A DNA stretch of 64,000 nucleotides from Natranaerofaba carboxydovora (GCF_022539405.1 NZ_CP054394.1:436501-500500); one strand, 5' to 3'; shown: positions 1 through 64,000, counted from the first letter of the stretch. A program made the numbers and translations. The notes: generated from the sequence alone by a model not told the origin.

Positions 1-147
1 ATGGGGGTAGAAAAAGGACTGGAGTTCATAGAAAGTCTTGATGATGTTGAGGGCGCTCTTGTTGACGAGGAAGGAACAGTACACTTTTCTTCAGGATTTG
101 AAGAAAACATGGGAGATGGTCCAGAGCAAGGAGCTAAAATATTTTAA
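1..147 (+). CDS. apbE: FAD:protein FMN transferase ApbE, C-terminal fragment (5' end outside window)
   Basis: The first 48 codons run open from the window edge to a TAA at 145-147. The peptide resembles the C-terminal end of ApbE, where a helix with the pattern GLEFIESLDDVEG is followed by a strand and a short SSGF-type tail. ApbE transfers FMN from FAD to a threonine of extracytoplasmic flavoproteins and is normally about 330 residues, so only the last seventh is here. The ATG at position 1 is probably internal. It lies just upstream of a Gx-type transporter gene, an arrangement often seen in Clostridia. Identification rests on a short tail and is therefore moderate. Confidence 0.6.
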   Translation: MGVEKGLEFIESLDDVEGALVDEEGTVHFSSGFEENMGDGPEQGAKIF

Positions 148-174
148 AGCTTGGAAAGGGTGTAACTATTTAAT

Positions 175-732
175 ATGGGACAGCAAGGAAATATGGCAAG
201 CAAAGGACCTTATAAAACGGTTTATATTGCTTTACTTGTAACATTTGCATTAGTATTACACTTAATAGAGCAGGCTCTTCCATCACCTTTTGTATTACCT
301 GGAGCCAAATTAGGGTTAGCCAACATTATAACCCTGTTGGCTCTAATTATTTTTGGTTTCAAAGATGGCTTAATGGTGGCAATACTGAGGACATTTTTGG
401 GTTCGTTGCTAGCAGGTACTATTTTTGGTTTTCCTTTTTATTTGAGTTTTACCGGAGCCGTTGTAAGTACATTAGTGATGCAATTTGGTATTTTTCTTAA
501 AAATAAAGGCTTAATTAGCTTAATTGGTGTGAGTTTACTTGGGGCTTCAAGTCATAATATAGCTCAGTTAGTAGTAGCAAGTATTATCATGAATCAGTTT
601 GGAATATTTTTTGTATATTTACCTTACTTATTAGCTGTTGCAATACCAACCGGGTTTTTTACAGGTCTTGCAACAATATTTTTAGAAAGGATTGTTAGAA
701 ATAATCTTAGCAAAGTAGTAGGTTCTAGTTAG
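175..732 (+). CDS. Gx transporter family protein (ECF-type integral membrane protein)
   Basis: This 185-residue protein is almost wholly hydrophobic, with about five to six membrane segments, and looks like the Gx transporter family, often mislabelled heptaprenyl diphosphate synthase component I. The pattern PGAKLGLANIITLLALI near residues 42-58 is typical. Members resemble substrate-binding S components of ECF transporters; the substrate is not evident. The start could be ATG 175 or ATG 193; neither has an ideal Shine-Dalgarno spacing, so 175 is kept. It follows apbE by 27 bases and precedes a small membrane protein by 11 bases, so the three are probably cotranscribed. Confidence 0.75.
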   Translation: MGQQGNMASKGPYKTVYIALLVTFALVLHLIEQALPSPFVLPGAKLGLANIITLLALIIFGFKDGLMVAILRTFLGSLLAGTIFGFPFYLSFTGAVVSTLVMQFGIFLKNKGLISLIGVSLLGASSHNIAQLVVASIIMNQFGIFFVYLPYLLAVAIPTGFFTGLATIFLERIVRNNLSKVVGSS

Positions 733-743
733 GAGTGTCAGCA

Positions 744-992
744 TTGAAAGGTAAATATAATCTTTTATTTTTAATAGTTGTTTTAGCAGTTGGAGCATTG
801 CTTGGGAATTTGCTTGGAACACTATTAAGTGACCAAATTCCAATTATGTCTATATCACAATCATTAGGCATTGATCCTCCAATGCACTTAGATTTAAGCT
901 TTTTCGAACTAAAGCTAGGATTTATGTTTAATATTAACCTGGCCGGTTTATTGGGGTTAATAATATCACTCTGGATATTTAGTAGATTTTAA
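744..992 (+). CDS. DUF4321 family small membrane protein
   Basis: This small protein of about 82 residues has a hydrophobic N-terminal segment (LLFLIVVLAVGALLGNLLGTLL), a polar middle containing ISQSLGIDPP, and a second hydrophobic C-terminal segment. That layout matches the DUF4321 family found just upstream of maf in Clostridia. TTG at 744 is chosen because AGGAG at 731-735 lies 8 bases upstream; the in-frame GTG at 735 would overlap that site. Function is unknown. It sits between a transporter gene and maf and is likely in the same operon. Confidence 0.65.
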   Translation: MKGKYNLLFLIVVLAVGALLGNLLGTLLSDQIPIMSISQSLGIDPPMHLDLSFFELKLGFMFNINLAGLLGLIISLWIFSRF

Positions 993-1010
993 ATACTTGG
1001 AGGTAATAAT

Positions 1011-1631
1011 GTGGGGAAAAATATAGTTCTAGCTTCTGCTTCTCCAAGAAGATACGAACTTCTTAAACAGTTAAAATTGGATTTTGAAGTAATCCCTAGC
1101 AGTTTTGTTGAAGAATTTGATGAAAATTTTACACCTAGCGAACTAGCTATAGAATTTGCTAAGAACAAAGCGTTAGAAGTATCTAACAGACTAGACAAAA
1201 AAAATAAAATTAAAGACGGTATTGTTATTGGGGCAGATACAGTTGTTGTTCTAGACGAAGAAATTTTAGGAAAGCCGGACAACAAAAAAGAAGCAAAACA
1301 AATGCTGCAAAATTTAAATGGGAATAAACATGAAGTTATAACAGGGCTGAGCTTAGTTAGTGTGTACAATGATGAAGTTATTACAGACTATTGTGAAACA
1401 ACGGTATGGTTTAGAGATTTGACAGAAAACGAAATTGAGAGGTACTTATCAAGAGAGGAATGGTCAGATAAGGCAGGAGCATATGGTATTCAAGGTTTTG
1501 GAGCTTTATTGGTTAAAAAAATACATGGTTGTTATTTCAATGTAGTTGGTCTTCCTTTGTCCAAATTAGCTAAAAGTCTTGAACACTTTGATATTAAAAT
1601 TAAGGGGTTCGATTTTAAAGTTGAAATTTGA
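1011..1631 (+). CDS. maf: Maf family nucleotide pyrophosphatase
   Basis: Maf hydrolyses dTTP/UTP-type or modified nucleoside triphosphates to monophosphates and is linked to septum control. The signature ASASPRRYELL is at residues 8-18, GADTVVV near 74, and SDKAGAYGIQGFGA near 152, as in active Maf proteins. GTG 1011 follows GGAGG with good spacing. The protein is 206 residues; the last ten or so (IKGFDFKVEI) look like an added tail and are encoded by the left arm of the inverted repeat at 1599-1656. In most Bacillota maf is directly followed by radC; here a 2-kb sigma-factor segment intervenes. Confidence 0.93.
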   Translation: MGKNIVLASASPRRYELLKQLKLDFEVIPSSFVEEFDENFTPSELAIEFAKNKALEVSNRLDKKNKIKDGIVIGADTVVVLDEEILGKPDNKKEAKQMLQNLNGNKHEVITGLSLVSVYNDEVITDYCETTVWFRDLTENEIERYLSREEWSDKAGAYGIQGFGALLVKKIHGCYFNVVGLPLSKLAKSLEHFDIKIKGFDFKVEI

Positions 1632-1656
1632 AAATCACAAGCTAAATCACAAAAAA
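1599..1656 (+). repeat. Left inverted repeat bounding the sigma-factor segment
   Basis: This stretch, overlapping the maf 3' end, reads attaaggggttcg followed by a region rich in AAATCACA words. Its inverted copy is at 3621-3678, upstream of radC. The arms align over about 57 bases with a handful of mismatches. Together they enclose the anti-sigma and sigma genes. Confidence 0.75.
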
Positions 1657-1694
1657 TTCACATGGTGAATAACAAATTTTTCACATTAAAAAAA

Positions 1695-1735
1695 TTGCAG
1701 TTCTCTCTAGTAAAAATGAGAGAACTGCAATTATC
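1695..1735. terminator. Bidirectional terminator between maf and the anti-sigma gene
   Basis: Perfect 13-base arms (TTGCAGTTCTCTC and its complement) flank a short A-rich loop. A-rich and T-rich flanks on both sides suit convergent genes: maf on plus and the DUF4179 gene on minus. Confidence 0.8.
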
Positions 1736-1790
1736 TTTAAGGCACATAAATCGGATAATGTGTATCAACCTTGTTTAAAACTCCATTTAC

Positions 1791-2717
1791 TTAATAGCTT
1801 TTGGGGATATCATTAGTCCCTCTTTTTTCTATTACAAAATCAGAAATTACTGGGTATTCTTCTGCTAAACTATTCTTTTTATCTTCTGCTTTTTCTTTAC
1901 TATTGAAATAATCTACTTCTATTAAAAATTCTTCATCTTCATCTTTTAACATCCTTCTAGTATCGAGTGAAAATAGCTGTTCTTCTAATATTCCAATTTT
2001 TTCACCATAAGGATGTGATTTACTTCTAATCGAGTATATAGTTTCTTCTTTACTTTCTGGTTTTTCTTCTAAAGTAACAACTAACTGTCCTGGCTCTTTA
2101 TATTCTGTCACTTGATATGAGAAAGGCTTATCCATAGTAATTGAAAATCTTACCATAGAATCGTCTAGTGTCATTAATCTATATATATCCTGTATCATAT
2201 TTCCGTCCTTCATCTTTTCAAATTCATCTTCAGCAGAAAATTCTCTAACACCTGAAATTTTGAAATTTAAAGTGTATGGGTACTCATTGTAATCAATTTC
2301 ATAGTGACTTGCAAACTCCTCTTCTTTAATGTCCTGAGAAAAGTTTATTACTATGTGCTCTTTGTTGTCCTTTTCGACCAATGAAATAAACTCTACGTCA
2401 CTTCCATCAGTAATTTTGCCACCTTCCTGGGGTGCTTCACTAAAATCTAGTACCCTCACTAACTGTCCTGCTATTGGGATATCGTGCATAGCATTTGCAA
2501 AAGCAGGCATTGTATTAACACTAACTGTAAAAAGTAACAAAATTGAAGCGGCAACACCTAGACTGATCTTTTTAACCTTATTTTTGAAATTTTTTCTAGC
2601 TCTTTCTTGCATTCCTTTTTCAACTCCTTTCATTATACAGTCATCAATCTCTTCAGGGATGTCAATACTTTTGTAATAATCTTCTTTAAAATTCTGAAGC
2701 TTATGCTTAACCTTCAC
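1791..2717 (-). CDS. DUF4179-type anti-sigma factor (RsiV-like membrane protein)
   Basis: This 308-residue protein probably holds the partner sigma factor inactive until an envelope signal. An acidic cytoplasmic N-terminus (residues 1-45) is followed by one transmembrane segment near 51-70 and a large extracytoplasmic domain. The sequence after the membrane segment, NTMPAFANAMHDIPIAGQLVRVL, matches the signature of DUF4179/RsiV-type anti-sigma proteins. Its start overlaps the end of the sigma gene by 11 bases, implying translational coupling and near-equal synthesis. The trigger ligand cannot be told from sequence. Confidence 0.75.
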   Translation of the reverse strand: MKVKHKLQNFKEDYYKSIDIPEEIDDCIMKGVEKGMQERARKNFKNKVKKISLGVAASILLLFTVSVNTMPAFANAMHDIPIAGQLVRVLDFSEAPQEGGKITDGSDVEFISLVEKDNKEHIVINFSQDIKEEEFASHYEIDYNEYPYTLNFKISGVREFSAEDEFEKMKDGNMIQDIYRLMTLDDSMVRFSITMDKPFSYQVTEYKEPGQLVVTLEEKPESKEETIYSIRSKSHPYGEKIGILEEQLFSLDTRRMLKDEDEEFLIEVDYFNSKEKAEDKKNSLAEEYPVISDFVIEKRGTNDIPKSY

Positions 2718-3261
2718 AATTATAGCCTCCTTCCAGATTATCTTTAATTTTCTTTAAGCCTCTATAAAATTTTGTTTTAACAGTATTTAATGGATAACCT
2801 AGAATTTCTGATATTTCCTTTAACTTGAAACCTTCAAAACTCTTTAATATTATAATTTCTTTGTCTTTTTGCTCTAAATCATCTAAAGCATTATTTAAGT
2901 CTATCATCTCAACTATCTCATCTTTGTTATGCCGACTATCTCTAACTTCTTTGTTCTCCATAAAAACGTACTTCTTATTTGATTTAATATAATTCACTGC
3001 AGTATTGATAGTAATTTTTACAAGCCAAGTATCGAAGTACTCTGGCTGCTTTAGTTTATCTAGTGAAATGTACGCCTTGTATGTTGCTTCTTGGACTACA
3101 TCTAGAGCATCTTCTTTATTTTTTACATATGAAAATGCTATGCGATAAATTTTTTCCTTTCTCGATTGTATTAGGTTTACAAAACTATCTTCATCTCCTT
3201 TAACTGCTTTTTGAACTTGTATTTCAGTTGTCAATTTTATTTTAGCCTCCTTTGCTACCAA
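2707..3261 (-). CDS. ECF-type RNA polymerase sigma factor
   Basis: This 184-residue protein has the two-domain ECF layout: region 2 with EDALDVVQEATYKAY near residues 61-75, and a region 4 helix-turn-helix (LKEISEILGYPLNTVKTKFYRG) near 148-169. It should direct RNA polymerase to envelope-stress promoters. The downstream overlapping gene encodes its likely anti-sigma factor. A TGAAAC box with a possible -10 at 3278-3305 suggests autoregulation. Both genes lie on the minus strand inside the inverted-repeat-bounded segment between maf and radC. Confidence 0.88.
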   Translation of the reverse strand: MVAKEAKIKLTTEIQVQKAVKGDEDSFVNLIQSRKEKIYRIAFSYVKNKEDALDVVQEATYKAYISLDKLKQPEYFDTWLVKITINTAVNYIKSNKKYVFMENKEVRDSRHNKDEIVEMIDLNNALDDLEQKDKEIIILKSFEGFKLKEISEILGYPLNTVKTKFYRGLKKIKDNLEGGYNCEG

Positions 3262-3277
3262 TTTACTTCACTAATTA

Positions 3278-3305
3278 GACAAGATAAGTACAACAAAAAG
3301 TTTCA
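3278..3305 (-). promoter_or_regulatory. Candidate ECF sigma promoter upstream of the sigma gene
   Basis: On the minus strand TGAAAC (3305-3300) is followed after 16 bases by CTTGTC, resembling the TGAAAC-N16-CGTC pattern of ECF promoters. It lies 17 bases or more upstream of the sigma start codon. The match in the -10 half is imperfect. Confidence 0.4.
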
Positions 3306-3472
3306 CTAAAAAGAAATATTTTATAACTTCCTTCTCAAAAAGTACCCCAAGTTTTCTGATTAACACAAAAGTGGACAATTTTGGTGTTGATGGTAGATGT
3401 CAGATAAGTCTTATATTACTTTGTTGAAACTTCTTCAATACCATGTTAAATTTTTAACGAAATTTTCACACT

Positions 3473-3547
3473 AAAAATCACAAACGATTCACGTCACAAA
3501 TATTTATTTCTATTGTGAATCATCTTGTGAAAAATTTGTGATTTTTA
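3473..3547. repeat. Nested palindrome rich in TCACAA/TTGTGA
   Basis: Left arm AAAAATCACAAACGATTCAC pairs with a right arm containing GTGAATC and TTTGTGATTTTT. The words match the AAATCACA words of the bounding repeats. The 467-base gap between sigma gene and radC (3262-3728) otherwise holds the ECF promoter, a terminator-like hairpin and the right repeat arm. Confidence 0.6.
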
Positions 3548-3586
3548 AGTTATTATTTTAATAAATTCCTGTCATAACAGTAAAAA

Positions 3587-3626
3587 GTAGCAGTTAAAAT
3601 TATGCGAATTTAACTACTACTTTTTT
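3587..3626. terminator. Strong hairpin with T-run upstream of radC
   Basis: Arms GTAGCAGTTAAA and TTTAACTACTAC flank a 10-base loop, followed by TTTTTT on plus and a T-rich run on minus. It may insulate radC from upstream transcription. It abuts the right inverted repeat. Confidence 0.65.
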
Positions 3627-3678
3627 GTGATCCACTCTGTGATTTTAGATTTTCAACTTCAAAACCGAACCCCTTAAT
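3621..3678 (-). repeat. Right inverted repeat bounding the sigma-factor segment
   Basis: Inverted copy of 1599-1656. Read on minus it begins attaaggggttcgg and carries two ATCACA words near its inner end. It ends about 50 bases before the radC start. Confidence 0.75.
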
Positions 3679-3728
3679 ATTAAAATATAATGCATTTTAA
3701 TTTGATTTTTGGAAGGGGATAAAAATGG

Positions 3729-4418
3729 GTGAAAAAAGTAAATGACAAACAGGTTTTATTACCCCAAGATGAACTGCCCCGGGAGAAATTACTAACCTAT
3801 GGGGCTGAATTTTTGACAACTTCTGAGTTAATAGCAATATTGCTTGGAACTGGAAATAAAAACCATTCTGTTTTAGAAGTAGCTGATTTGCTTTTGAACA
3901 AGTATAGCGACTTATCAACATTAGCCAAAACCTCTCCGTTAGAATTATCTCAAATTGAAGGGATAGGTACAGCAAAAAGTGTAAGAATTACTGCTGCTTT
4001 TGAACTAGCTTCTAGAATAAAAGCACATGAAGTTTTAAAAAAGAAAAGTATTTCTTCTCCGCAAGATGTATATGACCTGGTTATATCTAAAGTCCAAAAA
4101 GAAAATAGAGAGCTATTTATTTTAGTTCTTTTAGATACAAAAAATAAGATTATAGCCTTAGAAACTATTTCTATGGGTAGCTTGAATAGCTCTATAGTCC
4201 ATCCCAGAGAAGTTTTTAGAAAAGCAATAAGCTGGTCAAGTGCTGCTATCATTCTAGTGCACAATCATCCTAGCGGTGACCCTGGTCCTAGTAAAGAAGA
4301 TAAAAGACTTACAAAAAGACTTTTTGAGAGCGGTGAAATTTTGGGTATAGAAATACTTGATCATGTTATAATCGGTAGCAATGAATATTTTAGTTTTAAA
4401 GAAAATAACTATATTTGA
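3729..4418 (+). CDS. radC: RadC family JAMM-domain protein
   Basis: RadC-family protein of 229 residues: an N-terminal helix-hairpin-helix region with LSQIEGIGTAKSVRI near 74-88 and a C-terminal JAMM metalloprotease-like domain carrying LVHNHPSGDPGPSKED near 177-192, with both histidines, the serine and the aspartate. The name comes from a misassigned repair phenotype and the true role remains unclear. GTG 3729 is chosen since AAGGGG at 3713-3718 is well spaced; the nearby ATG 3725 opens a frame that stops after six codons. The mreB gene follows. Confidence 0.92.
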   Translation: MKKVNDKQVLLPQDELPREKLLTYGAEFLTTSELIAILLGTGNKNHSVLEVADLLLNKYSDLSTLAKTSPLELSQIEGIGTAKSVRITAAFELASRIKAHEVLKKKSISSPQDVYDLVISKVQKENRELFILVLLDTKNKIIALETISMGSLNSSIVHPREVFRKAISWSSAAIILVHNHPSGDPGPSKEDKRLTKRLFESGEILGIEILDHVIIGSNEYFSFKENNYI

Positions 4419-4510
4419 CATAAACTTTAATGTTGCGCCTCAGTAAAATAGGTTGTTATAATATTATAGTAAACTGTAAAGAAAATACACTCCTGAAAGG
4501 AGTCTCAGAT

Positions 4511-5545
4511 ATGAGTCTAATCACAAAATACTTTGCTAAATCAATAGGAATAGATCTAGGAACAGCTAATACTTTGGTTTATGTTAAAGGCAGAGGAATA
4601 GTATTAAGGGAACCTTCTGTGGTTGCAATTAAAAGTGACACCAGAGAGGTTTTGGCAGTAGGAGATGATGCCAAACGAATGATTGGTAGAACACCAGGGA
4701 ATATAATTGCAATTAGGCCGATGAAAGATGGCGTAATTGCAGATTTTGATATTACCCAAATTATGCTAAGAAGCTTTATTCAAAAAGCATATAAAAAGAA
4801 TTCAATAATAAAACCCAGGGTTATGGTTTGTGTGCCGTCAGGGGTCACAGAAGTTGAAAAGCGTGCTGTACTTGATGCGACAAATCAAGCAGGTGCTAAG
4901 CAAGCTTATATAATTGAAGAACCAATGGCAGCAGCAATAGGAGCCGGGCTTCAGGTTGATGAACCTTCAGGTAACATGGTAGTAGATATTGGCGGTGGAA
5001 CCACCGAAGTTGCTACTATTTCTTTGGGTGGTGTTGTTACTAGCAATTCTATTAGGACTGGTGGAGATGAAATGGACGATGCTATTGTCCAGTATATTAA
5101 GAAAAAATATAATTTGTTAATAGGGGATAGAAGTGCCGAAGAAATAAAAATATCTATTGGTAGTGCTTATTCTTCTGACAAAGATAATATATTAGAGATA
5201 AGAGGTCGTGATCTTGTTAAAGGTCTACCAAAATCACAAGAAGTTAATTCGGAAGAAATATATCATGCTTTAAGGCCGCCTGTGAGTGATATAATTGATG
5301 TAATAAAATTAACCCTTGAAAATACTCCGCCAGAACTTTCATCTGATATTATGGATAAAGGGATTGTTCTAACAGGCGGAGGTAGCTTGTTAGATGGCTT
5401 AGACAGACTTGTGGCAGATGAAACTGGGATGCCTGTAATTATAGCGGAAGATCCTCTAGATTGTGTTGTAGAGGGGACGGGGAAAGCATTGAATGAAATT
5501 GAGCTTTTACGTAAGGTAGCAATTTCTTCTAAAAAAATAAGTTAG
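4511..5545 (+). CDS. mreB: Rod shape-determining protein MreB
   Basis: Bacterial actin homologue of 344 residues that forms membrane-associated filaments guiding sidewall synthesis. Phosphate 1 loop [13 protein letters not shown] is at 13-25, phosphate 2 [10 protein letters not shown] near 163, and the adenosine motif [10 protein letters not shown] near 290. ATG 4511 is preferred over upstream in-frame codons because AAAGGAG lies 9 bases before it and [15 protein letters not shown] is the usual N-terminus. It heads the mreBCD-mrdA-min-rodA run. Confidence 0.97.
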
Positions 5546-5558
5546 GGAGTGTTTGCTG

Positions 5559-6377
5559 TTGTTTTCCCCGTTAATAAAATATAAAAAAGGTATAATTGTC
5601 AGCATTATAGCGATACTGCTAATCGCTCTAATGGGTTTTACTTATCAGGGGCAGCTAGAGCTAGATTATTTAGATAATATTTTTTCTGTTGTGACAGTGC
5701 CTGTGCAGGATTTCATAAGTAGTATCAACAATAACTTAAATAGCTTTGTTATGTTTTTGGTCAATATCAGAGATTTAAGTCAGGAAAATCAAGTATTGAG
5801 CGAAAAACTAACAGAATATGAAAATCTAGAACTAGAAAATAAAGAATTAAAAGAGGAAAACGAAAGGCTTAGAGAGCTCTTAGACTTTCAAGAAAGAGAA
5901 GAACACGATTTGATTCCTGCTAAAGTAGTTGGTCGTGATCCTAATACATGGAATCAATTAATTGTAATAAATAAAGGAGAAGCCCACGGTATAAGGGAAG
6001 AAATGCCGGTAGTTACAGATGATGGACTTGTTGGGCGGACCACATCGGTTAGTAGAAATAGAAGCCAGGTTTTACTCCTTTTAGACCCGGGTAGTGCATT
6101 AAGTAGTATAGTACAAAGAAGTAGAGTTAGCGGCATAACAGAAGGGATTGGGGATAATTCAGGAGTACTTCAGCTTATTAACCTTCCAAAAGATGAAGAC
6201 GTAGAGATAGACGATGTTATTATTACCTCTGGTCAAGGACCTATATTCCCCAAGGGACTAAAAATAGGTGAAATTAAAGAAATAGAAGAAGAAGCGTTGG
6301 GCTTTACTAAACGCGCAATAATACAACCAGCAGTAAATTTTAACAAACTTGAAGAAGTTTTCATAATTGAGGAATAG
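5559..6377 (+). CDS. mreC: Rod shape-determining protein MreC
   Basis: Bitopic scaffold of the elongasome, about 272 residues. A single N-terminal membrane segment lies near residues 10-30, followed by a coiled coil (roughly 70-110, ENLELENKELKEENERLREL) and the beta-rich extracytoplasmic domain containing VVGRDPNTWNQLIVINKG. TTG 5559 is chosen because GGGAG at 5545-5549 is 9 bases away; TTG 5553 is a possible alternative only 3 bases away. It follows mreB by 13 bases. Confidence 0.93.
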   Translation: MFSPLIKYKKGIIVSIIAILLIALMGFTYQGQLELDYLDNIFSVVTVPVQDFISSINNNLNSFVMFLVNIRDLSQENQVLSEKLTEYENLELENKELKEENERLRELLDFQEREEHDLIPAKVVGRDPNTWNQLIVINKGEAHGIREEMPVVTDDGLVGRTTSVSRNRSQVLLLLDPGSALSSIVQRSRVSGITEGIGDNSGVLQLINLPKDEDVEIDDVIITSGQGPIFPKGLKIGEIKEIEEEALGFTKRAIIQPAVNFNKLEEVFIIEE

Positions 6378-6392
6378 TGATTTAAAATAAGA

Positions 6393-6446
6393 TTGATTAT
6401 ACTGCAAAAGTCTATTCACATAAGTATAGTGTTTTTAATTATTACG
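6393..6446 (+). repeat. Fragment of the long palindromic repeat (family A), left arm only
   Basis: The sequence TTGATTATACTGCAAAAGTC and the following CACATAAGTATAG plus TTTTTAATT closely match the left arm of the full copy at 28098-28329. The right arm is absent. It fills most of the gap between mreC and mreD. Confidence 0.65.
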
Positions 6447-6466
6447 AGTATAAGGGTTTGAATTAG

Positions 6467-6973
6467 ATGAAAAAGTTTTGGTTTATCCTTTTGATATTTA
6501 TAAGTGTGATATTGCAGGTAAGTTTTTATATTGCTGATGTTTCCCAAATTGTACCTGATATATCTTTGCTTTTGCTTGTACTTTACTCAATGAATGGGCG
6601 CAACAAAGACGAAGCCTCTGCTGTAGCTATAGGTGTAGGGCTGTTCCAAGACCTTATGATTGGCAGGGCACTTGGAGTTTATGCTTTGGGTAAGTTATTG
6701 GTTGTATATGTGGCAGGTTGGTTAGGTGAAAAAGACTTTATGGAAGACAACACCATTGGGGTCTTTTTTCTTTTAATATTATCAAACGTCTTTTATTGGG
6801 TTTTGATATGGACAGTATTCACATTAGGCTTTAGAGTGGAGATAATGTTCTTTAATTATTTGCAAGATTATCTATTCTTACAAAGTCTTATTTTTGGAAT
6901 CCTGGGTATTTTCTTATATCCCAAAGTCAAAAAGTTAGTAAAAAGGCGTGGACATTTATTTCCTTACGTTTAA
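6467..6973 (+). CDS. mreD: Rod shape-determining protein MreD
   Basis: Polytopic membrane protein of 168 residues with about five hydrophobic segments, the expected size and layout for MreD. The segment FQDLMIGRALGVYALGKLLV near 64-83 is the family's best-conserved stretch (the DLM.G.xLGxxaL pattern). It bridges MreC and the RodA/PBP2 synthase. It lies 15 bases before mrdA and is separated from mreC by a partial palindromic repeat. Confidence 0.88.
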   Translation: MKKFWFILLIFISVILQVSFYIADVSQIVPDISLLLLVLYSMNGRNKDEASAVAIGVGLFQDLMIGRALGVYALGKLLVVYVAGWLGEKDFMEDNTIGVFFLLILSNVFYWVLIWTVFTLGFRVEIMFFNYLQDYLFLQSLIFGILGIFLYPKVKKLVKRRGHLFPYV

Positions 6974-6988
6974 AAGGAGAGGAAAAAT

Positions 6989-8866
6989 ATGACTGAAGAC
7001 AAAGTTTTTAAGAAGAGGCTGATTGGTTTTTTTGTTATTTCCTTTTTAATATTACTTGCTTTGATGTCCAGGCTTTTTTATTTTCAAATAGTACATGGTG
7101 AGCATTATCAAGCAGTTTCTGAAGAAAATAGGATGAGAAGAGTTAATATACCTCCACCAAGAGGTGAAATTTTTGATAGACAAGGTACTGTTCTAGCAAG
7201 AAATTCACCAGGCTATACAGTATCGTTGATGGATGTTCCAGAACAAGATGAAGATGATTTTATCGATGAATTAAGTGAAATCCTTGATATAGATAGAGAA
7301 ACAATTGAAGCAAGAATGACATCTCAAAGATACAGGAGATTTGAACCTGTACCTTTAAAATCTGATGTTGATTACGAAACGGTGAGTTATTTAGAGGAGA
7401 AGAGAACAGAGTTTCCGGGGGTTGTTATAGAGGTTGCGCCTACAAGGAATTATCCTGATGGAAAATATGCTTCTCATCTGTTGGGGTGGATGGGTGAGAT
7501 CTCTAGAGAAGAGCTAGAAAATGGTATGAGAGAAGTAGGTTATAGACCGGGTGACTATATTGGAAAAAGTGGAATAGAAAGTGTCTTTGAAAAATATTTA
7601 CGTGGTGAAGAAGGGGTTCGTCAGATTGAAGTTAATAGGTTTGGAAGTATTGTTACAGAGATGGGGCAAGAAGAGCCAGAACCAGGAAATGATTTGCAAC
7701 TAACACTGGACTTCGAGCTTCAAAAGGATTTGACCAAGTCGTTAGATGAAGCTAGATTTGAAGCAAAAGAAGATAAAAAAGAAGATGCAAGACAAGATGG
7801 CTTGGATCCTGACTCTATCGAAGCTAAAGGTGCTGCCGGGATGGTCTTAGATCCAGACTCTGGTGGAATTTTGTCAATGGTAAGTACTCCTCAATTTAAC
7901 CCAGAGACTTTTGGCAAAGATTACAATGAGCTTCAAAGCGATCCGCTAAATCCTGTTAGAAATAGAGTTCTTAGAGAAAAATATCCTCCTGGTTCAACTT
8001 TTAAGATGGTGACAGCCGTTGCAGCACTAGAAGAAAACGAAATTACTGGAGGAGAAACAATTCATGACCAGGGAAGGTACTGGGAACCACCTTACCCTAG
8101 GAACTATGGAGGTATAGCTCACGGTAGAATATCGATGGTTGAAGCAATGGCCAAATCTTCTAATGTGTATTTTGCAGAACTTGGAAATAGATTAGGGATA
8201 GATAAACTTAGCAGCTGGTCAAGAGAATTTGGATTTGGAAATTATGTAGGCCTAGAGGATATAAGCGGTGAGTTAAGTGGGGATCTTGCTGGCCGTGAGA
8301 TAAAACAGCAGATTTATAGTGAACCTCAACACAGTATTTGGTTTCCCGGGGATACTTTGAACGCAGCTTTGGGGCAGGGGTATCATTCATATACTCCACT
8401 GCAGATGGGCAATTATGCTGCAATGGTTGCTAATAAAGGTATTCATTACAGACCGTATTTGGTGGACAAAATTTATGACGATGATGAAGTGATTGAAAAA
8501 AGCTCACCTGAGACATTAAGAGAGATTGAAGTAAATGAGAGAACATGGGAGCTTGTTAGAGAAGGTATGAGAGATGCCTCGCTTCCTGGAGGAACAGCAG
8601 GTCAGTTGTCTGAAGATCTCCCTTTTGATGTAGCTGTCAAAACGGGTACAGCAGAAACTGGTTCTGGAAGAGAACCTCACAGTTGGATGGTCGGTTTTGC
8701 ACCGTATGACGATCCAGAGATAGCCTTTGCTTTAATTGTTGAAAACGGTGGTGTTGCTGGGGCAAGGCTAACCCCTGTAGCAAGAGATTTGATAGATTCG
8801 TATTTTGACTTAGGTATTGATGAAGTTGAGATAGAAGAAGATGCTACTGGAGAGATAACCTATTAA
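6989..8866 (+). CDS. mrdA: Penicillin-binding protein 2 (peptidoglycan D,D-transpeptidase)
   Basis: Class B penicillin-binding protein of 625 residues that crosslinks peptidoglycan in sidewall growth. One membrane anchor lies near 9-29; the pedestal contains PPPRGEIFDRQGTVLARN (52-69). Active-site motifs are YPPGSTFKMV with the catalytic serine near 335, SSN (SSNVYF near 391) and KTGTAE near 552. A charged insert rich in D, E and K (EAKEDKKEDARQDGLDPDS) near 255-275 is unlike mesophile homologues and may reflect adaptation to salt. It follows mreD by 15 bases. Confidence 0.95.
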   Translation: MTEDKVFKKRLIGFFVISFLILLALMSRLFYFQIVHGEHYQAVSEENRMRRVNIPPPRGEIFDRQGTVLARNSPGYTVSLMDVPEQDEDDFIDELSEILDIDRETIEARMTSQRYRRFEPVPLKSDVDYETVSYLEEKRTEFPGVVIEVAPTRNYPDGKYASHLLGWMGEISREELENGMREVGYRPGDYIGKSGIESVFEKYLRGEEGVRQIEVNRFGSIVTEMGQEEPEPGNDLQLTLDFELQKDLTKSLDEARFEAKEDKKEDARQDGLDPDSIEAKGAAGMVLDPDSGGILSMVSTPQFNPETFGKDYNELQSDPLNPVRNRVLREKYPPGSTFKMVTAVAALEENEITGGETIHDQGRYWEPPYPRNYGGIAHGRISMVEAMAKSSNVYFAELGNRLGIDKLSSWSREFGFGNYVGLEDISGELSGDLAGREIKQQIYSEPQHSIWFPGDTLNAALGQGYHSYTPLQMGNYAAMVANKGIHYRPYLVDKIYDDDEVIEKSSPETLREIEVNERTWELVREGMRDASLPGGTAGQLSEDLPFDVAVKTGTAETGSGREPHSWMVGFAPYDDPEIAFALIVENGGVAGARLTPVARDLIDSYFDLGIDEVEIEEDATGEITY

Positions 8867-8869
8867 AAG

Positions 8870-8902
8870 AGCTTATTTATATTATAAGTTCTTTTTTTGT
8901 CA
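8870..8902 (+). terminator. Weak terminator after mrdA
   Basis: An imperfect stem (GAGCTTAT against ATAAGTTC) is followed by seven T residues. It could reduce read-through from mrdA into minC. Confidence 0.5.
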
Positions 8903-8990
8903 TATCTTGAAGGAATTTTCCTAATAAAGGCGAATAGGAGAAGAAAAGACAGGTTATAAGCATTAATTGATTACAATAGAGGTGTAGGAT

Positions 8991-9674
8991 ATGATAGAGA
9001 GAAATTTTAATGAGACTGTTGAGTTTAAAGGTACTAAGAGAGGCATGTTAATTGTAATTGACGGATCTGAAGACTTTAATACAGCCTTAGAAGAGATGAA
9101 ATTCAAATTAAAAAGATCTGGATCTTTTTTTAGCAAGGCACCCGTGAGGGTACAGGTGAAAAATAAAGAACTAACATCTGAGGAGATGGATTTGATACAA
9201 AATTTTTTTAAACAGGAGACAGAGTTAGAGTTAACAGAAATAATATCCGGGTCAGGGGAGGTACTTATTAGCTTACCTTCATCTTATACTAAGGAACTTG
9301 GTAAAAATGAATACGATTATAGAATAGATAAAAGTATTGTTATCCGAAAAACTTTAAGATCTGGTCAAAAGATTAGTTTTCCTGGGACTATTATAGTAGT
9401 AGGGAATGTAAATCCCGGTAGTGAGTTAGTTGCTGAAGGTGATATAATAGTTTATGGAGCTTTGAAAGGTGTATGTCATGCAGGTTCAAACGGCGACAAA
9501 GAAGCTATGATTATGTCATTATGTTTGATGGCAAGTCAGCTTAGAATCGCGGATGTAATAACTAAAGCTCCAGAAGAAGACATAAAAGAACCTGAATTTC
9601 CAGAAAAAGCGTTTATAAGTGGTGATAAGATAGTTGTAGAAGCTATTGATTACAAAAACATGCAAAGAAAATAG
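8991..9674 (+). CDS. minC: Septum site-determining protein MinC
   Basis: Division inhibitor of 227 residues that blocks FtsZ assembly away from midcell. The C-terminal beta-helix domain is recognisable by SGQKISFPGTIIVVGNVNPGSELVAEGDIIVYGALKG-type sequence (near 124-160, with the GNVNPGSE turn) and by AHAG-like CHAGSNGD. The N-terminal half is the variable FtsZ-binding domain. ATG 8991 follows GAGGTG. Stop lies 25 bases before the minD start. Confidence 0.93.
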   Translation: MIERNFNETVEFKGTKRGMLIVIDGSEDFNTALEEMKFKLKRSGSFFSKAPVRVQVKNKELTSEEMDLIQNFFKQETELELTEIISGSGEVLISLPSSYTKELGKNEYDYRIDKSIVIRKTLRSGQKISFPGTIIVVGNVNPGSELVAEGDIIVYGALKGVCHAGSNGDKEAMIMSLCLMASQLRIADVITKAPEEDIKEPEFPEKAFISGDKIVVEAIDYKNMQRK

Positions 9675-9699
9675 GCAAATTATTAAGGAGGCTATTATC

Positions 9700-10500
9700 A
9701 TGGGTGATGTCATTGTGGTGACAAGTGGAAAAGGAGGAGTAGGTAAGACAACTACTGTTGCAAATATAGGAGTTGGACTAGCCCTCCAGGGCAAAACTGT
9801 CGCACTTGTTGATGCTGACATAGGCCTTAGAAACTTAGATGTGGTTTTAGGGCTTGAAAATAGAATTGTATATGACTTAGTAAATGTAGTTGAGGGTGAA
9901 GCAAGACTAAAACAGGCTTTGATAAAGGATAAAAGATACAGTGGGTTGTTTTTACTGCCAGCGGCACAGACAAGAAGCAAAACAGATGTTAATATAGAGC
10001 AAATGAGAGCATTGTTTGGTGAATTAAAATCAAAATTCGATTATGTGATAATTGATTGTCCGGCCGGTATTGAACAAGGATTTCAGAACGCTATAGCAGG
10101 TGCTAATAAAGCTGTAGTAGTAACAACTCCCGAAGTTACTGCAGCCAGGGATGCTGACAGGATTATCGGACTTCTTGAAGCAGAAGAAATAACAGACTAT
10201 AGTCTTGTAATAAACAGGATTAGACCAGATATGGTTGAACGCCAGGACATGCTAGATATTGATGACTTGATAGAGTTACTCTCAATAGAACTTTTAGGTG
10301 TTGTACCAGATGATGAGCAGGTGATTGTTTCCACCAATAAGGGAGAAATTCTGGTAGCAAATAATAATTCTAGAGCCTCTCAAGCATACAAAAATATTGT
10401 AAACCGTATGCTTGGAGAAAAGGTGCCGCTCATGACTTTCGAAAATGATAATGGATTCTTTAAAAAATTAAAGAAATTTATAGGTATTGCTAATTACTAA
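9700..10500 (+). CDS. minD: Septum site-determining ATPase MinD
   Basis: ParA/MinD-family ATPase of 266 residues that recruits MinC to the membrane. The deviant Walker A KGGVGKTT is at 11-18, Walker A' VDADIGLRNLD at 39-49, Walker B VIIDCPAG near 118. The C-terminus GFFKKLKKFIGIANY is the amphipathic membrane-targeting helix. ATG 9700 is chosen because AAGGAGG precedes it and MGDVIVVTSGKGG is the family start; the open frame extends upstream into minC. Confidence 0.97.
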   Translation: MGDVIVVTSGKGGVGKTTTVANIGVGLALQGKTVALVDADIGLRNLDVVLGLENRIVYDLVNVVEGEARLKQALIKDKRYSGLFLLPAAQTRSKTDVNIEQMRALFGELKSKFDYVIIDCPAGIEQGFQNAIAGANKAVVVTTPEVTAARDADRIIGLLEAEEITDYSLVINRIRPDMVERQDMLDIDDLIELLSIELLGVVPDDEQVIVSTNKGEILVANNNSRASQAYKNIVNRMLGEKVPLMTFENDNGFFKKLKKFIGIANY

Positions 10501-10513
10501 GGGGGACGTCGAA

Positions 10514-10768
10514 TTGTTTAATTTCAGAAAGAAGAAAGATAGTAAATCAAAAGCAAAGGATAGACTGAAGCTTTTGTTGGTGCATGATAGGGCAAATGTA
10601 TCATCAGACTTAATAGAGGAGATGAGAGAAGAAATCTTGCAAGTTATTAGCAAATATATGGAAATAGACGAGGATAACACAGAAATTAATTTAACTAAAG
10701 AAAAAAATACAGCAAGGTTAGAAGCTAACATGTCAGTTAAGTCAATAAAGCGAAATGCCGCACGGTAA
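10514..10768 (+). CDS. minE: Cell division topological specificity factor MinE
   Basis: Protein of 84 residues that stimulates MinD ATPase and releases MinC, giving pole-to-pole oscillation. The N-terminal anti-MinCD region is followed by KDRLKLLLVHDRANVS, the conserved MinE core, and the ERYxxID-like topological domain (SKYMEIDEDNTEINL). TTG 10514 is selected since AAGGGGG at 10499-10505 gives 8-base spacing. Its presence shows a complete MinCDE oscillator rather than a DivIVA-only system. Confidence 0.92.
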   Translation: MFNFRKKKDSKSKAKDRLKLLLVHDRANVSSDLIEEMREEILQVISKYMEIDEDNTEINLTKEKNTARLEANMSVKSIKRNAAR

Positions 10769-10777
10769 AATTTTGAT

Positions 10778-10812
10778 AACTTGCCTGTTATTGAGATAGG
10801 CAAGTTTCTTGT
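10778..10812 (+). terminator. Terminator after minE
   Basis: Arms AACTTGCCT and AGGCAAGTT flank an 11-base loop, followed by a T-rich run. It separates the min genes from rodA. Confidence 0.7.
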
Positions 10813-10878
10813 TGTTTTATACTATTTAATTAAATATAATTAAAGTAACCATAATTATAGGGAGAGGTAGCTAGCTAA

Positions 10879-11988
10879 ATGATTGACAAAAAGCTATTAA
10901 GAAATTTTGATTATATATTACTGATAAATGTATTAATTTTATCAGTATTAAGTGTGTTTGTGGTAAACAGTGCTACTCAAACTATTGGAGATCCATATTA
11001 TTACATGATAAGACAGTTGATTTTTATTGGTATGGGGCTTTTCATTTTACTAATGGTAATAACTATTGATTACAATAACATCCTGCATTTTTCTAAATTT
11101 ATTTATTACGGCAATATATTAATTCTGTCTTTAGTATTTGTTCCTTTTTTGGGTAGAACAGGTGGAGGAGCACAAAGATGGATTGCCATGGGTTTTTTTG
11201 ATTTTCAACCATCGGAATTTGCTAAGGTTGCAGTTATATTAACTCTGGCAAAATATCTTGCAGCAAGAGGCAATGAAATAGAAGACTTCTTTGATATGAT
11301 TCCTTATTTTATTCATGTAATTATTCCTATGGGTTTGGTTTTTATGCAGCCTGACCTTGGTACTTCTATGGTTTTTATTGCGATATATTTTGGTATGCTG
11401 TACTTTAATAAAGTTAAAATAAAACTCCTCGCCTATCTTGCCGGCATTCTTGCGGCTGGTGCAATTCCCGCATACTTATTTGTTTTAAGTGATTATCAAA
11501 AAGCTAGATTAACTGTTTTTTTGAGTCCCGAAAGCGTAGATCCCCTTGGTGCTGGTTTTCAAATATTACAATCAATTGTTGCTGTAGGTTCGGGTGGTTT
11601 GACTGGCAAAGGCCTGTTTCAAGGTACTCAAAATCAACTGCATTTTATAATTGAAGCTCATACTGATTTTATTTTTTCGGTAATAGCTGAAGAACTTGGT
11701 TTTATTGGGGCGACTATAACCATATTGTTATTTATCAATCTAGTTTATAGAATTTTAAAGATTGCATTTACTGCAAAGGACTTACATGGCCGTTTGATTT
11801 GTGGTGGAGTTTGCACAATGATTTTATTTCAGGCATTTGTAAATATGGGTATGGTGCTTAGTTTAATGCCGTTGACTGGTATACCACTTCCTTTTATCAG
11901 TTATGGAGGTAGTTCTTATTTAGCCAATATGTTGGCTATTGGACTGGTGTTAAATGTTGGGATGAGACGTGATAAAATAATGTTTTAG
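10879..11988 (+). CDS. rodA: Rod shape-determining SEDS glycosyltransferase RodA
   Basis: SEDS-family peptidoglycan polymerase of 369 residues with about ten membrane segments, working with PBP2. Family motifs include RWIAMGFFDFQPSEFAK (near 98-114), FMQPDLGTSMV near 155, and the closing GIPLPFISYGGSSYLANM near 334-351. Its distance from mrdA, with min genes between, is a common Bacillota arrangement. It ends 8 bases before a full copy of the long palindromic repeat. Confidence 0.95.
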   Translation: MIDKKLLRNFDYILLINVLILSVLSVFVVNSATQTIGDPYYYMIRQLIFIGMGLFILLMVITIDYNNILHFSKFIYYGNILILSLVFVPFLGRTGGGAQRWIAMGFFDFQPSEFAKVAVILTLAKYLAARGNEIEDFFDMIPYFIHVIIPMGLVFMQPDLGTSMVFIAIYFGMLYFNKVKIKLLAYLAGILAAGAIPAYLFVLSDYQKARLTVFLSPESVDPLGAGFQILQSIVAVGSGGLTGKGLFQGTQNQLHFIIEAHTDFIFSVIAEELGFIGATITILLFINLVYRILKIAFTAKDLHGRLICGGVCTMILFQAFVNMGMVLSLMPLTGIPLPFISYGGSSYLANMLAIGLVLNVGMRRDKIMF

Positions 11989-11995
11989 AACAAAT

Positions 11996-12199
11996 CCTGG
12001 TGCAAAAGCTAGGTCGCAAATACAATAGTTTTTTGATACACCTAAGACTCGTCATTAGTCAAAATAAGGCTACCTAACCAAGAACTCGTCCTAACTTCGA
12101 TTAGCTGATGACGTCGTGTCATCAGGCCTTATTTTGAATAATTCCTCGTCAAGATGTATTGATAAAAAACTAATATTCGCTCTTACATTTTGCACCAGG
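11996..12199. repeat. Full copy of long palindromic repeat, family A (copy 1, 204 bp)
   Basis: The ends are perfect inverted repeats, CCTGGTGCAAAA and TTTTGCACCAGG. Inside, arms continue to pair imperfectly (AAAATAAGGC against GCCTTATTTT, AGTTTTTTGATACA against TGTATTGATAAAAAACT). A second hairpin, CTGATGAC-GTCGT-GTCATCAG, sits off-centre. No coding potential is seen. The same core occurs at 28098-28329 and, in part, at 44278-44405. Confidence 0.8.
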
Positions 12200-12239
12200 T
12201 TTTTCGGTATGGATACAACTTAGTAAAGGCTAAGTGGAA

Positions 12240-12290
12240 AATAACCTGTACACTAATCCTAGCGCAAGTTAGCGTACAGGTTATTTTTTT
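12240..12290 (+). terminator. Terminator downstream of rodA
   Basis: Arms AATAACCTGTAC and GTACAGGTTATT, with an additional inner CTAA/TTAG pairing, are followed by seven T residues. It lies beyond the palindromic repeat. The 377-base gap 11989-12365 holds only the repeat, a small hairpin at 12218-12236 and this terminator. Confidence 0.75.
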
Positions 12291-12365
12291 ATGTATAAAT
12301 GCCGCCCGCAGAAATATATATATTATTAGCTAGGACATACTCTATAATGTGGGTGGTGAAATTGG

Positions 12366-12719
12366 ATGAGGCATAGTAACAGAAAAAAACTTAAAAGACG
12401 GAAAAAAAAGAAAGTTACCCGGAGAAGTACTAGGAGAAGGTTAAATAACAAAAAAGATCAAAAGATAACTCATAGAATGTGGATGGCAGCTAAAACAAAG
12501 TTTGTAAATTATATTAGCTCATTTCATAAAGTTTTTATTAAAAATGCTATAATTGCTGGTTTGATTTTTTTAGTTTTGCTGCTATTCAGTCAATTTAATT
12601 TTTCCTGGAATCAGAATTTACTTGACTATGTACACACAGTTTCAAAAGAAGGTATTGATTTTTCGAACTTAAATCAATACTTAGATCAAGTTTATGGCCT
12701 TTTTAAAGACATATCTTAA
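12366..12719 (+). CDS. Small basic membrane protein in the spoIVFA position (SpoIVFA-like, no M23 domain)
   Basis: The 117-residue protein has an extremely basic N-terminus (residues 1-35, mostly K and R), one transmembrane segment near 60-76, and about 40 residues outside. It lies 25 bases before the SpoIVFB-like protease, exactly where spoIVFA occurs. SpoIVFA of Bacillus has an N-terminal cytoplasmic part, one membrane pass and a long M23-like domain; only the first two parts are present here. It may still anchor or inhibit the protease, but homology is inferred from position and topology only. Confidence 0.5.
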   Translation: MRHSNRKKLKRRKKKKVTRRSTRRRLNNKKDQKITHRMWMAAKTKFVNYISSFHKVFIKNAIIAGLIFLVLLLFSQFNFSWNQNLLDYVHTVSKEGIDFSNLNQYLDQVYGLFKDIS

Positions 12720-12744
12720 TTGATTTGACAAAGGTAGGTATCCT

Positions 12745-13590
12745 ATGAAAATAAGAATTCATTGGTCTTTAGTTGCTTTCTTATTGTTTTACGGGTTAAT
12801 GGGTATGCTGTTTGAGATGCTAGTTATATTTTTTATTGTTGTTTTACATGAAGCGGCTCATTTAATAATTGCAAAAGGGTATAATTTTACAATTGATGAG
12901 ATTGTTCTTTACCCTTTTGGGGGGAAAGCAGTAATAGAAGAATTGATAGAATCTGATCCTGGACCAGAGGAAAAAATTGCACTGGCAGGGCCTTTTTTTA
13001 ATATATTATTAGCCCTTTTAGGTCTCATTGCTTATCAAAATCAATTAATAGATTATTCTCATGCTGAGTTCTTTGTTAGAGCTAATTTTATCCTGGCATT
13101 TTTCAACTTGTTACCTGCTCTACCATTAGACGGGGGAAGAATTTTGCGAGCACGTCTTGCAAATAAAATTGGTTTTAGAGAGGCAACACATAAGGCGTGT
13201 TTAATGGGCAAAATATTGTCTATTAAAATGTGTGTCTTTGGTTTACTGGCTTTGTATTGGCAATTTTTAAATTTAACTATATTTTTTGTAGCAATATTTT
13301 TATTTTTTGCGGCGCTTAATGAAGAAAAACGTTCTTTATACGTTTATTATAATTATTTGACTAAAAAGAAAAGAAAGTTGCAGAACTTTGGAGCGGTTAA
13401 CTGTCAGGAATTATTGGCTTTTGAAGATGTTGAGATCAAACACATAACTAAACTATTTAGACCAAACAAATATCATCTGGTCACTGTAATGGATAGAAAT
13501 TGGTACGTCAGGGGAAGAGTAGGAGAAAAGGAGATTTTGGATATACTACTTAGCAGAGGAGCTAATACAAAAATATCTAAACTTTTATAA
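12745..13590 (+). CDS. spoIVFB: M50 site-2 protease, SpoIVFB-like
   Basis: Intramembrane metalloprotease of 281 residues expected to process pro-sigma-K in the mother cell. The zinc motif HEAAH lies at residues 35-39 in a hydrophobic segment, and the third ligand motif NLLPALPLDGGRILRA near 117-132. About five hydrophobic segments are followed by a C-terminal soluble domain (near 215-281) resembling the CBS domain of SpoIVFB proteins. ATG 12745 has AAGGTAGG upstream. Its context, before a TIGR03960 gene and rplU, is typical of Clostridia. Confidence 0.85.
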   Translation: MKIRIHWSLVAFLLFYGLMGMLFEMLVIFFIVVLHEAAHLIIAKGYNFTIDEIVLYPFGGKAVIEELIESDPGPEEKIALAGPFFNILLALLGLIAYQNQLIDYSHAEFFVRANFILAFFNLLPALPLDGGRILRARLANKIGFREATHKACLMGKILSIKMCVFGLLALYWQFLNLTIFFVAIFLFFAALNEEKRSLYVYYNYLTKKKRKLQNFGAVNCQELLAFEDVEIKHITKLFRPNKYHLVTVMDRNWYVRGRVGEKEILDILLSRGANTKISKLL

Positions 13591-13684
13591 TTAATTATGT
13601 TATATTGGATTCACAGTTTCTTTTTTGTAATGTACAATGTTACTAATGTATAATAATCAAATATAGTAGGGGGAACTCGCAGTA

Positions 13685-15556
13685 ATGTCCCATGTAAAAC
13701 GAAAAGATATCCAACAAAAACTTGATAAGATATTGCCATGTGTTGAAAAGCCAGGAAGGTATATAGGGAAAGAATGGAATAGTATAGAAAAAGAATGGAG
13801 CAACGATAAGCTTTTAATAGCATTATCTTTTCCTGAGACTTATGAGATAGGCATGAGTCATTTGGGACTTAATCTCCTATATAATATATTAAATAAAAGA
13901 TCCTGGATTGTGGCAGAGAGAGTCTATGCCCCCTGGGTAGATATGGAAAAAATGTTAAAGGAATATGAAATACCTTTATTTACTTTAGAAAGCAAAACTT
14001 CCTTAAAAGAATTTGACATAGTAGCTTTCACACTACAATATGAGCTTACGTATACAAATGTCCTAAATACTCTGCATTTAAGCGGTATTCCTGTTAAGAA
14101 AAAAGAAAGAACAGATCATGACCCCCTAATAATTGCTGGTGGTCCTAATGCATTTATGCCAGAGCCTTTGGCCGATTTCATCGATGTTTTTGTTATAGGA
14201 GAAGGCGAAGAAGTAATAATAGAGTTAATGGAAAGAATCTATAATATATATAAAAACATGGATAGCAAATCAATACAAAAAAACCTTGATAAACAGGAAA
14301 TTCTTGAAGAATTGAAAGATTTAAAAGGTGTTTACATACCGGAATTTTATAGGTCTTTATACGATGAAAATGGTTGTTATCAAGGATTAGAGCCGCTTCA
14401 TTCTAATGTTCCTTCTAGAATAATAAAGAATGTAATTAAAGATTTGGACAAAACCCAGATACCAGAAAAACCCCTCGTTCCTAATATTGAGATAGTTCAT
14501 GATAGAGCTGCAGTAGAGCTTTTTAGAGGCTGTGGTAAAGGGTGTCGATTTTGTCAAGCAGGTATGGTATACAGGCCTGTTAGAGAACGTTCTATGTCCA
14601 AGATTAAAGAAATTGCAGATAAATTTTTGAAAGAAACAGGTTATGAAGAAATATCGCTAACGTCTTTATCGACAGCCGACTACAGCGAAATAGAATCTTT
14701 AGTTAACGAACTGAATGATTGCTATAGTGATGAGAGTGTATCAATTTCACTGCCTTCATTAAGAATAGATTCATTTTCCATTGACCTATTAAAGAAGGTG
14801 CAGAAAGTAAAAAAGACAGGCCTTACCTTTGCCCCTGAAGCAGGCTCAGAAAGACTTAGAAATGTGATTAATAAGAAAGTGACAGAAAAAAATCTTTTAG
14901 ATGCTTCAAGGGCAGCTTTTGAATCTGGGTGGCATACTTTGAAGTTATATTTTATGCTTGGGCTTCCCACAGAAACCTACGATGATCTGGATGCAATGGT
15001 TAACTTGGTTCAAAAAGTACAAGAATTATATAAACAAATAAACAAAAATACCAAACGGCTAAAGCTTAATGTTAGTACTTCTATTTATGTGCCAAAACCT
15101 CATACCCCTTTTCAGTGGAAAGGCCAAATTACAATGGATGAAATGAATAACCGTCAAAATTACCTAAGGGAAAAGCTAAAAAGTAAATCTATTAATTTTA
15201 GCTGGAGCGATCCGGAGACCAGTTATATTGAAGCATTTCTTGCTAAAGGAGATAGAAAATGCGGGGAGACAATCTACAGAGCTTTTATGAATGGTGCTAA
15301 ATTTGATGGCTGGGGGGAAATGTTTGATTTTAAAATATGGGAAAAAGCATTTGAAGAAAGTGAAGTAGACCCTTACTATTATGTAAATCGCGATATAAAC
15401 CTTGAGGAAAAACTACCATGGGATCATATAAATAGTGGTGTTTCCAAAGATTACTTAAAAAAAGAGTATCAAAAAGCATTAAATGAGAAAACAACAATCG
15501 ACTGTCCTGATAATGAAAAATGCGATATTTGCGGTGTTTGTTCTGAATTAATTTGA
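13685..15556 (+). CDS. TIGR03960 family B12-binding-type radical SAM protein
   Basis: Protein of 623 residues with an N-terminal region resembling a cobalamin-binding fold followed by a radical SAM core. The [4Fe-4S] motif is CGKGCRFCQAG (CxxxCxxC, near 281-291). The C-terminus ends in a cysteine pattern, CPDNEKCDICGVC, that could hold another cluster. These proteins are encoded next to TIGR03936 partners, as here, upstream of rplU; their substrate is unknown. ATG 13685 follows GGGGG. The gene pair is separated by 34 bases. Confidence 0.88.
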   Translation: MSHVKRKDIQQKLDKILPCVEKPGRYIGKEWNSIEKEWSNDKLLIALSFPETYEIGMSHLGLNLLYNILNKRSWIVAERVYAPWVDMEKMLKEYEIPLFTLESKTSLKEFDIVAFTLQYELTYTNVLNTLHLSGIPVKKKERTDHDPLIIAGGPNAFMPEPLADFIDVFVIGEGEEVIIELMERIYNIYKNMDSKSIQKNLDKQEILEELKDLKGVYIPEFYRSLYDENGCYQGLEPLHSNVPSRIIKNVIKDLDKTQIPEKPLVPNIEIVHDRAAVELFRGCGKGCRFCQAGMVYRPVRERSMSKIKEIADKFLKETGYEEISLTSLSTADYSEIESLVNELNDCYSDESVSISLPSLRIDSFSIDLLKKVQKVKKTGLTFAPEAGSERLRNVINKKVTEKNLLDASRAAFESGWHTLKLYFMLGLPTETYDDLDAMVNLVQKVQELYKQINKNTKRLKLNVSTSIYVPKPHTPFQWKGQITMDEMNNRQNYLREKLKSKSINFSWSDPETSYIEAFLAKGDRKCGETIYRAFMNGAKFDGWGEMFDFKIWEKAFEESEVDPYYYVNRDINLEEKLPWDHINSGVSKDYLKKEYQKALNEKTTIDCPDNEKCDICGVCSELI

Positions 15557-15590
15557 ATAGCTAGAGCTAGAGAGAGGGAGGCAGTACACT

Positions 15591-16373
15591 TTGTTATTTT
15601 GGTTTATGTTTCACAAAAAGAAACCTATGTCTTTGGTTTCACACCATGATATTGTAAGGCTTTTTGAAAGATCTTTTAGAAGAGCTGGTTTAAGTTTAGA
15701 ATTTAGCAAGGGGTTTAATCCTCAACCAAAAATTTCTTTTGCTCAACCCCTTCCGCTGGGAGTTGAGGGAGAAAGAGAATATGGGGAATTTTTGCTTGCT
15801 GATGGGGCCAAAAATAATGAAATTGATTTAGACAACGAAAATGATTTAGATAGCATGGTAAAAATGATTAATAAAAACCTTACAGACGGTCTTAAGATAC
15901 TTGATTTAAAAAAAGTAGAAGCTAGCTCTGTGCCAAAACTAATGTCTATCATTGATGCTTCTTTATATGAGATGGACTTTGGTGAGGTATTGCCTCTGGA
16001 GAACTTAGAAAAAACTATAAAGGAGATTCTTGATAGCGATGAATTGAAAATAATAACCCAAAAAAAAGATAAAAAGGGTAAAAAAACAAAACAAAAAGAA
16101 AAAGATATTAAACCTTTAATATTTAAACTGCAAATTCAAAACCATTCATTAGAAGCATTAATCAAATCTGGCAGCAGGGGAAATCTACGCCCTGATGAAT
16201 TGGCAAGGGCAATCTTAGAGAAAAGCAGTGAATATAATAGTAATAACTTAGAAGAAATAATACATAGTATAAAGTTTGTTCGAAAGGAACTATATTATGA
16301 TCAGAACTTGAAAGAAAAAGAAATAGACGAAGTGTCTTTAAAACCTATTTGGGAATATAACATGGGAATATAG
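15591..16373 (+). CDS. TIGR03936 family radical-SAM-associated protein (DUF2344)
   Basis: Partner protein of 260 residues lacking its own cluster motif. It matches the DUF2344 family through KPMSLVSHHDIVRLFERSFRRAGLSLEFSKGFNPQPKISFA-type sequence near 10-50. In other bacteria it is either adjacent or fused to the TIGR03960 radical SAM protein, so the pair probably acts together. TTG 15591 is favoured by GGGAGG at 15576-15581. A lysine-rich linker near 155-175 is a local feature. Confidence 0.85.
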   Translation: MLFWFMFHKKKPMSLVSHHDIVRLFERSFRRAGLSLEFSKGFNPQPKISFAQPLPLGVEGEREYGEFLLADGAKNNEIDLDNENDLDSMVKMINKNLTDGLKILDLKKVEASSVPKLMSIIDASLYEMDFGEVLPLENLEKTIKEILDSDELKIITQKKDKKGKKTKQKEKDIKPLIFKLQIQNHSLEALIKSGSRGNLRPDELARAILEKSSEYNSNNLEEIIHSIKFVRKELYYDQNLKEKEIDEVSLKPIWEYNMGI

Positions 16374-16404
16374 CATTACTTGACATTAGAATTTTAACGT
16401 GCTA

Positions 16405-16498
16405 AAATACTAATGTTCTGTAAACCGCTTGCATAAAGGTCTTAAACCCTGATTTAGGTACCTTTGGCAGCGAGTCTTTGGGCAGGAGGTGGAAGAAA
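16405..16498 (+). promoter_or_regulatory. Ribosomal protein L21 leader
   Basis: The leader before rplU contains CGCTTGC with AAAGGT, a central hairpin, then ACCTTTGGCAGCG, so nested stems (CGC/GCG with TGC/GCA, then AAAGGT/ACCTTT) form. This resembles the L21 leader that autoregulates L21-L27 operons in Bacillota. The call rests on position and pairing. Confidence 0.6.
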
Positions 16499-16819
16499 GT
16501 GTACGCAATAATTGAAAGTGGTGGCAAGCAGTATAAGGTTAAAGAAGGTGACGTAATAAACGTTGAGAAGTTACCGGAACAAGAAGAAGGTAGTGAGGTT
16601 TTGTTTGATAAGGTTTTGATGGTAAGAGGCGAAGATGAAGAAGACGTTAAAATAGGTGCTCCTTTTGTTGATGGAGTAAAAGTAAAAGGGAAAATCGAAG
16701 AGCACGGCAAAGGAGATAAGGTTGTAATATTTAAGTACAAGCCGAAGAAAGATTATCGCAGAAAAAAAGGTCACCGCCAGCCTTATACTCAAGTCAAAAT
16801 TGACAAAATTGAAGCCTAG
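16499..16819 (+). CDS. rplU: 50S ribosomal protein L21
   Basis: Large-subunit protein of 106 residues that binds 23S rRNA. The start [18 protein letters not shown] and the C-terminal [20 protein letters not shown] are the L21 signatures. GTG 16499 is chosen since GGAGG lies just upstream and the family starts with MYAII; the open frame extends seven codons further. It heads the conserved rplU-prp-rpmA operon behind a structured leader. Confidence 0.97.
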
Positions 16820-16836
16820 ATAAAAGGGTAGTATTC

Positions 16837-17181
16837 ATGATAGAAATTAACGTCTTACGTAAAAAAGAGGGCGAGCTTACTGGATATGAAGTTAAAGGTC
16901 ACGCAGAATATGCTGATGAAGGGGAAGATATAGTTTGTGCAGCTATTTCTGTGTTGGCCCAGACAGGAATATTTTCTTTGAATAGCTTAGTTTCTATAGA
17001 AGGCAGTGAAAAGATTGAAAAAGGCTTTCTAAGATGTAGTATACCTGAGGACATAACTGATGAGAAGAAAAATGAAGCTCAGTTAATTATGAATACAGTT
17101 TTGGTAGGGATGTACCAAACTGCTAGATCTTATCCAGACAGGATAAAAATATTAGATGAAGGGGGGATTTATCAATGCTAA
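16837..17181 (+). CDS. prp: Ribosomal-processing cysteine protease Prp
   Basis: Cysteine protease of 114 residues that removes the N-terminal extension of L27 in Bacillota. The catalytic histidine is in [20 protein letters not shown] (H22) and the cysteine in the same motif (C34), 12 residues apart as in the family. Its stop codon overlaps an rpmA in-frame ATG. The substrate, an L27 with the LQLFA cleavage motif, is encoded next. Confidence 0.93.
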
Positions 17182-17477
17182 TGAATCTTCAGCTTTTTGC
17201 AACTAAGAAAGGTGTAGGAAGCACCAAAAACGGTAGAGATAGTATTAGCAAACGTCTTGGTGTGAAGCGTCAGAGCGGTCAGGAAGTAAAGGCTGGCAAT
17301 ATTATTGTACGCCAGAGAGGCACTAAGGTATATCCAGGACACAATGTTGGAATAGGAAAAGACGATACAATCTTTGCTAAAATAGATGGATTTGTTGCTT
17401 TTGAAAGAGTAGGAAAGAAAAAGAAAAAAGTAAGTGTATATCCATCAATGGATGAAGAAAAGGTTGTTGCTAACTAA
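17175..17477 (+). CDS. rpmA: 50S ribosomal protein L27 (with Prp-cleaved N-terminal extension)
   Basis: L27 of 100 residues whose N-terminus reaches the peptidyl transferase centre. The precursor begins MLMNLQLFA before [14 protein letters not shown], which is the Prp site of Bacillota, so the mature protein should start at T10. ATG 17175 is preferred to ATG 17181 because six G residues at 17161-17166 sit 8 bases upstream. The gene overlaps prp by 7 bases and ends with a strong terminator. Confidence 0.96.
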
Positions 17478-17509
17478 TTATCGGTAATCAATTAAGTTGT
17501 AATAAGATC

Positions 17510-17556
17510 AAAGCTATCGGTCATTGTTAAAATATAATGATCGATAGCTTTTTTTA
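17510..17556 (+). terminator. Terminator after rpmA
   Basis: AAAGCTATCG pairs with CGATAGCTTT, with a second TCATT/AATGA pairing inside, followed by a run of T. It closes the rplU-prp-rpmA operon. Confidence 0.85.
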
Positions 17557-17655
17557 TAAGCTTGAACTTACCTTATTATGGAAAAGGATGGCTGAGACTA
17601 ACTCTGGAAGACTAACTTTGAAGATATTGTTAAATTTGTGAGAGGAGAGTAATAA

Positions 17656-19679
<2,024 letters not shown>

Positions 19680-19769
19680 ATATTTTTTATTTTTATCTGG
19701 TGTGTTATACTTGTTTTGTGGTAATAATAGGACAAGTATGCTTAAATCAAAAAACGAGGTGTTATTATA

Positions 19770-20399
19770 ATGGAGGCTTTTATTGAAGATAAGCCGATAA
19801 CCCTGGGAATCATGGGCGGGACCTTTGATCCAATTCATAACGGACATCTTATTTTGGCCCAGGAGGCGCTAAACAATTTTGGGCTAGACCATGTTGTGTT
19901 CATGCCATCGGGGATTCCTCCGCATAAGGATGCCAAAAAAGTGACAGCGGCTGAGGAAAGATACATGCTTACAGTACTTGCGACAATAGAAAATCCTAAC
20001 TTTTCTGTCAATAGGTATGAATTAGAGCGTGAGGGCAGATCATATTCTATACATACTTTGGAGTATTTTCAGAATATTTTACCTAAAGGAAGCGAATTAT
20101 ATTTTATTACAGGTTTAGATATACTTCTTGACATTACAACCTGGAAGGATTACGAGAGAGTTTTAGACTTATGCACATTTATCTGTGCTAGAAGACCGGA
20201 CTTTTCTTTTGAAGAACTTGACAAAAATATTATTAGCAAATGTCCCAAAATAAAATGGCGGGTTAAGTACATGGATATTCCCTTGATGCAAATATCTTCA
20301 ACAGATATAAGAGATAGATGCAAGAAAAAAAAGTCTATTAAATACTTAGTTCCTTCAAATGTTGAAGAGTATATTAAGAAAAATGGTTTGTATAAGTAA
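19770..20399 (+). CDS. nadD: Nicotinate-nucleotide adenylyltransferase
   Basis: Transfers AMP from ATP to nicotinate mononucleotide in NAD synthesis. The nucleotidyltransferase motif GGTFDPIHNGH is at 16-26 and the C-terminal ISSTDIRDR near 170. Length 209 fits the family. ATG 19770 follows GAGGTG. It is followed after 18 bases by yqeK, as in most Bacillota. Confidence 0.95.
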   Translation: MEAFIEDKPITLGIMGGTFDPIHNGHLILAQEALNNFGLDHVVFMPSGIPPHKDAKKVTAAEERYMLTVLATIENPNFSVNRYELEREGRSYSIHTLEYFQNILPKGSELYFITGLDILLDITTWKDYERVLDLCTFICARRPDFSFEELDKNIISKCPKIKWRVKYMDIPLMQISSTDIRDRCKKKKSIKYLVPSNVEEYIKKNGLYK

Positions 20400-20417
20400 G
20401 AAATAGGGGGATGCCCT

Positions 20418-21002
20418 TTGAAAGTTAATATTGAGTTTTACGAATACAAATTAAAAGATCTGATTACTAAAAAGCGTTACGAACACTCTCTCAGGGTAGT
20501 AGATACAGCCCTTAGATTAGCAAAAGGTCTTGATATAGATGAAGAGAGATTAACCTTGGCTGCTTTAATTCATGATAGAGGAAAAGAATTGGCTGATGAT
20601 GAACTTGTAAAAATATCTATAAATAATAATAGAAAACTTGAAATAGCTGAGAAAATAAATCCTGTCTTACTTCATGGTCCAGTTGGAGCAATACTCATAA
20701 AAAGTGAATGGGGGATAAGTGACAATGAAATTTTGAGGGCAGTAGAATATCATACTACAGCCTGTCCAAATATGAGTATGTTAGAGAAAGTAGTGTTTCT
20801 AGCAGATTGTCTTGAACCTGAACGAGATTATAATGAGGTTAGGGAGTTAAGAGATGTAGCCCAAAAAGACATAGAAAGAGCATTCAAGCTGACTCTTGAC
20901 TATACAATTTGGTATGTAATAAGAAAGGGTCTGGCACTTCATCCTGTTACTGTTGAAGCTAGAAATTATGTTATGTATTATAATAGCGCTGGGGGGACAT
21001 AA
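20418..21002 (+). CDS. yqeK: HD-domain diadenosine tetraphosphatase YqeK
   Basis: HD-family phosphohydrolase of 194 residues, related to enzymes that symmetrically cleave Ap4A. The metal ligands are visible as KRYEHSLRV (H near 20), the HD pair in ALIHDRGKEL near 53, a histidine in LLHGPVGA near 81, and EYHT near 108. TTG 20418 follows GGGGGA. It lies between nadD and the LCP-like gene; the next gene begins 1 base after the stop. Confidence 0.9.
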   Translation: MKVNIEFYEYKLKDLITKKRYEHSLRVVDTALRLAKGLDIDEERLTLAALIHDRGKELADDELVKISINNNRKLEIAEKINPVLLHGPVGAILIKSEWGISDNEILRAVEYHTTACPNMSMLEKVVFLADCLEPERDYNEVRELRDVAQKDIERAFKLTLDYTIWYVIRKGLALHPVTVEARNYVMYYNSAGGT

Positions 21003-21003
21003 G

Positions 21004-22209
21004 ATGCAAAATAAAAAAAAGTATAAATACCCCCGTTCAAAAAAGTATAAAGGGAAAAAGCGAGTTAAAATTAAGAAAAAGAAACTGTTAAAAGCTTTAT
21101 TACTTCCCGTGGTAATATTTAGTATAATTTTTATGGGACTATCCTTGAGGGCAGCATTACACGTAAATGATTTAGAAACAAATTCAAACTGGACCAAAGA
21201 GCTAGCTTCATTAGATGAAGAAGAAAATGATGAAATGACAACGGGAATTAATACCGTAATAGCTAATATTGATCTAGATGGAAAATTGGATTATCTCCTA
21301 CTTATTAATTCTGAAAAGAAAGAAGATAATAAATCTGAATTAACAGATATAGACTGTATATTGATTCCAGGGAAAACTTATTTAGAAGTACCAGGGCAGG
21401 GGAGAGCAACCTTGAAAGAAGCTTATGAATGGGGTAAAGAACCACTATTACTAGATACCCTGGAAGAAAAATTAAACTTACCTTTACATAATTTTATTAA
21501 AATCAACCCTTTGCTGGTTGAAAAACTAAATGAAAAACTTGCCCTTGAAATAGAGACTTCAGCTTTTGAGCCTGAAACAGGTGAAGATGACAAAATCCTT
21601 GAAAGGGTATACAATAAAGAAGATATTATAGTAAGTATAAGAGAAAAATATTTAGAGAAAAGTAGTTTTTGGAATAGGTCTGGTTATTTGAACGAGATTG
21701 CTGATTACATAGAGACTAATATGACCTGGGAACAGGCCGGCTTATATCTTGAAGCTATAGATGAAATTTTATCAGGTGATGACAAAATTTCATTAATACC
21801 TGGCCAGGCTAAGAGTATGGAAGGAAGTTCATATTGGATGTTAGATCATGAGAATATTGATGAATTCATAGGAAGTACAATATTAGACAATTACATAGGA
21901 AGAGACTTAGAACCAGAGGAGATAACCGTTGAAGTTATAGGCTTAAATCAAGAATATGCAGAAAATATCAAGGATCATTTGAGTGAGAAAGGGTTTATGG
22001 TGAAAAATGTCGAAGTCGATAATAACAATAACCAAAATATAAATACTACTATAGATACTGAAGATACTGATTCTAACCTTGTGATATCAAGAAAAAAGCC
22101 CAAATGTGCAGCAAAGGCAGTAGCTTTGGAAGTAGAAGGAGCAAACTTATTAAACGAACCTGATCCCGAGTCATCTGTAATGGTGACTGTAATTATTGGG
22201 GAAAATTAA
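21004..22209 (+). CDS. Divergent LytR-CpsA-Psr (LCP)-type membrane protein
   Basis: This 401-residue protein has a very basic N-terminus (first 33 residues), one membrane anchor near 33-52, and an extracytoplasmic part. INTVIANIDLDGKLDYLLLI and LTDIDCILIPGKTYLEVPG lie where LCP enzymes have the DTM.LV and PRDT motifs; the arginine and aspartate expected for pyrophosphate binding are missing. The C-terminus (LEVEGANLLNEPDP) resembles the LytR_C domain. LCP proteins attach polymers to the cell wall; this one may be inactive or specialised. ATG 21004 follows GGGGGG. Position between yqeK and rsfS is typical of LCP genes. Confidence 0.65.
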   Translation: MQNKKKYKYPRSKKYKGKKRVKIKKKKLLKALLLPVVIFSIIFMGLSLRAALHVNDLETNSNWTKELASLDEEENDEMTTGINTVIANIDLDGKLDYLLLINSEKKEDNKSELTDIDCILIPGKTYLEVPGQGRATLKEAYEWGKEPLLLDTLEEKLNLPLHNFIKINPLLVEKLNEKLALEIETSAFEPETGEDDKILERVYNKEDIIVSIREKYLEKSSFWNRSGYLNEIADYIETNMTWEQAGLYLEAIDEILSGDDKISLIPGQAKSMEGSSYWMLDHENIDEFIGSTILDNYIGRDLEPEEITVEVIGLNQEYAENIKDHLSEKGFMVKNVEVDNNNNQNINTTIDTEDTDSNLVISRKKPKCAAKAVALEVEGANLLNEPDPESSVMVTVIIGEN

Positions 22210-22230
22210 CATATAGCGGGGGGTATTTAG

Positions 22231-22587
22231 TTGGCGAAAGACGATTTCATGTTAGTTAAAAAAATGGTAAACTATTTAGAAGATAAAAAAGGTGAAGACA
22301 TATTAGTATTAGAGGTTAAGGATATAACTTTAATATGTAATTATTTTATATTGGTAACTGGTACTAATCCAACCCACATACAAGCTCTAGCAGAAAGCTT
22401 AGTTGAAAATTTGAAGGAAAATGAAGACCTTAAACCAATGAATTATGAAGGAGTTAAAAAAGGTGAGTGGGTACTGCTTGATTATGGTTCGGTAGTAGTT
22501 CATATCTTCGACGGTGAAGCGAGAAAGTTTTATAACCTAGAAAGATTATGGGGAGAAGCAAAAGAAGTTGAAGTTGAAAAAGGTTAA
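22231..22587 (+). CDS. rsfS: Ribosomal silencing factor RsfS
   Basis: Protein of 118 residues that binds L14 and blocks subunit joining in starved cells. The DUF143 signature is present: DILVLEVKD at 26-34, NYFILVTGTNPTHIQALAE near 38-56, and EGVKKGEWVLLDYGSVVVHIF near 80-100. TTG 22231 follows GGGGGG. It precedes leuS by 12 bases, a common order in Clostridia. Confidence 0.95.
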   Translation: MAKDDFMLVKKMVNYLEDKKGEDILVLEVKDITLICNYFILVTGTNPTHIQALAESLVENLKENEDLKPMNYEGVKKGEWVLLDYGSVVVHIFDGEARKFYNLERLWGEAKEVEVEKG

Positions 22588-22599
22588 GGAGGATGGAAA

Positions 22600-25056
22600 A
22601 TGGAAAATTATAATCCTGGAAAAGTAGAATCAAAATGGCAAAATATATGGGAAGAAAAAAATAATTATCAAGCAGATATAGACGATAAGAAAAAGAAGTA
22701 TTATGTATTAGAGATGTTTCCATATCCTTCTGGGAAATTACATATGGGTCATATGAGAGTTTATTCAATAGGGGATGTGTTGGCCAGGTTTTTGAGAATG
22801 AATGGTTATAATGTACTTCATCCCATGGGATGGGATGCTTTTGGACTGCCTGCTGAAAATGCCGCTATTGAAAATAAAACTCATCCATCAAAGTGGACAT
22901 ATGAAAATATAAAACACATGCGAGAACAGCTTAAATCTCTTGGAACAAGTTACGATTGGAGAAGAGAAGTGACTACATGTTCGCCTGAGTATTACAAATG
23001 GACTCAGTGGATGTTTTTAAAGCTTTATCAAAATGGACTTGCTTACAAGAAGAAAGCACCTGTGAACTGGTGCCCAGAATGTGTTACAGTTCTTGCAAAT
23101 GAACAGGTGGAAAATGGAATATGCTGGAGATGTGGGAGCAATGTTGAAAATAAAGAACTATCACAGTGGTTTTTTCAAATTACTGACTATGCCGATAGAC
23201 TACTAGACGACCTTGAAAAACTAGAAGGATGGCCTGAACGTGTCAAAACAATGCAGGAGAACTGGATCGGTAGAAGCGAAGGTGCCGAGATATATTTTGA
23301 TGTTGAAGGCTTTGATGATACGAAAATATCTACTTTTACAACCAGGCCTGATACGTTATATGGAGTTACATATATGGTATTAGCCCCGGAGCACCCTTTG
23401 GTAAAATCTCTTGTAGAAGGTACTGATAAAGATAAAGAGGTTAGAGAGTTTGTTGATAGGATAACAAGCCTAGAGGAAGATGAAAGAACATCCGAGAAAG
23501 CTGAGAAAGAAGGTATTTTCACTGGAAAATATGCTATTAACCCGGTGAATAATAAAAAGGTGCCGATACTTGTAGGTAATTATGTACTAATGGAATATGG
23601 TACAGGTGCAGTTATGGGTGTGCCGGCTCATGACCAAAGAGACTTTGAGTTTGCTAAAAAATATGATCTACCTATAATACAAGTAATATCCTCTACAGGA
23701 GAGATAGAAGAGCTAGAAGAAGCATATACTGAAGAGGGAGTACTAGTTAACTCCGATGAATTTGATGGTATGAATTCTAATAAAGCAATTAAAGAAATAA
23801 CTAATTACTTAGAAAAAAATAATTGGGGTAAAGGAACTAAAACGTATAGGCTTAGAGACTGGCTTGTTTCTAGGCAGAGATACTGGGGTGCACCTATTCC
23901 CGTGGTTTATTGTGATAGCTGTGGGACAATTCCAGTACCCGAAGAAGATTTGCCAGTTGAGCTGCCAGATGATGTTCAGTTTCATGAAGAAAGTAAAGGG
24001 ATTTTGGAAAATCATGAAGGTTTTTATAAAACTACTTGCCCGGGATGTGGCAAAGAGGCCACAAGAGAAACTGATACGATGGATACATTTGTATGCTCAT
24101 CCTGGTACTTTATGAAATATTGCAGTCCAAATACAGAAACAGAACCATTTGAAAAGGAAGATTTGGATTACTGGATGCCTGTTGATCAATATATTGGTGG
24201 TATAGAGCATGCTGTGCTGCATCTATTATATGCTAGGTTTTTTACAAAAGTAATGTATGATCTTGGGTATACAAAAGCTGAGGAACCTTTCTCTAGACTT
24301 TTGGCCCAGGGTATGGTAAATAAAGATGGGGCAAAGATGAGTAAATCAAAAGGCAATGTAGTATCACCTGATGAAATAATTGAGAAGTACGGGGCAGACA
24401 CTGGGAGGCTTTTCATATTATTTGCATCTCCACCAGAAAAAGACCTAGACTGGACAGATGAAGGTGTGGAAGGTGCACATCGCTTTCTTCATAGGGTATA
24501 CAGGCTGATCTTTAACAATAAAGATGCAAAGAAAGAAACTATTCCTGAAGAACTAGATAAAGAAGACAAAGAATATTATAGAATGATACATCATACTATC
24601 AAAAAAGTAACAGAAGACATTTCAGAAAGGTTTAATTTTAATACTGCGATTAGTGCAATTATGGAATTAGTAAATGCAACAGGTCAGTACCTTGGTTCTA
24701 AAAAGCCCCTAGAACCTTTAGTAAGGGAAGGATTAGAGACAATAGTTATCTTGCTTTCGCCATTTACACCTCATATTGGAGAAGAGCTATGGGAACAGCT
24801 TGGATATGAAAGTAGTGTGCATGAACTTAGCTGGCCAGAGTATAATCCGTCTGCTTTGGTTGTGGATGAGGTTGAGTTAGCTGTCCAAATTAATGGTAAG
24901 GTGCGTGATCATCTGGTTGTATCTTCAGACTTAGAAGAAGATAAGATAAAAGAGGTTTGTCTTGAGCAAGATAAGGTGAAAAGACACATAGAAGGAAAAG
25001 AATTGAAGAAAGTCATCGTTATTCCAAACAAGATAGTAAACATAGTTTGTAAATAA
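22600..25056 (+). CDS. leuS: Leucyl-tRNA synthetase
   Basis: Class I aminoacyl-tRNA synthetase of 818 residues. The HIGH motif appears as HMGH at 48-51 within [14 protein letters not shown]; the KMSKS motif is [12 protein letters not shown] near 577. The zinc-type knuckle CPEC...CWRC lies near 156-178, and the CP1 editing domain carries TTRPDTLYG near 247 and GVPAHDQRD near 340. The length fits bacterial LeuRS. It ends an unbroken run from nadD. Confidence 0.97.
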
Positions 25057-25098
25057 AGTAGGGAGCGACTTTCTAATACAACTAAATATTGTGAGAGG

Positions 25099-25770
25099 AT
25101 GAAAGTATGTTTGAAAAATTTGGAGAAAAAACATTTGGTTTTATTGGGGGTTTGTGTATTGTCTATGATGTTTTTACTTATACCGTTTTTTATTGAGGGT
25201 GATGATGATATAAAGTATGGTGAGATAACACTTGATTCTGAACAGACTTTAATGGGTGAAAACTCCCAGTCTGAAATTGAAGAGGATGAAGTAACAAGTG
25301 AATTTGAGATTGAATTAGATAATTTTGAAAATGAACCTGAATATGCGGTATATGTAAGTGGGAAAGTAAAAGTTCCTGGTGTATATTACCTTGAACCTGG
25401 AAGTAGAGTGTATGAAGCGCTTAGAGAAGCAGGCGGTGCATTAGAGAATGCTAGGTTAGACCATATAAACCTGGCTGCTGAGATTAATGATGGAGATCAT
25501 ATTCATATTCCAAGTAAAGATGACGAAATACAAGAAGCTGAAATGTCTTCAAATACTGTTAGTAAGAGTTCAGAAAATAGTCTGATAGATATTAACCAGG
25601 CTGACTACCTAACTTTAAAAGACTTACCTGGGATAGGACCAGCGAGGGCGGAAACTATAATCGATTACAGGGAAAGAAATGGTCATTTTTCAAAAACCGA
25701 AGATGTAATGAAAGTTCCGGGTATAGGGCAGGGAATATTTGAACAGATAAGAGATAGGATTACCACATAG
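25099..25770 (+). CDS. comEA: ComEA family helix-hairpin-helix DNA receptor
   Basis: Membrane-anchored DNA-binding protein of about 223 residues for transformation. One membrane segment is near 13-33, an acidic linker follows, then an SLBB domain (YVSGKVKVPGVYYLEPGSRV near 92-111) and a C-terminal helix-hairpin-helix pair (DINQADYLTLKDLPGIGPAR near 160-179). ATG 25099 is almost on top of AGAGG, so TTG 25111 is an alternative start. The usual partner comEC does not follow; a zinc-ribbon gene and selB come next. Confidence 0.88.
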   Translation: MKVCLKNLEKKHLVLLGVCVLSMMFLLIPFFIEGDDDIKYGEITLDSEQTLMGENSQSEIEEDEVTSEFEIELDNFENEPEYAVYVSGKVKVPGVYYLEPGSRVYEALREAGGALENARLDHINLAAEINDGDHIHIPSKDDEIQEAEMSSNTVSKSSENSLIDINQADYLTLKDLPGIGPARAETIIDYRERNGHFSKTEDVMKVPGIGQGIFEQIRDRITT

Positions 25771-25856
25771 ACTTTTTGTACTAGAGTCACATTTGATATT
25801 TCTAATGAATATAATTTAAGCTAGATAGTACAAGAACAATAATGGAGGTAGATCTT

Positions 25857-26051
25857 ATGGGTTATAAATATGAGTGTAAAGAATGTTCCAAAGAATTTTA
25901 TCCTCGCTGGTATGTTAAAGAGGGCAAAAGTTTATTTAAAGAGAAATGTCCAGAATGCAGCAGCACAGAACTAAAAAAGATCGAACTAGATCAAGAAACC
26001 CTTTTGAAAGAATTAAATGAATCTTTGAAAAAACATGAATGTGGTGGATGA
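25857..26051 (+). CDS. Small zinc-ribbon protein
   Basis: This 64-residue protein has two CxxC knuckles, CKEC at 7-10 and CPEC near 32-35, separated by 20-odd residues, a rubredoxin/zinc-ribbon pattern, followed by a helical acidic tail. A closing HECGG may add ligands. ATG 25857 is chosen because GGAGGT at 25843-25848 is well placed. It is monocistronic between comEA and selB with two terminators after it. Its role is unknown. Confidence 0.6.
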   Translation: MGYKYECKECSKEFYPRWYVKEGKSLFKEKCPECSSTELKKIELDQETLLKELNESLKKHECGG

Positions 26052-26055
26052 GGCT

Positions 26056-26088
26056 AACCTATGAAGTCAGTTAGACTTCAGGTTTTTA
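26056..26088 (+). terminator. Terminator after the zinc-ribbon gene
   Basis: AACC plus TGAAGTC pair with GACTTCA plus GGTT, followed by TTTT. A two-base bulge interrupts one arm. Confidence 0.6.
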
Positions 26089-26113
26089 AGGTTTAAGGGA
26101 TGAAGATTATTAG

Positions 26114-26142
26114 AGCACCTACACTTAATGGTGCTTTTTTTC
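26114..26142 (+). terminator. Second terminator upstream of selB
   Basis: AGCACC and GGTGCT flank a 10-base loop and are followed by seven T residues. Together with the preceding hairpin it isolates selB from upstream transcription, or acts as an attenuator in the selB leader. Confidence 0.65.
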
Positions 26143-26176
26143 TTAATTGAGACAGCGGTTATATGGGGGTAATATT

Positions 26177-28096
26177 ATGAATTACATAATTGGTACTGCA
26201 GGCCATATTGATCACGGGAAAACTAACTTAATCTATGGACTTACTGGTGAAAACACCGACAGGCTAGAAGAAGAAAAAAATCGAGGTATCTCTGTTGATC
26301 TTGGTTTTGCTCCCCTGCAGCTTTCTGGTGGAGGGATTGCCGGGATAGTTGACGTTCCTGGACATGAAAAATTTGTACATAATATGCTTGCAGGAGCTGC
26401 AGGTGTTGATATGGTTTTGTTAGTTATAGATGTAACTGAAGGTATTATGCCTCAAACAAAGGAACACCTTGCTATAATGGAGTTATTAGAAGTTAACTCT
26501 GGAATAATTGTCTTAACCAAAATTGATCTGGAAGATAAAGAATGGGTAGATATGATGGAAATGGAAGTCAGAGAGGAATTAGAAAACACTTTTTTGGCTG
26601 ACAAACCCCTAGCAAAAGTTTCTAATCAAACTGGAGAAGGTTTAGAAGAGTTAAAAAATTTAATTGAAATTGAATTAGAAAATGCTACTTCAAAAAATGT
26701 AGACGGGCCTTTAAGGATTCCTATTGATAGGGTCTTTAAGATACAGGGTTTTGGTACTGTAATAACAGGAACAATGGCTTCTGGGACTTTAGAAGAAAAT
26801 GAAGAGGTTGAATTGGTTCCTGGAAATATTAAAACAAGAATAAGAAAAATACAAGTTTACAAGAATGAAGTAAAAAAAGCCGAAGCTGGTCAAAGGGTAG
26901 CGTTAAATTTATCAGGAGTTGATAGAGAAGACATATTTAGAGGAACAGTAGTAGGCAGACCTGGTTTTTATGAAGCCGTAAGCCATATGGATGTTAGGTT
27001 AAAGCTTCTTGATAATATAGATTGGACTCTAAAAAACGGCTCACCCCTACATCTTCACCTTGGAACAGGGGAAACAGTAGCGAGAACATATTTTTATGAA
27101 AACAAAAAATTAGCACCAGGTGAGTCTGCCTTATGTCAGCTAAGGCTTGAGAAACCTCTTGTTGCCTATAGAAAAGATAAATTTATAATACGTTCATATT
27201 CTCCTGTTACTACAATAGGGGGAGGATATATTATCGAGCACAAAACTAAAAAACACAAACTAAAGGATAAAAAGGTAATAGAAAGACTAAAAAGCCTTGA
27301 AAAAGGCAACCCGAAGGATATTATAATGGAAATTGTCCTGGCAAGGGCCCCTATAACTGATAATGATCTTTATAAACAAAGTGGACTTGGGGAAAATGAT
27401 TTTGAAAAAACTTTTAATGAGTTAATTGATAATAAATCAATGATTAAGTTAAATGATTACTTGATAGATAAAGGCCTGTATGAAAAGCTAAAAGAGTTAG
27501 TAAAAGAAAAATTAAAAGAATATCATGACAAATATCCCTTAAGAAAAGGTAGAGCTAAAGCTGAGCTTATGGGAGTGGTTTCAAAGCTGCCTCAAAGAGC
27601 TTATCAGGCTTTTCTTGAGACTTTACAAAAAGAAGAAAATATAATTGAAATCGAAGAGGATTATGTGAGGTTAAAAGATTTTAAACCAGCTATATCAGAA
27701 GAAGACGAAAACAAAATGAAACAAATAGAAGAGCTATTAGAAAAAGAGCTGTTTAAACCGCCAAATAAAAAACAGTTGTTAGAAGAATTAAGCGATCTGG
27801 GCATAGATATTGAACAAAAAAAGCTTGATGAATATCTTGAATTCTTAAAGAAGAATGATCGTGTGGTTAAAACATCGGAAGACTTATTTTATTCAAAGAA
27901 AGCTTTTGATGAGGCGAAAAATATTTTAAAAAAATATTTTGAAGCAAATGATACTTTATCTATCGGAACCTGGCGAGACCTTTTAGGGACAACAAGACGT
28001 TATGCAATACCTATTTTAGAAAAATTCGACCAGGAAAAACTCGTAAAAAGAGACGGGGATGTTAGACTTCCCTGGATGATAAAAAAAGTTAAATAA
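26177..28096 (+). CDS. selB: Selenocysteine-specific elongation factor SelB
   Basis: Translation GTPase of 639 residues that delivers selenocysteinyl-tRNA to UGA codons next to a SECIS hairpin. G motifs are GTAGHIDHGKT (5-15), DVPGHEKF (near 58-65) and TKID (near 112). EF-Tu-like domains 2-3 and the SelB-specific domain follow, then a C-terminal region of winged helices that binds SECIS RNA (roughly 370-639). ATG 26177 has GGGGGT upstream. The adjacent selD and three UGA-containing genes in this window fit an active selenocysteine system. Confidence 0.96.
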   Translation: MNYIIGTAGHIDHGKTNLIYGLTGENTDRLEEEKNRGISVDLGFAPLQLSGGGIAGIVDVPGHEKFVHNMLAGAAGVDMVLLVIDVTEGIMPQTKEHLAIMELLEVNSGIIVLTKIDLEDKEWVDMMEMEVREELENTFLADKPLAKVSNQTGEGLEELKNLIEIELENATSKNVDGPLRIPIDRVFKIQGFGTVITGTMASGTLEENEEVELVPGNIKTRIRKIQVYKNEVKKAEAGQRVALNLSGVDREDIFRGTVVGRPGFYEAVSHMDVRLKLLDNIDWTLKNGSPLHLHLGTGETVARTYFYENKKLAPGESALCQLRLEKPLVAYRKDKFIIRSYSPVTTIGGGYIIEHKTKKHKLKDKKVIERLKSLEKGNPKDIIMEIVLARAPITDNDLYKQSGLGENDFEKTFNELIDNKSMIKLNDYLIDKGLYEKLKELVKEKLKEYHDKYPLRKGRAKAELMGVVSKLPQRAYQAFLETLQKEENIIEIEEDYVRLKDFKPAISEEDENKMKQIEELLEKELFKPPNKKQLLEELSDLGIDIEQKKLDEYLEFLKKNDRVVKTSEDLFYSKKAFDEAKNILKKYFEANDTLSIGTWRDLLGTTRRYAIPILEKFDQEKLVKRDGDVRLPWMIKKVK

Positions 28097-28097
28097 A

Positions 28098-28329
28098 GTT
28101 GATTCAGGCTACAAAAAGTCTTTTCACATAAGTATAGAGTTTTTAATTGATACATCTAAGATTCATCAGCACTCAAAATAAGGTTTTCAAATCTAAGAAC
28201 TCATCATCCTGGGTTCAATTAGCTAATGACATCCTGTCATTAGGCCTTATTTCTTCTGCTATCTCATCAAGATGTATTACAATTAAAAACAAAACTATGT
28301 TCATATGACTGTTTTGACAGCCTGATCAA
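28098..28329. repeat. Full copy of long palindromic repeat, family A (copy 2, 232 bp)
   Basis: Ends are inverted: TTGATTCAGGCT on the left and AGCCTGATCAA on the right. Inner arms pair imperfectly (GATACATCT/AGATGTATT, AAATAAGG/CCTTATTT), and the off-centre hairpin is CTAATGAC-ATCCT-GTCATTAG. It begins one base after the selB stop and ends about 40 bases before selD, thus filling the intergenic region. It shares its core with the copy after rodA. Confidence 0.8.
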
Positions 28330-28369
28330 AGCTATACTCAAAATTTTGAGATAGATAGGTGGTGGGAAT

Positions 28370-29431
28370 ATGACGAAGGAAGAAAAGTGTAGGCTTACAT
28401 CATACAGCACAAAAGCTGGATGAGCTGCTAAAGTAAGTCCGGAGGACTTACAGGAAGCTTTGCAAGATTTCACTTCAGATGCCAAAGAAAATTTGGATTC
28501 CAATTTATTGGTGGGCTTAGATGCTTCGGATGATTGTGGAGTTTACAAACTAAACTCTGAGATTGCCCTTATCCAAACAGTAGATTTTTTCACACCTGTT
28601 GTTGATGATCCATATATTTTTGGGCAGATAGCAGCGGCAAACGCATTAAGTGATGTATACGCCATGGGGGCAAAACCTGTTACCTGCTTAAATCTATTAG
28701 CCTTTCCTATTGATAAACTTGGGACTAAAATTTTAAAAGATATTTTAAAAGGTGGAAGTGACAAAATCAAAGAAGCAGGTGCCCACCTAGTAGGGGGTCA
28801 CTCCATAACCGATAGTGAACCTAAATATGGCCTATCAGTTACAGGAGTACAGCATCCTGATAAAGTAATTACCAACTCAGATGCTAAACCTGGTGATTAC
28901 TTAATACTTACTAAGCCCTTAGGTGTAGGAATTATTACAACGGCAATCAAAAAAGGATTAGCCAAAGAAGAAGACCTAGATGCTGTAATAAAAACCATGA
29001 CAAGACTAAATAAAGATGCAGGTGAGGTGCTAGAAGAATTCTCTGTTTCTGCCTGTACTGATATAACTGGTTTTGGTCTTTTGGGGCATACTTATGAGAT
29101 GGCCAAAGGAAGTGAGGTCACTATTGAGCTTGATGTTTCAAAAGTGCCGGTCCTAGCAGGTACAAAAAAATATGTTGAAAACAAGGCAGTTGCCGGAGGG
29201 ACCAAAAAGAACTTAAGCTATTTCAGTAGTTATATTGAAGGGTTAGATAAGATTTCAGAAGGGGAGCAGTATATAATTGCCGATGCTATAACTTCCGGTG
29301 GGCTTTTGATTGCCATCAATGAAGACGAATGTGACCAATTAATAAACAAACTAAAAGAACAAGGGTGCTTATCTACAGAGGTTGTTGGAAAAGTTTTGGA
29401 AAAAGATAAATGTGAGATAAAAATAAAATAA
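28370..29431 (+). CDS. selD: Selenide, water dikinase SelD, itself a selenoprotein (Sec18 at UGA 28421-28423)
   Basis: Makes selenophosphate from selenide and ATP for selenocysteine and selenouridine synthesis. Read from ATG 28370, 353 residues follow with a single in-frame TGA at codon 18, in YSTKAG-U-AAKVSP, exactly where SelD has its catalytic Cys or Sec. Ignoring the TGA would remove the active site. The body carries FTPVVDDPYIFGQIAAANALSDVYAMG near 82-108, the Mg-ATP motif. GGTGG precedes the ATG. A perfect hairpin starts 9 bases after the UGA. Autoregulation by selenium supply is plausible. Confidence 0.96.
28433..28451 (+). promoter_or_regulatory. Bacterial SECIS element in selD mRNA
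   Basis: Eight-base perfect arms, GTAAGTCC and GGACTTAC, flank a GGA loop. It begins 9 bases after the UGA, inside the coding sequence, as needed for SelB recognition. Confidence 0.8.
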
Positions 29432-29449
29432 TGAGATAGAGAATCAATT

Positions 29450-29495
29450 AAAAATCCTGGCAGGAAGCTTTATATCCTCCCCGCCAGGATTTTTC
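29450..29495. terminator. Bidirectional terminator between selD and hcp
   Basis: AAAATCCTGGC and GCCAGGATTTTT arms flank a 21-base loop with T-rich outer ends on both strands, serving convergent selD and hcp. Confidence 0.8.
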
Positions 29496-29503
29496 TTGAT
29501 CAT

Positions 29504-31156
29504 TTACTTAATCATTTTTTCAATGTCTTCTTCAACAGTTGAGACACCGCCGATACCAAAGTTCTCTACCAGCACATTAGCTACATTTGGTGATAAGAAT
29601 GCTGGAAGGGTTGGGCCTAGATGGATATTCTTTACACCAAGGTGCAGTAGGGCTAGAAGTACTAGACAGGCTTTTTGCTCATACCATGCGATATTATATA
29701 CTATTGGAAGTTGATTGATATCTTCAAGATCAAATACTTCTTTTAACTTTAATGCAATTACTGCTAGTGAGTATGAATCATTACACTGTCCTGCATCTAA
29801 TACTCTTGGAATTCCCCCGATGTCACCTAGGTCTAGCTTGTTGTATCTGTACTTGGCACACCCTGCGGTTAATATTACAGTATCTTCAGGTAGTGACTTT
29901 GCAAAATCAGTATAATAATCCCTTGAGTTATGTCTTCCATCACAGCCGGCCATAACAACAAACTTCTTGATATGCCCTTGTTTAACAGCATCTACAACTT
30001 TGTCAGCGAGGGATAGCACAGCATTATGGGCAAATCCACCTACTATCTCACCATTTTCAAGTTCTTTTGGAGCACTGCATTTTTTAGCATGCTCAATAAT
30101 TTGGCTGTAATCTTTTTGCTTGCCATCAGAAGATTCTGGTATATGAGTTAGCCCTTCAAACCCAGTCACTCCTGTGGTATATACTCTATCTTTGTAAGAA
30201 TCTTTTGGTGGTATTAGACAGTTAGTTGTCATTAATATAGGTCCGCCAAAAGCTTCAAATTCTTTGTCCTGATTTGGCCAGGCGCTTCCATAGTTTCCTA
30301 CAAAGTGATCATATTTTTTGAATGCAGGGTAGTAGTGAGCTGGCAGCATTTCGCCGTGAGTGTATACATCTACCCCTTGACCTTTTGTTTGTTCAAGTAG
30401 TTCCTCTAAGTCTTTAAGGTCGTGACCACTTACCAAAATACCAGGTTTGTCCCCTACACCAGTTTTAACTTTGCTAATCTCTGGATTTCCGTAAGTTTCT
30501 GTATTGGCTTTGTCAAGTAGTGACATTACGTCTACTCCATATTTTCCGCACTCAAGGACAAGATTTGTTAAATCATCACCACTTAGACTATCATCAAGAG
30601 TTTTGGCAAGAGCCTCTTGCATGAATTTATGGATATTATCATCACTGTAGCCTAAATTTTCTGCATGATAACCATATGCTGCTATTCCTTTAAGGCCATA
30701 AGTTAATAACTCTCTTAAAGAACGAACATCTTCATTTTCTGTAGCCAAAACACCTACTTCTTTACCTTTTTCATCAAACTCAGCTTCAGAGCCAGGGGAC
30801 CAGTTAACTGCATCTTTAAGATCGCCGTCTAGACTGTTAATTGCATCGCTGTCTAGTTTACCTTTAAGTTTATCTCTTAGTTTGATGGCTTCATTGATTT
30901 TATTAATAAAACTTTCTCTATCGAAATTTGTGTTGGTTAGAGTGGCAAATAGCCCTTCCATAATAAAGTTGTCTACTTCTTTGTCAGATTCGCCTTTTTC
31001 TCTAAGGTTTGTGGTTACATAGGATAACCCCTTTAAAGTGTGTAGAAGTAAATCCTGTAGGTTAGCTACATCACTTGTTTTTCCACAGACTCCCTTTTTA
31101 CTGCACCCTTCATTTTTGGCTGCTTCCTGACATTGATAACAAAACATTTCACTCAT
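29504..31156 (-). CDS. hcp: Hydroxylamine reductase / hybrid cluster protein
   Basis: Iron-sulfur enzyme of 550 residues that reduces nitric oxide or hydroxylamine species and protects anaerobes from nitrosative stress. The N-terminal cluster ligands C6, C9, C18 and C24 (CYQCQ...CSKKGVC) are visible. Hybrid cluster ligands lie in later motifs such as [23 protein letters not shown] and GQCND. It is cotranscribed with the ferredoxin-like gene upstream (2 bases apart), with an HcpR-type operator before that gene. Confidence 0.95.
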
Positions 31157-31158
31157 GA

Positions 31159-31902
31159 TTATTTTCCTCCCTTTTCGTCTGAAATTATATTTCCTTCAAT
31201 CCCTATCGTAACTTGACGATAAGGAATCTGAAGCCCTGATTCTTCATAAGCTCTGCTAGTCATATTGACTATACCTGCACAACATGGAACTTCCATTCTA
31301 AGAACGGTGATGCTTTGGATCTCATTTTCCTTGAAAATTTCTGTTACTTTTTCTAGATATTCATTTATATCATCTAGCTTTGGACACCCTATTAGAGTAA
31401 TATGGTCTTTGATAAAGTCCTGGTGCATTGCTGCGTAAGCATAAGCCACACAGTCTGCAGCTATTAGTACATTAGCTCCTGCAAAGTAATCTGCATAAGG
31501 GTTAACTAACTTTAGCTGGATTGGCCACTGGTTAAGTTCGGATTCAAGTTCTATATTTGCACTAGATTCTTTTTTCTTTTCTTCTAAATTTTTCTTGTCG
31601 TTTTTTGCTTTATTAATTTGCGCTGCTCCTGGACAGCCAAAGCTTTCTGGTGGGGTTTTTCCTAAGTCGGCCATTCTTTCTTTTACAGCTTCCTCATCAA
31701 AAGGTTTTGCTTCGCGCTCGATAATTTCTATTGCGTCCTGTGGACATGCCGGAAGACAATCTCCTAGCCCGTCACAGTATTCGTCTTTTACAAGTTTTGC
31801 TTTGCCGTTTATAATCTCAATTGCCCCTTCATGACAAGCTTCTACACATAGTCCGCAGCCGTCACAGCGTTTTTCGTTTATTTCTACAATTTTTCTTTTC
31901 AT
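31159..31902 (-). CDS. Hcp-associated [4Fe-4S] ferredoxin-type protein (FrdX-like)
   Basis: This 247-residue protein starts with two ferredoxin motifs (C13, C16, C19, C23; then [12 protein letters not shown] near 43-54), followed by a charged linker and a C-terminal domain with two further cysteine patches ([21 protein letters not shown]). It probably donates electrons to Hcp. ATG 31902 is the start that gives [17 protein letters not shown]; the open frame continues upstream but lacks family-like sequence. The gene pair matches the hcp-frdX arrangement known from HcpR regulons. Confidence 0.85.
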
Positions 31903-31939
31903 TTTGAAAACCCTTTCTTTAAGTTTTTTGTTGATTTCT

Positions 31940-31989
31940 TGATTAAAGTATATTAGATTGAAGATAAGTTTTCTGTAACAAATGTTACA
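31940..31989 (-). promoter_or_regulatory. HcpR-type operator and promoter of the hcp operon
   Basis: The palindrome TGTAACAAATGTTACA (31974-31989) matches the GTAAC-N-GTTAC type of HcpR site. Reading the minus strand, a TATACT -10 element follows so that the palindrome centre falls about 41 bases upstream of the expected start site, the classic position for Crp/Fnr-type activation. The divergent regulator gene begins at 32161. Confidence 0.75.
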
Positions 31990-32039
31990 AAAGCCAAAAA
32001 AATTAAATTTTAGATTATTAATTTTTTTGTAAGGGCTTA

Positions 32040-32108
32040 GCCTATCATACCAACCCTCATAGAATTTGTAAGCAGTACAAATCAAAAGTTCGCTTATGGT
32101 ATGTAGGC
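32040..32108. repeat. Short palindromic repeat, family B (copy 1), upstream of hcpR
   Basis: Ends GCCTATCATACC and GGTATGTAGGC pair; inside, GAATTTGTA pairs with TACAAATC. The core ACAAATCAAAAGTT..GCTTATGGTATGTAG is nearly identical to copy 2 at 32851-32936. Confidence 0.7.
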
Positions 32109-32160
32109 AAACAATAGCACAATCTAATTTTTTAATTACGAACAGACAGGGGGAGAGAAG

Positions 32161-32850
32161 ATGCTTTCGACTAATGATATGAGGGCTTTGCAAAAGTGTA
32201 GGCTTTTTAAGAAAAAATGCCAGGAAGGACTAGAAGGCCTGCTAAATAGAATAAATGTAAAAATTAACTGGTATGATAAGAATGAATTGATAGTTACTGA
32301 AGGGGACAGGGCAGATTATTTAGGGATAGTACTCGAAGGTAGCGTAGAAGTAAAAAAGATATTTCCAAGCGGGAAAAGTATTTCAATGGCAAGGCTAAGT
32401 GTGGGTGAAACATTTGGAGAAGCTGTGCTTTTTTCTGCTGAGAATGTTTATCCTGCTACTATTATTTCGCCTATCAAAACAAAAGTAATGTTAATAAAAA
32501 AAGATCAATTAGAAAAGCTGATAACCTTAGACAGACATATTTCTATTACTTTTCTTGAAACTCTTTCTGATAGATTATTGCTGTTAAACAAAAAAATTCA
32601 AATATTATCATTAGATACATTAAGAAAAAAGATTGCAATGTATTTACTAGGTGAAAGTACTAGACAAGAATCAGAGTCTATAAAACTTCCATTTAGCAGA
32701 GAAATTTGGGCAGAGCACCTAGGGGTAGCAAGACCTTCTTTGTCCAGGGAGCTTACCCAGATGCAGGATGAAGGGTTGATAAATCTAGATAATAAGAAAT
32801 GTATAGTAATAAGTGATATGGATGCGTTAGAAGAGGAAATACTAAAATGA
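32161..32850 (+). CDS. hcpR: Crp/Fnr family regulator, probable HcpR
   Basis: Transcription factor of 229 residues: an N-terminal cyclic-nucleotide-binding-like sensor (near 15-130, with EGDRADYLGIVLEGSVEV), a dimer helix, and a C-terminal winged helix with WAEHLGVARPSLSRELTQMQDEGLI near 181-205. There is no N-terminal cysteine set for an Fnr [4Fe-4S] cluster; HcpR senses nitric oxide through heme in studied cases. Divergence from the hcp operon, with a palindrome at the expected activator position, supports HcpR. Identical-type palindromic repeats flank the gene. Confidence 0.8.
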   Translation: MLSTNDMRALQKCRLFKKKCQEGLEGLLNRINVKINWYDKNELIVTEGDRADYLGIVLEGSVEVKKIFPSGKSISMARLSVGETFGEAVLFSAENVYPATIISPIKTKVMLIKKDQLEKLITLDRHISITFLETLSDRLLLLNKKIQILSLDTLRKKIAMYLLGESTRQESESIKLPFSREIWAEHLGVARPSLSRELTQMQDEGLINLDNKKCIVISDMDALEEEILK

Positions 32851-32936
32851 TTCAGGCTATATACCCAATGCTAGCTACTAACTAGGATTTGTAAAACCGT
32901 ACAAATCAAAAGTTAGCTTATGGTATGTAGCCTGAA
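32851..32936. repeat. Short palindromic repeat, family B (copy 2), downstream of hcpR
   Basis: Perfect 9-base ends TTCAGGCTA/TAGCCTGAA, plus inner CTAACT/AGTTAG and GATTTGTA/TACAAATC. It starts immediately after the hcpR stop and may double as its terminator. The end word CAGGCTA is shared with family A copy 2. Confidence 0.75.
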
Positions 32937-33013
32937 TTGACAAGACACCCCTAATTGTATGGTAACGAACACTTTTAGTTCAACCTGCTTTGTGGTGAGT
33001 TATGTTAATAGTG

Positions 33014-33328
33014 TTACAAGGTTTCTTCATCTATCCAACCAAGAAACTCAGGATCCCCTTTGTCGATTTCCCATGTGACAACGCAAGGTACTGTATAAGA
33101 GTGTAGTTCATTTACCCTTTCAATTAGTTTTTCGACCAGAGCTGTTCTGGTTTTTCCTATCATTAAAACTTCATCTTCGCTTTTGGCCTTGTCTTCCCAG
33201 TAGAAAAATGATCTGATTCGTGGAAAGACGTTAACGCAGGCTACGAGCCTATCTTCAACTAATTGTTTTGAAATAGCTTCTGCTTCTTTCATTGTTTCTG
33301 CCGTTATGTAAAACATTGAGTGTTCCAC
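33014..33328 (-). CDS. cutA: Divalent cation tolerance protein CutA
   Basis: Trimeric ferredoxin-fold protein of 104 residues. Signatures AEAISKQLVEDRLVACVNVFP (near 15-35) and YTVPCVVTWEIDKG (near 78-91) are those of CutA1. GTG 33328 follows AAAGGAGAGG on the minus strand with good spacing. Its cellular role, beyond copper-tolerance phenotypes in E. coli, is unclear. It is monocistronic and divergent from the nfeD gene. Confidence 0.93.
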   Translation of the reverse strand: MEHSMFYITAETMKEAEAISKQLVEDRLVACVNVFPRIRSFFYWEDKAKSEDEVLMIGKTRTALVEKLIERVNELHSYTVPCVVTWEIDKGDPEFLGWIDEETL

Positions 33329-33540
33329 CGCTATCCTCTCCTTTTACTTTTTTATTATTATACTATTAAATTAAGTGATCTTACAACTTTTGTATATCAT
33401 TAGTATACCCTAATGTCAAGAAAGATAATTTTTTGTTGCTTAGTTAATTGTTTTGTTTGTAATTATATTATAGTATGTCGTATAATAGAAAATGTAGGTA
33501 ATAATGTTTAGAGTTACCTTAGATGAAGGAGGCTTTTTTT

Positions 33541-34911
33541 ATGGCTAAAAATCTGCGTTTAAATAAATGGATTACCTTATTTTTGACTGGTTTGTTTTTA
33601 TTTTTGGCAATTAGTTCTGGGATGTTAGAGTCAAATAATCAAGCAAAAGGATCGGTGTCTGCTGCAGAAAGTGATAAAGAAGTGTATGTTGTACCTGTAC
33701 ATGGTACCATTGAACGTGGTCTTTATGCTTTTATGAGAAGGGCTTTTGAAGATGCTAACGAAGAAGGGGCAGATATGATACTACTTGATATTGATACTCC
33801 GGGTGGAACTTTAGATGCCGCTTTTGAAATAAAAGATTTAATTACCCAGGAAGAGCTTCGTGTGGTTGCCTATGTTAGTGGTAGAGCTATGTCAGCCGGA
33901 GCCTTTTTGGCACTTGCTTCAGATGAACTCTATATGCGGCGTGGGAGCAATATGGGAGCTGCTGAAGCAAGGGCAGGCGAGGAGATAGCAGATGAAAAAA
34001 TTATGAGCGCCTGGGAAAGTGAAATGCGTAGCGTGGCAGAGATGAGGGGTAGAGATCCTGAAATAGCTGCAGCTATGGTACGTCAGGAAATGGAGATAGA
34101 AGGCCTAGTGGAAAGTGGAAGGCTGCTGACATTATCATCAGCCCAAGCTTTAGAACACGAAATGGCTGATGGTGAAGTAGCTAACCAGGAAGAGTTATTT
34201 GAAATGCTTGGTTTTGAAGGTGCTGAAGTTACAGAGTATCCTATGGAATGGGCTGAGAGGCTTGCTCGTTTTCTTACTTCGCCGGTTGTAGCTTCAATTT
34301 TAATGAGTATTGGCATGGCAGGTATTATTATAGAGCTGACTAGCTCTGGGTTTGGGATAGCTGGTGCTGTTGGTCTTTTGTCTTTTGCACTTTTTTTTGG
34401 TGGGCATATTTTTGCCGGTCTTGCTGGTTATGAGGTATTATTGTTTTTCGCTTTAGGAATAATACTTTTATTGATAGAAGCTTTGGCTGCAGGTTTTGGT
34501 GTATTTGGTTTACTTGGCTTAGTGTCAAGTGGTTTTGCTATAGTATTATCTGCTGAAAGCACTGAGCAGGGGCTTATGATTTTATTATATAGTATACTTG
34601 GAACGATTGTGGTTCTTGTAGTGGCATTTAGATTTATTGTAAGAAGTAAATTTTTGGATAGAATAATACTGAAGCATACTGAAGATAAAGATCAAGGTTA
34701 TGTAGGTACAAATGTAACCTATAAAGACTTTCTAAATAAAGAGGGTGTTACTGAAACTCCTCTTAGACCAGCAGGTACTGCAATTATTGAAGGCGATAGG
34801 GTAGATGTGGTTAGTGAAGGGGGGTATATTCCGGGGCAAAGTAAAATCAAAGTGGTTAAGGTTGAAGGTTCGCGAATTGTGGTCAGGAAGATAGATGATC
34901 CTGGCGAATAA
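33541..34911 (+). CDS. NfeD-family membrane-bound ClpP-class serine protease
   Basis: Long NfeD (456 residues): an N-terminal signal/anchor near 8-28, a ClpP-class protease domain (YVVPVHGTIERGLYAFMRRA near 43-62; catalytic serine in SGRAMSAGAFLALASDEL near 115-132), four to five membrane segments near 240-380, and a C-terminal OB fold (GTAIIEGDRVDVVSEGGYI). ATG 33541 is preferred to ATG 33523, since GAAGGAGG between them serves as its Shine-Dalgarno. It pairs with the flotillin gene that follows by 47 bases. Confidence 0.88.
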   Translation: MAKNLRLNKWITLFLTGLFLFLAISSGMLESNNQAKGSVSAAESDKEVYVVPVHGTIERGLYAFMRRAFEDANEEGADMILLDIDTPGGTLDAAFEIKDLITQEELRVVAYVSGRAMSAGAFLALASDELYMRRGSNMGAAEARAGEEIADEKIMSAWESEMRSVAEMRGRDPEIAAAMVRQEMEIEGLVESGRLLTLSSAQALEHEMADGEVANQEELFEMLGFEGAEVTEYPMEWAERLARFLTSPVVASILMSIGMAGIIIELTSSGFGIAGAVGLLSFALFFGGHIFAGLAGYEVLLFFALGIILLLIEALAAGFGVFGLLGLVSSGFAIVLSAESTEQGLMILLYSILGTIVVLVVAFRFIVRSKFLDRIILKHTEDKDQGYVGTNVTYKDFLNKEGVTETPLRPAGTAIIEGDRVDVVSEGGYIPGQSKIKVVKVEGSRIVVRKIDDPGE

Positions 34912-34958
34912 ATAAAGAATAATAAAAAAAATTAATTTTACGAGGAGGTTGATTATTA

Positions 34959-35999
34959 ATGCTAGAAGGTGGTTTTATAACTCTTTTGATTTTGGTAATA
35001 CTTGCTGTATTAGCCCTTGCGATTGTTTTTAGTTTTATACCCCTTGGTTTGTGGATTTCGGCACTTGCTGCCGGGGTCAAAATTGGGATATTTACCCTTG
35101 TAGGGATGCGGCTTAGAAGGGTAGTTCCTGCTCAGGTAGTAAAGCCTTTGATTAAGGCTACTAAAGCAGGGATTGATTTGAATGTAAATAAGTTAGAGGG
35201 ACATAACCTTGCCGGAGGTAATGTTGATAGGGTAGTAAATGCTTTGATTGCTGCTCAAAGGGCTGAGATACCTCTAAGTTTCGAGAGAGCGTCAGCTATT
35301 GACTTAGCCGGTAGGGACGTTCTTCAGGCTGTGCAGATGAGTGTTAACCCAAAAGTTATTGAAACTCCTATAGTTGCTGCCGTTGCAAAGGATGGTATCG
35401 AGGTTAAAGCAAAGGCAAGAGTCACAGTTAGGGCAAATATAGACAGACTTGTTGGTGGTGCTGGTGAAGATACCATTATAGCCAGGGTAGGAGAAGGTAT
35501 TGTTACAACAATTGGTTCGGCCAAAAATCATAAGGAAGTCTTAGAAAATCCAGATAACATGTCTCATACGGTTTTGAATAAAGGTTTAGATGCAGGAACT
35601 GCTTTTGAGATTTTGAGTATTGATATTGCTGACGTGGATGTTGGTAAAAACATTGGAGCAGCGCTTCAAACAGACCAGGCTGATGCAGATAAGAGAATTG
35701 CCCAGGCTAAAGCTGAGGAACGCCGTGCAATGGCTATAGCACATGAGCAGGAGATGCGAGCTTCTGTTCAGGAGAAGCGGGCTAAAGTTGTTGAAGCAGA
35801 AGCTGAAGTGCCCCTTGCCATGGCAGAAGCACTTAAATCTGGTAATCTAGGGGTGATGGACTATCACAGCCTAAAGAATATCCAGGCTGATACCGAGATG
35901 AGAAACTATATCTCTGGAACTAAAGATGAAGATAGTGGAAGTGGAGATACGCCGCATTATCGACCCAAAATAGATAAAGATAAGGATGAAGACGAATAA
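34959..35999 (+). CDS. floA: Flotillin-like protein FloA
   Basis: Membrane-microdomain scaffold of 346 residues. An N-terminal membrane hairpin (near 5-45) is followed by an SPFH-like domain and a helical region rich in A, E and K ([24 protein letters not shown] near 240-263). [32 protein letters not shown] is the FloA/YqfA signature. Operon order nfeD-floA-small gene corresponds to yqeZ-yqfA-yqfB of Bacillus. Confidence 0.94.
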
Positions 36000-36054
36000 G
36001 AAACAAACAAGTTACAAAGCAAGAAATGATTAAGGTTAGAAGGGGTTGATTTTA

Positions 36055-36576
36055 ATGGAAATACTTCCGCTTATAATTATAATAATGGTCGTTTCCGCTA
36101 TAAGAAATGCCATAGAGCAGGCAAAAAAAAGACAGCAGCAGCAATCATCAGGACAACAAAGAGAACAAAAAAAAGGAAGAAGATTTCCTGACTTTCCGGA
36201 GTTTCCTGACGTGAATGAACTACCTGGTTTTCCCGGTAAGGAGTCTACTAGACAGCGGGAAGCAAAAAACAGTGAAACAAAAGAGCAAGCAAAAGATGTA
36301 ATAAAAGATGTAGCCCAAGAGGTGGATAAAGGAAAAGCTTTTGTAGATGACAAAATCGAAAAATTTCGCCAGAGAAAACCTTTAAGAGACACAGATAAAT
36401 CCGTTGGAGGAATTAAAGATGTGGCGACAGGGCATCAACGGTATTCAACTTATGATGATATAGAAAAAAGCGAAATAGGAAGTATAACCAAGGAAATGAC
36501 TTCATCAAGAAAAGAACTCAAAAAAGGTATCATATGGAAGGAAATTCTGGACGGTCCTAAGTTTAAGAAAATATAA
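36055..36576 (+). CDS. Hypothetical protein, third gene of the nfeD-floA operon
   Basis: This 173-residue protein begins with one hydrophobic segment (EILPLIIIIMVVSAIRNAIEQA) and continues as a highly charged, glutamine- and lysine-rich, probably disordered region with FPDFPEFPDVNELPGFPG near 46-63. It has no recognised domain. ATG 36055 is chosen from AAGGGG at 36040-36045. Position after floA suggests a membrane-linked partner of the flotillin. A strong terminator follows. Confidence 0.65.
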   Translation: MEILPLIIIIMVVSAIRNAIEQAKKRQQQQSSGQQREQKKGRRFPDFPEFPDVNELPGFPGKESTRQREAKNSETKEQAKDVIKDVAQEVDKGKAFVDDKIEKFRQRKPLRDTDKSVGGIKDVATGHQRYSTYDDIEKSEIGSITKEMTSSRKELKKGIIWKEILDGPKFKKI

Positions 36577-36583
36577 AAAGATT

Positions 36584-36613
36584 ACGGGCATTAAATCAAA
36601 TGCCCGTTTTTTT
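36584..36613 (+). terminator. Terminator after the floA operon
   Basis: ACGGGCATT and AATGCCCGT arms flank a 6-base loop, followed by seven T residues. Confidence 0.88.
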
Positions 36614-36669
36614 ATTTCTTTTTATAAAACTATTAAATTTTTAATAAAAATTTAATCAAAAAGAAGGAG

Positions 36670-36688
36670 TTTGTCGAAGTTTGTCGAA
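36670..36688 (+). promoter_or_regulatory. Tandem Spo0A boxes upstream of AOR cassette 1
   Basis: Two perfect copies of TTTGTCGAA (36670-36678 and 36680-36688) lie head to tail with a 10-base period, one helical turn, as in bound Spo0A dimers. The consensus 0A box is TTTGTCRAA. The site is about 190 bases before the first gene of the cassette. Hairpins at 36704-36726 and 36773-36810 lie between. Confidence 0.6.
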
Positions 36689-36875
36689 ATAAACACTTAA
36701 GATAGTCCATAGATTTTATTTATGGACATAAAGAAAAGTTTGCAGTTGGGCATAGCTTTTAGCAAAAAAAAGTGAAAAAAATAACTATTGCTTTTTTGCG
36801 TAAGGAGGTGTATTTTGTACCTAATAATTGAATGGTAGTTGATTATTATTATTTCAAAGAGGAGGGTGAATTAGA

Positions 36876-37535
36876 ATGGAATTTTTGACTAAAGTATTGG
36901 ATAGGAGAAAATTTTTAAAAACCAGTGGAGCAGGTATAGCGTTAACTGCTGTTGGAATGAGTTTAAGTGGCTGTGGAAGTGAAGAAGCAGCAATGGCTGA
37001 AGGAGAATTAGGTACTCCGAAAAAAGTTTTAACCGTTGACAACACTCGCTGTGTTGGATGTAGAAGGTGTGAGTTTACTTGTTCTGTAAGAAATACTGGA
37101 AACTCAGGCAGTGTTGTATCAGGAATTAAAGTTGATAGAAATTACAATTTTGGACCCGAACAAAATAATTTAGGAATTGCTAAAACTGAAGGTAAGTATG
37201 GAAATGGTAGAGTAATGCCGGAAAACTGTAATCAATGTAAGGATCCTGTGCCTTGTGCAGAAGTATGTCCACAGGATGCAATTGTTAATGAAGAGAATAC
37301 TGGAGCTAGGATGGTAAGTGAAGATGATTGTATTGGTTGTGGGGAATGTGTAAAAGCTTGTCCATGGGAAATGATAACCATCGATCCAGATAATGGAGTG
37401 GCCGCAAAATGTTTCCTTTGCTATGGATCACCTCAGTGTGCAACTGAGTGTCCGGTAGGAGCTATAGAGTTAATGACCTGGAGAGATTTATCTGACAGAT
37501 TTCCAGTAAGAAATTATAGTTCTATTTTTAAGTAA
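36876..37535 (+). CDS. Tat-targeted polyferredoxin, four [4Fe-4S] motifs, putative lipoprotein (AOR cassette 1)
   Basis: This 219-residue electron-transfer subunit has a twin-arginine signal, DRRKFLKTSG with R10-R11, followed by a hydrophobic stretch ending in LSGC (C33), a lipobox, so it may be a Tat-exported lipoprotein. Sixteen cysteines in four sets follow: CVGCRRCEFTC, CNQCKDPVPCAEVCP, CIGCGECVKACP, CFLCYGSPQCATECP. The fold matches DmsB/PhsB-type and E. coli YdhY/YdhX subunits. It lies 104 bases before the AOR gene and should take electrons from it. A paralogue is encoded at 41443-42087. Confidence 0.88.
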   Translation: MEFLTKVLDRRKFLKTSGAGIALTAVGMSLSGCGSEEAAMAEGELGTPKKVLTVDNTRCVGCRRCEFTCSVRNTGNSGSVVSGIKVDRNYNFGPEQNNLGIAKTEGKYGNGRVMPENCNQCKDPVPCAEVCPQDAIVNEENTGARMVSEDDCIGCGECVKACPWEMITIDPDNGVAAKCFLCYGSPQCATECPVGAIELMTWRDLSDRFPVRNYSSIFK

Positions 37536-37639
37536 AAAAAGTTTTTTAATGCAACTATCTGTGAAAGTGATAACAATAACGAAAGTCGAATTGATGAGTT
37601 ACCATGGATAAGATAATATGATTTTAAGGAGGGGTAATA

Positions 37640-39727
37640 ATGGCTAACGGAGGTTGGACTGGAAAGATATTAAGAGTTAACCTTACAGATCGTACAGTTA
37701 CAGAAGAAAGTACAGAAAAATATAAAGATTACCTTGGTGGAATGGGTATAGGATATAAAGTTTTATGGGACGAAGTTCCTGCTGATGTAGAGGCTTTTGA
37801 TGAAGAAAATAAATTAGTATTTGGTGTAGGTCCTTTAACTGGCAGCGGAACGATCTGTAGCGGAAGAACTACCATTGTTTCCTTGTATCCAGGAACACCT
37901 AATCATCTGCCTACAGACAGTCATATGGGAGGTCACTGGGGACCTGAGCTAAAATTTGCAGGCTGGGATTCAATTATTATAGAAGGAAAAGCTGATTCTC
38001 TGGTTTGGTTAAGAATAGAGGATGATAAGGTTACTATTGAAGATGCAAGTAGACTTGAGCAGCAAGGAATTTATCGTACAACCACTGAAATATGTGAGAT
38101 CATGGGGCCAGAAGCTCAAGTAGCTGCTATCGGTCAGGCTGGAGAGAACATGGTTAACATGTCAGTAATAATGAACAGTTGGTGCCATTCTGCAGGCGGT
38201 CATGGCGGTGTTATGGGTTCAAAGAACCTAAAAGCTGTTGGTGTAAGAGGAACTGGAACAGTAAAAGTAGCAGATCCTGCAAAGTGGAGAGAATGTGATG
38301 ACGATACGTTTTATATAATCGGGTCGAACAACCAGGGCGTTGTACCGACACAGCCTCAGTACTGGTCAGAATGGTACGGTAACGGCAGTCGTTGGTATGC
38401 TACTCCTGGAATGACATGGGGAGCAGCTAACCCTCCAGTTGTATTACCAGATACTAATCCTAATTTAGATAATTGGAAAAATACTGTAGGTTATAGGTGT
38501 CAAAAAGCTCAGCAGGATTTAACTAGTGAAGCTGAAAAGTATACAGTGAAGATGGACGGATGCTATTCTTGTCCGATTAGATGTATGGGTGTTGTTGAAG
38601 TGCCGCAGATGGAAGAATATGGGCTGCCCAGATGGGCTGCTAACACATGTCTTGGATGGTCTGGAAGGCTTTCTGCTGGTGGGCCAAGATATATTTCAAG
38701 ACTTATAGGAAAACATTTGGCTGATGACTATGGCACTTGGTGTAACTACGGACAGATATTCAGAGATGTTGTTTGGGCATATGAAAATGGTCACTGGAAA
38801 GAGCACCTTCCAGAAGATGAGTACAATGAAATTCCTTGGGACATGCTAGAAGACGAGAATCCAGAGTTTATGTTTGAGCATTTCAGGAGAGTTGCCTTTA
38901 AGGAAGGTGAGTATGGCAGAATTATGGGTCTAGGCTCGTACTGGATTGCAAAGGAACTAGGTTTTAGTGATGAGTATTATCATGGTGACGAAGATGGTGA
39001 AGGTACGAATATTTGGAATCCTGCGCTAGGTTTTCCAAGGCATCACTCTAGTGAGTCTTATGCACAAGTAGGAGCATTAATAAACATGGTACAGGCAAAC
39101 TTCCATGCCCAAAACCATACACATCAAAACCTAAAGAACTCTGGACTACCAAATGAATATGAGAACAAAGCAGTAAAGAATATTCCAATGGTAGGCTTGG
39201 ATGGAGCAATAGACCCTGATGGACATTATAGCCCGATGAATGAAGCAAAAGCCAAATATGCTAAATTTAGTATAATAAGGAATGTACTGCATGATGCACT
39301 AACTCTATGTAACTGGATGTGGCCATGGCAGGTATCTCCAAGGGAAGATTTAGATTTCATGGGAGACACAGCTATGGAAGCTAAGTATATGACTGCTGTA
39401 ACTGGTGAAGAGTATACAGAGGATGAACTAGATGAAATTGCAGAGAGATTATGGACACTACACAGGTTATATACTCTTAAGAGAGCAGGATATACAAATA
39501 TGAGAAAAGAACATGACGAAAAAGTAGCAGACTGGGTTTTCGACAGAGACCCTGACATGGAACCATTTGAAGAAGGTACCCTTAAAATGGATAGGGATGA
39601 TTTACTTGGAACAGGTCTAGACATGTTCTACGAAGAGATGGGTTGGGATAAAGAGACTGGAATCCCAACTAGACAAACTCTTGAGAGATTAGGACTTAGC
39701 TATGCTGCAGATGAGCTAGGAATTTAA
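37640..39727 (+). CDS. Aldehyde:ferredoxin oxidoreductase family protein, YdhV-like (AOR cassette 1)
   Basis: Tungsten- or molybdenum-pterin enzyme of 695 residues. The AOR N-terminal domain starts NGGWTGKILRVNLTDR and includes GVGPLTGSGTICSGRT near 63-78 and SAGGHGGVMGSKNLKAVGVRG near 186-206. The [4Fe-4S] ligands are C308, C311 and C315 (CYSCPIRC) plus C557 in LTLCNWMW. No signal peptide is present although its partner has a Tat signal, so export would be as a complex. Physiological substrate is unknown. Length and partners resemble E. coli YdhV more than classical AOR. Confidence 0.9.
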   Translation: MANGGWTGKILRVNLTDRTVTEESTEKYKDYLGGMGIGYKVLWDEVPADVEAFDEENKLVFGVGPLTGSGTICSGRTTIVSLYPGTPNHLPTDSHMGGHWGPELKFAGWDSIIIEGKADSLVWLRIEDDKVTIEDASRLEQQGIYRTTTEICEIMGPEAQVAAIGQAGENMVNMSVIMNSWCHSAGGHGGVMGSKNLKAVGVRGTGTVKVADPAKWRECDDDTFYIIGSNNQGVVPTQPQYWSEWYGNGSRWYATPGMTWGAANPPVVLPDTNPNLDNWKNTVGYRCQKAQQDLTSEAEKYTVKMDGCYSCPIRCMGVVEVPQMEEYGLPRWAANTCLGWSGRLSAGGPRYISRLIGKHLADDYGTWCNYGQIFRDVVWAYENGHWKEHLPEDEYNEIPWDMLEDENPEFMFEHFRRVAFKEGEYGRIMGLGSYWIAKELGFSDEYYHGDEDGEGTNIWNPALGFPRHHSSESYAQVGALINMVQANFHAQNHTHQNLKNSGLPNEYENKAVKNIPMVGLDGAIDPDGHYSPMNEAKAKYAKFSIIRNVLHDALTLCNWMWPWQVSPREDLDFMGDTAMEAKYMTAVTGEEYTEDELDEIAERLWTLHRLYTLKRAGYTNMRKEHDEKVADWVFDRDPDMEPFEEGTLKMDRDDLLGTGLDMFYEEMGWDKETGIPTRQTLERLGLSYAADELGI

Positions 39728-39753
39728 GAAAATCCAAATTTTGATATTTGGAG

Positions 39754-39784
39754 ATATCGGGTCCTTTTTAAAGGGCCCGATATA
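39754..39784 (+). terminator. Intra-operon hairpin between AOR 1 and the YdhW-like gene
   Basis: ATATCGGG-T-CC pairs with GG-G-CCCGATAT across a T/A-rich loop. There is no T-run after it, so it is more likely an mRNA-stability or partial attenuation hairpin than a full terminator. Confidence 0.45.
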
Positions 39785-39824
39785 AATAAAGATAAAAATT
39801 TTAATTAGAAGGGGGGAGTGCAAC

Positions 39825-40421
39825 TTGACAGAAGAGAAAAAAAATAATCAACAACAACCAGAGAAAGCATCGGAAGTAAACAAGGAAGTAGATGAAAGGT
39901 CTAAGTTAGTTGCCCATATTAGAGAAAAATCTAACAAAGGTGAGATAGTAAAATATAAAGAACTATATGAAGAACCTTTTTCATATCAAGAAGAGAGTTT
40001 GAAAGAAATCCTTGGAGAAATTAAAAATAATGAAGAGTATGATGATATTCATATTTTAAAAGGCACTAAAGGATATTATTTATACAGTGATCAGGTTATG
40101 AAAGGTCATTATGCTTTGATACTTGCTAAAATGGAAGATAAGGATAACCCCGGACTAATTGCTGAAATGGTAAGAAAGGATTCTAGAACTTACCCTAGAC
40201 CTACTGATGCTAAAACTTTTTATGGCTTTCCGTTTTTTATGAGTGAAGAAGACTTAGAGGATGTCTTAGAAGATATGAAAAAACATCCTGATTACCAGGA
40301 TATTAATGAAGTATTTGCTTCCGATGGCAGCAGATTTTTGTTTTCAAGTGAACACATGAAAGAAAGGCGAGCTAAATTATTAGCTGAGCAAGAAGCAGTG
40401 GACAGGGTTAATTTTCCTTAG
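39825..40421 (+). CDS. YdhW-like AOR-associated protein (cassette 1)
   Basis: Soluble 198-residue protein of unknown function. Two similar halves can be seen: each has an acidic helix followed by a pattern ending in an FxxS/YLYSD-type strand (KGYYLYSDQVMKGHYALILA near 84-103; SRFLFSSEHMKERRAKLLAE near 168-187). The best-conserved stretch with the paralogue at 44431 is DNPGLIAEMVRKDSRTYPRPTDA. Position after an AOR gene and size match YdhW of the E. coli ydhYVWXUT operon, so a maturation or assembly role is likely. TTG 39825 follows GGGGGGAG. Confidence 0.6.
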   Translation: MTEEKKNNQQQPEKASEVNKEVDERSKLVAHIREKSNKGEIVKYKELYEEPFSYQEESLKEILGEIKNNEEYDDIHILKGTKGYYLYSDQVMKGHYALILAKMEDKDNPGLIAEMVRKDSRTYPRPTDAKTFYGFPFFMSEEDLEDVLEDMKKHPDYQDINEVFASDGSRFLFSSEHMKERRAKLLAEQEAVDRVNFP

Positions 40422-40519
40422 AAAATTAATTAATTTCAATATAGTATGTACCAGCTTAATTTAGTATAAAATTGAAATTATAGATATTTAATAAATTAAT
40501 AAGTAAAGCTAGAAATGGG

Positions 40520-41065
40520 GTGGGTGCACTGAGTACAAAAGAAACGATACGAAGAGAAGATTATATCAATATTGAAGTTGAATTAAAAACAAGTGAATTT
40601 GAAACAGATGATTCCAAAAATGAAGCTATTTATGAGAAACTAATGGAAAAGCTTTTTCAAGAGTATTGGTGGGATGTTCCAGATGATATAGTTTGGGGAG
40701 AAGTGGATGGAAGATTGAAAGATTTTGAAAAAGAGATTCGTAGAGATGGGATAAGTTTGATGGATTATGCCAAGAATAAAGGTTTGACTTTAGAGGAATT
40801 CACTGAGGAGATGTATGATGAAACAAAGAAAAGGTTAAATCGTGAAATAATTTTAGAAACTATAGCAAATAACGAAAATATTTCACCGTCGGAAAGCGAG
40901 ATTGATAAGGAAATAGAAAAAGTGGGTAGAAGGTATGGGTACACTAAAGAGGCAGCTAAAGCCCTAATTAAAAGAAATAATGATTTAGATAAATTAAAGA
41001 AAAAAGCACTGTTGATTAAAACAAAGCAATTTTTGATAGATAATGCGAAAGTTAGTATAAAATAA
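40520..41065 (+). CDS. Trigger factor C-terminal-domain-like protein (AOR cassette 1)
   Basis: This 181-residue helical protein resembles the C-terminal chaperone domain of trigger factor: an opening strand, then EAIYEKLMEKLFQEYWWDVPDD, a long helix, LTLEEFTEEMYDETKKRLNREIILETIANNENISPSESEIDKEI near 92-136, and a final helix. The ribosome-binding and PPIase domains are absent. No cysteines are present. It could be a dedicated chaperone for the AOR or polyferredoxin. GTG 40520 is uncertain; CTG 40529 would suit the GGGGTGGG site better. A paralogue is at 45018-45533. Confidence 0.6.
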   Translation: MGALSTKETIRREDYINIEVELKTSEFETDDSKNEAIYEKLMEKLFQEYWWDVPDDIVWGEVDGRLKDFEKEIRRDGISLMDYAKNKGLTLEEFTEEMYDETKKRLNREIILETIANNENISPSESEIDKEIEKVGRRYGYTKEAAKALIKRNNDLDKLKKKALLIKTKQFLIDNAKVSIK

Positions 41066-41090
41066 AAATAAAAATTAAAAATACAAGCTA

Positions 41091-41126
41091 AAAAGGGACT
41101 GGCCGCTTATGGTACAGTCCTTTTTA
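41091..41126 (+). terminator. Terminator after AOR cassette 1
   Basis: AAAAGGGACTG pairs with CAGTCCTTTT around a 13-base loop, with a T-run. It separates the two cassettes. Confidence 0.85.
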
Positions 41127-41343
41127 ATGTTTATAATAGAAACTATCAAATGAAATTTTTAACAAAAAATTTCATAAATTCGGAAGGATTTATTTTAACT
41201 TAAGGTGAATATATAGTTTAAAAGATGAGTAAACATTTTGTAAACCAACATAGTTAGATATTTCACGAACATGTGACTGGAATAAAAAATATTTTAAATA
41301 AAAATTATATTAAAATATTTTTTTAATTTTGTAATTTTATGAA

Positions 41344-41366
41344 TTATCAAAGATTATAATTGATAA
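41344..41366 (+). promoter_or_regulatory. Dyad upstream of AOR cassette 2
   Basis: TTATCAA and TTGATAA are perfect 7-base inverted repeats separated by 9 bases, about 77 bases before the polyferredoxin start. It may be an operator or a hairpin. The 377-base gap 41066-41442 otherwise holds the terminator and A/T-rich sequence with no visible gene. Confidence 0.4.
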
Positions 41367-41442
41367 GGGGGGATGTATTTTATCTATCTTAACTAATTTA
41401 AGTAGGGGTTTTATTATCAAAATTAAAAGAGGAGGGAAAACA

Positions 41443-42087
41443 ATGAAATTATTTGCAAAATGCCTTAATAGGAGGAGCTTTTTAAAAACTAGTGGGGCTG
41501 GTATTGCGTTGACTGCTTTGGGTTTAAGCCTGTCTAGCAGTGAAGTTCATGCTGCAAATGACTTTGATGTGCCTGAAAAAATATTGTCAGTAGATACTAC
41601 ACGCTGTACCGGTTGTAGGAAATGCGAGATCGTTTGTTCAGTATTAAATAGAGGCAACTCAAACCCAAAAACGTCAGGTATAAAAGTTGGTAGAAACTAT
41701 GGTTTTGGACAAGGTTCTTCAAATATGGGGATGTGGAACGGTGAAGGTCAATATGGTAACTTCCGTATAGTACCAGAAACTTGTAATCAGTGTAAAGAGC
41801 CTGTTGTTTGTGCTGATGTATGCCCTCAAGATGCTATAGTTGAGGACGAAAATACGGGGGCAAGAATTGTAAATGAAGATGAATGCATTGGCTGTGAGCA
41901 GTGCGTTAAAGCTTGCCCGTGGGAAATGATAAAAGTAGATCCTGTGGATGGTATAGCTGCGAAATGTAACTTGTGTTTTGGCTCACCTCAATGTGCAGCT
42001 AACTGTCCTACAGAAGCTATTAAACTTATCTCATGGAGAGATCTTTCAGGTAGAACGCCAATTAGAAATTACAGCTCTATACTATAA
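41443..42087 (+). CDS. Tat-targeted polyferredoxin, four [4Fe-4S] motifs (AOR cassette 2)
   Basis: Paralogue (214 residues) of the protein at 36876. The twin-arginine signal is NRRSFLKTSGAG with R10-R11; here the signal ends in SSSEVHAAND, a signal peptidase I type site with no lipobox cysteine, so it should be released rather than lipid-anchored. The four cluster motifs are intact: CTGCRKCEIVC, CNQCKEPVVCADVCP, CIGCEQCVKACP, CNLCFGSPQCAANCP. It precedes the second AOR by 69 bases. Confidence 0.88.
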   Translation: MKLFAKCLNRRSFLKTSGAGIALTALGLSLSSSEVHAANDFDVPEKILSVDTTRCTGCRKCEIVCSVLNRGNSNPKTSGIKVGRNYGFGQGSSNMGMWNGEGQYGNFRIVPETCNQCKEPVVCADVCPQDAIVEDENTGARIVNEDECIGCEQCVKACPWEMIKVDPVDGIAAKCNLCFGSPQCAANCPTEAIKLISWRDLSGRTPIRNYSSIL

Positions 42088-42156
42088 GGTATAGTGTTCT
42101 TTAAATGCGAAAAGTGTGAACGTGATATCAAGAACTTACAATGAGGAGGGTTAGTT

Positions 42157-44217
42157 ATGGCGATAAATGGAGGCTGGACCGGTAAGGTATTAAGGGTTAA
42201 CTTATCAGATGGTTCAATAACTGAGGAAAGTACAGAGAAATATAAAGACTATCTAGGTGGAATGGGACTTGGCTATAAAGTGATTTGGGATGAAGTTCCC
42301 GAGGGTATTAGCGCATTTGATGAAGAAAACAAAATAGTGTTTGGGGTTGGACCTTTAACTGGCAGTGGTGTAGGTTGTAGTGGAAGGACAAATATTACTT
42401 CGTTAATGCCAACTGTTCCTGGCCATCTTGTAGCTGACAGTCATATGGGAGGTCATTGGGGGCCAGAGCTAAAGTTTGCAGGATGGGATTCAATTATTAT
42501 TGAAGGAAAGGCAGATAAGCCTGTATGGTTAAAAATAGAAAATGAAAATGTATCAATAGAAGATGCAAGTTCAATTTGGGGCAATGGTATATTTAGAGCC
42601 ACTACCGAAATAACTCAGATTATGGGACCTGAAGCTCGTGTAGCAGCAATCGGTCAAGCGGGGGAAAATGAAGTTCCTATGGCTACAATTTTGAATGATG
42701 GTAGTCATTCTGCTGGTGGACATGGTGGAGTAATGGGGTCCAAAAAACTCAAAGCTATTGGCGTTAAAGGTAATAACCCTGTTAGAGTAGCAGACCCTGA
42801 AAAGTGGAGAGAGCTTGATGAAGAACTTATGGAAGTTATTGGTTCTAACAACCAGCACGTAGTTCCTACTACTCCTCAGGCATGGGCAGAATATCATGAT
42901 TCAGGTACCAGGTGGTGGGCATATGACGGCAACTACTGGCAGCAGGCAGATCCGCCGATAAATACTGGAGACTGCGATATTTATGCTGATAACTGGAAAA
43001 ACACAATAGGGTATAGATGCCACAAAGCTAGCGATATAGGAGCGGCAGATGGGCAATATACGGTAAGGCAGGGTGGATGCCATGCATGTCCTGTTCGTTG
43101 TCATACTCATGCTAAGGCTACTGAGCTAGAGAAGTATGGATACTCAAGTTATAAATCAAATACTTGTGTAGGTTGGTTTGCTCATACAGCAGGTTGGTGG
43201 CAGGGAGATTCTGCTGATCCGACTATTGCTAGAATGCTTGGATCACAGCTTGCAGATGATTATGGTATATGGGATAACTACATGTTGACTGGTAATACTT
43301 TTGGATATATGTATAGAGAAGGTTTATTTGAAGAGATTCTACCGGAAGATGAGTATGAAGATATCCCATGGGACAAGATGGAAGCCGGGGATCCAGAATT
43401 TTTAATTGATATTTATAAAAGAATTGCTTTTAAAGAAGGAGAAATTTCAAAACTAGGCTGGGGTACAGGAGCAGTAGCAAAAGAATGGGGCATTGCAGAT
43501 AATCCAAAATTCTGGGAAGAAGCTGCAGTATATAATCCAAAGTTATTCTATAGACAGCATCACGCTCATGAAACATACAATCAGGTTGGTGCACTATTGA
43601 ACGTAATGTTTAATAGAGATGCGCAGCTTCATACTCATGTAAACTTATTTGGCTGTGGGCTACCCCATGAATACCATGAGAAGGCTATGGAGCAAATTCA
43701 CATGGTAGGGTCTGGAGATGCAGTTGACGAACCAGGAGATTATACCCCTGTTAACGAATACAAAGCTAAGTACGCTGTATGGAGCATTGTTAGAAACCTT
43801 CTACACGACTCCCTTACTCTTTGTAACTGGATGTGGCCTATGCAGGTATCACCAAGAAAAGAAAGAGACTATATGGGTAATACAGCCTTAGAAGCTGATT
43901 TTATGACTGCAGTAACGGGCGAGGAGTATACAGAAGAAGAACTAGATGATATTGGCATGAAGCTATTTACCTTACATCGTGCATTAACAGTTAAGCAGAT
44001 GGGAACAGTTGATATGAGAAATGAACACGATGTTTTCAGCGACTGGATCTTTGAAGAAACTGATATGGAAGAAGATGACCTACAAGAAGGTTTGACACTT
44101 ATTTATAGAGTAATGGGTTGGTGCGAAGAGACAGGAGCACCAACGAGAGAGTCTCTAGAAAATTATGGTTTAGGATATGTAGCTGATGAATTAGCAGACA
44201 AAAATCTGCTTCCCTAA
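42157..44217 (+). CDS. Aldehyde:ferredoxin oxidoreductase family protein, YdhV-like (AOR cassette 2)
   Basis: Paralogue (686 residues) of the AOR at 37640, with strong similarity throughout the N-terminal pterin domain (NGGWTGKVLRVNLSDGS, GGMGLGYKVIWDEVP, GPLTGSGVGCSGRT). Cluster ligands are C308, C311, C315 (CHACPVRC) and C556 in LTLCNWMW. Between residues 220 and 290 and around 315-345 it diverges from copy 1 (for example HTHAKATELEKYG and FAHTAGWWQGDS), which is where substrate specificity may differ. No signal peptide is seen. Confidence 0.9.
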   Translation: MAINGGWTGKVLRVNLSDGSITEESTEKYKDYLGGMGLGYKVIWDEVPEGISAFDEENKIVFGVGPLTGSGVGCSGRTNITSLMPTVPGHLVADSHMGGHWGPELKFAGWDSIIIEGKADKPVWLKIENENVSIEDASSIWGNGIFRATTEITQIMGPEARVAAIGQAGENEVPMATILNDGSHSAGGHGGVMGSKKLKAIGVKGNNPVRVADPEKWRELDEELMEVIGSNNQHVVPTTPQAWAEYHDSGTRWWAYDGNYWQQADPPINTGDCDIYADNWKNTIGYRCHKASDIGAADGQYTVRQGGCHACPVRCHTHAKATELEKYGYSSYKSNTCVGWFAHTAGWWQGDSADPTIARMLGSQLADDYGIWDNYMLTGNTFGYMYREGLFEEILPEDEYEDIPWDKMEAGDPEFLIDIYKRIAFKEGEISKLGWGTGAVAKEWGIADNPKFWEEAAVYNPKLFYRQHHAHETYNQVGALLNVMFNRDAQLHTHVNLFGCGLPHEYHEKAMEQIHMVGSGDAVDEPGDYTPVNEYKAKYAVWSIVRNLLHDSLTLCNWMWPMQVSPRKERDYMGNTALEADFMTAVTGEEYTEEELDDIGMKLFTLHRALTVKQMGTVDMRNEHDVFSDWIFEETDMEEDDLQEGLTLIYRVMGWCEETGAPTRESLENYGLGYVADELADKNLLP

Positions 44218-44228
44218 TTAATAGATGT

Positions 44229-44268
44229 GGGGCTCTTGCTTCTCTTTGCTTGAGTCCCCTTTTAATTA
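44229..44268 (+). terminator. Terminator-like hairpin after AOR 2
   Basis: GGGGCTC pairs with GAGTCCCC with a one-base bulge and is followed by TTTTAATT. It could lower expression of the two following genes relative to the AOR. Confidence 0.55.
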
Positions 44269-44277
44269 AAATAATGC

Positions 44278-44405
44278 TTGATTTAACTGCAAAAAATTAT
44301 ATAAATAAAGTTTGTTTTTAATTGCAATACACCTTGGTGAAGATACAGGAGAAATAAAGCCTAATGACATGATGTTATTAGCTAATTGAACATAGGAGGA
44401 TATAT
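44278..44405 (-). repeat. Partial inverted copy of long palindromic repeat, family A (copy 4)
   Basis: Read on minus it matches the right two-thirds of copy 2: TTTTTAATTGCAATACACCTT, GAAATAAAGCCTAATGACAT, and the GCTAATTGAAC continuation all align. The far arm is missing. It lies between AOR 2 and the second YdhW-like gene. Confidence 0.65.
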
Positions 44406-44430
44406 ATAAGCTGTAAAAGGAGGGCTTAAA

Positions 44431-44985
44431 GTGAATAACGAAGATAAAGATGATAAAAAAACAAATTTAATTATAGATAAAATTAGGGAGAATACTAGAA
44501 ATAATAGATTAACTTATGTCAAAAACTTTCTTGAAGAACCCTTTAATTTAAATGAAAATGAAATTCTAGAAAAAATAGATAAAGCAAGGGAAAAGGAAGA
44601 AAATCAGGACATAAAAGTACTAAAGGGGAAAAAAGGCTATTATTTTTACAGCAATAAAAGAATGACTAAAGAATATGCTTTAATTCTTGCTGGTTTAGAA
44701 GATAATGATAACCCAGGATTGATTGCACATCATGTTAGGAATGATTGTAAAACTTATCCAAGACCTACAGATAATAGAGTTTTTATGAATTTTCCTTTCT
44801 TTTTGAGTGAAGAAGAGCTAACTGAGACTCTTGAGGAAATGACAAAACATCCCGATTATGAAGATATAAAAAAGTTATATACATCTAATGGAGTTATGTT
44901 TTTATATTCTGACAAACACCTTTCGGAAAAGCGTGCAAAGAGAATAGCCGAGCATAGGGAAGTAATCAGTAAGCAATCTATCTAA
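44431..44985 (+). CDS. YdhW-like AOR-associated protein (cassette 2)
   Basis: Paralogue (184 residues) of 39825-40421. Shared blocks are KGYYFYSNKRMTKEYALILAG near 71-91, DNPGLIAHHVRNDCKTYPRPTD near 96-117, FPFFLSEEELTETLEEMTKHPDYEDIKKLY near 123-152, and FLYSDKHLSEKRAKRIAEH near 159-177. It has a single cysteine. GTG 44431 follows AAAAGGAGGG. Conservation of the same gene order in both cassettes argues for a function tied to its own AOR. Confidence 0.6.
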   Translation: MNNEDKDDKKTNLIIDKIRENTRNNRLTYVKNFLEEPFNLNENEILEKIDKAREKEENQDIKVLKGKKGYYFYSNKRMTKEYALILAGLEDNDNPGLIAHHVRNDCKTYPRPTDNRVFMNFPFFLSEEELTETLEEMTKHPDYEDIKKLYTSNGVMFLYSDKHLSEKRAKRIAEHREVISKQSI

Positions 44986-45017
44986 ATGTTTGATGTTTAA
45001 TCTAGGGGGCGGATATC

Positions 45018-45533
45018 TTGAACAATAAAATTATAGAAGAAAAAATTTTGTTGGCCGATTACAAAAATTTATTTATAAAGTTTGATTCAGAATTATCTAA
45101 TGAGGAAAAATACAAATTGATTATAGATGAAATAATATCACAATCTAAGGTGGAAATACCTGAATCAAAGGTTGTTAAGGAAATGGAAAATACCCAAAAA
45201 GACATAGGAGATGTAATAAAATATCACGGAACAAATATTGTGGACTATCTCTCAGACCAAGGGGTATCTCTTACAGAGTATAAAGATTTTTTGCGTGAGA
45301 AAACAACAAGGAAATTAAGTGAAGAACTGATCCTTGAAAAAATAGCAAAACAAGAGAATTTATTAGCAAATGATAGTGAAGTCGATAAAGCAGTACAAGA
45401 GCTAGCCCAGAAAGAGAAAATTGATAAAGAGAGTTCTTATGAAATATTGAAAATAAGTAACCAATTGGAAGTTATAAAAAGGGCCATTACAATAAATAAA
45501 GTAAAAACTTATCTAATAGATCTTTATGTTTAA
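45018..45533 (+). CDS. Trigger factor C-terminal-domain-like protein (AOR cassette 2)
   Basis: Paralogue (171 residues) of 40520-41065 with the same plan: a short N-terminal strand (DYKNLFIKFDSELSN), then helices with SKVEIPESKVVKEMENTQKDIG, GVSLTEYKDFLREKTTRKLSEELILEKIAKQENLLANDSEVDKAV, and a closing helix VIKRAITINKVKTYLIDLYV. The order matches trigger factor residues after the PPIase domain. TTG 45018 follows GGGGGCGG. No cysteines are present. The identification is from pattern only. Confidence 0.6.
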   Translation: MNNKIIEEKILLADYKNLFIKFDSELSNEEKYKLIIDEIISQSKVEIPESKVVKEMENTQKDIGDVIKYHGTNIVDYLSDQGVSLTEYKDFLREKTTRKLSEELILEKIAKQENLLANDSEVDKAVQELAQKEKIDKESSYEILKISNQLEVIKRAITINKVKTYLIDLYV

Positions 45534-45649
45534 ATAATTTTTAGCTTTAGCAACAGGTTTTAATAGTATATAATATAATTGGAAGAAAAGATATAGAAAT
45601 TTTGATATTAACTAAGTAGAATTTGGTGTAGAAATTGGAGGGATAGACA

Positions 45650-46402
45650 ATGGAGCTACCTATCTGCAATGAAGCGCCTGTAGATTTGATTGTAAATGAC
45701 AATAAAATAGTAACATTTATGTGTACTCCGCAGAATTTAAAAGAACTTACCGTAGGTTATCTCTATAGCAGAGGGATAATAAAAAGTATAGCTGATATTT
45801 TGGTACTTGGAGCTTGTGATGATATGAGAGAAGTACATGTAAAAATATCAGGCCAGCTTAAAAAAGAACAGATTGGACTAGGAGTAGTACTAAGCGGCTG
45901 TGGGAGTGGTGGAGGCAATTTTTTTGATAAAGAAAAATTGCAAAGTTGGACTGTTGATTCAAATTTTAGTATTTCGACTGTTAACTTAAGAGAATTCTTT
46001 AAAGAAATGAATGATAGAGCAGAGCTGTATAATCAAACCGGGGGAATGCACAGCGCAGGTGTTATTAGTGAAAATGAATTAGTACTGGTCCAAGAAGATG
46101 TGGGTCGTCATAATTCAGTGGATAAAGCGATAGGAAAAGGGTTATTTTTAGGGCTAGATCCTTCTAAACATGGGATAATTACCACTGGCAGATTATCTTC
46201 AGACCTTGTGCTAAAATCGATTGGTGCTGGATATTCTTTAGTGGCAACAAGGAGTATACCTACTACGATGGCTTATGATATGGCCAAAGAAACAGGAATT
46301 ATTCTAATTGGCCGTGGGGCAAGGAAATCTCCTTATGTATATACACAGTCTCAAAAAATATCCCTAGATGATGAAAATATTGAAAAAGGCGAGGCAAAGT
46401 AG
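45650..46402 (+). CDS. fdhD: Formate dehydrogenase accessory sulfurtransferase FdhD
   Basis: FdhD moves sulfur to the bis-MGD cofactor of formate dehydrogenases. This 250-residue protein has NEAPVDLIVNDN near 8-19, GGMHSAGV near 127-134, EDVGRHNSVDKAIG near 147-160 and TTGRLSSDLVLK near 180-191, all family signatures. The usual CxxC loop is represented by a single cysteine in LSGCGSGGG. ATG 45650 follows GGAGGG. Three bases separate it from mobA. Its substrate enzyme, a formate dehydrogenase, is not in the window. Confidence 0.9.
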   Translation: MELPICNEAPVDLIVNDNKIVTFMCTPQNLKELTVGYLYSRGIIKSIADILVLGACDDMREVHVKISGQLKKEQIGLGVVLSGCGSGGGNFFDKEKLQSWTVDSNFSISTVNLREFFKEMNDRAELYNQTGGMHSAGVISENELVLVQEDVGRHNSVDKAIGKGLFLGLDPSKHGIITTGRLSSDLVLKSIGAGYSLVATRSIPTTMAYDMAKETGIILIGRGARKSPYVYTQSQKISLDDENIEKGEAK

Positions 46403-46404
46403 TT

Positions 46405-47013
46405 ATGACTGGCATAATTTTGGCAGGTGGAGATAGTAAAAGGATGGGGAAAAATAAGGCTTTATTAGATTTATGTGGGAAGCCTTTGATTGAGTGGGTT
46501 TTTGAAAATATCAAACAGGTTACAGATGAAGTTATAATTGTTACAGACAAACCACATTTGTATGAAAATATTCCAGCCAAAAAAATATCTGATAAAATAT
46601 CATGTGAAGGAAAAAATCCTCTGGTAGGAATATATTCCGGGCTTTGTGTTTCTAACAGTAGATATAATATTGCTGTTGCATGTGATATGCCTTTTATTAG
46701 TATTAGCCTGGCCAGGGCTATGTTTGAAGAAGCAAATAAAGGACAGCACGAAGTTGTTGTTCCTCATATTGATGGACATCTTGAACCACTTTGTGCTGTA
46801 TATCATAGAGAAACAAGGTTTTTGATTGAAGATTGGTTGAAGAGAGGAAAATTTAAAATTCCCGATATATATGAACACTTTAAGACAAAATTTTTGTCTG
46901 AAAAATTTTGTCTTAATTATGATCCCGAACTATATAGTTTTTTGAATTTAAACTACCCCTCTGATTTTGACAAGGCTAAAGAAATTTGCAAAGAAAGAGC
47001 AAAAAAATTGTAA
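46405..47013 (+). CDS. mobA: Molybdenum cofactor guanylyltransferase MobA
   Basis: Attaches GMP to molybdopterin to form the MGD cofactor. The nucleotidyltransferase motif GIILAGGDSKRMGKNKALL is at 3-21; the metal-binding aspartate lies in VACDMPFI near 92-99, and VPHIDGHLEPLCAVYHR near 112-128 matches the family. Length 202 is usual. Overlap-like spacing of 2 bases after fdhD suggests translational coupling. AOR enzymes themselves use pterin without nucleotide, so mobA points to another molybdoenzyme. Confidence 0.93.
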   Translation: MTGIILAGGDSKRMGKNKALLDLCGKPLIEWVFENIKQVTDEVIIVTDKPHLYENIPAKKISDKISCEGKNPLVGIYSGLCVSNSRYNIAVACDMPFISISLARAMFEEANKGQHEVVVPHIDGHLEPLCAVYHRETRFLIEDWLKRGKFKIPDIYEHFKTKFLSEKFCLNYDPELYSFLNLNYPSDFDKAKEICKERAKKL

Positions 47014-47035
47014 TAATATTTTAAATTATAATTAG

Positions 47036-47061
47036 ACACCCGGTAGCCCCGGGTGTTTTTT
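47036..47061 (+). terminator. Terminator after mobA
   Basis: ACACCCGG and CCGGGTGT arms with a short loop are followed by six T residues. Confidence 0.88.
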
Positions 47062-47169
47062 GCAGGTTTTTATTAATATAATATAGAAGGGGAAAATAAT
47101 ATAAAATAAATAGTAATTTTATGTAATATTAATTTTAGGTAATATTATTATTAAAAGGAGGATGATAAT

Positions 47170-47937
47170 TTGGATGCGCGGATTAGGTCATACACAAATA
47201 TTACTGCACTGGTGGTTATGCTTATAGTTAATTTTGTAGCTTCAAATTTTTCAATAAACAACTTATCAACAGAAGAAGTATCAGAAATTTATCCGGTACT
47301 TTTTACGCCTGCGGGGTATGTGTTTGCTATCTGGGGTTTGATATATCTATTATTAATTGGATTTGTAATCTACCAGGCATTGCCAGAACAGGCAAATAAC
47401 TCAATGATTAATTCTATTGGTTTTTTGTTTGCTGTAAGTAGTCTATTAAATGTTATTTGGATCTTTTTATGGCATTATCTTATAATACCTTTATCATTGC
47501 TTGTTATGCTGCTCTTATTAGCAACACTTATAGTAATTTATTTTAAAATTAATGATGAAAAGCTTCATGTAAGTAAATTAGATCGCATATTAGTTAAATT
47601 ACCATTTAATATATACTTAGGATGGATTGGTGTGGCAACTATTGCTAACTTTAATATATTATTAAATGACCTAGGCATACTTGGGATAGGAACAGTAGGG
47701 TCTATGATATGGACCATGCTTATGATTGCTATAGGTGCTTTTATAGCTTTGGCAATAACTCAAAAACGTGGGGATTATATAATAGCACTTGTATTTGCAT
47801 GGGCTTTTATCGGTATAGGAGTAAGAAATGGTAGTGAGTATATTTTGGTAACAATAACTGCCTGGGCAGCAGCTATAGCAATAATCTTCTTTTTGGGTTG
47901 GATAACTGCTACAGGTCAGGCCCAAAAGAATTTGTAA
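47170..47937 (+). CDS. TspO/MBR-like tryptophan-rich sensory protein
   Basis: Membrane protein of 255 residues with seven or so hydrophobic segments. The segments PVLFTPAGYVFAIWGLIYLLL near 42-62, NVIWIFLWHYL near 95-105 and IYLGWIGVATIAN near 148-160 match the lipid-facing aromatic motifs of the long TspO/MBR family, which binds porphyrins and related ligands in other bacteria. TTG 47170 follows AAAGGAGG. It stands alone between mobA and a radical SAM gene; its ligand here is unknown. Confidence 0.75.
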   Translation: MDARIRSYTNITALVVMLIVNFVASNFSINNLSTEEVSEIYPVLFTPAGYVFAIWGLIYLLLIGFVIYQALPEQANNSMINSIGFLFAVSSLLNVIWIFLWHYLIIPLSLLVMLLLLATLIVIYFKINDEKLHVSKLDRILVKLPFNIYLGWIGVATIANFNILLNDLGILGIGTVGSMIWTMLMIAIGAFIALAITQKRGDYIIALVFAWAFIGIGVRNGSEYILVTITAWAAAIAIIFFLGWITATGQAQKNL

Positions 47938-48000
47938 CAAATTTTAAAGCATATAACTAAAATTATGTTATAAGTATTTTGTAAGAGGTGTTTTTACTAT

Positions 48001-48016
48001 AACAGGTTCACCTGTT
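48001..48016 (+). promoter_or_regulatory. Palindrome upstream of the radical SAM gene
   Basis: AACAGGT and ACCTGTT are separated by two bases, about 85 bases before the start codon. It may be a repressor operator. The regulator is not evident. Confidence 0.4.
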
Positions 48017-48100
48017 TGTAAAAAACTCATATACTATTTTAAGAAGAGATGTTTGGTATTTCTAGCTAACTCTTGGACTAATTGGGGGAGGTGATTACCC

Positions 48101-49507
48101 GTGGCTCTTCCATTAGAAAGAGGTAAGAGGTTATTGGGGGAAAAAATTTTTCAACAAGTGATAAATTATTTGGAGAAAGATCCTTATAATAATTTAAATA
48201 CAGTTCTAGATCTTGTGCAGAAAGCTCCTGTGGCTTCGCATCATAAAGAAATCTTTATGAGCATGAAAGAACAGATAGAAAATAGTCACGTAAAGCAGGA
48301 ATATGTCAGAAGAATCTTTGATAATATTAGTTCTAGGGCTTTAAGAGGGACAGTACTTAATTTTTTCCTAAATTCTATGCTTCTTGGAGTACCAAAACAA
48401 TATAGATGGGCAGAAGAGTTAGGAGTAGATGTACCTTATGCAATCTTAATTGACCCCACAAGTCGTTGTAACCTAAATTGTATTGGTTGTTGGGCAGGGG
48501 CTTACGATAATTATGATGCCTTAACTTTTGAAGAAGTTGATCGTATAATAACTGAGGCTAAAGAACTTGGGATATACCTTATTGCTATGTCGGGTGGAGA
48601 GCCTTATTTATGGCCTGATATTTTTAAATTGTTTGAAAAACATGATGATGTTGTATTTATGACTTATACTAATGGTACTCTGTTTAACAAGAAAAGAGCT
48701 AAAAAACTAGGTGAGCTTGGTAATGTTAGTCCGGCAATTAGTATAGAAGGATGGCGTGAAGTTACAGATTATAGAAGAGGAGAAGGCACTTTTGACAAGA
48801 TAATGCAAGCAATGGATAACTTAAGAGAAGAAGGAGTGCCCTTTGGCTTTAGTGTTACTCTTACAAGCAAGAACTGCGAAGAAGTTATGACTAGTGATTT
48901 TATTGATCTGATGGTAGAAAAAGGAGCATTGTATGGCTGGTCATTTCACTATATTCCAATAGGCAAAGATCCTGATTTTTCATTAATGTTAAGTGCAGAG
49001 CAAAGACGTTGGCTGGTAGATCAGGTGCGCCGTCTGCGCGAGGAAAAGCCCATACAGTTTGCTGACTTTTGGAATGATGGTGTGGCAATGCAGGGATGTA
49101 TCGCAGGGGGGAGGAGGTACTTTCATATAACTTCTAAAGGAGATGTAGAACCTTGTGCATTTATCCATTTCTCTACAGATAATATCAAAGGAAAATCTTT
49201 AAAAGAGGTATTACAAACACCGCTATTTAAGTCCTATCAGAAAAGACAGCCCTTTAGTGATAATATGTTAAGGCCATGTCCTTTAATTGATGTGCCTCAT
49301 CAACTTAGAGAAATTATTAAAGAATCAGGAGCAGAGCCAACTCATCCAGGGGCGGATGATGTTCTCAAAGGTATGGAAGCAGAGAAAATGGAAAAGGTTG
49401 CGGCTTCATGGGAAGAAGTTGCAGAGAAAGAATCATTAAAAGAAAGTGTAGAAAATTGTAGACGGGTTGATCCTGATGAATGTAAGCGTATAGGAGATAA
49501 TTTGTAA
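48101..49507 (+). CDS. Radical SAM protein with SPASM-like C-terminus
   Basis: Enzyme of 468 residues. The radical SAM cluster cysteines are C123, C127 and C130 (CNLNCIGC), followed by MSGGEPYLWPD near 164-174, the usual SAM-binding GGEP. A C-terminal cysteine region (MQGCIAGGRRYFHITSKGDVEPCAF, then RPCPLI) suggests an auxiliary cluster of SPASM type. The first 110 residues are helical without a known domain. GTG 48101 follows GGGGGAGGTGA. Substrate is unknown; neighbours are TspO-like and selenoprotein genes. Confidence 0.82.
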   Translation: MALPLERGKRLLGEKIFQQVINYLEKDPYNNLNTVLDLVQKAPVASHHKEIFMSMKEQIENSHVKQEYVRRIFDNISSRALRGTVLNFFLNSMLLGVPKQYRWAEELGVDVPYAILIDPTSRCNLNCIGCWAGAYDNYDALTFEEVDRIITEAKELGIYLIAMSGGEPYLWPDIFKLFEKHDDVVFMTYTNGTLFNKKRAKKLGELGNVSPAISIEGWREVTDYRRGEGTFDKIMQAMDNLREEGVPFGFSVTLTSKNCEEVMTSDFIDLMVEKGALYGWSFHYIPIGKDPDFSLMLSAEQRRWLVDQVRRLREEKPIQFADFWNDGVAMQGCIAGGRRYFHITSKGDVEPCAFIHFSTDNIKGKSLKEVLQTPLFKSYQKRQPFSDNMLRPCPLIDVPHQLREIIKESGAEPTHPGADDVLKGMEAEKMEKVAASWEEVAEKESLKESVENCRRVDPDECKRIGDNL

Positions 49508-49565
49508 AGATAATAATATGAATTGGTTGATTGATGACATAGAGGAGATATACGATTGATAAAAG

Positions 49566-49605
49566 TGCCCGAGGTCAGTTAATTAAATAAAAACCTCGGG
49601 CTTTA
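49566..49605 (+). terminator. Terminator after the radical SAM gene
   Basis: GCCCGAGGT pairs with ACCTCGGGC, with a T-rich downstream flank (TTTATTTG). Confidence 0.78.
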
Positions 49606-49690
49606 TTTGTAACTATAAAAAATTAACATAAAATAGTTTTTAAAATAAGCTGTTAGTATAGAATTAATAAATTTTGGTGAGGTGGTTTCT

Positions 49691-49915
49691 TTGGCAAAAG
49701 CTACTATCTATACAAAAACAGGTTGCCCCTACAGTAGGATTGCTTTGAAATATTATAATAAAAAAGGATTTGAAATTGAAGAAATAAATACCTCCTATGA
49801 TGAAATTGCGAGGCAAAAAGTGATTAAAGAATACAAAGCAGATAAAGTGCCTGTGATTTTTGAAAATGATAAACTGGTATCAATAGGATTTAGGGGAGGA
49901 GGATGAAAATTATAA
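49691..49915 (+). CDS. Uxx-star family glutaredoxin-like selenoprotein (Sec at UGA 49904-49906)
   Basis: Thioredoxin-fold redox protein of 74 residues. TIYTKTGCPYSRIALKYY near 4-21 is a glutaredoxin active site with CPYS in place of CPYC, and DKVPVIFENDKLVSIGFRGGG closes the fold. The frame meets TGA at 49904, then AAA TTA TAA, so readthrough as selenocysteine gives the tail U-K-L-stop, precisely the U-x-x-stop ending that names this family. TTG 49691 is chosen from the GAGGTGG site. If UGA is a true stop, the product lacks only the last three residues. Confidence 0.78.
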
Positions 49916-49916
49916 C

Positions 49917-49950
49917 GTTCGGCCGTATGCCGAACTGAATCTTTTTTTAT
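49917..49950 (+). terminator. Hairpin after the Uxx-star gene: terminator and possible SECIS
   Basis: GTTCGGC and GCCGAAC arms (49917-49935, loop CGTAT) start 10 bases after the UGA codon and are followed, after TGAAT, by long T-runs. It fits a terminator; its spacing from the UGA also fits a bacterial SECIS, though the loop lacks the GG seen in the other two. Confidence 0.65.
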
Positions 49951-49959
49951 TTTTTTTTA

Positions 49960-49990
49960 TTGACCTTCCACCAGCTAGAAGGTTTATAAT
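49960..49990 (+). promoter_or_regulatory. MerR-type promoter with 19-base spacer and dyad operator
   Basis: TTGACC (49960-49965) and TATAAT (49985-49990) are separated by exactly 19 bases, the over-long spacing of MerR-activated promoters. Within it ACCTTC (49963-49968) and GAAGGT (49978-49983) form a perfect dyad. It drives the merR-AhpD-like-arsM operon. Confidence 0.85.
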
Positions 49991-50009
49991 TAAAGTGGGG
50001 TGAAGTAAA

Positions 50010-50459
50010 GTGAGTATTAATAACACAACTAATAAAGAAGGATATTTAATTAGCGAAGCCTCTGAGATTTCAAAACTTCCATCTAAGACAATCCGGTATT
50101 ACGAAGATATAGGACTTATCCCGTCTCCACAGCGAAGTAAAAGCGGTTATAGGGTATTTACTAAAGAGGATATTAGACGTTTAAAGCTTATAAAAAAAGC
50201 AAAATACCTGGGCATTTCTTTAGAAGAAATAAAAGAGATTGTGGATTTAGCCTTTGAAGAAAGTTGTAGAGATTTTGAAGAGAGGTTTGTAACGCTTTTG
50301 AGCGAGAAAATAAGTGAAGTAAATGAAACTATTAATGAGCTTTATGATCTTAGAAGGGAATTAGTTAATACCAAAAATCAAATAACTAAGAATCAAGAGC
50401 TTTTTAGGAAAGATTGCCGTGCAGGGGAATGTGAAGAGTGTAGTTTTATTGATGAGTAG
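50010..50459 (+). CDS. MerR family metal-responsive transcriptional regulator
   Basis: Regulator of 149 residues: N-terminal winged helix with YLISEASEISKLPSKTIRYYEDIGLIPSPQRS (residues 12-43) and a dimerising coiled coil near 85-120, ending in a cysteine patch CRAGECEEC near 135-143. That patch resembles the metal-binding loops of soft-metal MerR proteins. The operator dyad with a 19-base promoter spacer lies just upstream, so it probably controls itself and the following two genes. Effector is likely a metal or metalloid; arsM in the operon points to arsenic or antimony. Confidence 0.85.
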   Translation: MSINNTTNKEGYLISEASEISKLPSKTIRYYEDIGLIPSPQRSKSGYRVFTKEDIRRLKLIKKAKYLGISLEEIKEIVDLAFEESCRDFEERFVTLLSEKISEVNETINELYDLRRELVNTKNQITKNQELFRKDCRAGECEECSFIDE

Positions 50460-50498
50460 TGTTGCAAATAAAATAATTAAAAAAGGGTGTTGTTATTT

Positions 50499-51104
50499 AT
50501 GGAAAATGAAAGGACATATTTTAACCAAATTGAAAAAGAATACCTGGCTATCGGAGCAAGTATTGGTTCAGGTTGTTTGCACTGTTTGGATTATCATTTG
50601 AAAAAAGCAAGAAGTGCCCGGATTACAGATTCTGAAATAGATACTGCCCTAGCGATAGCAGAGGACATAAAGCAAAAAACCCTCGATGACCTACGAAATC
50701 GTGCAAGGAACATGAATGCAGAAGATGGACAAAAAGATCAAGAGGACGAGGAAATATTACCTACAAATAAAAATAAAATTCTCGCTGCCTTTGGGGCCGC
50801 ACTTGGAACAAATAATTCTAGTGAATTGAAGAAAGTTTTGAATATGGCAACTAATGTAGGTCTAACCAAAGCTCACATAGCTGTAGCTTCTCAAATTGTA
50901 AGAAAGATAAAAAAGAATGCAGAAGATATATGTGGAAAAACAGTGCTTGATCACTTTAGTTATCTGGATAATATGAGCGAAGAAGTTGAAGCAGGTGCAA
51001 TGTGCGGATTTATGAATGGACAAAGCAAGGATGAAGAATCTCCATGCTGCGGAGATGTAGATGATGAAGGTGACGAAAATAAAAACCAAAGTGGATGTTG
51101 TTAA
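50499..51104 (+). CDS. Carboxymuconolactone decarboxylase/AhpD-like protein
   Basis: Helical redox protein of 201 residues with an AhpD-type active site, GSGCLHCLDYHLKKA (C26, C29, H33). A second, cysteine-poor repeat of the fold (NMATNVGLTKAHIAVASQIVRKIK near 110-135) follows, then a cysteine-rich acidic tail (CCGDVDD and a terminal GCC) that may bind a metalloid. ATG 50499 is selected over GTG 50487, as AAAAGGGTG serves it. Such genes commonly accompany arsM with a merR in clostridia; the exact role is unproven. Confidence 0.75.
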   Translation: MENERTYFNQIEKEYLAIGASIGSGCLHCLDYHLKKARSARITDSEIDTALAIAEDIKQKTLDDLRNRARNMNAEDGQKDQEDEEILPTNKNKILAAFGAALGTNNSSELKKVLNMATNVGLTKAHIAVASQIVRKIKKNAEDICGKTVLDHFSYLDNMSEEVEAGAMCGFMNGQSKDEESPCCGDVDDEGDENKNQSGCC

Positions 51105-51119
51105 AGGAGGTAGGGATAT

Positions 51120-51968
51120 ATGGATGGTAATAAGTCGAATGATACTAGTAGAGACATAAAAAAAACAGTTAGTGAAGCATACGGCAAGATTGCCAAGGAA
51201 AGTGAAATCTGCTGTGGTCCATCATGCTGTGATACTAATGAGGCGGATGGCAAAAATTATTTGCAAAAGATTGGTTATACAGAAGCAGAGATAAAATCAA
51301 TACCAGAAGAAGCTAATCTTTCCCTTGGCTGTGGGAATCCAACTGGGATCGCCGAATTAAATGAAGGAGAAGTTGTACTTGATCTTGGCTCTGGTGCAGG
51401 AGTCGATTGTTTGCTGGCTGCAGCAAAAGTAGGCGAAAAAGGAAGAGTAATAGGTGTTGATATGACTCCTGAGATGATAGCAAAGGCTAGAAAAAATGCC
51501 GAGAAACATAACTATTCAAATGTTGAATTTAGACTTGGTGAAATAGAGAATCTGCCTCTAGCTGATAATTCTGTAGATGTTGTTATAAGTAATTGTGTTA
51601 TTAATCTTTCAGCTGACAAATCCCGGGTTTTTGAGGAAATTTATCGAGTGTTAAAGCCAGGTGGAAGAATCTCTATCTCAGATATTGCTCTAAGCGAAGA
51701 ACTTCCTAAAGAGATAAAAAATCTTGATAAAGCTTATGTGAGCTGTATTGCAGGTGCAATATTGATTGAAGAATATGACCGAATTGTCACAGATAGAGGT
51801 TTTAAAGAAGTCATGATTATTGACAAAGAAAATTCAGCCTGTGTAGATTCTTTCACTAATGATCCAGTTGCAAAAGAAGTTATTGAAAACTTAAATAATC
51901 TGGATGAGTCTTTGGTAGAAAAATTAAAAGATCAGGTTGTAAGCATAGATGTCAAAGGAAAAAAATAA
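51120..51968 (+). CDS. arsM: Arsenite methyltransferase ArsM
   Basis: SAM-dependent enzyme of 282 residues that methylates As(III). The SAM motif VVLDLGSGAGVDCLLAA lies at 85-101, preceded by SLGCGNP with C71. C159 (SNCVINLS) and C209 (VSCIAG) complete the arsenic-binding cysteine triad; the N-terminal ICCGPSCC (C31, C32, C36, C37) is an extra pair. It starts 15 bases after the AhpD-like gene behind AAAGGAGG. The order merR-AhpD-arsM forms one operon. Confidence 0.93.
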   Translation: MDGNKSNDTSRDIKKTVSEAYGKIAKESEICCGPSCCDTNEADGKNYLQKIGYTEAEIKSIPEEANLSLGCGNPTGIAELNEGEVVLDLGSGAGVDCLLAAAKVGEKGRVIGVDMTPEMIAKARKNAEKHNYSNVEFRLGEIENLPLADNSVDVVISNCVINLSADKSRVFEEIYRVLKPGGRISISDIALSEELPKEIKNLDKAYVSCIAGAILIEEYDRIVTDRGFKEVMIIDKENSACVDSFTNDPVAKEVIENLNNLDESLVEKLKDQVVSIDVKGKK

Positions 51969-51992
51969 GAAGCGCCTTTTAAATCCCTCTTT

Positions 51993-52017
51993 AAAATCCC
52001 CTGTTGGGGATTTTTTA
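51993..52017 (+). terminator. Terminator after arsM
   Basis: AAAATCCCC and GGGGATTTT arms with a 4-base loop and a T-run end the operon. Confidence 0.88.
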
Positions 52018-52123
52018 CTGTTGTATAACCTATTAGAAAAAACAAAAAATAATTTTAAGAAGTTATCATATTATATATTATATATAATCTTTATGACGAA
52101 ATACGATATAAAGGGGGATAGAT

Positions 52124-52501
52124 ATGGAGAATATTATTCGAGTTAGAGTTTGGGATAAAGAAAAGGAATTAATGTATTATGATATGCCGCTTCATTTAAT
52201 GATTAGACATTATGCAAGATTAAATCATATAAACGACATATTTAAGCTAAAAGACTATGTTTTTATGAGGTTTACCGGATTTTTGGATCAAAATAATAGA
52301 AAAATCTTTGAATATGACATTATTGAACAAATTGGTATCCCATACCTTGTTAAATGGAATAAAGAGCAAGGATATTTTGAAACAGATGAGATAACAGGTC
52401 TTGATACAATTACGTTAAATGAATTTTTAAAAAGGAATCCCTCTGAAGTTGTTGGTAATAGCTACCAACCGCCTCGATGGTTGAAGATTAAGGCAAATTA
52501 A
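52124..52501 (+). CDS. YopX-like protein
   Basis: Protein of 125 residues resembling the YopX family, usually found in phages and plasmids. The hallmark is IRVRVWDKEKELMYYDM at 4-20 followed by FMRFTGFLDQNNRKIFEYDII near 47-67. Function is unknown. No other phage genes lie nearby, so it appears as a lone acquired gene. ATG 52124 follows AAAGGGGGAT. It shares a bidirectional terminator with the convergent gene on minus. Confidence 0.7.
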   Translation: MENIIRVRVWDKEKELMYYDMPLHLMIRHYARLNHINDIFKLKDYVFMRFTGFLDQNNRKIFEYDIIEQIGIPYLVKWNKEQGYFETDEITGLDTITLNEFLKRNPSEVVGNSYQPPRWLKIKAN

Positions 52502-52530
52502 TACGTCCATGATAAATAGAGGTTACAATT

Positions 52531-52570
52531 AAAATGCTACTTACCAACTTTTTGGTAGGTAGCATTTTTT
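52531..52570. terminator. Bidirectional terminator overlapping the end of the F420-ligase-like gene
   Basis: AAAATGCTACTTACCAA pairs with TTGGTAGGTAGCATTTT, with T-runs on both strands. The minus gene's stop codon lies inside the left arm. Confidence 0.85.
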
Positions 52571-53292
52571 GTTAAATTCTTTTTGACTTTTTCTTTTTTC
52601 ACTAAAATAAATGGTGTTTGCTCATTATGTTGGCCTGCAGGATTATCTTCTATTATTTGTTTTAAGAACGAGTCAGAGTACTTTGAATCAGTAGGTTTAC
52701 CCAAAATTTCCACATTTAAATCGTTAGCATCAGCAATTACCGCATTAATATTTAGTTTATTTTTAATTTCATTGCATACTTGTTCAGGATTTTTGGGGGA
52801 GAGAATTCCTTTGTCTTTGTAATAGTCAAAGGCATTATCATTAAACCCATCTATTTCTTGACTTTCGCTTTTTACAATTTTATAGAAGAGTCCTTTTATA
52901 CCAAACGGTCTTGTTAAAGCAGCTGCAAGCGCTCCAATAAGTACTCTGATTATGCCTGCCTTTTGTAATACAACTTCCATTTTTTCAGGGTTACCAATCC
53001 CTTTCCCTGCTGGTGTTACATTAACAAACCGGGAAAGAAATTTAGCAAGTTTACTGACTTTTAGTTCATCACTATAGACTACTCTTTTTTGGCAAAGAGC
53101 AATTATTTTTTCGCATATGATTAAAATATCACCTTTATTGTACTGAGGTTTTACATAATTTGATATCAAATCTAAGTAATTATCTTTTTCGGTAACAAAA
53201 TGGGTTTTAATTGCATGACGTGTAAAATAATCTTTATTTACTTTTTTTAAAATGGGCTTACCTGAGGTTAATTTTTCATTTATTTCATACAT
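52537..53292 (-). CDS. Coenzyme F420-0:L-glutamate ligase-like protein
   Basis: Protein of 251 residues resembling the CofE/FbiB-N family. KPQYNKGDILIICEKIIALCQKRVV near 48-72 and LAKFLSRFVNVTPAGKGIGNPEKMEVVLQKAGIIRVL near 82-118 fit the fold and metal-binding region. Many clostridia without other F420 genes carry such proteins, and none of the F420 pathway is seen here, so the true substrate may be different. A gene-end terminator overlaps the last codons. Start codon choice is fair. Confidence 0.6.
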   Translation of the reverse strand: MYEINEKLTSGKPILKKVNKDYFTRHAIKTHFVTEKDNYLDLISNYVKPQYNKGDILIICEKIIALCQKRVVYSDELKVSKLAKFLSRFVNVTPAGKGIGNPEKMEVVLQKAGIIRVLIGALAAALTRPFGIKGLFYKIVKSESQEIDGFNDNAFDYYKDKGILSPKNPEQVCNEIKNKLNINAVIADANDLNVEILGKPTDSKYSDSFLKQIIEDNPAGQHNEQTPFILVKKEKVKKNLTKNATYQKVGK

Positions 53293-53450
53293 AGTTTCTA
53301 ACCTCTTTTTTATACTATTTTATATGTATATCCTTAACCAAGTATTTAAACAATATACATCTAAGTTAATAAATTTAGGTTATACAGGTGACAATATTAG
53401 TTAGGGTGGCCAAAAAAATACCTAAAAATATAGAAGGAGGAGTTTACATT

Positions 53451-54032
53451 ATGTACAAGAAGTTAACTTTTATGATACTGATTGGTATTCTAGTTGTAAC
53501 TTTGACAATATTCACTGGTTGTGAAGAGGAAGATATGCCAGATGCAGTTCCAGAGGAGGAAGAAGAAAATGGTGAAGGGGAAGAAGTAACACCCATAGAA
53601 AAGCAAGGTGACTTTCCAGATGGAAGATATCGCGGGGCATTTGTAGATAGAGGACAGCGAATAGGTGAAGATATGGGCATAGTTCAAGTGGTTGTTGATT
53701 TTTACCTAGAAGACAATGAAGTATACGATATTGGTTATAGAACTCTTGCATGGAGCCATGATAATTATTTGCACCCTGACGATCCTGAAAATGAATGGCC
53801 AAAGGAGGATTTAGAAGCTTTAGCAGAACAACATGAAGAGCTACTAGAATATCTTGATGGTGAAGACATATCAGTTTTAGAAGATCTTCACAATCCAGGA
53901 GATATCGCTGAGGACAAAGAGGGAACAGGGGAAGTTTTAGATACTTGGACCGCTGCAACACTAAGGTCTAATAAAGTGCTCCATGCAGTAAGAGATGCTT
54001 TAAACAATGGGGTTTATGTTCCTGATGAGTAA
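53451..54032 (+). CDS. Lipoprotein with FMN-binding-like domain
   Basis: This 193-residue protein has a lipoprotein signal: hydrophobic 5-22 and FTGC with C24 as the lipidated residue. After an acidic linker, DGRYRGAFVDRG and VQVVVDFYLEDNEVYDIGYRTLAW resemble the FMN_bind domain; TAATLRSNKVLHAVRDALNNG resembles the S/TGAT-type motif where ApbE attaches FMN, although the exact TGAT is changed to TAAT. ATG 53451 follows GGAGG; the open frame continues upstream. It may be an extracytoplasmic redox protein. Confidence 0.6.
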   Translation: MYKKLTFMILIGILVVTLTIFTGCEEEDMPDAVPEEEEENGEGEEVTPIEKQGDFPDGRYRGAFVDRGQRIGEDMGIVQVVVDFYLEDNEVYDIGYRTLAWSHDNYLHPDDPENEWPKEDLEALAEQHEELLEYLDGEDISVLEDLHNPGDIAEDKEGTGEVLDTWTAATLRSNKVLHAVRDALNNGVYVPDE

Positions 54033-54061
54033 AAAGAGCAATGAATTTTTTCTCTTCTCTT

Positions 54062-54105
54062 AAAAAGTAAAGCTGTCGATTTTGCATCGACAGCTTTACT
54101 TTTTA
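54062..54105. terminator. Strong bidirectional terminator
   Basis: Nineteen-base perfect arms around AAAAAGTAAAGCTGTCGAT with a 5-base loop. It serves the lipoprotein gene on plus and the 78-residue gene on minus. Confidence 0.9.
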
Positions 54106-54108
54106 ATT

Positions 54109-54345
54109 TTAGCGAAGAGTCATACTTCTTAAATACTCTAGCATTTGTTCACCATCAGCGATATGTTGTCTTAGTTGGTCTGCCCTTGAATAGTCTCCTC
54201 TTTGCTCAAGCTCTTGTAGCTCTAGCCTATGAGCATCTAAAGAACCAATTAGGTCACTATAGAGGTTATTTGCTTCTAAAAAATTTACTCCGCCCTGATT
54301 ATTTATTAACATGTCAAAGCGCTGCTTAATACTAGAACAACTCAT
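54109..54345 (-). CDS. Hypothetical small helical protein
   Basis: This 78-residue protein is predicted to be helical, with EANNLYSDLIGSLDAHRLELQELEQRGDYSRADQLRQHIADGEQMLEYL as its core. It has one cysteine and no signal or membrane segment. AGGGAGG precedes the ATG on minus with good spacing, and a strong terminator follows, so it is a credible gene. No family is recognised. Confidence 0.55.
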   Translation of the reverse strand: MSCSSIKQRFDMLINNQGGVNFLEANNLYSDLIGSLDAHRLELQELEQRGDYSRADQLRQHIADGEQMLEYLRSMTLR

Positions 54346-54494
54346 ATTTCTAAATCCTCCCTAATGCATATTTTTTTTAGTTTGTAAAAATAAGATTGAC
54401 TTTATACTTATCACAAAAAGTTTAGCAATATGTTTTTTGCAGGTGAATTTAGGAAAAATATAGAATGAATATAGTATACAAGGGAGGGTTTAAA

Positions 54495-55874
54495 ATGCAT
54501 TTTGCACAAATCTATACTCCGGAATTAGCTCACTGTTCTTATGTTATTGGAAAGAATCAAAAGTGTGTGGTAGTTGACCCTTCAAGAGATGTAGAGAAAT
54601 ATTTTAAACAAGCTGATGCTTTTGGAATGGAGATAGTTGGGGTACTAATAACACATCTACATGCTGACTTTGTATCTGGACATTTAGAGTTAGCTAATAA
54701 AGCCAATGCCACAATTTATGCTCCTGCTGCAGCTAACTGTGAATTTTCTTATCATCCTTTAAAGGACAGTGAGGAGTTTACAGTAGAGAACTTGTGTTTT
54801 AAATTAACAGAAACACCTGGACATACTCCAGATTCATCTTTTGTTACTGTTTTTGATTTAGAAAGAGGAAAAGATCCAATTTTAGCGTTTACAGGTGATA
54901 CATTACTAGTTGGAGATGTTGGAAGGCCTGATCTTTTTCCAGACAAAGAAGAAGAGTTGGCCGAAGAATTATTTGAAAGTCTTAAAAAATTTGATGAACT
55001 ACCCGATAGTTGTGAAATATATCCAGCCCATGGTATGGGTTCTCTATGCGGAAGATCACTCTCTGCAAAGCTATCAAGCACAATGGGAACAGAGAGAAAA
55101 TATAATTATGCTTTACAGTATGATGAATTAGAAAACTTTAAAGAAGACTTACTTGCAGAAATGCCTCCTGCACCTGATCACTTCAGTCGATGCTCCGAGA
55201 TTAATCGAAAAGGTCCAGTTTTGATGGATGATTTAGACCAACCAAAACCTATGGATCCAAATGAAGTAAATAATGCTATACAAGAGGGTAAGATTGTATT
55301 AGATACACGTTCTTTTGTGTCATTTGCTGCTGCTCACATCCCAAAATCATATAGCATAACTAAATCGGGTAATCTATCTAAATTTGCCGGCTGGATAATA
55401 CCTCCTGATGACGAAATAATCTTAGTTATGGATCATGAAAAAGATTTAGAAGACGTTAAAAATAGCTTATATCATGTTGGTCTTGATAATATTGTGGGTT
55501 ATTTGAAAGGTGGAATAGAAGGTTGGATAAATTCCGGGTTTTTGATAGATTATATTGAGTCCATGTCTGTAAAACGTTTGTATGAGTGGCTTGAAGAAGA
55601 CCATCCACTTGTAATAGATAATAGGTCAAGTGACGAGTGGGAGACAGGGTATGTTCCAGGCAGCAAACTTGCACCTGCACCTGATGTTAGATTTCTTTAT
55701 GAGGAGTGGTCTTCAGAAAAACCAGTAGTTACAATTTGTAATACAAGTAAACGCTCAATGTTAGCTGCAAGTATTTTGAAACAAAAAGGATTTAAAAGAG
55801 TCATCAATGTGATGGGTGGCATGACAGCGTGGAAAAATGCAGGTTATCCACTGCAGTTTAGAGCAGAAGAATAA
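54495..55874 (+). CDS. MBL-fold hydrolase with two rhodanese domains (persulfide-handling)
   Basis: Protein of 459 residues: a glyoxalase-II-like metallo-beta-lactamase domain with THLHADFVSGH (near 55-65) and further histidine/aspartate ligands (PGHTPDS, FTGDTLLVGDVG), then two rhodanese domains. The first (near 255-345) has no catalytic cysteine (LVMDHEKD); the second ends in VTICNTSKRS with an active cysteine. This layout fits persulfide dioxygenase-rhodanese fusions that oxidise or transfer sulfane sulfur. ATG 54495 is chosen from GGGAGG; an upstream ATG 54465 lacks a site. Confidence 0.85.
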   Translation: MHFAQIYTPELAHCSYVIGKNQKCVVVDPSRDVEKYFKQADAFGMEIVGVLITHLHADFVSGHLELANKANATIYAPAAANCEFSYHPLKDSEEFTVENLCFKLTETPGHTPDSSFVTVFDLERGKDPILAFTGDTLLVGDVGRPDLFPDKEEELAEELFESLKKFDELPDSCEIYPAHGMGSLCGRSLSAKLSSTMGTERKYNYALQYDELENFKEDLLAEMPPAPDHFSRCSEINRKGPVLMDDLDQPKPMDPNEVNNAIQEGKIVLDTRSFVSFAAAHIPKSYSITKSGNLSKFAGWIIPPDDEIILVMDHEKDLEDVKNSLYHVGLDNIVGYLKGGIEGWINSGFLIDYIESMSVKRLYEWLEEDHPLVIDNRSSDEWETGYVPGSKLAPAPDVRFLYEEWSSEKPVVTICNTSKRSMLAASILKQKGFKRVINVMGGMTAWKNAGYPLQFRAEE

Positions 55875-55912
55875 CTCTCGGATATAATAAAGATAATTAA
55901 TACAACTAAACC

Positions 55913-56560
55913 TTAACCATGATTTAACATTTTAGTTATACTGTTAAAAATAGATAACAAACTATTATCATTTTTTTCTTTTTGATATTTTTCATCAGCT
56001 TTAAATTTGTGCACAGATTTATCTTCTTCCTGGGTTTTAACAGCGTCATAAGTTGTATCAATTATAACCCATCTATCTTTTTCTTTGATATATACTTCAT
56101 TCCAGGAGTGATAGTCATCGAGTCCTTCTCTATACCCTTTGATTAATTTTGTTGGAATTCCAACACTTCTAAGCATACCAGCAAATAAAACTGAATAATC
56201 GTAGCAAATACCTCTACCATCTTTTAATATTTGATCCATGTTAGGGGTATAAAGGCCATTTATGTTTTCTTTGATATAGTGAAGCTTTTCACGATCATAA
56301 CTAATATTTTTTACTATATAATTGTAAACTTCATATAACTTCTCATTATGACTATCAGCATCTTCAGTGAGCTTCTTTGCCAATTCTTTTGTACTTTCAT
56401 TTTCTTTCCAATTAATTAAATTAGTAGATTGTAGATAAGCATATTTTTCACTATGATCAGAATCATTTTTGCTATGGGAGTCCTTTGCTGTAGTTTGAAT
56501 ATTTGTAGTAAATCCTACTAGTAAAAAACTTAAAATAGTGATAACTAATAATTTCTTCAT
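55913..56560 (-). CDS. Secreted transglutaminase-like cysteine protease
   Basis: Protein of 215 residues with a cleavable signal (1-25, MKKLLVITILSFLLVGFTTN). The transglutaminase-core motifs are GRGICYDYSVLFAGMLRSVGIPTKLIKGY near 115-143 with the catalytic cysteine, DYHSWNEVYI with the histidine, and WVIIDTTYD with the aspartate. It is probably a cell-surface peptidase. GTG-rich upstream AGGGGTGAGGAC precedes the ATG at 56560. It converges with the MBL-rhodanese gene; no terminator is clear in the 38-base gap. Confidence 0.8.
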   Translation of the reverse strand: MKKLLVITILSFLLVGFTTNIQTTAKDSHSKNDSDHSEKYAYLQSTNLINWKENESTKELAKKLTEDADSHNEKLYEVYNYIVKNISYDREKLHYIKENINGLYTPNMDQILKDGRGICYDYSVLFAGMLRSVGIPTKLIKGYREGLDDYHSWNEVYIKEKDRWVIIDTTYDAVKTQEEDKSVHKFKADEKYQKEKNDNSLLSIFNSITKMLNHG

Positions 56561-56744
56561 ATGTCCTCACCCCTAATAACAAAATATTATACCCATAAAA
56601 TTTATTAATGACTCTAAACATATTATAACAAGATATTATTAAAAAATAAATTTGAATGATAAGTTTGAGGCTAGCAAAATAATTAGCAAATGTATAACAA
56701 AAATATATATTCTAAATATTTAAAAAGTAAATTTAATATTAGCG

Positions 56745-56778
56745 TCTGCCTTATATCTCTTGTTAGAGCGGCAGATTA
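56745..56778 (+). terminator. Hairpin in the serC upstream region
   Basis: TCTGCC pairs with GGCAGA across a 20-base loop, followed by TTATTGTTT. The 407-base gap 56561-56967 also holds the promoter candidate and direct repeats of ACGATTTA; no gene is seen. Confidence 0.35.
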
Positions 56779-56873
56779 TTGTTTATAAACAATTTAGTTA
56801 AAATTTAGTGTTGATATATTTGATTTATGAAGTATTGCTACGATTTACTCAAATGTTCACGATTTATACTTTT

Positions 56874-56903
56874 TTGTACAGTGATTTTGAGTTAGAATAT
56901 AAG
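56874..56903 (+). promoter_or_regulatory. Candidate promoter of serC
   Basis: TTGTAC and TATAAG are separated by 18 bases, about 65 bases before the start codon. The -35 deviates at three positions from TTGACA. Confidence 0.4.
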
Positions 56904-56967
56904 TTAAATACTTCACTAAATATAATTATTTTTTTAAGTATAATCAAACAAAGGAGACTTGATTGAT

Positions 56968-58056
56968 ATGACAAAGAGAGTTTATAACTTTAGCGCAGGG
57001 CCCGCTACATTGCCCGAAGAAGTACTTAATAAGGTGCAGGGTGAGCTTTTGGATTACAAAGGTCATGGCATGTCCGTAATGGAGATGAGTCACAGATCAG
57101 AACCAATTAAATCAATTGTAGATGAGACAGAAAGCTTAGTTAAAGAATTACTTAATATATCTGATAAATATAAAGTGTTGTTTATGCAGGGTGGGGCAAG
57201 TTCTCAGTTTTATATGATCCCACAAAATATTTTGAAGCCTGATCAGACTGCTAGTTATATACTTACTGGTAGTTTTGCAAAAAAAGCTTATGAGGAAGCT
57301 GTGAAGATTGGAAATATAAAAGTTGCTGCTGATATGAAAGCTGAAAAGTATACTAGGTTGCCTAATGAAAATGAGTTAGACTTTGACTCAAATAATGCCT
57401 ACATTCATTTGACAACTAATAATACCATCTATGGAACCCAGTGGGGGAGCATGCCTGAGACTTCAGGAATTCCAATAGCTGCTGATATGTCAAGTGATAT
57501 AATGTCGCGTCCAATAGATATGACGAATATTGGGATTATTTATGCAGGAGCACAAAAGAATCTGGGACCTGCAGGAGTGACTCTTGTGGTTATAAGAAAA
57601 GATTTGATGGAGAATGTTCCAGAATCTCTCCCAAATATGAACAGATATGATGTTATTGCAGAGGCAGATTCATTATTTAACACCCCTCCTGTCTTTGCCA
57701 TTTATGTTATGAAATTGGTTTTAGAATGGATAAAAAATATGGGTGGACTTAATAAGATCCACGAAATTAATAAAGAAAAAGCAAATTATATCTATGAAGT
57801 TATTGATGAATCTGATGGATTTTATAAAGGACATGCCAAAAAAGAGGACCGTTCTCTTATGAATGTACCTTTTAGATTGAAAGACGAAGATCTAGAGAAA
57901 AGGTTTTTACAAGAAGCAGAAAAGAACGAGCTTGTAGGTCTAAAAGGGCATAGGTCAGTCGGAGGCATTAGGGCATCTATATATAATGCAATGCCAGTTG
58001 AAGGGTGTAAAGCTCTTGCAGAATTTATGAAGGACTTTTGTCAGAAAAATAAATAG
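56968..58056 (+). CDS. serC: Phosphoserine aminotransferase
   Basis: PLP enzyme of 362 residues converting 3-phosphohydroxypyruvate to phosphoserine. VYNFSAGPATLPEEVL at 4-19 and MSHRSEPIKSI near 38-48 are signatures; the PLP lysine is in YAGAQKNLGPAGVT near 190-203. RSVGGIRASIYNAM near 330-343 closes the active site. ATG 56968 is selected from AAGGAG 11 bases upstream; TTG 56959 is too near. It stands alone and converges with aroF. Confidence 0.95.
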   Translation: MTKRVYNFSAGPATLPEEVLNKVQGELLDYKGHGMSVMEMSHRSEPIKSIVDETESLVKELLNISDKYKVLFMQGGASSQFYMIPQNILKPDQTASYILTGSFAKKAYEEAVKIGNIKVAADMKAEKYTRLPNENELDFDSNNAYIHLTTNNTIYGTQWGSMPETSGIPIAADMSSDIMSRPIDMTNIGIIYAGAQKNLGPAGVTLVVIRKDLMENVPESLPNMNRYDVIAEADSLFNTPPVFAIYVMKLVLEWIKNMGGLNKIHEINKEKANYIYEVIDESDGFYKGHAKKEDRSLMNVPFRLKDEDLEKRFLQEAEKNELVGLKGHRSVGGIRASIYNAMPVEGCKALAEFMKDFCQKNK

Positions 58057-58127
58057 GCAAAATAGCATTGTTAATGTAACATTGTTAATAAGCGTGTAAA
58101 GCGTATAATAATCTTGGTTAAGTCGAT

Positions 58128-58162
58128 AAGGTGCCTATAATTTAATTTAGGCACCTTATTTT
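58128..58162. terminator. Bidirectional terminator between serC and aroF
   Basis: AAGGTGCCTA and TAGGCACCTT arms; the T-run follows on plus, and the minus arm overlaps the last codons of aroF. Confidence 0.82.
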
Positions 58163-58981
58163 AGATTCTTGACAAATGCCACTTGAAAGATTGTTAAGCT
58201 TGGATAATAATTGATTAAACTCATTTATGGTTAATGACTGTTTGCCATCACTAAGAGCTCTCTCGGGATGTGGGTGGACTTCAAGCATGAGGCCATCTGC
58301 ACCTGCAGCAAGGGAAGCACTGCTCATACTAGGAATCAGATTTTTGTTGCCAGTGCCATGACTTGGATCTACTATAATTGGCAGATGACTCTCAAGTTTA
58401 ATAATAGGGACGGCAGATAAGTCTAAAGTATTTCTAGTGTATGTCTCAAAAGTCCTGATTCCACGTTCGCAAAAGACAATATTAAAATTTCCTTCAGCCA
58501 AAATATATTCGGCTGCCATTAGCCACTCTTCAATTGTAGCACTAATCCCTCTTTTCAAAAGTACAGGTTTGTTAGACCTGCCTATTTCTTTTAACAGGCT
58601 GAAATTTTGCATGTTTCTTGAGCCGACCTGCAGCATGTCTGCGTATTTTGCAACTGTTTCTACGTTTTCTGGTTCCATTACTTCAGTAATTGTTTTAAGT
58701 CCCGTGGCACTGCCAGCTTTTTGCAGAATTTTTAACCCTTCTACGCCAAGGCCTTGAAAACTGTATGGTGAACTACGGGGCTTAAAAGCTCCTCCTCTTA
58801 AAAAATCACAACCTGTTTTTTTGATTTCAAATGCTGTATCTAGTAAAGTCTTTTCATCTTCAATAGCGCATGGACCTGCCATAACTGTAAAGTTATCACC
58901 ACCAATTATAGTTTCGTTACCTGGAGGGCCAATTTTTATTTGACTGTCCTCTGACTGGAAATCCCGGCTAACATATAACAT
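58142..58981 (-). CDS. aroF: 3-deoxy-7-phosphoheptulonate synthase, type I-beta, core domain only
   Basis: First enzyme of the shikimate pathway. In this 279-residue protein the barrel motifs are complete: MAGPCAIED near 34-42, LRGGAFKPRSSPYSFQG near 61-77, LLKRGISATIEEW near 147-159, and IVDPSHGTGN near 211-220. Only about 30 residues precede the barrel, so neither the ferredoxin-like regulatory domain nor a chorismate mutase domain is present. GGAGG precedes the ATG. Control seems to be transcriptional, through the T-box leader on the same strand. Confidence 0.95.
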   Translation of the reverse strand: MLYVSRDFQSEDSQIKIGPPGNETIIGGDNFTVMAGPCAIEDEKTLLDTAFEIKKTGCDFLRGGAFKPRSSPYSFQGLGVEGLKILQKAGSATGLKTITEVMEPENVETVAKYADMLQVGSRNMQNFSLLKEIGRSNKPVLLKRGISATIEEWLMAAEYILAEGNFNIVFCERGIRTFETYTRNTLDLSAVPIIKLESHLPIIVDPSHGTGNKNLIPSMSSASLAAGADGLMLEVHPHPERALSDGKQSLTINEFNQLLSKLNNLSSGICQESKIRCLN

Positions 58982-59023
58982 GTGTTAATACCTCCTTACA
59001 AAGTTTTAAATTACAATTGATTT

Positions 59024-59050
59024 TGGTGCAAAAAATAGCTTTTTGCACCA
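59024..59050. repeat. Remnant of long palindromic repeat, family A (ends only)
   Basis: TGGTGCAAAAA and TTTTTGCACCA form an 11-base palindrome with a short loop. The arms equal the terminal repeats of copy 1 at 11996-12199 but the interior is missing. It lies between the T-box region and aroF. Confidence 0.6.
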
Positions 59051-59069
59051 GAATCAAAATTAAATTAAA

Positions 59070-59415
59070 AGAGTCCTTGCCTGAGAAATATTCAGACAAG
59101 GACGATGATTACCGCGGTGCCACCTTGTTTGTTCATACAATTATATGAACCACTTAATAAAAAGGTAAGGTTCTAAAGTTTTGGATTAAAATAAAAAATC
59201 TCCCCCTCATTAGGGCGAGAATTAGCTCGCTATACCACCTAAACTATTAGAACTATTACCTACTCCCGGTAACGGCGGGAACTACCGACTCTACATACTA
59301 CCTTAAGGATTTAGTAGAGTAGCTCAGAAAGGCCAACTTCACCTAGATCTATCTTCGGCAGCTTCCAGTCGATGACTGCCTTCCCTGGAGAAGAATCAAT
59401 CAGGCTACTTTCCTT
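59070..59415 (-). promoter_or_regulatory. T-box riboswitch leader of aroF with two antiterminator/terminator units
   Basis: On minus, Stem I is closed by AGTAGC (59409-59404) and GCTACT (59323-59318 region). A first T-box element AGGTGGTATAGCGAGC (59240-59225) is followed by terminator arms TCTCGCCCT/AGGGGGAGA and a T-run (59220-59190). A second, canonical element AAGGTGGCACCGCGGT (59126-59111) is followed by terminator GTCCTTGTCTGA/TCAGGCAAGGAC (59103-59073). The candidate specifier is UGG (59335-59333), and the second element's UGGC would pair with a G73 discriminator, as in tRNA-Trp. UUC is an alternative. Confidence 0.88.
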
Positions 59416-59577
59416 TATCATTGCATTATCTTTTGAAATTTTTATTTTATCTGTTTTAAATAGGTTACTATAGCACGAGTTAGTTGTCAAGGGGATCGCA
59501 GATATTTGATAGGAGTAGACATTTGCAAATTATTAGTGTATATTTTCAAGAAGGATTAATTAAGAAAGGATGATTCT

Positions 59578-60249
59578 TTGAAACAAGAGAGATGTAAAAT
59601 ATGTGATAATTATACAGATGCTTGGATAGATGAACAGTTTGGCATAGATTATTATTATTGCAATTATTGTAAAATTATTTTTATGGATGAAAATAGTGTA
59701 GTTTCTTCTGACAAGGAAATAGAAGTTTATAATCAACACGATAACAACTTGGAAAATAAAGGTTATGTAAAAATGTTTGAAAATTTTATTGATAAAGCAA
59801 TCCTTCCTTACTACCAGAAAAAAAATAAAAAAGCTGAAAATATAAAAAAAGCACTAGATTTTGGCTGTGGCCCGGGTCCAGTGTTGGCTGTTTTGCTAAG
59901 ACAGCAAGGGTTTGAAGTAGATATTTATGATATTTACTTTGCCCCCGAAAAAGTTTATGAAAACAAAACTTATGATCTTATAACATCTACTGAAGTCTTT
60001 GAACACTTGATGGATCCACTTGAAACCTGTAAATTACTAACGAAGCATTTAAAAGAAGATGGTATCCTGGCTATAATGACCCTTTTTCACCCGGAGAGTA
60101 TAAAAAAGTTTAATAACTGGTGGTATAGAAGAGACCCAACCCATATTTCCTTTTATCGGCCTGAAACTTTTGAAGTTATGGCAGATAAGTTGGGCCTTGA
60201 AGTTTTGGATTATGATGATAAAAATACTTTGGTTATGAAAAAAAGATAA
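59578..60249 (+). CDS. Class I SAM-dependent methyltransferase with zinc-finger-like N-terminus
   Basis: Protein of 223 residues. The N-terminal C5xxC8 and C27xxxxC pattern (CKIC, CNYC) may bind zinc. The methyltransferase core has ALDFGCGPGPVLAVLL near 95-110 (SAM motif) and STEVFEHLMDPLETC near 142-156, with the histidine-rich pattern ending HISFYRPETFEVM, as in small-molecule methyltransferases (Methyltransf_23 type). TTG 59578 follows AAAGGATG. An ATP-grasp gene follows 27 bases later, suggesting joint action on one metabolite, which is unknown. Confidence 0.75.
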   Translation: MKQERCKICDNYTDAWIDEQFGIDYYYCNYCKIIFMDENSVVSSDKEIEVYNQHDNNLENKGYVKMFENFIDKAILPYYQKKNKKAENIKKALDFGCGPGPVLAVLLRQQGFEVDIYDIYFAPEKVYENKTYDLITSTEVFEHLMDPLETCKLLTKHLKEDGILAIMTLFHPESIKKFNNWWYRRDPTHISFYRPETFEVMADKLGLEVLDYDDKNTLVMKKR

Positions 60250-60276
60250 AATCTTTAAGATGAAAGGATGAGTTAA

Positions 60277-61446
60277 GTGATAATATTAGACAAACCATAT
60301 GTTTCAAATTTCCTGCAGAATACAATTATAAAATTGGACTTACCAGTTTTACATAGTGAAAATATAGAAGAACTTAATTTGGATAATAAGATTAATTTGA
60401 TAAAAGGCGAAGATTTTATTAATAAAGTTAATGAAAAGGGTGCTTTAGTTTATAGTAACTCAGAAAATTCAATTGATTGGATAACAAAGAATTTATCATT
60501 TACTGATTTGCCTGAAAAGATCGATGTTTTCAAGGATAAATTAAAGTTTAGAGAATTGTTAAAAGATATATACCCTGACTTTTTTTATAAAGAAGTTAAT
60601 GTTGATGGATTAAAAGATTTTGATATAAATGAGATAGAAATGCCTTTTGTTATAAAACCGTCTATAGGATTTTTTAGCATTGGTGTTTATAAAGTCAGTA
60701 GTATTTCTGAATGGAAAAATGTAACAACTGAATTGAAAACAGAAGTTAATAAGATGGCAAAAAATTATCCTGTTGAAGTAATAGATACAACTAAATTTAT
60801 TGTTGAGGAGAATATTGAAGGGGAGGAATTTGCTGTTGATCTTTATTATGATAAGGACGGTAGACCAGTAATATTAAATATTCTAAAACATATTTTTTCT
60901 TCAGAAGAAGATGTAAGTGACCGGGTTTATATAACTTCTAAAGAAATAATAGAAGAAAACCATGATCAGTTTGTAGAGTTTTTAGATGATATAGGTGAAA
61001 TGGTTGAATTAAAAAATTTCCCGATGCATATTGAATTTAGATTCAATAACTATGGGGCTTTGATCCCTATTGAGGTAAATCCACTTAGATTTGCAGGTTG
61101 GTGTACGACGGATGTGGCTTATTATGCTTATGGTATAAATGTATATGAATATTATTTTAAGCAGATAAAACCTGATTGGAAAGAAATTTTGAAAAATAAA
61201 GAGGATAAAATATATAGTATTGTTATTGCTGATTTGCCCGAAGATATAGATGTTAATGAAATAGTTGAAGTAGACTACGATAAATTTAGGTCACATTTTG
61301 AAAAACCTTTAGAGATGAGGAAAATAGATTATGTAAAGCATGGCGTTTTTGCTTTTTTATTTGCAGAAACAGATTATAATAATTGGCAAGAGCTGGAAGA
61401 GATTTTGAAATCAAGCTTAGAGGAGTACTTAAAATTTAAAAATTAA
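60277..61446 (+). CDS. ATP-grasp domain protein
   Basis: Enzyme of 389 residues with the ATP-grasp fold: MPFVIKPSIGFFSIGVYKV near 125-143 (nucleotide lysine), FIVEENIEGEEFAVDLYYD near 174-192, and MHIEFRFNNYGALIPIEVNPLRFAGW near 251-276 with metal-binding glutamate and asparagine. Such enzymes join carboxylates to amines or amino acids. Together with the preceding methyltransferase it may make a modified amino-acid or dipeptide metabolite. GTG 60277 follows AAGGATGAG. Confidence 0.75.
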   Translation: MIILDKPYVSNFLQNTIIKLDLPVLHSENIEELNLDNKINLIKGEDFINKVNEKGALVYSNSENSIDWITKNLSFTDLPEKIDVFKDKLKFRELLKDIYPDFFYKEVNVDGLKDFDINEIEMPFVIKPSIGFFSIGVYKVSSISEWKNVTTELKTEVNKMAKNYPVEVIDTTKFIVEENIEGEEFAVDLYYDKDGRPVILNILKHIFSSEEDVSDRVYITSKEIIEENHDQFVEFLDDIGEMVELKNFPMHIEFRFNNYGALIPIEVNPLRFAGWCTTDVAYYAYGINVYEYYFKQIKPDWKEILKNKEDKIYSIVIADLPEDIDVNEIVEVDYDKFRSHFEKPLEMRKIDYVKHGVFAFLFAETDYNNWQELEEILKSSLEEYLKFKN

Positions 61447-61665
61447 ATCGAATAAAAAGAGGCTTGTTACAAGAGACAGCATACGGATTAACTTCAAAAT
61501 GATGGGGTGAAGTAGATTTTTCCTCTTTTTTTTATTTTGTTATCTGTATAGACGAGAATGGTATAATAAAGTTACTATGATATACGATTTTAAGCTTTTT
61601 GCAAAGTCATTGCTGTTTAAAGGTATTATTCTAATATAAGAAAATCGCTGTAAGGAGGGCTTAAT

Positions 61666-61947
61666 GTGAATATTGAAGTATCCAATGACGCTCTGGATTA
61701 CATTAAAGAAAAAGGTGGTACTGTTACCATTGGTGTGAGAAGTAGGAAAGGATGAGTAGGTGGATCAGTACCTCTGGATGAGGTAGAGCCAATGGTTCCT
61801 GAAGATATAAATAACTATACTCATATAGAGCAGAATGATATTTATATATATGTTGATAAGAAAATGAATACTGACAATAAAGTAATTAAAATAACATTAT
61901 CTAAATTGCTATGGCTTAAAAAGTTAAGCTTAGAAATTGATGATTGA
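61666..61947 (+). CDS. HesB/IscA-like selenoprotein (Sec30 at UGA 61753-61755)
   Basis: Small protein of 93 residues related to the HesB-like and CC/Se-motif families. From GTG 61666 (GGAGGG upstream) the reading is MNIEVSNDALDYIKEKGGTV, then GVRSRKG-U-VGGS with an in-frame TGA at codon 30, then VEPMVPED and a basic-acidic C-terminal half with DIYIYVDKKMNT. Family members place cysteine or selenocysteine at this position, and relatives act in iron-sulfur or selenium chemistry. Coding extends 63 codons past the TGA. A hairpin with a GGA loop follows. selB and selD elsewhere in the window support Sec. Confidence 0.88.
61769..61785 (+). promoter_or_regulatory. Bacterial SECIS element in the HesB-like selenoprotein mRNA
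   Basis: TACCTC and GAGGTA form a perfect six-base stem around the loop TGGAT, starting 13 bases after the UGA. The GGA in the loop is shared with the selD element. Confidence 0.7.
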
Positions 61948-61984
61948 GGTGCATGATTTGCTAAGGGGAAAGTTATTTTGCTAT

Positions 61985-62227
61985 TTAACCTTTATTGATA
62001 AGCATCAGTTTTTCCTGACGGCTCATTTTTTTTATAGTAATTTCTCTTTTTATTGCATCTGATTTAGAGGTAAATTTTTCTTGGTATTTTAATTTGACAG
62101 GGGTTCTAAATTTGGTGTATTTAGCCGCTTTGCCTTCATTATGTTTTTTGATTCGATTATCTAAATCGGTGGTATAGCCTGTGTATAGTGTGCCATCTGA
62201 GCATTCTAACATATAGACAAAGTGCAT
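61985..62227 (-). CDS. GIY-YIG nuclease superfamily protein
   Basis: Single-domain GIY-YIG protein of 80 residues. The motif appears as FVYMLECSDGTLYTGYTTDLDNRIKKHNEGKAAKYTK (near 3-39), with VYM and YTG for the two triads, and a C-terminal REITIKKMSRQEKLMLI helix. It matches the small YhbQ/YazA-type family of unknown role. ATG 62227 is chosen because AAGAGG lies 7 bases upstream on minus; GTG 62236 overlaps it. Confidence 0.9.
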   Translation of the reverse strand: MHFVYMLECSDGTLYTGYTTDLDNRIKKHNEGKAAKYTKFRTPVKLKYQEKFTSKSDAIKREITIKKMSRQEKLMLINKG

Positions 62228-62405
62228 TTGTTTCACCTCTTATTTTTAATTGCTGTATAACATTTTATCGTTAAGCTATATGGTGATTTAAAAGAAAATA
62301 GGCAGTATTAGCAATATGGATTGTATAAAATTTTAGGATATACTTAGTTAATATTCTAAAATAGTTTTAGAAGGAAGTAAAATAATTAAAAATAAGGAGA
62401 TTGAG

Positions 62406-62600
62406 ATGACCAGAATTACTCGCGAAGATATAAAACCAGGCTTACGTGTCCAAGTAGTTAAAAAACAAGATCAACATAGTGGCAAACTGACCGAAGGAGT
62501 GGTTGAGTCTATTCTTACTAAATCTTCCACACATCCCCATGGAATTAAAGTAAAACTTACTTCGGGTGTTGTTGGTAGGGTTAAAAACATAGTTGAATAA
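62406..62600 (+). CDS. YwbE family protein
   Basis: Protein of 64 residues that fits the YwbE family throughout: ITREDIKPGLRVQVVKKQDQ and LTEGVVESILTKSSTHPHGIKVKL. Members are small, probably barrel-like KOW-type proteins of unknown function. AAGGAG precedes the ATG 62406. A hairpin follows the stop. Confidence 0.9.
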   Translation: MTRITREDIKPGLRVQVVKKQDQHSGKLTEGVVESILTKSSTHPHGIKVKLTSGVVGRVKNIVE

Positions 62601-62611
62601 AAGATTATAAT

Positions 62612-62640
62612 AGAGGTAGGCAAAGTTATAGCCTACCTCT
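62612..62640. terminator. Hairpin after ywbE
   Basis: AGAGGTAGGC and GCCTACCTCT arms with a 9-base loop; the plus-strand flank is A-rich rather than T-rich. Confidence 0.5.
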
Positions 62641-62688
62641 AAAAATCGGTGTAACCCGCATGGCGATTAGCCAAAAGAAGTCACGAAC

Positions 62689-63084
62689 TTAAACAACAGA
62701 ATCCATGCCCATACCTTGGCCAGGAACTTGGCCCTGAGTAATGTCCGCTTGATGATAGCCACCAGTATTTTGCATCATTGGTTGTTGAGGAGCAGCAGCC
62801 ATTTGAGGACTACCCATTTGTGGGGCAGCCATTTGAGGGGCAGCCATTTGAGGGGTAGCAGGTTGTTGTAATTGCATGTTTTCTTCTAGAGCTTTTTCAA
62901 AATCTGATAGCTGATTATTTTCCTGGGATTCTATAGGTTTTTGTTGATTTTGCACGGGGTTGTCTGATTTTTGCTCTGATTCTTGAATTTTTTGATTAAT
63001 TTTATCCTCGAAGTTTTCCTGGTTTTCTACTGCCTTGTCGTTTGATTGTTCTTTTTTTTGTGCGGGTATGTTTTGATGTGCCAT
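62689..63084 (-). CDS. Glutamine-rich low-complexity protein with MAAPQ repeats
   Basis: Protein of 131 residues with no recognised domain. Residues 1-75 are rich in Q, N, E and K and likely helical or disordered; residues 80-115 are a short repeat array (QMAAPQ, QMAAPQ, QMGSPQ, QMAAAPQ) in Met-Ala-Pro-Gln, and the C-terminus is glycine- and glutamine-rich (QGQVPGQGMGMDSVV). ATG 63084 is preferred because GGAGGAG lies upstream on minus; an upstream frame extension lacks support. Possibly a surface or spore-coat protein, but this is a guess. Confidence 0.5.
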   Translation of the reverse strand: MAHQNIPAQKKEQSNDKAVENQENFEDKINQKIQESEQKSDNPVQNQQKPIESQENNQLSDFEKALEENMQLQQPATPQMAAPQMAAPQMGSPQMAAAPQQPMMQNTGGYHQADITQGQVPGQGMGMDSVV

Positions 63085-63226
63085 CTGGTTTGTAACTCCT
63101 CCAATATCCACTATTAACCCTCCCTTCGCCAAAATTGATATTGGCATTTGTGGGCATGTTATCAGTTAAGTTGGTTAACTCCAAGTCTTATGAATAAAAA
63201 TTTACATAATTTTTGCAGCAAACAAA

Positions 63227-63262
63227 TCAGCCCTTACTTCAATTTTCAAGTAAGGGCTGACC
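63227..63262 (-). terminator. Terminator downstream of ychF
   Basis: TCAGCCCTTACTT and AAGTAAGGGCTGA form a 13-base perfect stem following the ychF stop on minus. Confidence 0.75.
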
Positions 63263-63274
63263 TAACAAAACTAA

Positions 63275-64000
63275 TTAAACATTAAACCTAAAGTGAGTGA
63301 CATCTCCATCTTTCATAGTATATTCTTTTCCTTCTATTCTAAGTACGCCATTTTCTCTAGCTTTAGCATAACTTTCGTATTTTAGGATGTCATCATAAGC
63401 TATAACTTCAGCCCTGATGAATCCTCTTTCAAAATCGCTGTGGATTTTACCGGCAGCTTGTGGTGCAGTGGAGCCTTCTTTGGCTGTCCATGCTCGTACC
63501 TCTTTTTCGCCGGCAGTAAAGAATGTAATTAAATCTAACAGTTTATAACCTGTTTTTATAACCCTGTTAAGTCCTGGTTCTTCTAATCCCATATCCCTCA
63601 AAAACTCATCTTTTTCTTCATCGTCTAACTCAACTATCTCCGATTCTATGCTAGCGCTAACTTTGATGACTTCTGAACCCTCTTTAGAAGCATAGTCTTC
63701 TACCTGCTTTAATAGATCGTTCGAATCATTTTGCAGCTCATTTTCATCAACGTTAGCCACGTATAGAACTTTTTTTGCTGATAGTAAAGGTACGGATTTC
63801 AAAATTTCTCTTTCATCACTGGTAAAATTTAAGCTTCTTGCAGAATTGCCATCACTTAAAGTTTCTTTTAGGCGTTTAAGTAGCTCATATTCTTTTTTGT
63901 ATTCCTTTTCTCCAGATTTCATTAGTTTTTCTGTTTTTTCAATTCTTCTCTCAACCAGCTCAAGATCTGAAAAAATTAATTCTAAATTTATAGTTTCAAT
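63275..64000 (-). CDS. ychF: Redox-regulated ATPase YchF, C-terminal part (5' end outside window)
   Basis: Obg-related ATPase bound to ribosomes. The frame stays open to the window edge, giving 242 residues. It starts within ETINLELIFSDLELVERRIEKTEKL, the YchF coiled-coil, and continues through KKVLYVANVDENEL (NxxE-type nucleotide motif near 77-90) to the TGS domain with FFTAGEKEVRAWTAKEGSTAPQAAGKIHSDFERGFIRAEV and GKEYTMKDGDVTHFRFNV at the end. The ATP-binding loops lie beyond the window. Confidence 0.95.
   Translation of the reverse strand: METINLELIFSDLELVERRIEKTEKLMKSGEKEYKKEYELLKRLKETLSDGNSARSLNFTSDEREILKSVPLLSAKKVLYVANVDENELQNDSNDLLKQVEDYASKEGSEVIKVSASIESEIVELDDEEKDEFLRDMGLEEPGLNRVIKTGYKLLDLITFFTAGEKEVRAWTAKEGSTAPQAAGKIHSDFERGFIRAEVIAYDDILKYESYAKARENGVLRIEGKEYTMKDGDVTHFRFNV

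Follow-up and report, generated by a model that had tools for sequence, protein, structure and literature searches.

A tandemly duplicated Class V WOR (YdhV-type) operon of Natranaerofaba carboxydovora with a YdhW-like protein and a stand-alone trigger-factor C-domain in each copy

Natranaerofaba carboxydovora, a bacterium preferring salt and alkali, carries a variant form of the Class V WOR operon that is genuine, duplicated, and specific to its lineage. Two four-gene cassettes with the same gene order and strand are located at 36876-41065 and 41443-45533 of the window, the whole 64,000-nucleotide stretch that was analysed (436501-500500 of NZ_CP054394.1, a 3.26 Mb genome in one contig). We will use the letters Y, V, W, and T, in gene order, for the ferredoxin subunit, the catalytic subunit, the YdhW-like protein, and the stand-alone trigger-factor C-domain, and the numbers 1 and 2 for the copies. 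The Y-V enzyme of this operon probably matures in the cytoplasm and leaves via Tat, with W and T serving as cytoplasmic assembly factors. The features of the locus are as follows.

36876-37535, + strand: Y1, YdhY-like Tat lipoprotein, four 4Fe-4S sites (16 cluster Cys; DRRKFL, LSGC lipobox)
37640-39727, + strand: V1, YdhV-type catalytic subunit (WorL, clade 41), Cys337 presumed metal ligand
39754-39783, + strand: V1-W1 hairpin (73-nt stretch, dG -26.9, z -5.7), in the same place in other operons
39825-40421, + strand: W1, YdhW-like, two tandem winged-helix-like repeats, no signal peptide
40520-41065, + strand: T1, stand-alone trigger-factor C-domain, no signal peptide, start codon uncertain
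41091-41125, + strand: inter-cassette terminator-like hairpin (fold z -3.5), then T-rich DNA
41443-42087, + strand: Y2, YdhY-like Tat protein, four 4Fe-4S sites, no lipobox
42157-44217, + strand: V2, YdhV-type catalytic subunit, Cys337
44229-44258, + strand: V2-W2 hairpin (z -3.4), then TTTT
44431-44985, + strand: W2, YdhW-like
45018-45533, + strand: T2, stand-alone trigger-factor C-domain
45650-46402, + strand: FdhD, sulfurtransferase for the Mo/W cofactor (Pfam FdhD-NarQ, E 6e-62)
46405-47013, + strand: MobA-like nucleotidyltransferase, 2 nt after FdhD (Pfam NTP_transf_3, E 2e-33)

The eight reading frames, with their coordinates, strand, and order, had been proposed in an earlier note on this DNA and have been verified. 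The same note held that all four gene pairs are paralogous, which is borne out by the identities between the copies (Y 64%, V 58%, W 47%, T 29%), and that a terminator separates the cassettes, where the hairpin at about 41091-41125 is found; this hairpin is not among the elements listed by a consensus terminator scan. The proposed likeness to E. coli ydhY, ydhV, and ydhW is confirmed by family-model matches for Y, V, and W in both copies. The duplicated unit was correctly recognized, but its boundary was drawn too narrowly, leaving out FdhD, which belongs to the unit. FdhD and the MobA-like gene downstream of copy 2, as well as an extra hairpin between V and W in each copy, are observations beyond that note.

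V1 and V2 score 930.6 and 972 bits, respectively, against the YdhV model ("Class V WOR, clade 41"; cut-off 868), and both contain the AFOR_N and AFOR_C domains. In the alignment, the CxxCxxxC motif (Cys308/311/315) and the fourth cluster Cys (Cys557 in V1, Cys556 in V2) are kept. Cys337 of both proteins aligns with Cys336 of E. coli YdhV, a metal ligand shared with BamB according to a review (PMC12096430). The host genome encodes 12 AOR-family genes, only V1 and V2 being of the YdhV type. Eight more AORs of the host were included in the alignment, and seven of them have the Glu-type second-shell motif EYE; V1 and V2 lack it and have NTC. One of the EYE-bearing AORs also has a Cys in the aligned column, adjoining its EYE. 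Since the YdhV cut-off is passed, Cys337 is present, and EYE is absent, V belongs by its sequence to Class V WOR (clade 41) rather than to the aldehyde oxidoreductases proper. The label "AOR" given to these genes earlier is misleading, as V1 and V2 are of the Cys-ligated YdhV/BamB type and do not carry the motif of aldehyde oxidoreductases sensu stricto. From the alignment with Cys336 of E. coli YdhV, the metal of V would be held by bis-MPT and a Cys ligand. The class II benzoyl-CoA reductase BamB is the best PDB match of V by sequence and is like V in its Cys ligand of the metal (PMC12096430), but its partner genes appear to differ from those found here, which match YdhY, YdhW, and Trigger_C in family scans. 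The E. coli operon had been noted as one of unknown function; the operon type has already been described as Class V WOR, although no activity has been assigned to the class so far, in a paper that names Natranaerobius among the holders (PMC13328260).

Y1 and Y2 match the NCBIfam YdhY model with E 2e-53 and 1e-47, their 181 and 162 bits lying under the curated cut-off of 213 for this family (NF007382). The RR motif is found in both, with Y2 scoring over the Pfam TAT_signal cut-off (27.4 bits against 22.7) and Y1 just under it (21.7 bits). The cassettes therefore hold the partners expected of a Class V WOR, which are a Tat-bearing small subunit and a further gene, here W. As had been noted earlier, a lipobox is present in one polyferredoxin only; it is common to Y1 and the Y of the most closely related cassette, in a genome that we take to be Natranaerobius-like (G002). 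Among Y proteins, 52 of 60 have the Tat motif.

The neighbourhoods of 69 YdhV loci have been compared. Y is found in 61 of them, W in 59, TatC in 22 (at most 7 kb from V), FdhD in 13, FMN_bind in three, T in two, and MobA in one; contig ends truncate part of the loci and, because many gut loci are related, the counts are not independent events. V is linked with Y across phyla. Of the two small genes for which linkage beyond this genome had been predicted, W is linked with V across phyla and T only within its order. Only in this genome and in G002 does T neighbour V; the two belong to two families of one order and have different gene orders, that of G002 reading T, a ferredoxin-like gene, Y, V, W, and FdhD. 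The E. coli ydhYVWXUT operon has homologous Y, V, and W in the same order and the same V Cys, but YdhX, YdhU, and YdhT are absent here, while T, FdhD, MobA, and the tandem copies are additions. CsWOR41LSW of Cetobacterium somerae shares the large subunit, the Tat-bearing small subunit, W, and a nearby FdhD (PMC13328260). Unlike the cassettes here, the Class V WOR systems are described in that paper with no mention of a trigger factor or chaperone, nor, in the parts consulted, of a tandem duplication or a V-W hairpin.

T1 and T2 match Pfam Trigger_C (PF05698) with E 7e-26 and 4e-18 (91.7 and 66.3 bits, cut-off 22.7). Against the full trigger factor model TIGR00115 (cut-off 180.2) they score 75.7 and 57.6 bits, covering profile positions 267-409 only. 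The T1 model (pLDDT 88, from two sequences) is matched by Foldseek to 2nsa, the Thermotoga trigger-factor C-domain, with E 5e-5 and TM 0.64. T therefore resembles trigger factor in its C-terminal domain and fold, but differs from it in its length of 171-181 aa, in the absence of the ribosome-binding and PPIase domains, and in its phylogeny, since T1, T2, and the T of G002 group together (100/98), separate from the C-domains of 24 housekeeping trigger factors. A signal peptide is absent from T. Among 399 Bacillota genomes, clear stand-alone T genes are found in G002 and in G000, which we assume may be Natranaerofaba; four more short frames (145, 154, 193, and 263 aa) are possibly trigger factors cut off at the end of a contig. 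The idea that T generally accompanies V was rejected, as T is found in none of the 60 genome-contig loci and in 2/69 overall. In the nearest MAGs (L013-L015), W and Y are separated by a gene that was also considered as a T and rejected, being FMN_bind-like, below the Pfam cut-off. T is non-essential to the YdhV family because it is restricted to one order. The simplest reading is that T would be a dedicated holdase for apo-V or apo-Y. Among the papers searched, none connects trigger factor with aldehyde ferredoxin oxidoreductase.

W1 and W2 match the YdhW model with E 2e-46 and 9e-44. Their scores of 158.7 and 150 bits are below the curated cut-off of 203 for the family (NF007411), which is an enterobacterial-type equivalog cut-off, and on these profile matches they are clear YdhW homologues despite the sub-cut-off scores. 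No Pfam model scores above its cut-off for W. The two halves of W align with each other (hhalign 98.5%, E 3e-15), and for W1 the halves score 91, where shuffled sequences reach at most 49. In the W model (pLDDT 91), a unit of three helices, a hairpin, and one more helix occurs twice. Tandem winged-helix proteins make up most of its top PDB matches. No match has E < 0.001, and because the full-length TM is only about 0.3, the two repeats of the model appear to be placed relative to each other unlike those of the matches, or their placement is uncertain. When a YdhV-type V of Cetobacterium somerae was expressed without the W gene, tungsten was still taken up and activity was not seen, as reported in PMC13328260; W is therefore dispensable for metal uptake as such. 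E. coli YdhV with Mo has also been obtained on purification without the full operon. No cofactor-insertion chaperone of YdhV has been identified (PMC9103625). W and T would play a role analogous to that of the TorD-type private chaperones, as cytoplasmic helpers before Tat export, but they are not members of that family; no TorD-type model in Pfam or NCBIfam matches either protein up to E 1.

A hairpin follows V in both copies and in many other operons. In 27 of 53 V-W junctions, the first 80 nt downstream of V fold with z < -3, compared with 0/44 after Y. Stems of at least nine pairs are found in 42/53 junctions after V (19 with a T-rich tail) and in 6/44 after Y; the hairpin of one locus (L133) is missed when 80 nt are folded and seen on folding 110 nt. 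In Bacillota, the stem sequence varies among clades while the position is conserved. No clear hairpin is seen in the short V-W gaps of E. coli and the Desulfomonile-type operons; in E. coli, ydhV and ydhW are separated by 3 nt, leaving no room for one, unlike in the cassettes here. Such a placement would agree with Y-V and W being expressed unequally; these folds do not discriminate among attenuation, 3'-end stabilisation, and a separate W promoter.

In the concatenated Y+V+W tree, the two cassettes are sisters (100/99) and G002 is next. The AU test rejects the grouping of G002 with copy 2 (p 0.018) and with copy 1 (p 0.001), supporting the earlier proposal that one unit was duplicated. The tandem duplication is therefore later than the split from G002. 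The V tree pairs V1 with V2 (95/96) and joins the V of G002 to this pair (99/99), and a grouping of V2 with the V of G002 is not rejected (p 0.09). The Y trio forms one clade (100/99), as does the W trio (95/98). A duplication predating the G002 split is favoured only by the T tree, which groups T2 with the T of G002 (96/86, long branches) and in which T1+T2 is not rejected (p 0.38), and this alternative was discarded on the Y+V+W AU test. The paralogue trees, which the earlier note had set as a test, thus agree on one history for the four genes as far as resolved. Tandem expansion is not unique to this host, because a locus of another family (L142) has V-Y-V.

The copies have diverged. As had been observed, V1 and V2 differ in internal blocks. 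Their alignment shows a gap of 5 residues beyond V1 position 346 or so, a differing block at about 440-460, and a gap of about 11-13 residues close to the C-terminus. Among 133 columns that are invariant in 14 other YdhVs, 15 are changed in V1 and seven in V2. The V1 changes include the invariant NRD, which becomes NFH (R488F, D489H), and the invariant WG, which becomes EQ (W140E/G141Q). These changes and the absence of a lipobox from Y2 make the proposed specialisation, and with it a functional divergence of the two copies, plausible. Redundant copies that matter via dosage only would agree with the tandem arrangement and with the retention of the cluster Cys and Cys337 in both, but given that V is 58% and T 29% identical, that 15 of the 133 invariant residues are changed in V1, and that Y2 has lost the lipobox, we regard this as improbable.

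The location of the enzyme and the role of W allow other explanations as well. Y-V could be cytoplasmic, with the Tat signal of Y serving for membrane attachment only or being a relic, since V has no signal and the cassette has no membrane anchor gene. This is rather unlikely in view of the TatC linkage, the lipobox in Y1 and in the Y of G002, and the acidity of V in two genomes. The net charge per 100 residues is -6.6 for V1 and -7.7 for V2, while eight other AORs of this genome average -2.4, a comparison within one genome and one protein family, and 59 YdhVs elsewhere -2.6; in G002, V has -8.1 and its four other AORs -3.1 to -5.3. Y itself is not acidic. Together with the Tat motif of Y, these observations suggest that V is exported, the acidity of V being an indirect sign of this. 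W, in turn, could be a structural enzyme subunit, as the name WorLSW suggests, with T as a folding helper of one subunit or a bystander. W lies near V in most loci, the tandem winged-helix proteins among its matches are often parts of stable complexes, and the question is left open for the third gene in PMC13328260. However, W lacks an export signal, whereas Y is a Tat protein; the hairpin between V and W in most Bacillota operons fits unequal amounts; and W evolves fast (47% identity between copies compared with 58% for V). We give this explanation roughly one chance in four. Much less credible is W as a winged-helix transcription factor regulating its own operon. The modelled topology and the repressors among its matches (MecI, BlaI, BigR) point that way, but the third helix of repeat 1, in the usual DNA-reading position, is acidic (mean net charge -2.9 in 29 family members), which is atypical for DNA contact, and E. 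coli YdhW is likewise acidic (pI 4.6).

With W and T as assembly factors, V would fold and receive its cofactor in the cytoplasm and then exit with Y, which would relay electrons through its four 4Fe-4S sites and carry the sole Tat signal, via the single TatC encoded in the genome. Enzyme 1 would be lipid-anchored and enzyme 2 not. W and T, having no signal, would remain inside, W as a family-wide factor and T as a lineage-specific newcomer holding the apo-subunits. FdhD would probably act as the sulfurtransferase for the enzyme, and the hairpin after V would lead to Y-V being produced in excess over W-T. The operon was duplicated following the split from the Natranaerobius-like line, after which the copies diverged. 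More tentatively, W may be the missing maturation factor of the bis-MPT (YdhV-type) enzymes, a chaperone of a non-TorD kind, and T a second dedicated chaperone that was recruited and duplicated with its client; this is the possibility most worth testing. YdhV-type enzymes span E. coli, gut Clostridia, and soda-lake bacteria, and what is proposed here for W, namely its fold, repeats, and likely lower expression, is also relevant to ydhW of E. coli and to numerous Clostridia of the gut. Nature has in effect run an experiment at this locus, where two copies have diverged and each holds a candidate chaperone of its own; the chaperone-domain gene gained by each copy suggests how the enzyme is assembled ahead of export. 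Among transport genes, the host encodes a TupB-like permease (46% to that of G002) and a more distant permease adjoining tatC.

The gap between the catalytic-subunit gene (V) and the YdhW-like gene (W) holds a strong RNA hairpin in most Bacillota ydhYVW operons, including both cassettes of the window:

39754-39783, RNA hairpin, V1-W1 gap
44229-44258, RNA hairpin, V2-W2 gap

The hairpin is present also at the ydhV loci L025, L044, L133, and L137-L139, among others, and its sequence varies from clade to clade.

Gene order around ydhV differs in three sediment MAGs, whose YdhVs are the nearest ones outside the Natranaerobiales. Here the order is W-FMN-Y-V, with an FMN_bind-like exported protein (score below the Pfam cut-off) between W and the Tat ferredoxin gene (Y). 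In the Natranaerobius-like genome G002, a 347-aa protein lies between the trigger-factor C-domain gene (T) and Y, and the window cassettes have no counterpart of it.

L013:2914-3435, L014:6500-7207, L015:719-1273, FMN_bind-like exported protein
L133:11268-12308, - strand, 347-aa protein carrying 4Fe-4S sites in two pairs (G002)

Tandem YdhVs occur in a different family as V-Y-V (genome G196, L142:1-3550). Its relatives G026 and G106 also have two YdhVs each, and the expansion in these three genomes is a separate one.

The sole TatC of the window's genome adjoins a permease with distant similarity to the TupB-like permease of G002 (locus G000:C1:740598-742411).

The window also carries:

26147-28093, SelB, immediately upstream of SelD
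28379-29428, + strand, SelD, in-frame TGA at 28421-28423 (KAGUAAK)
50010-51968, + strand, consecutive MerR-like regulator, AhpD-like protein, and arsenite methyltransferase ArsM
59095-59430, - strand, T-box leader (Rfam RF00230, 105.9 bits)

Given its in-frame TGA, SelD is probably a selenoprotein itself.
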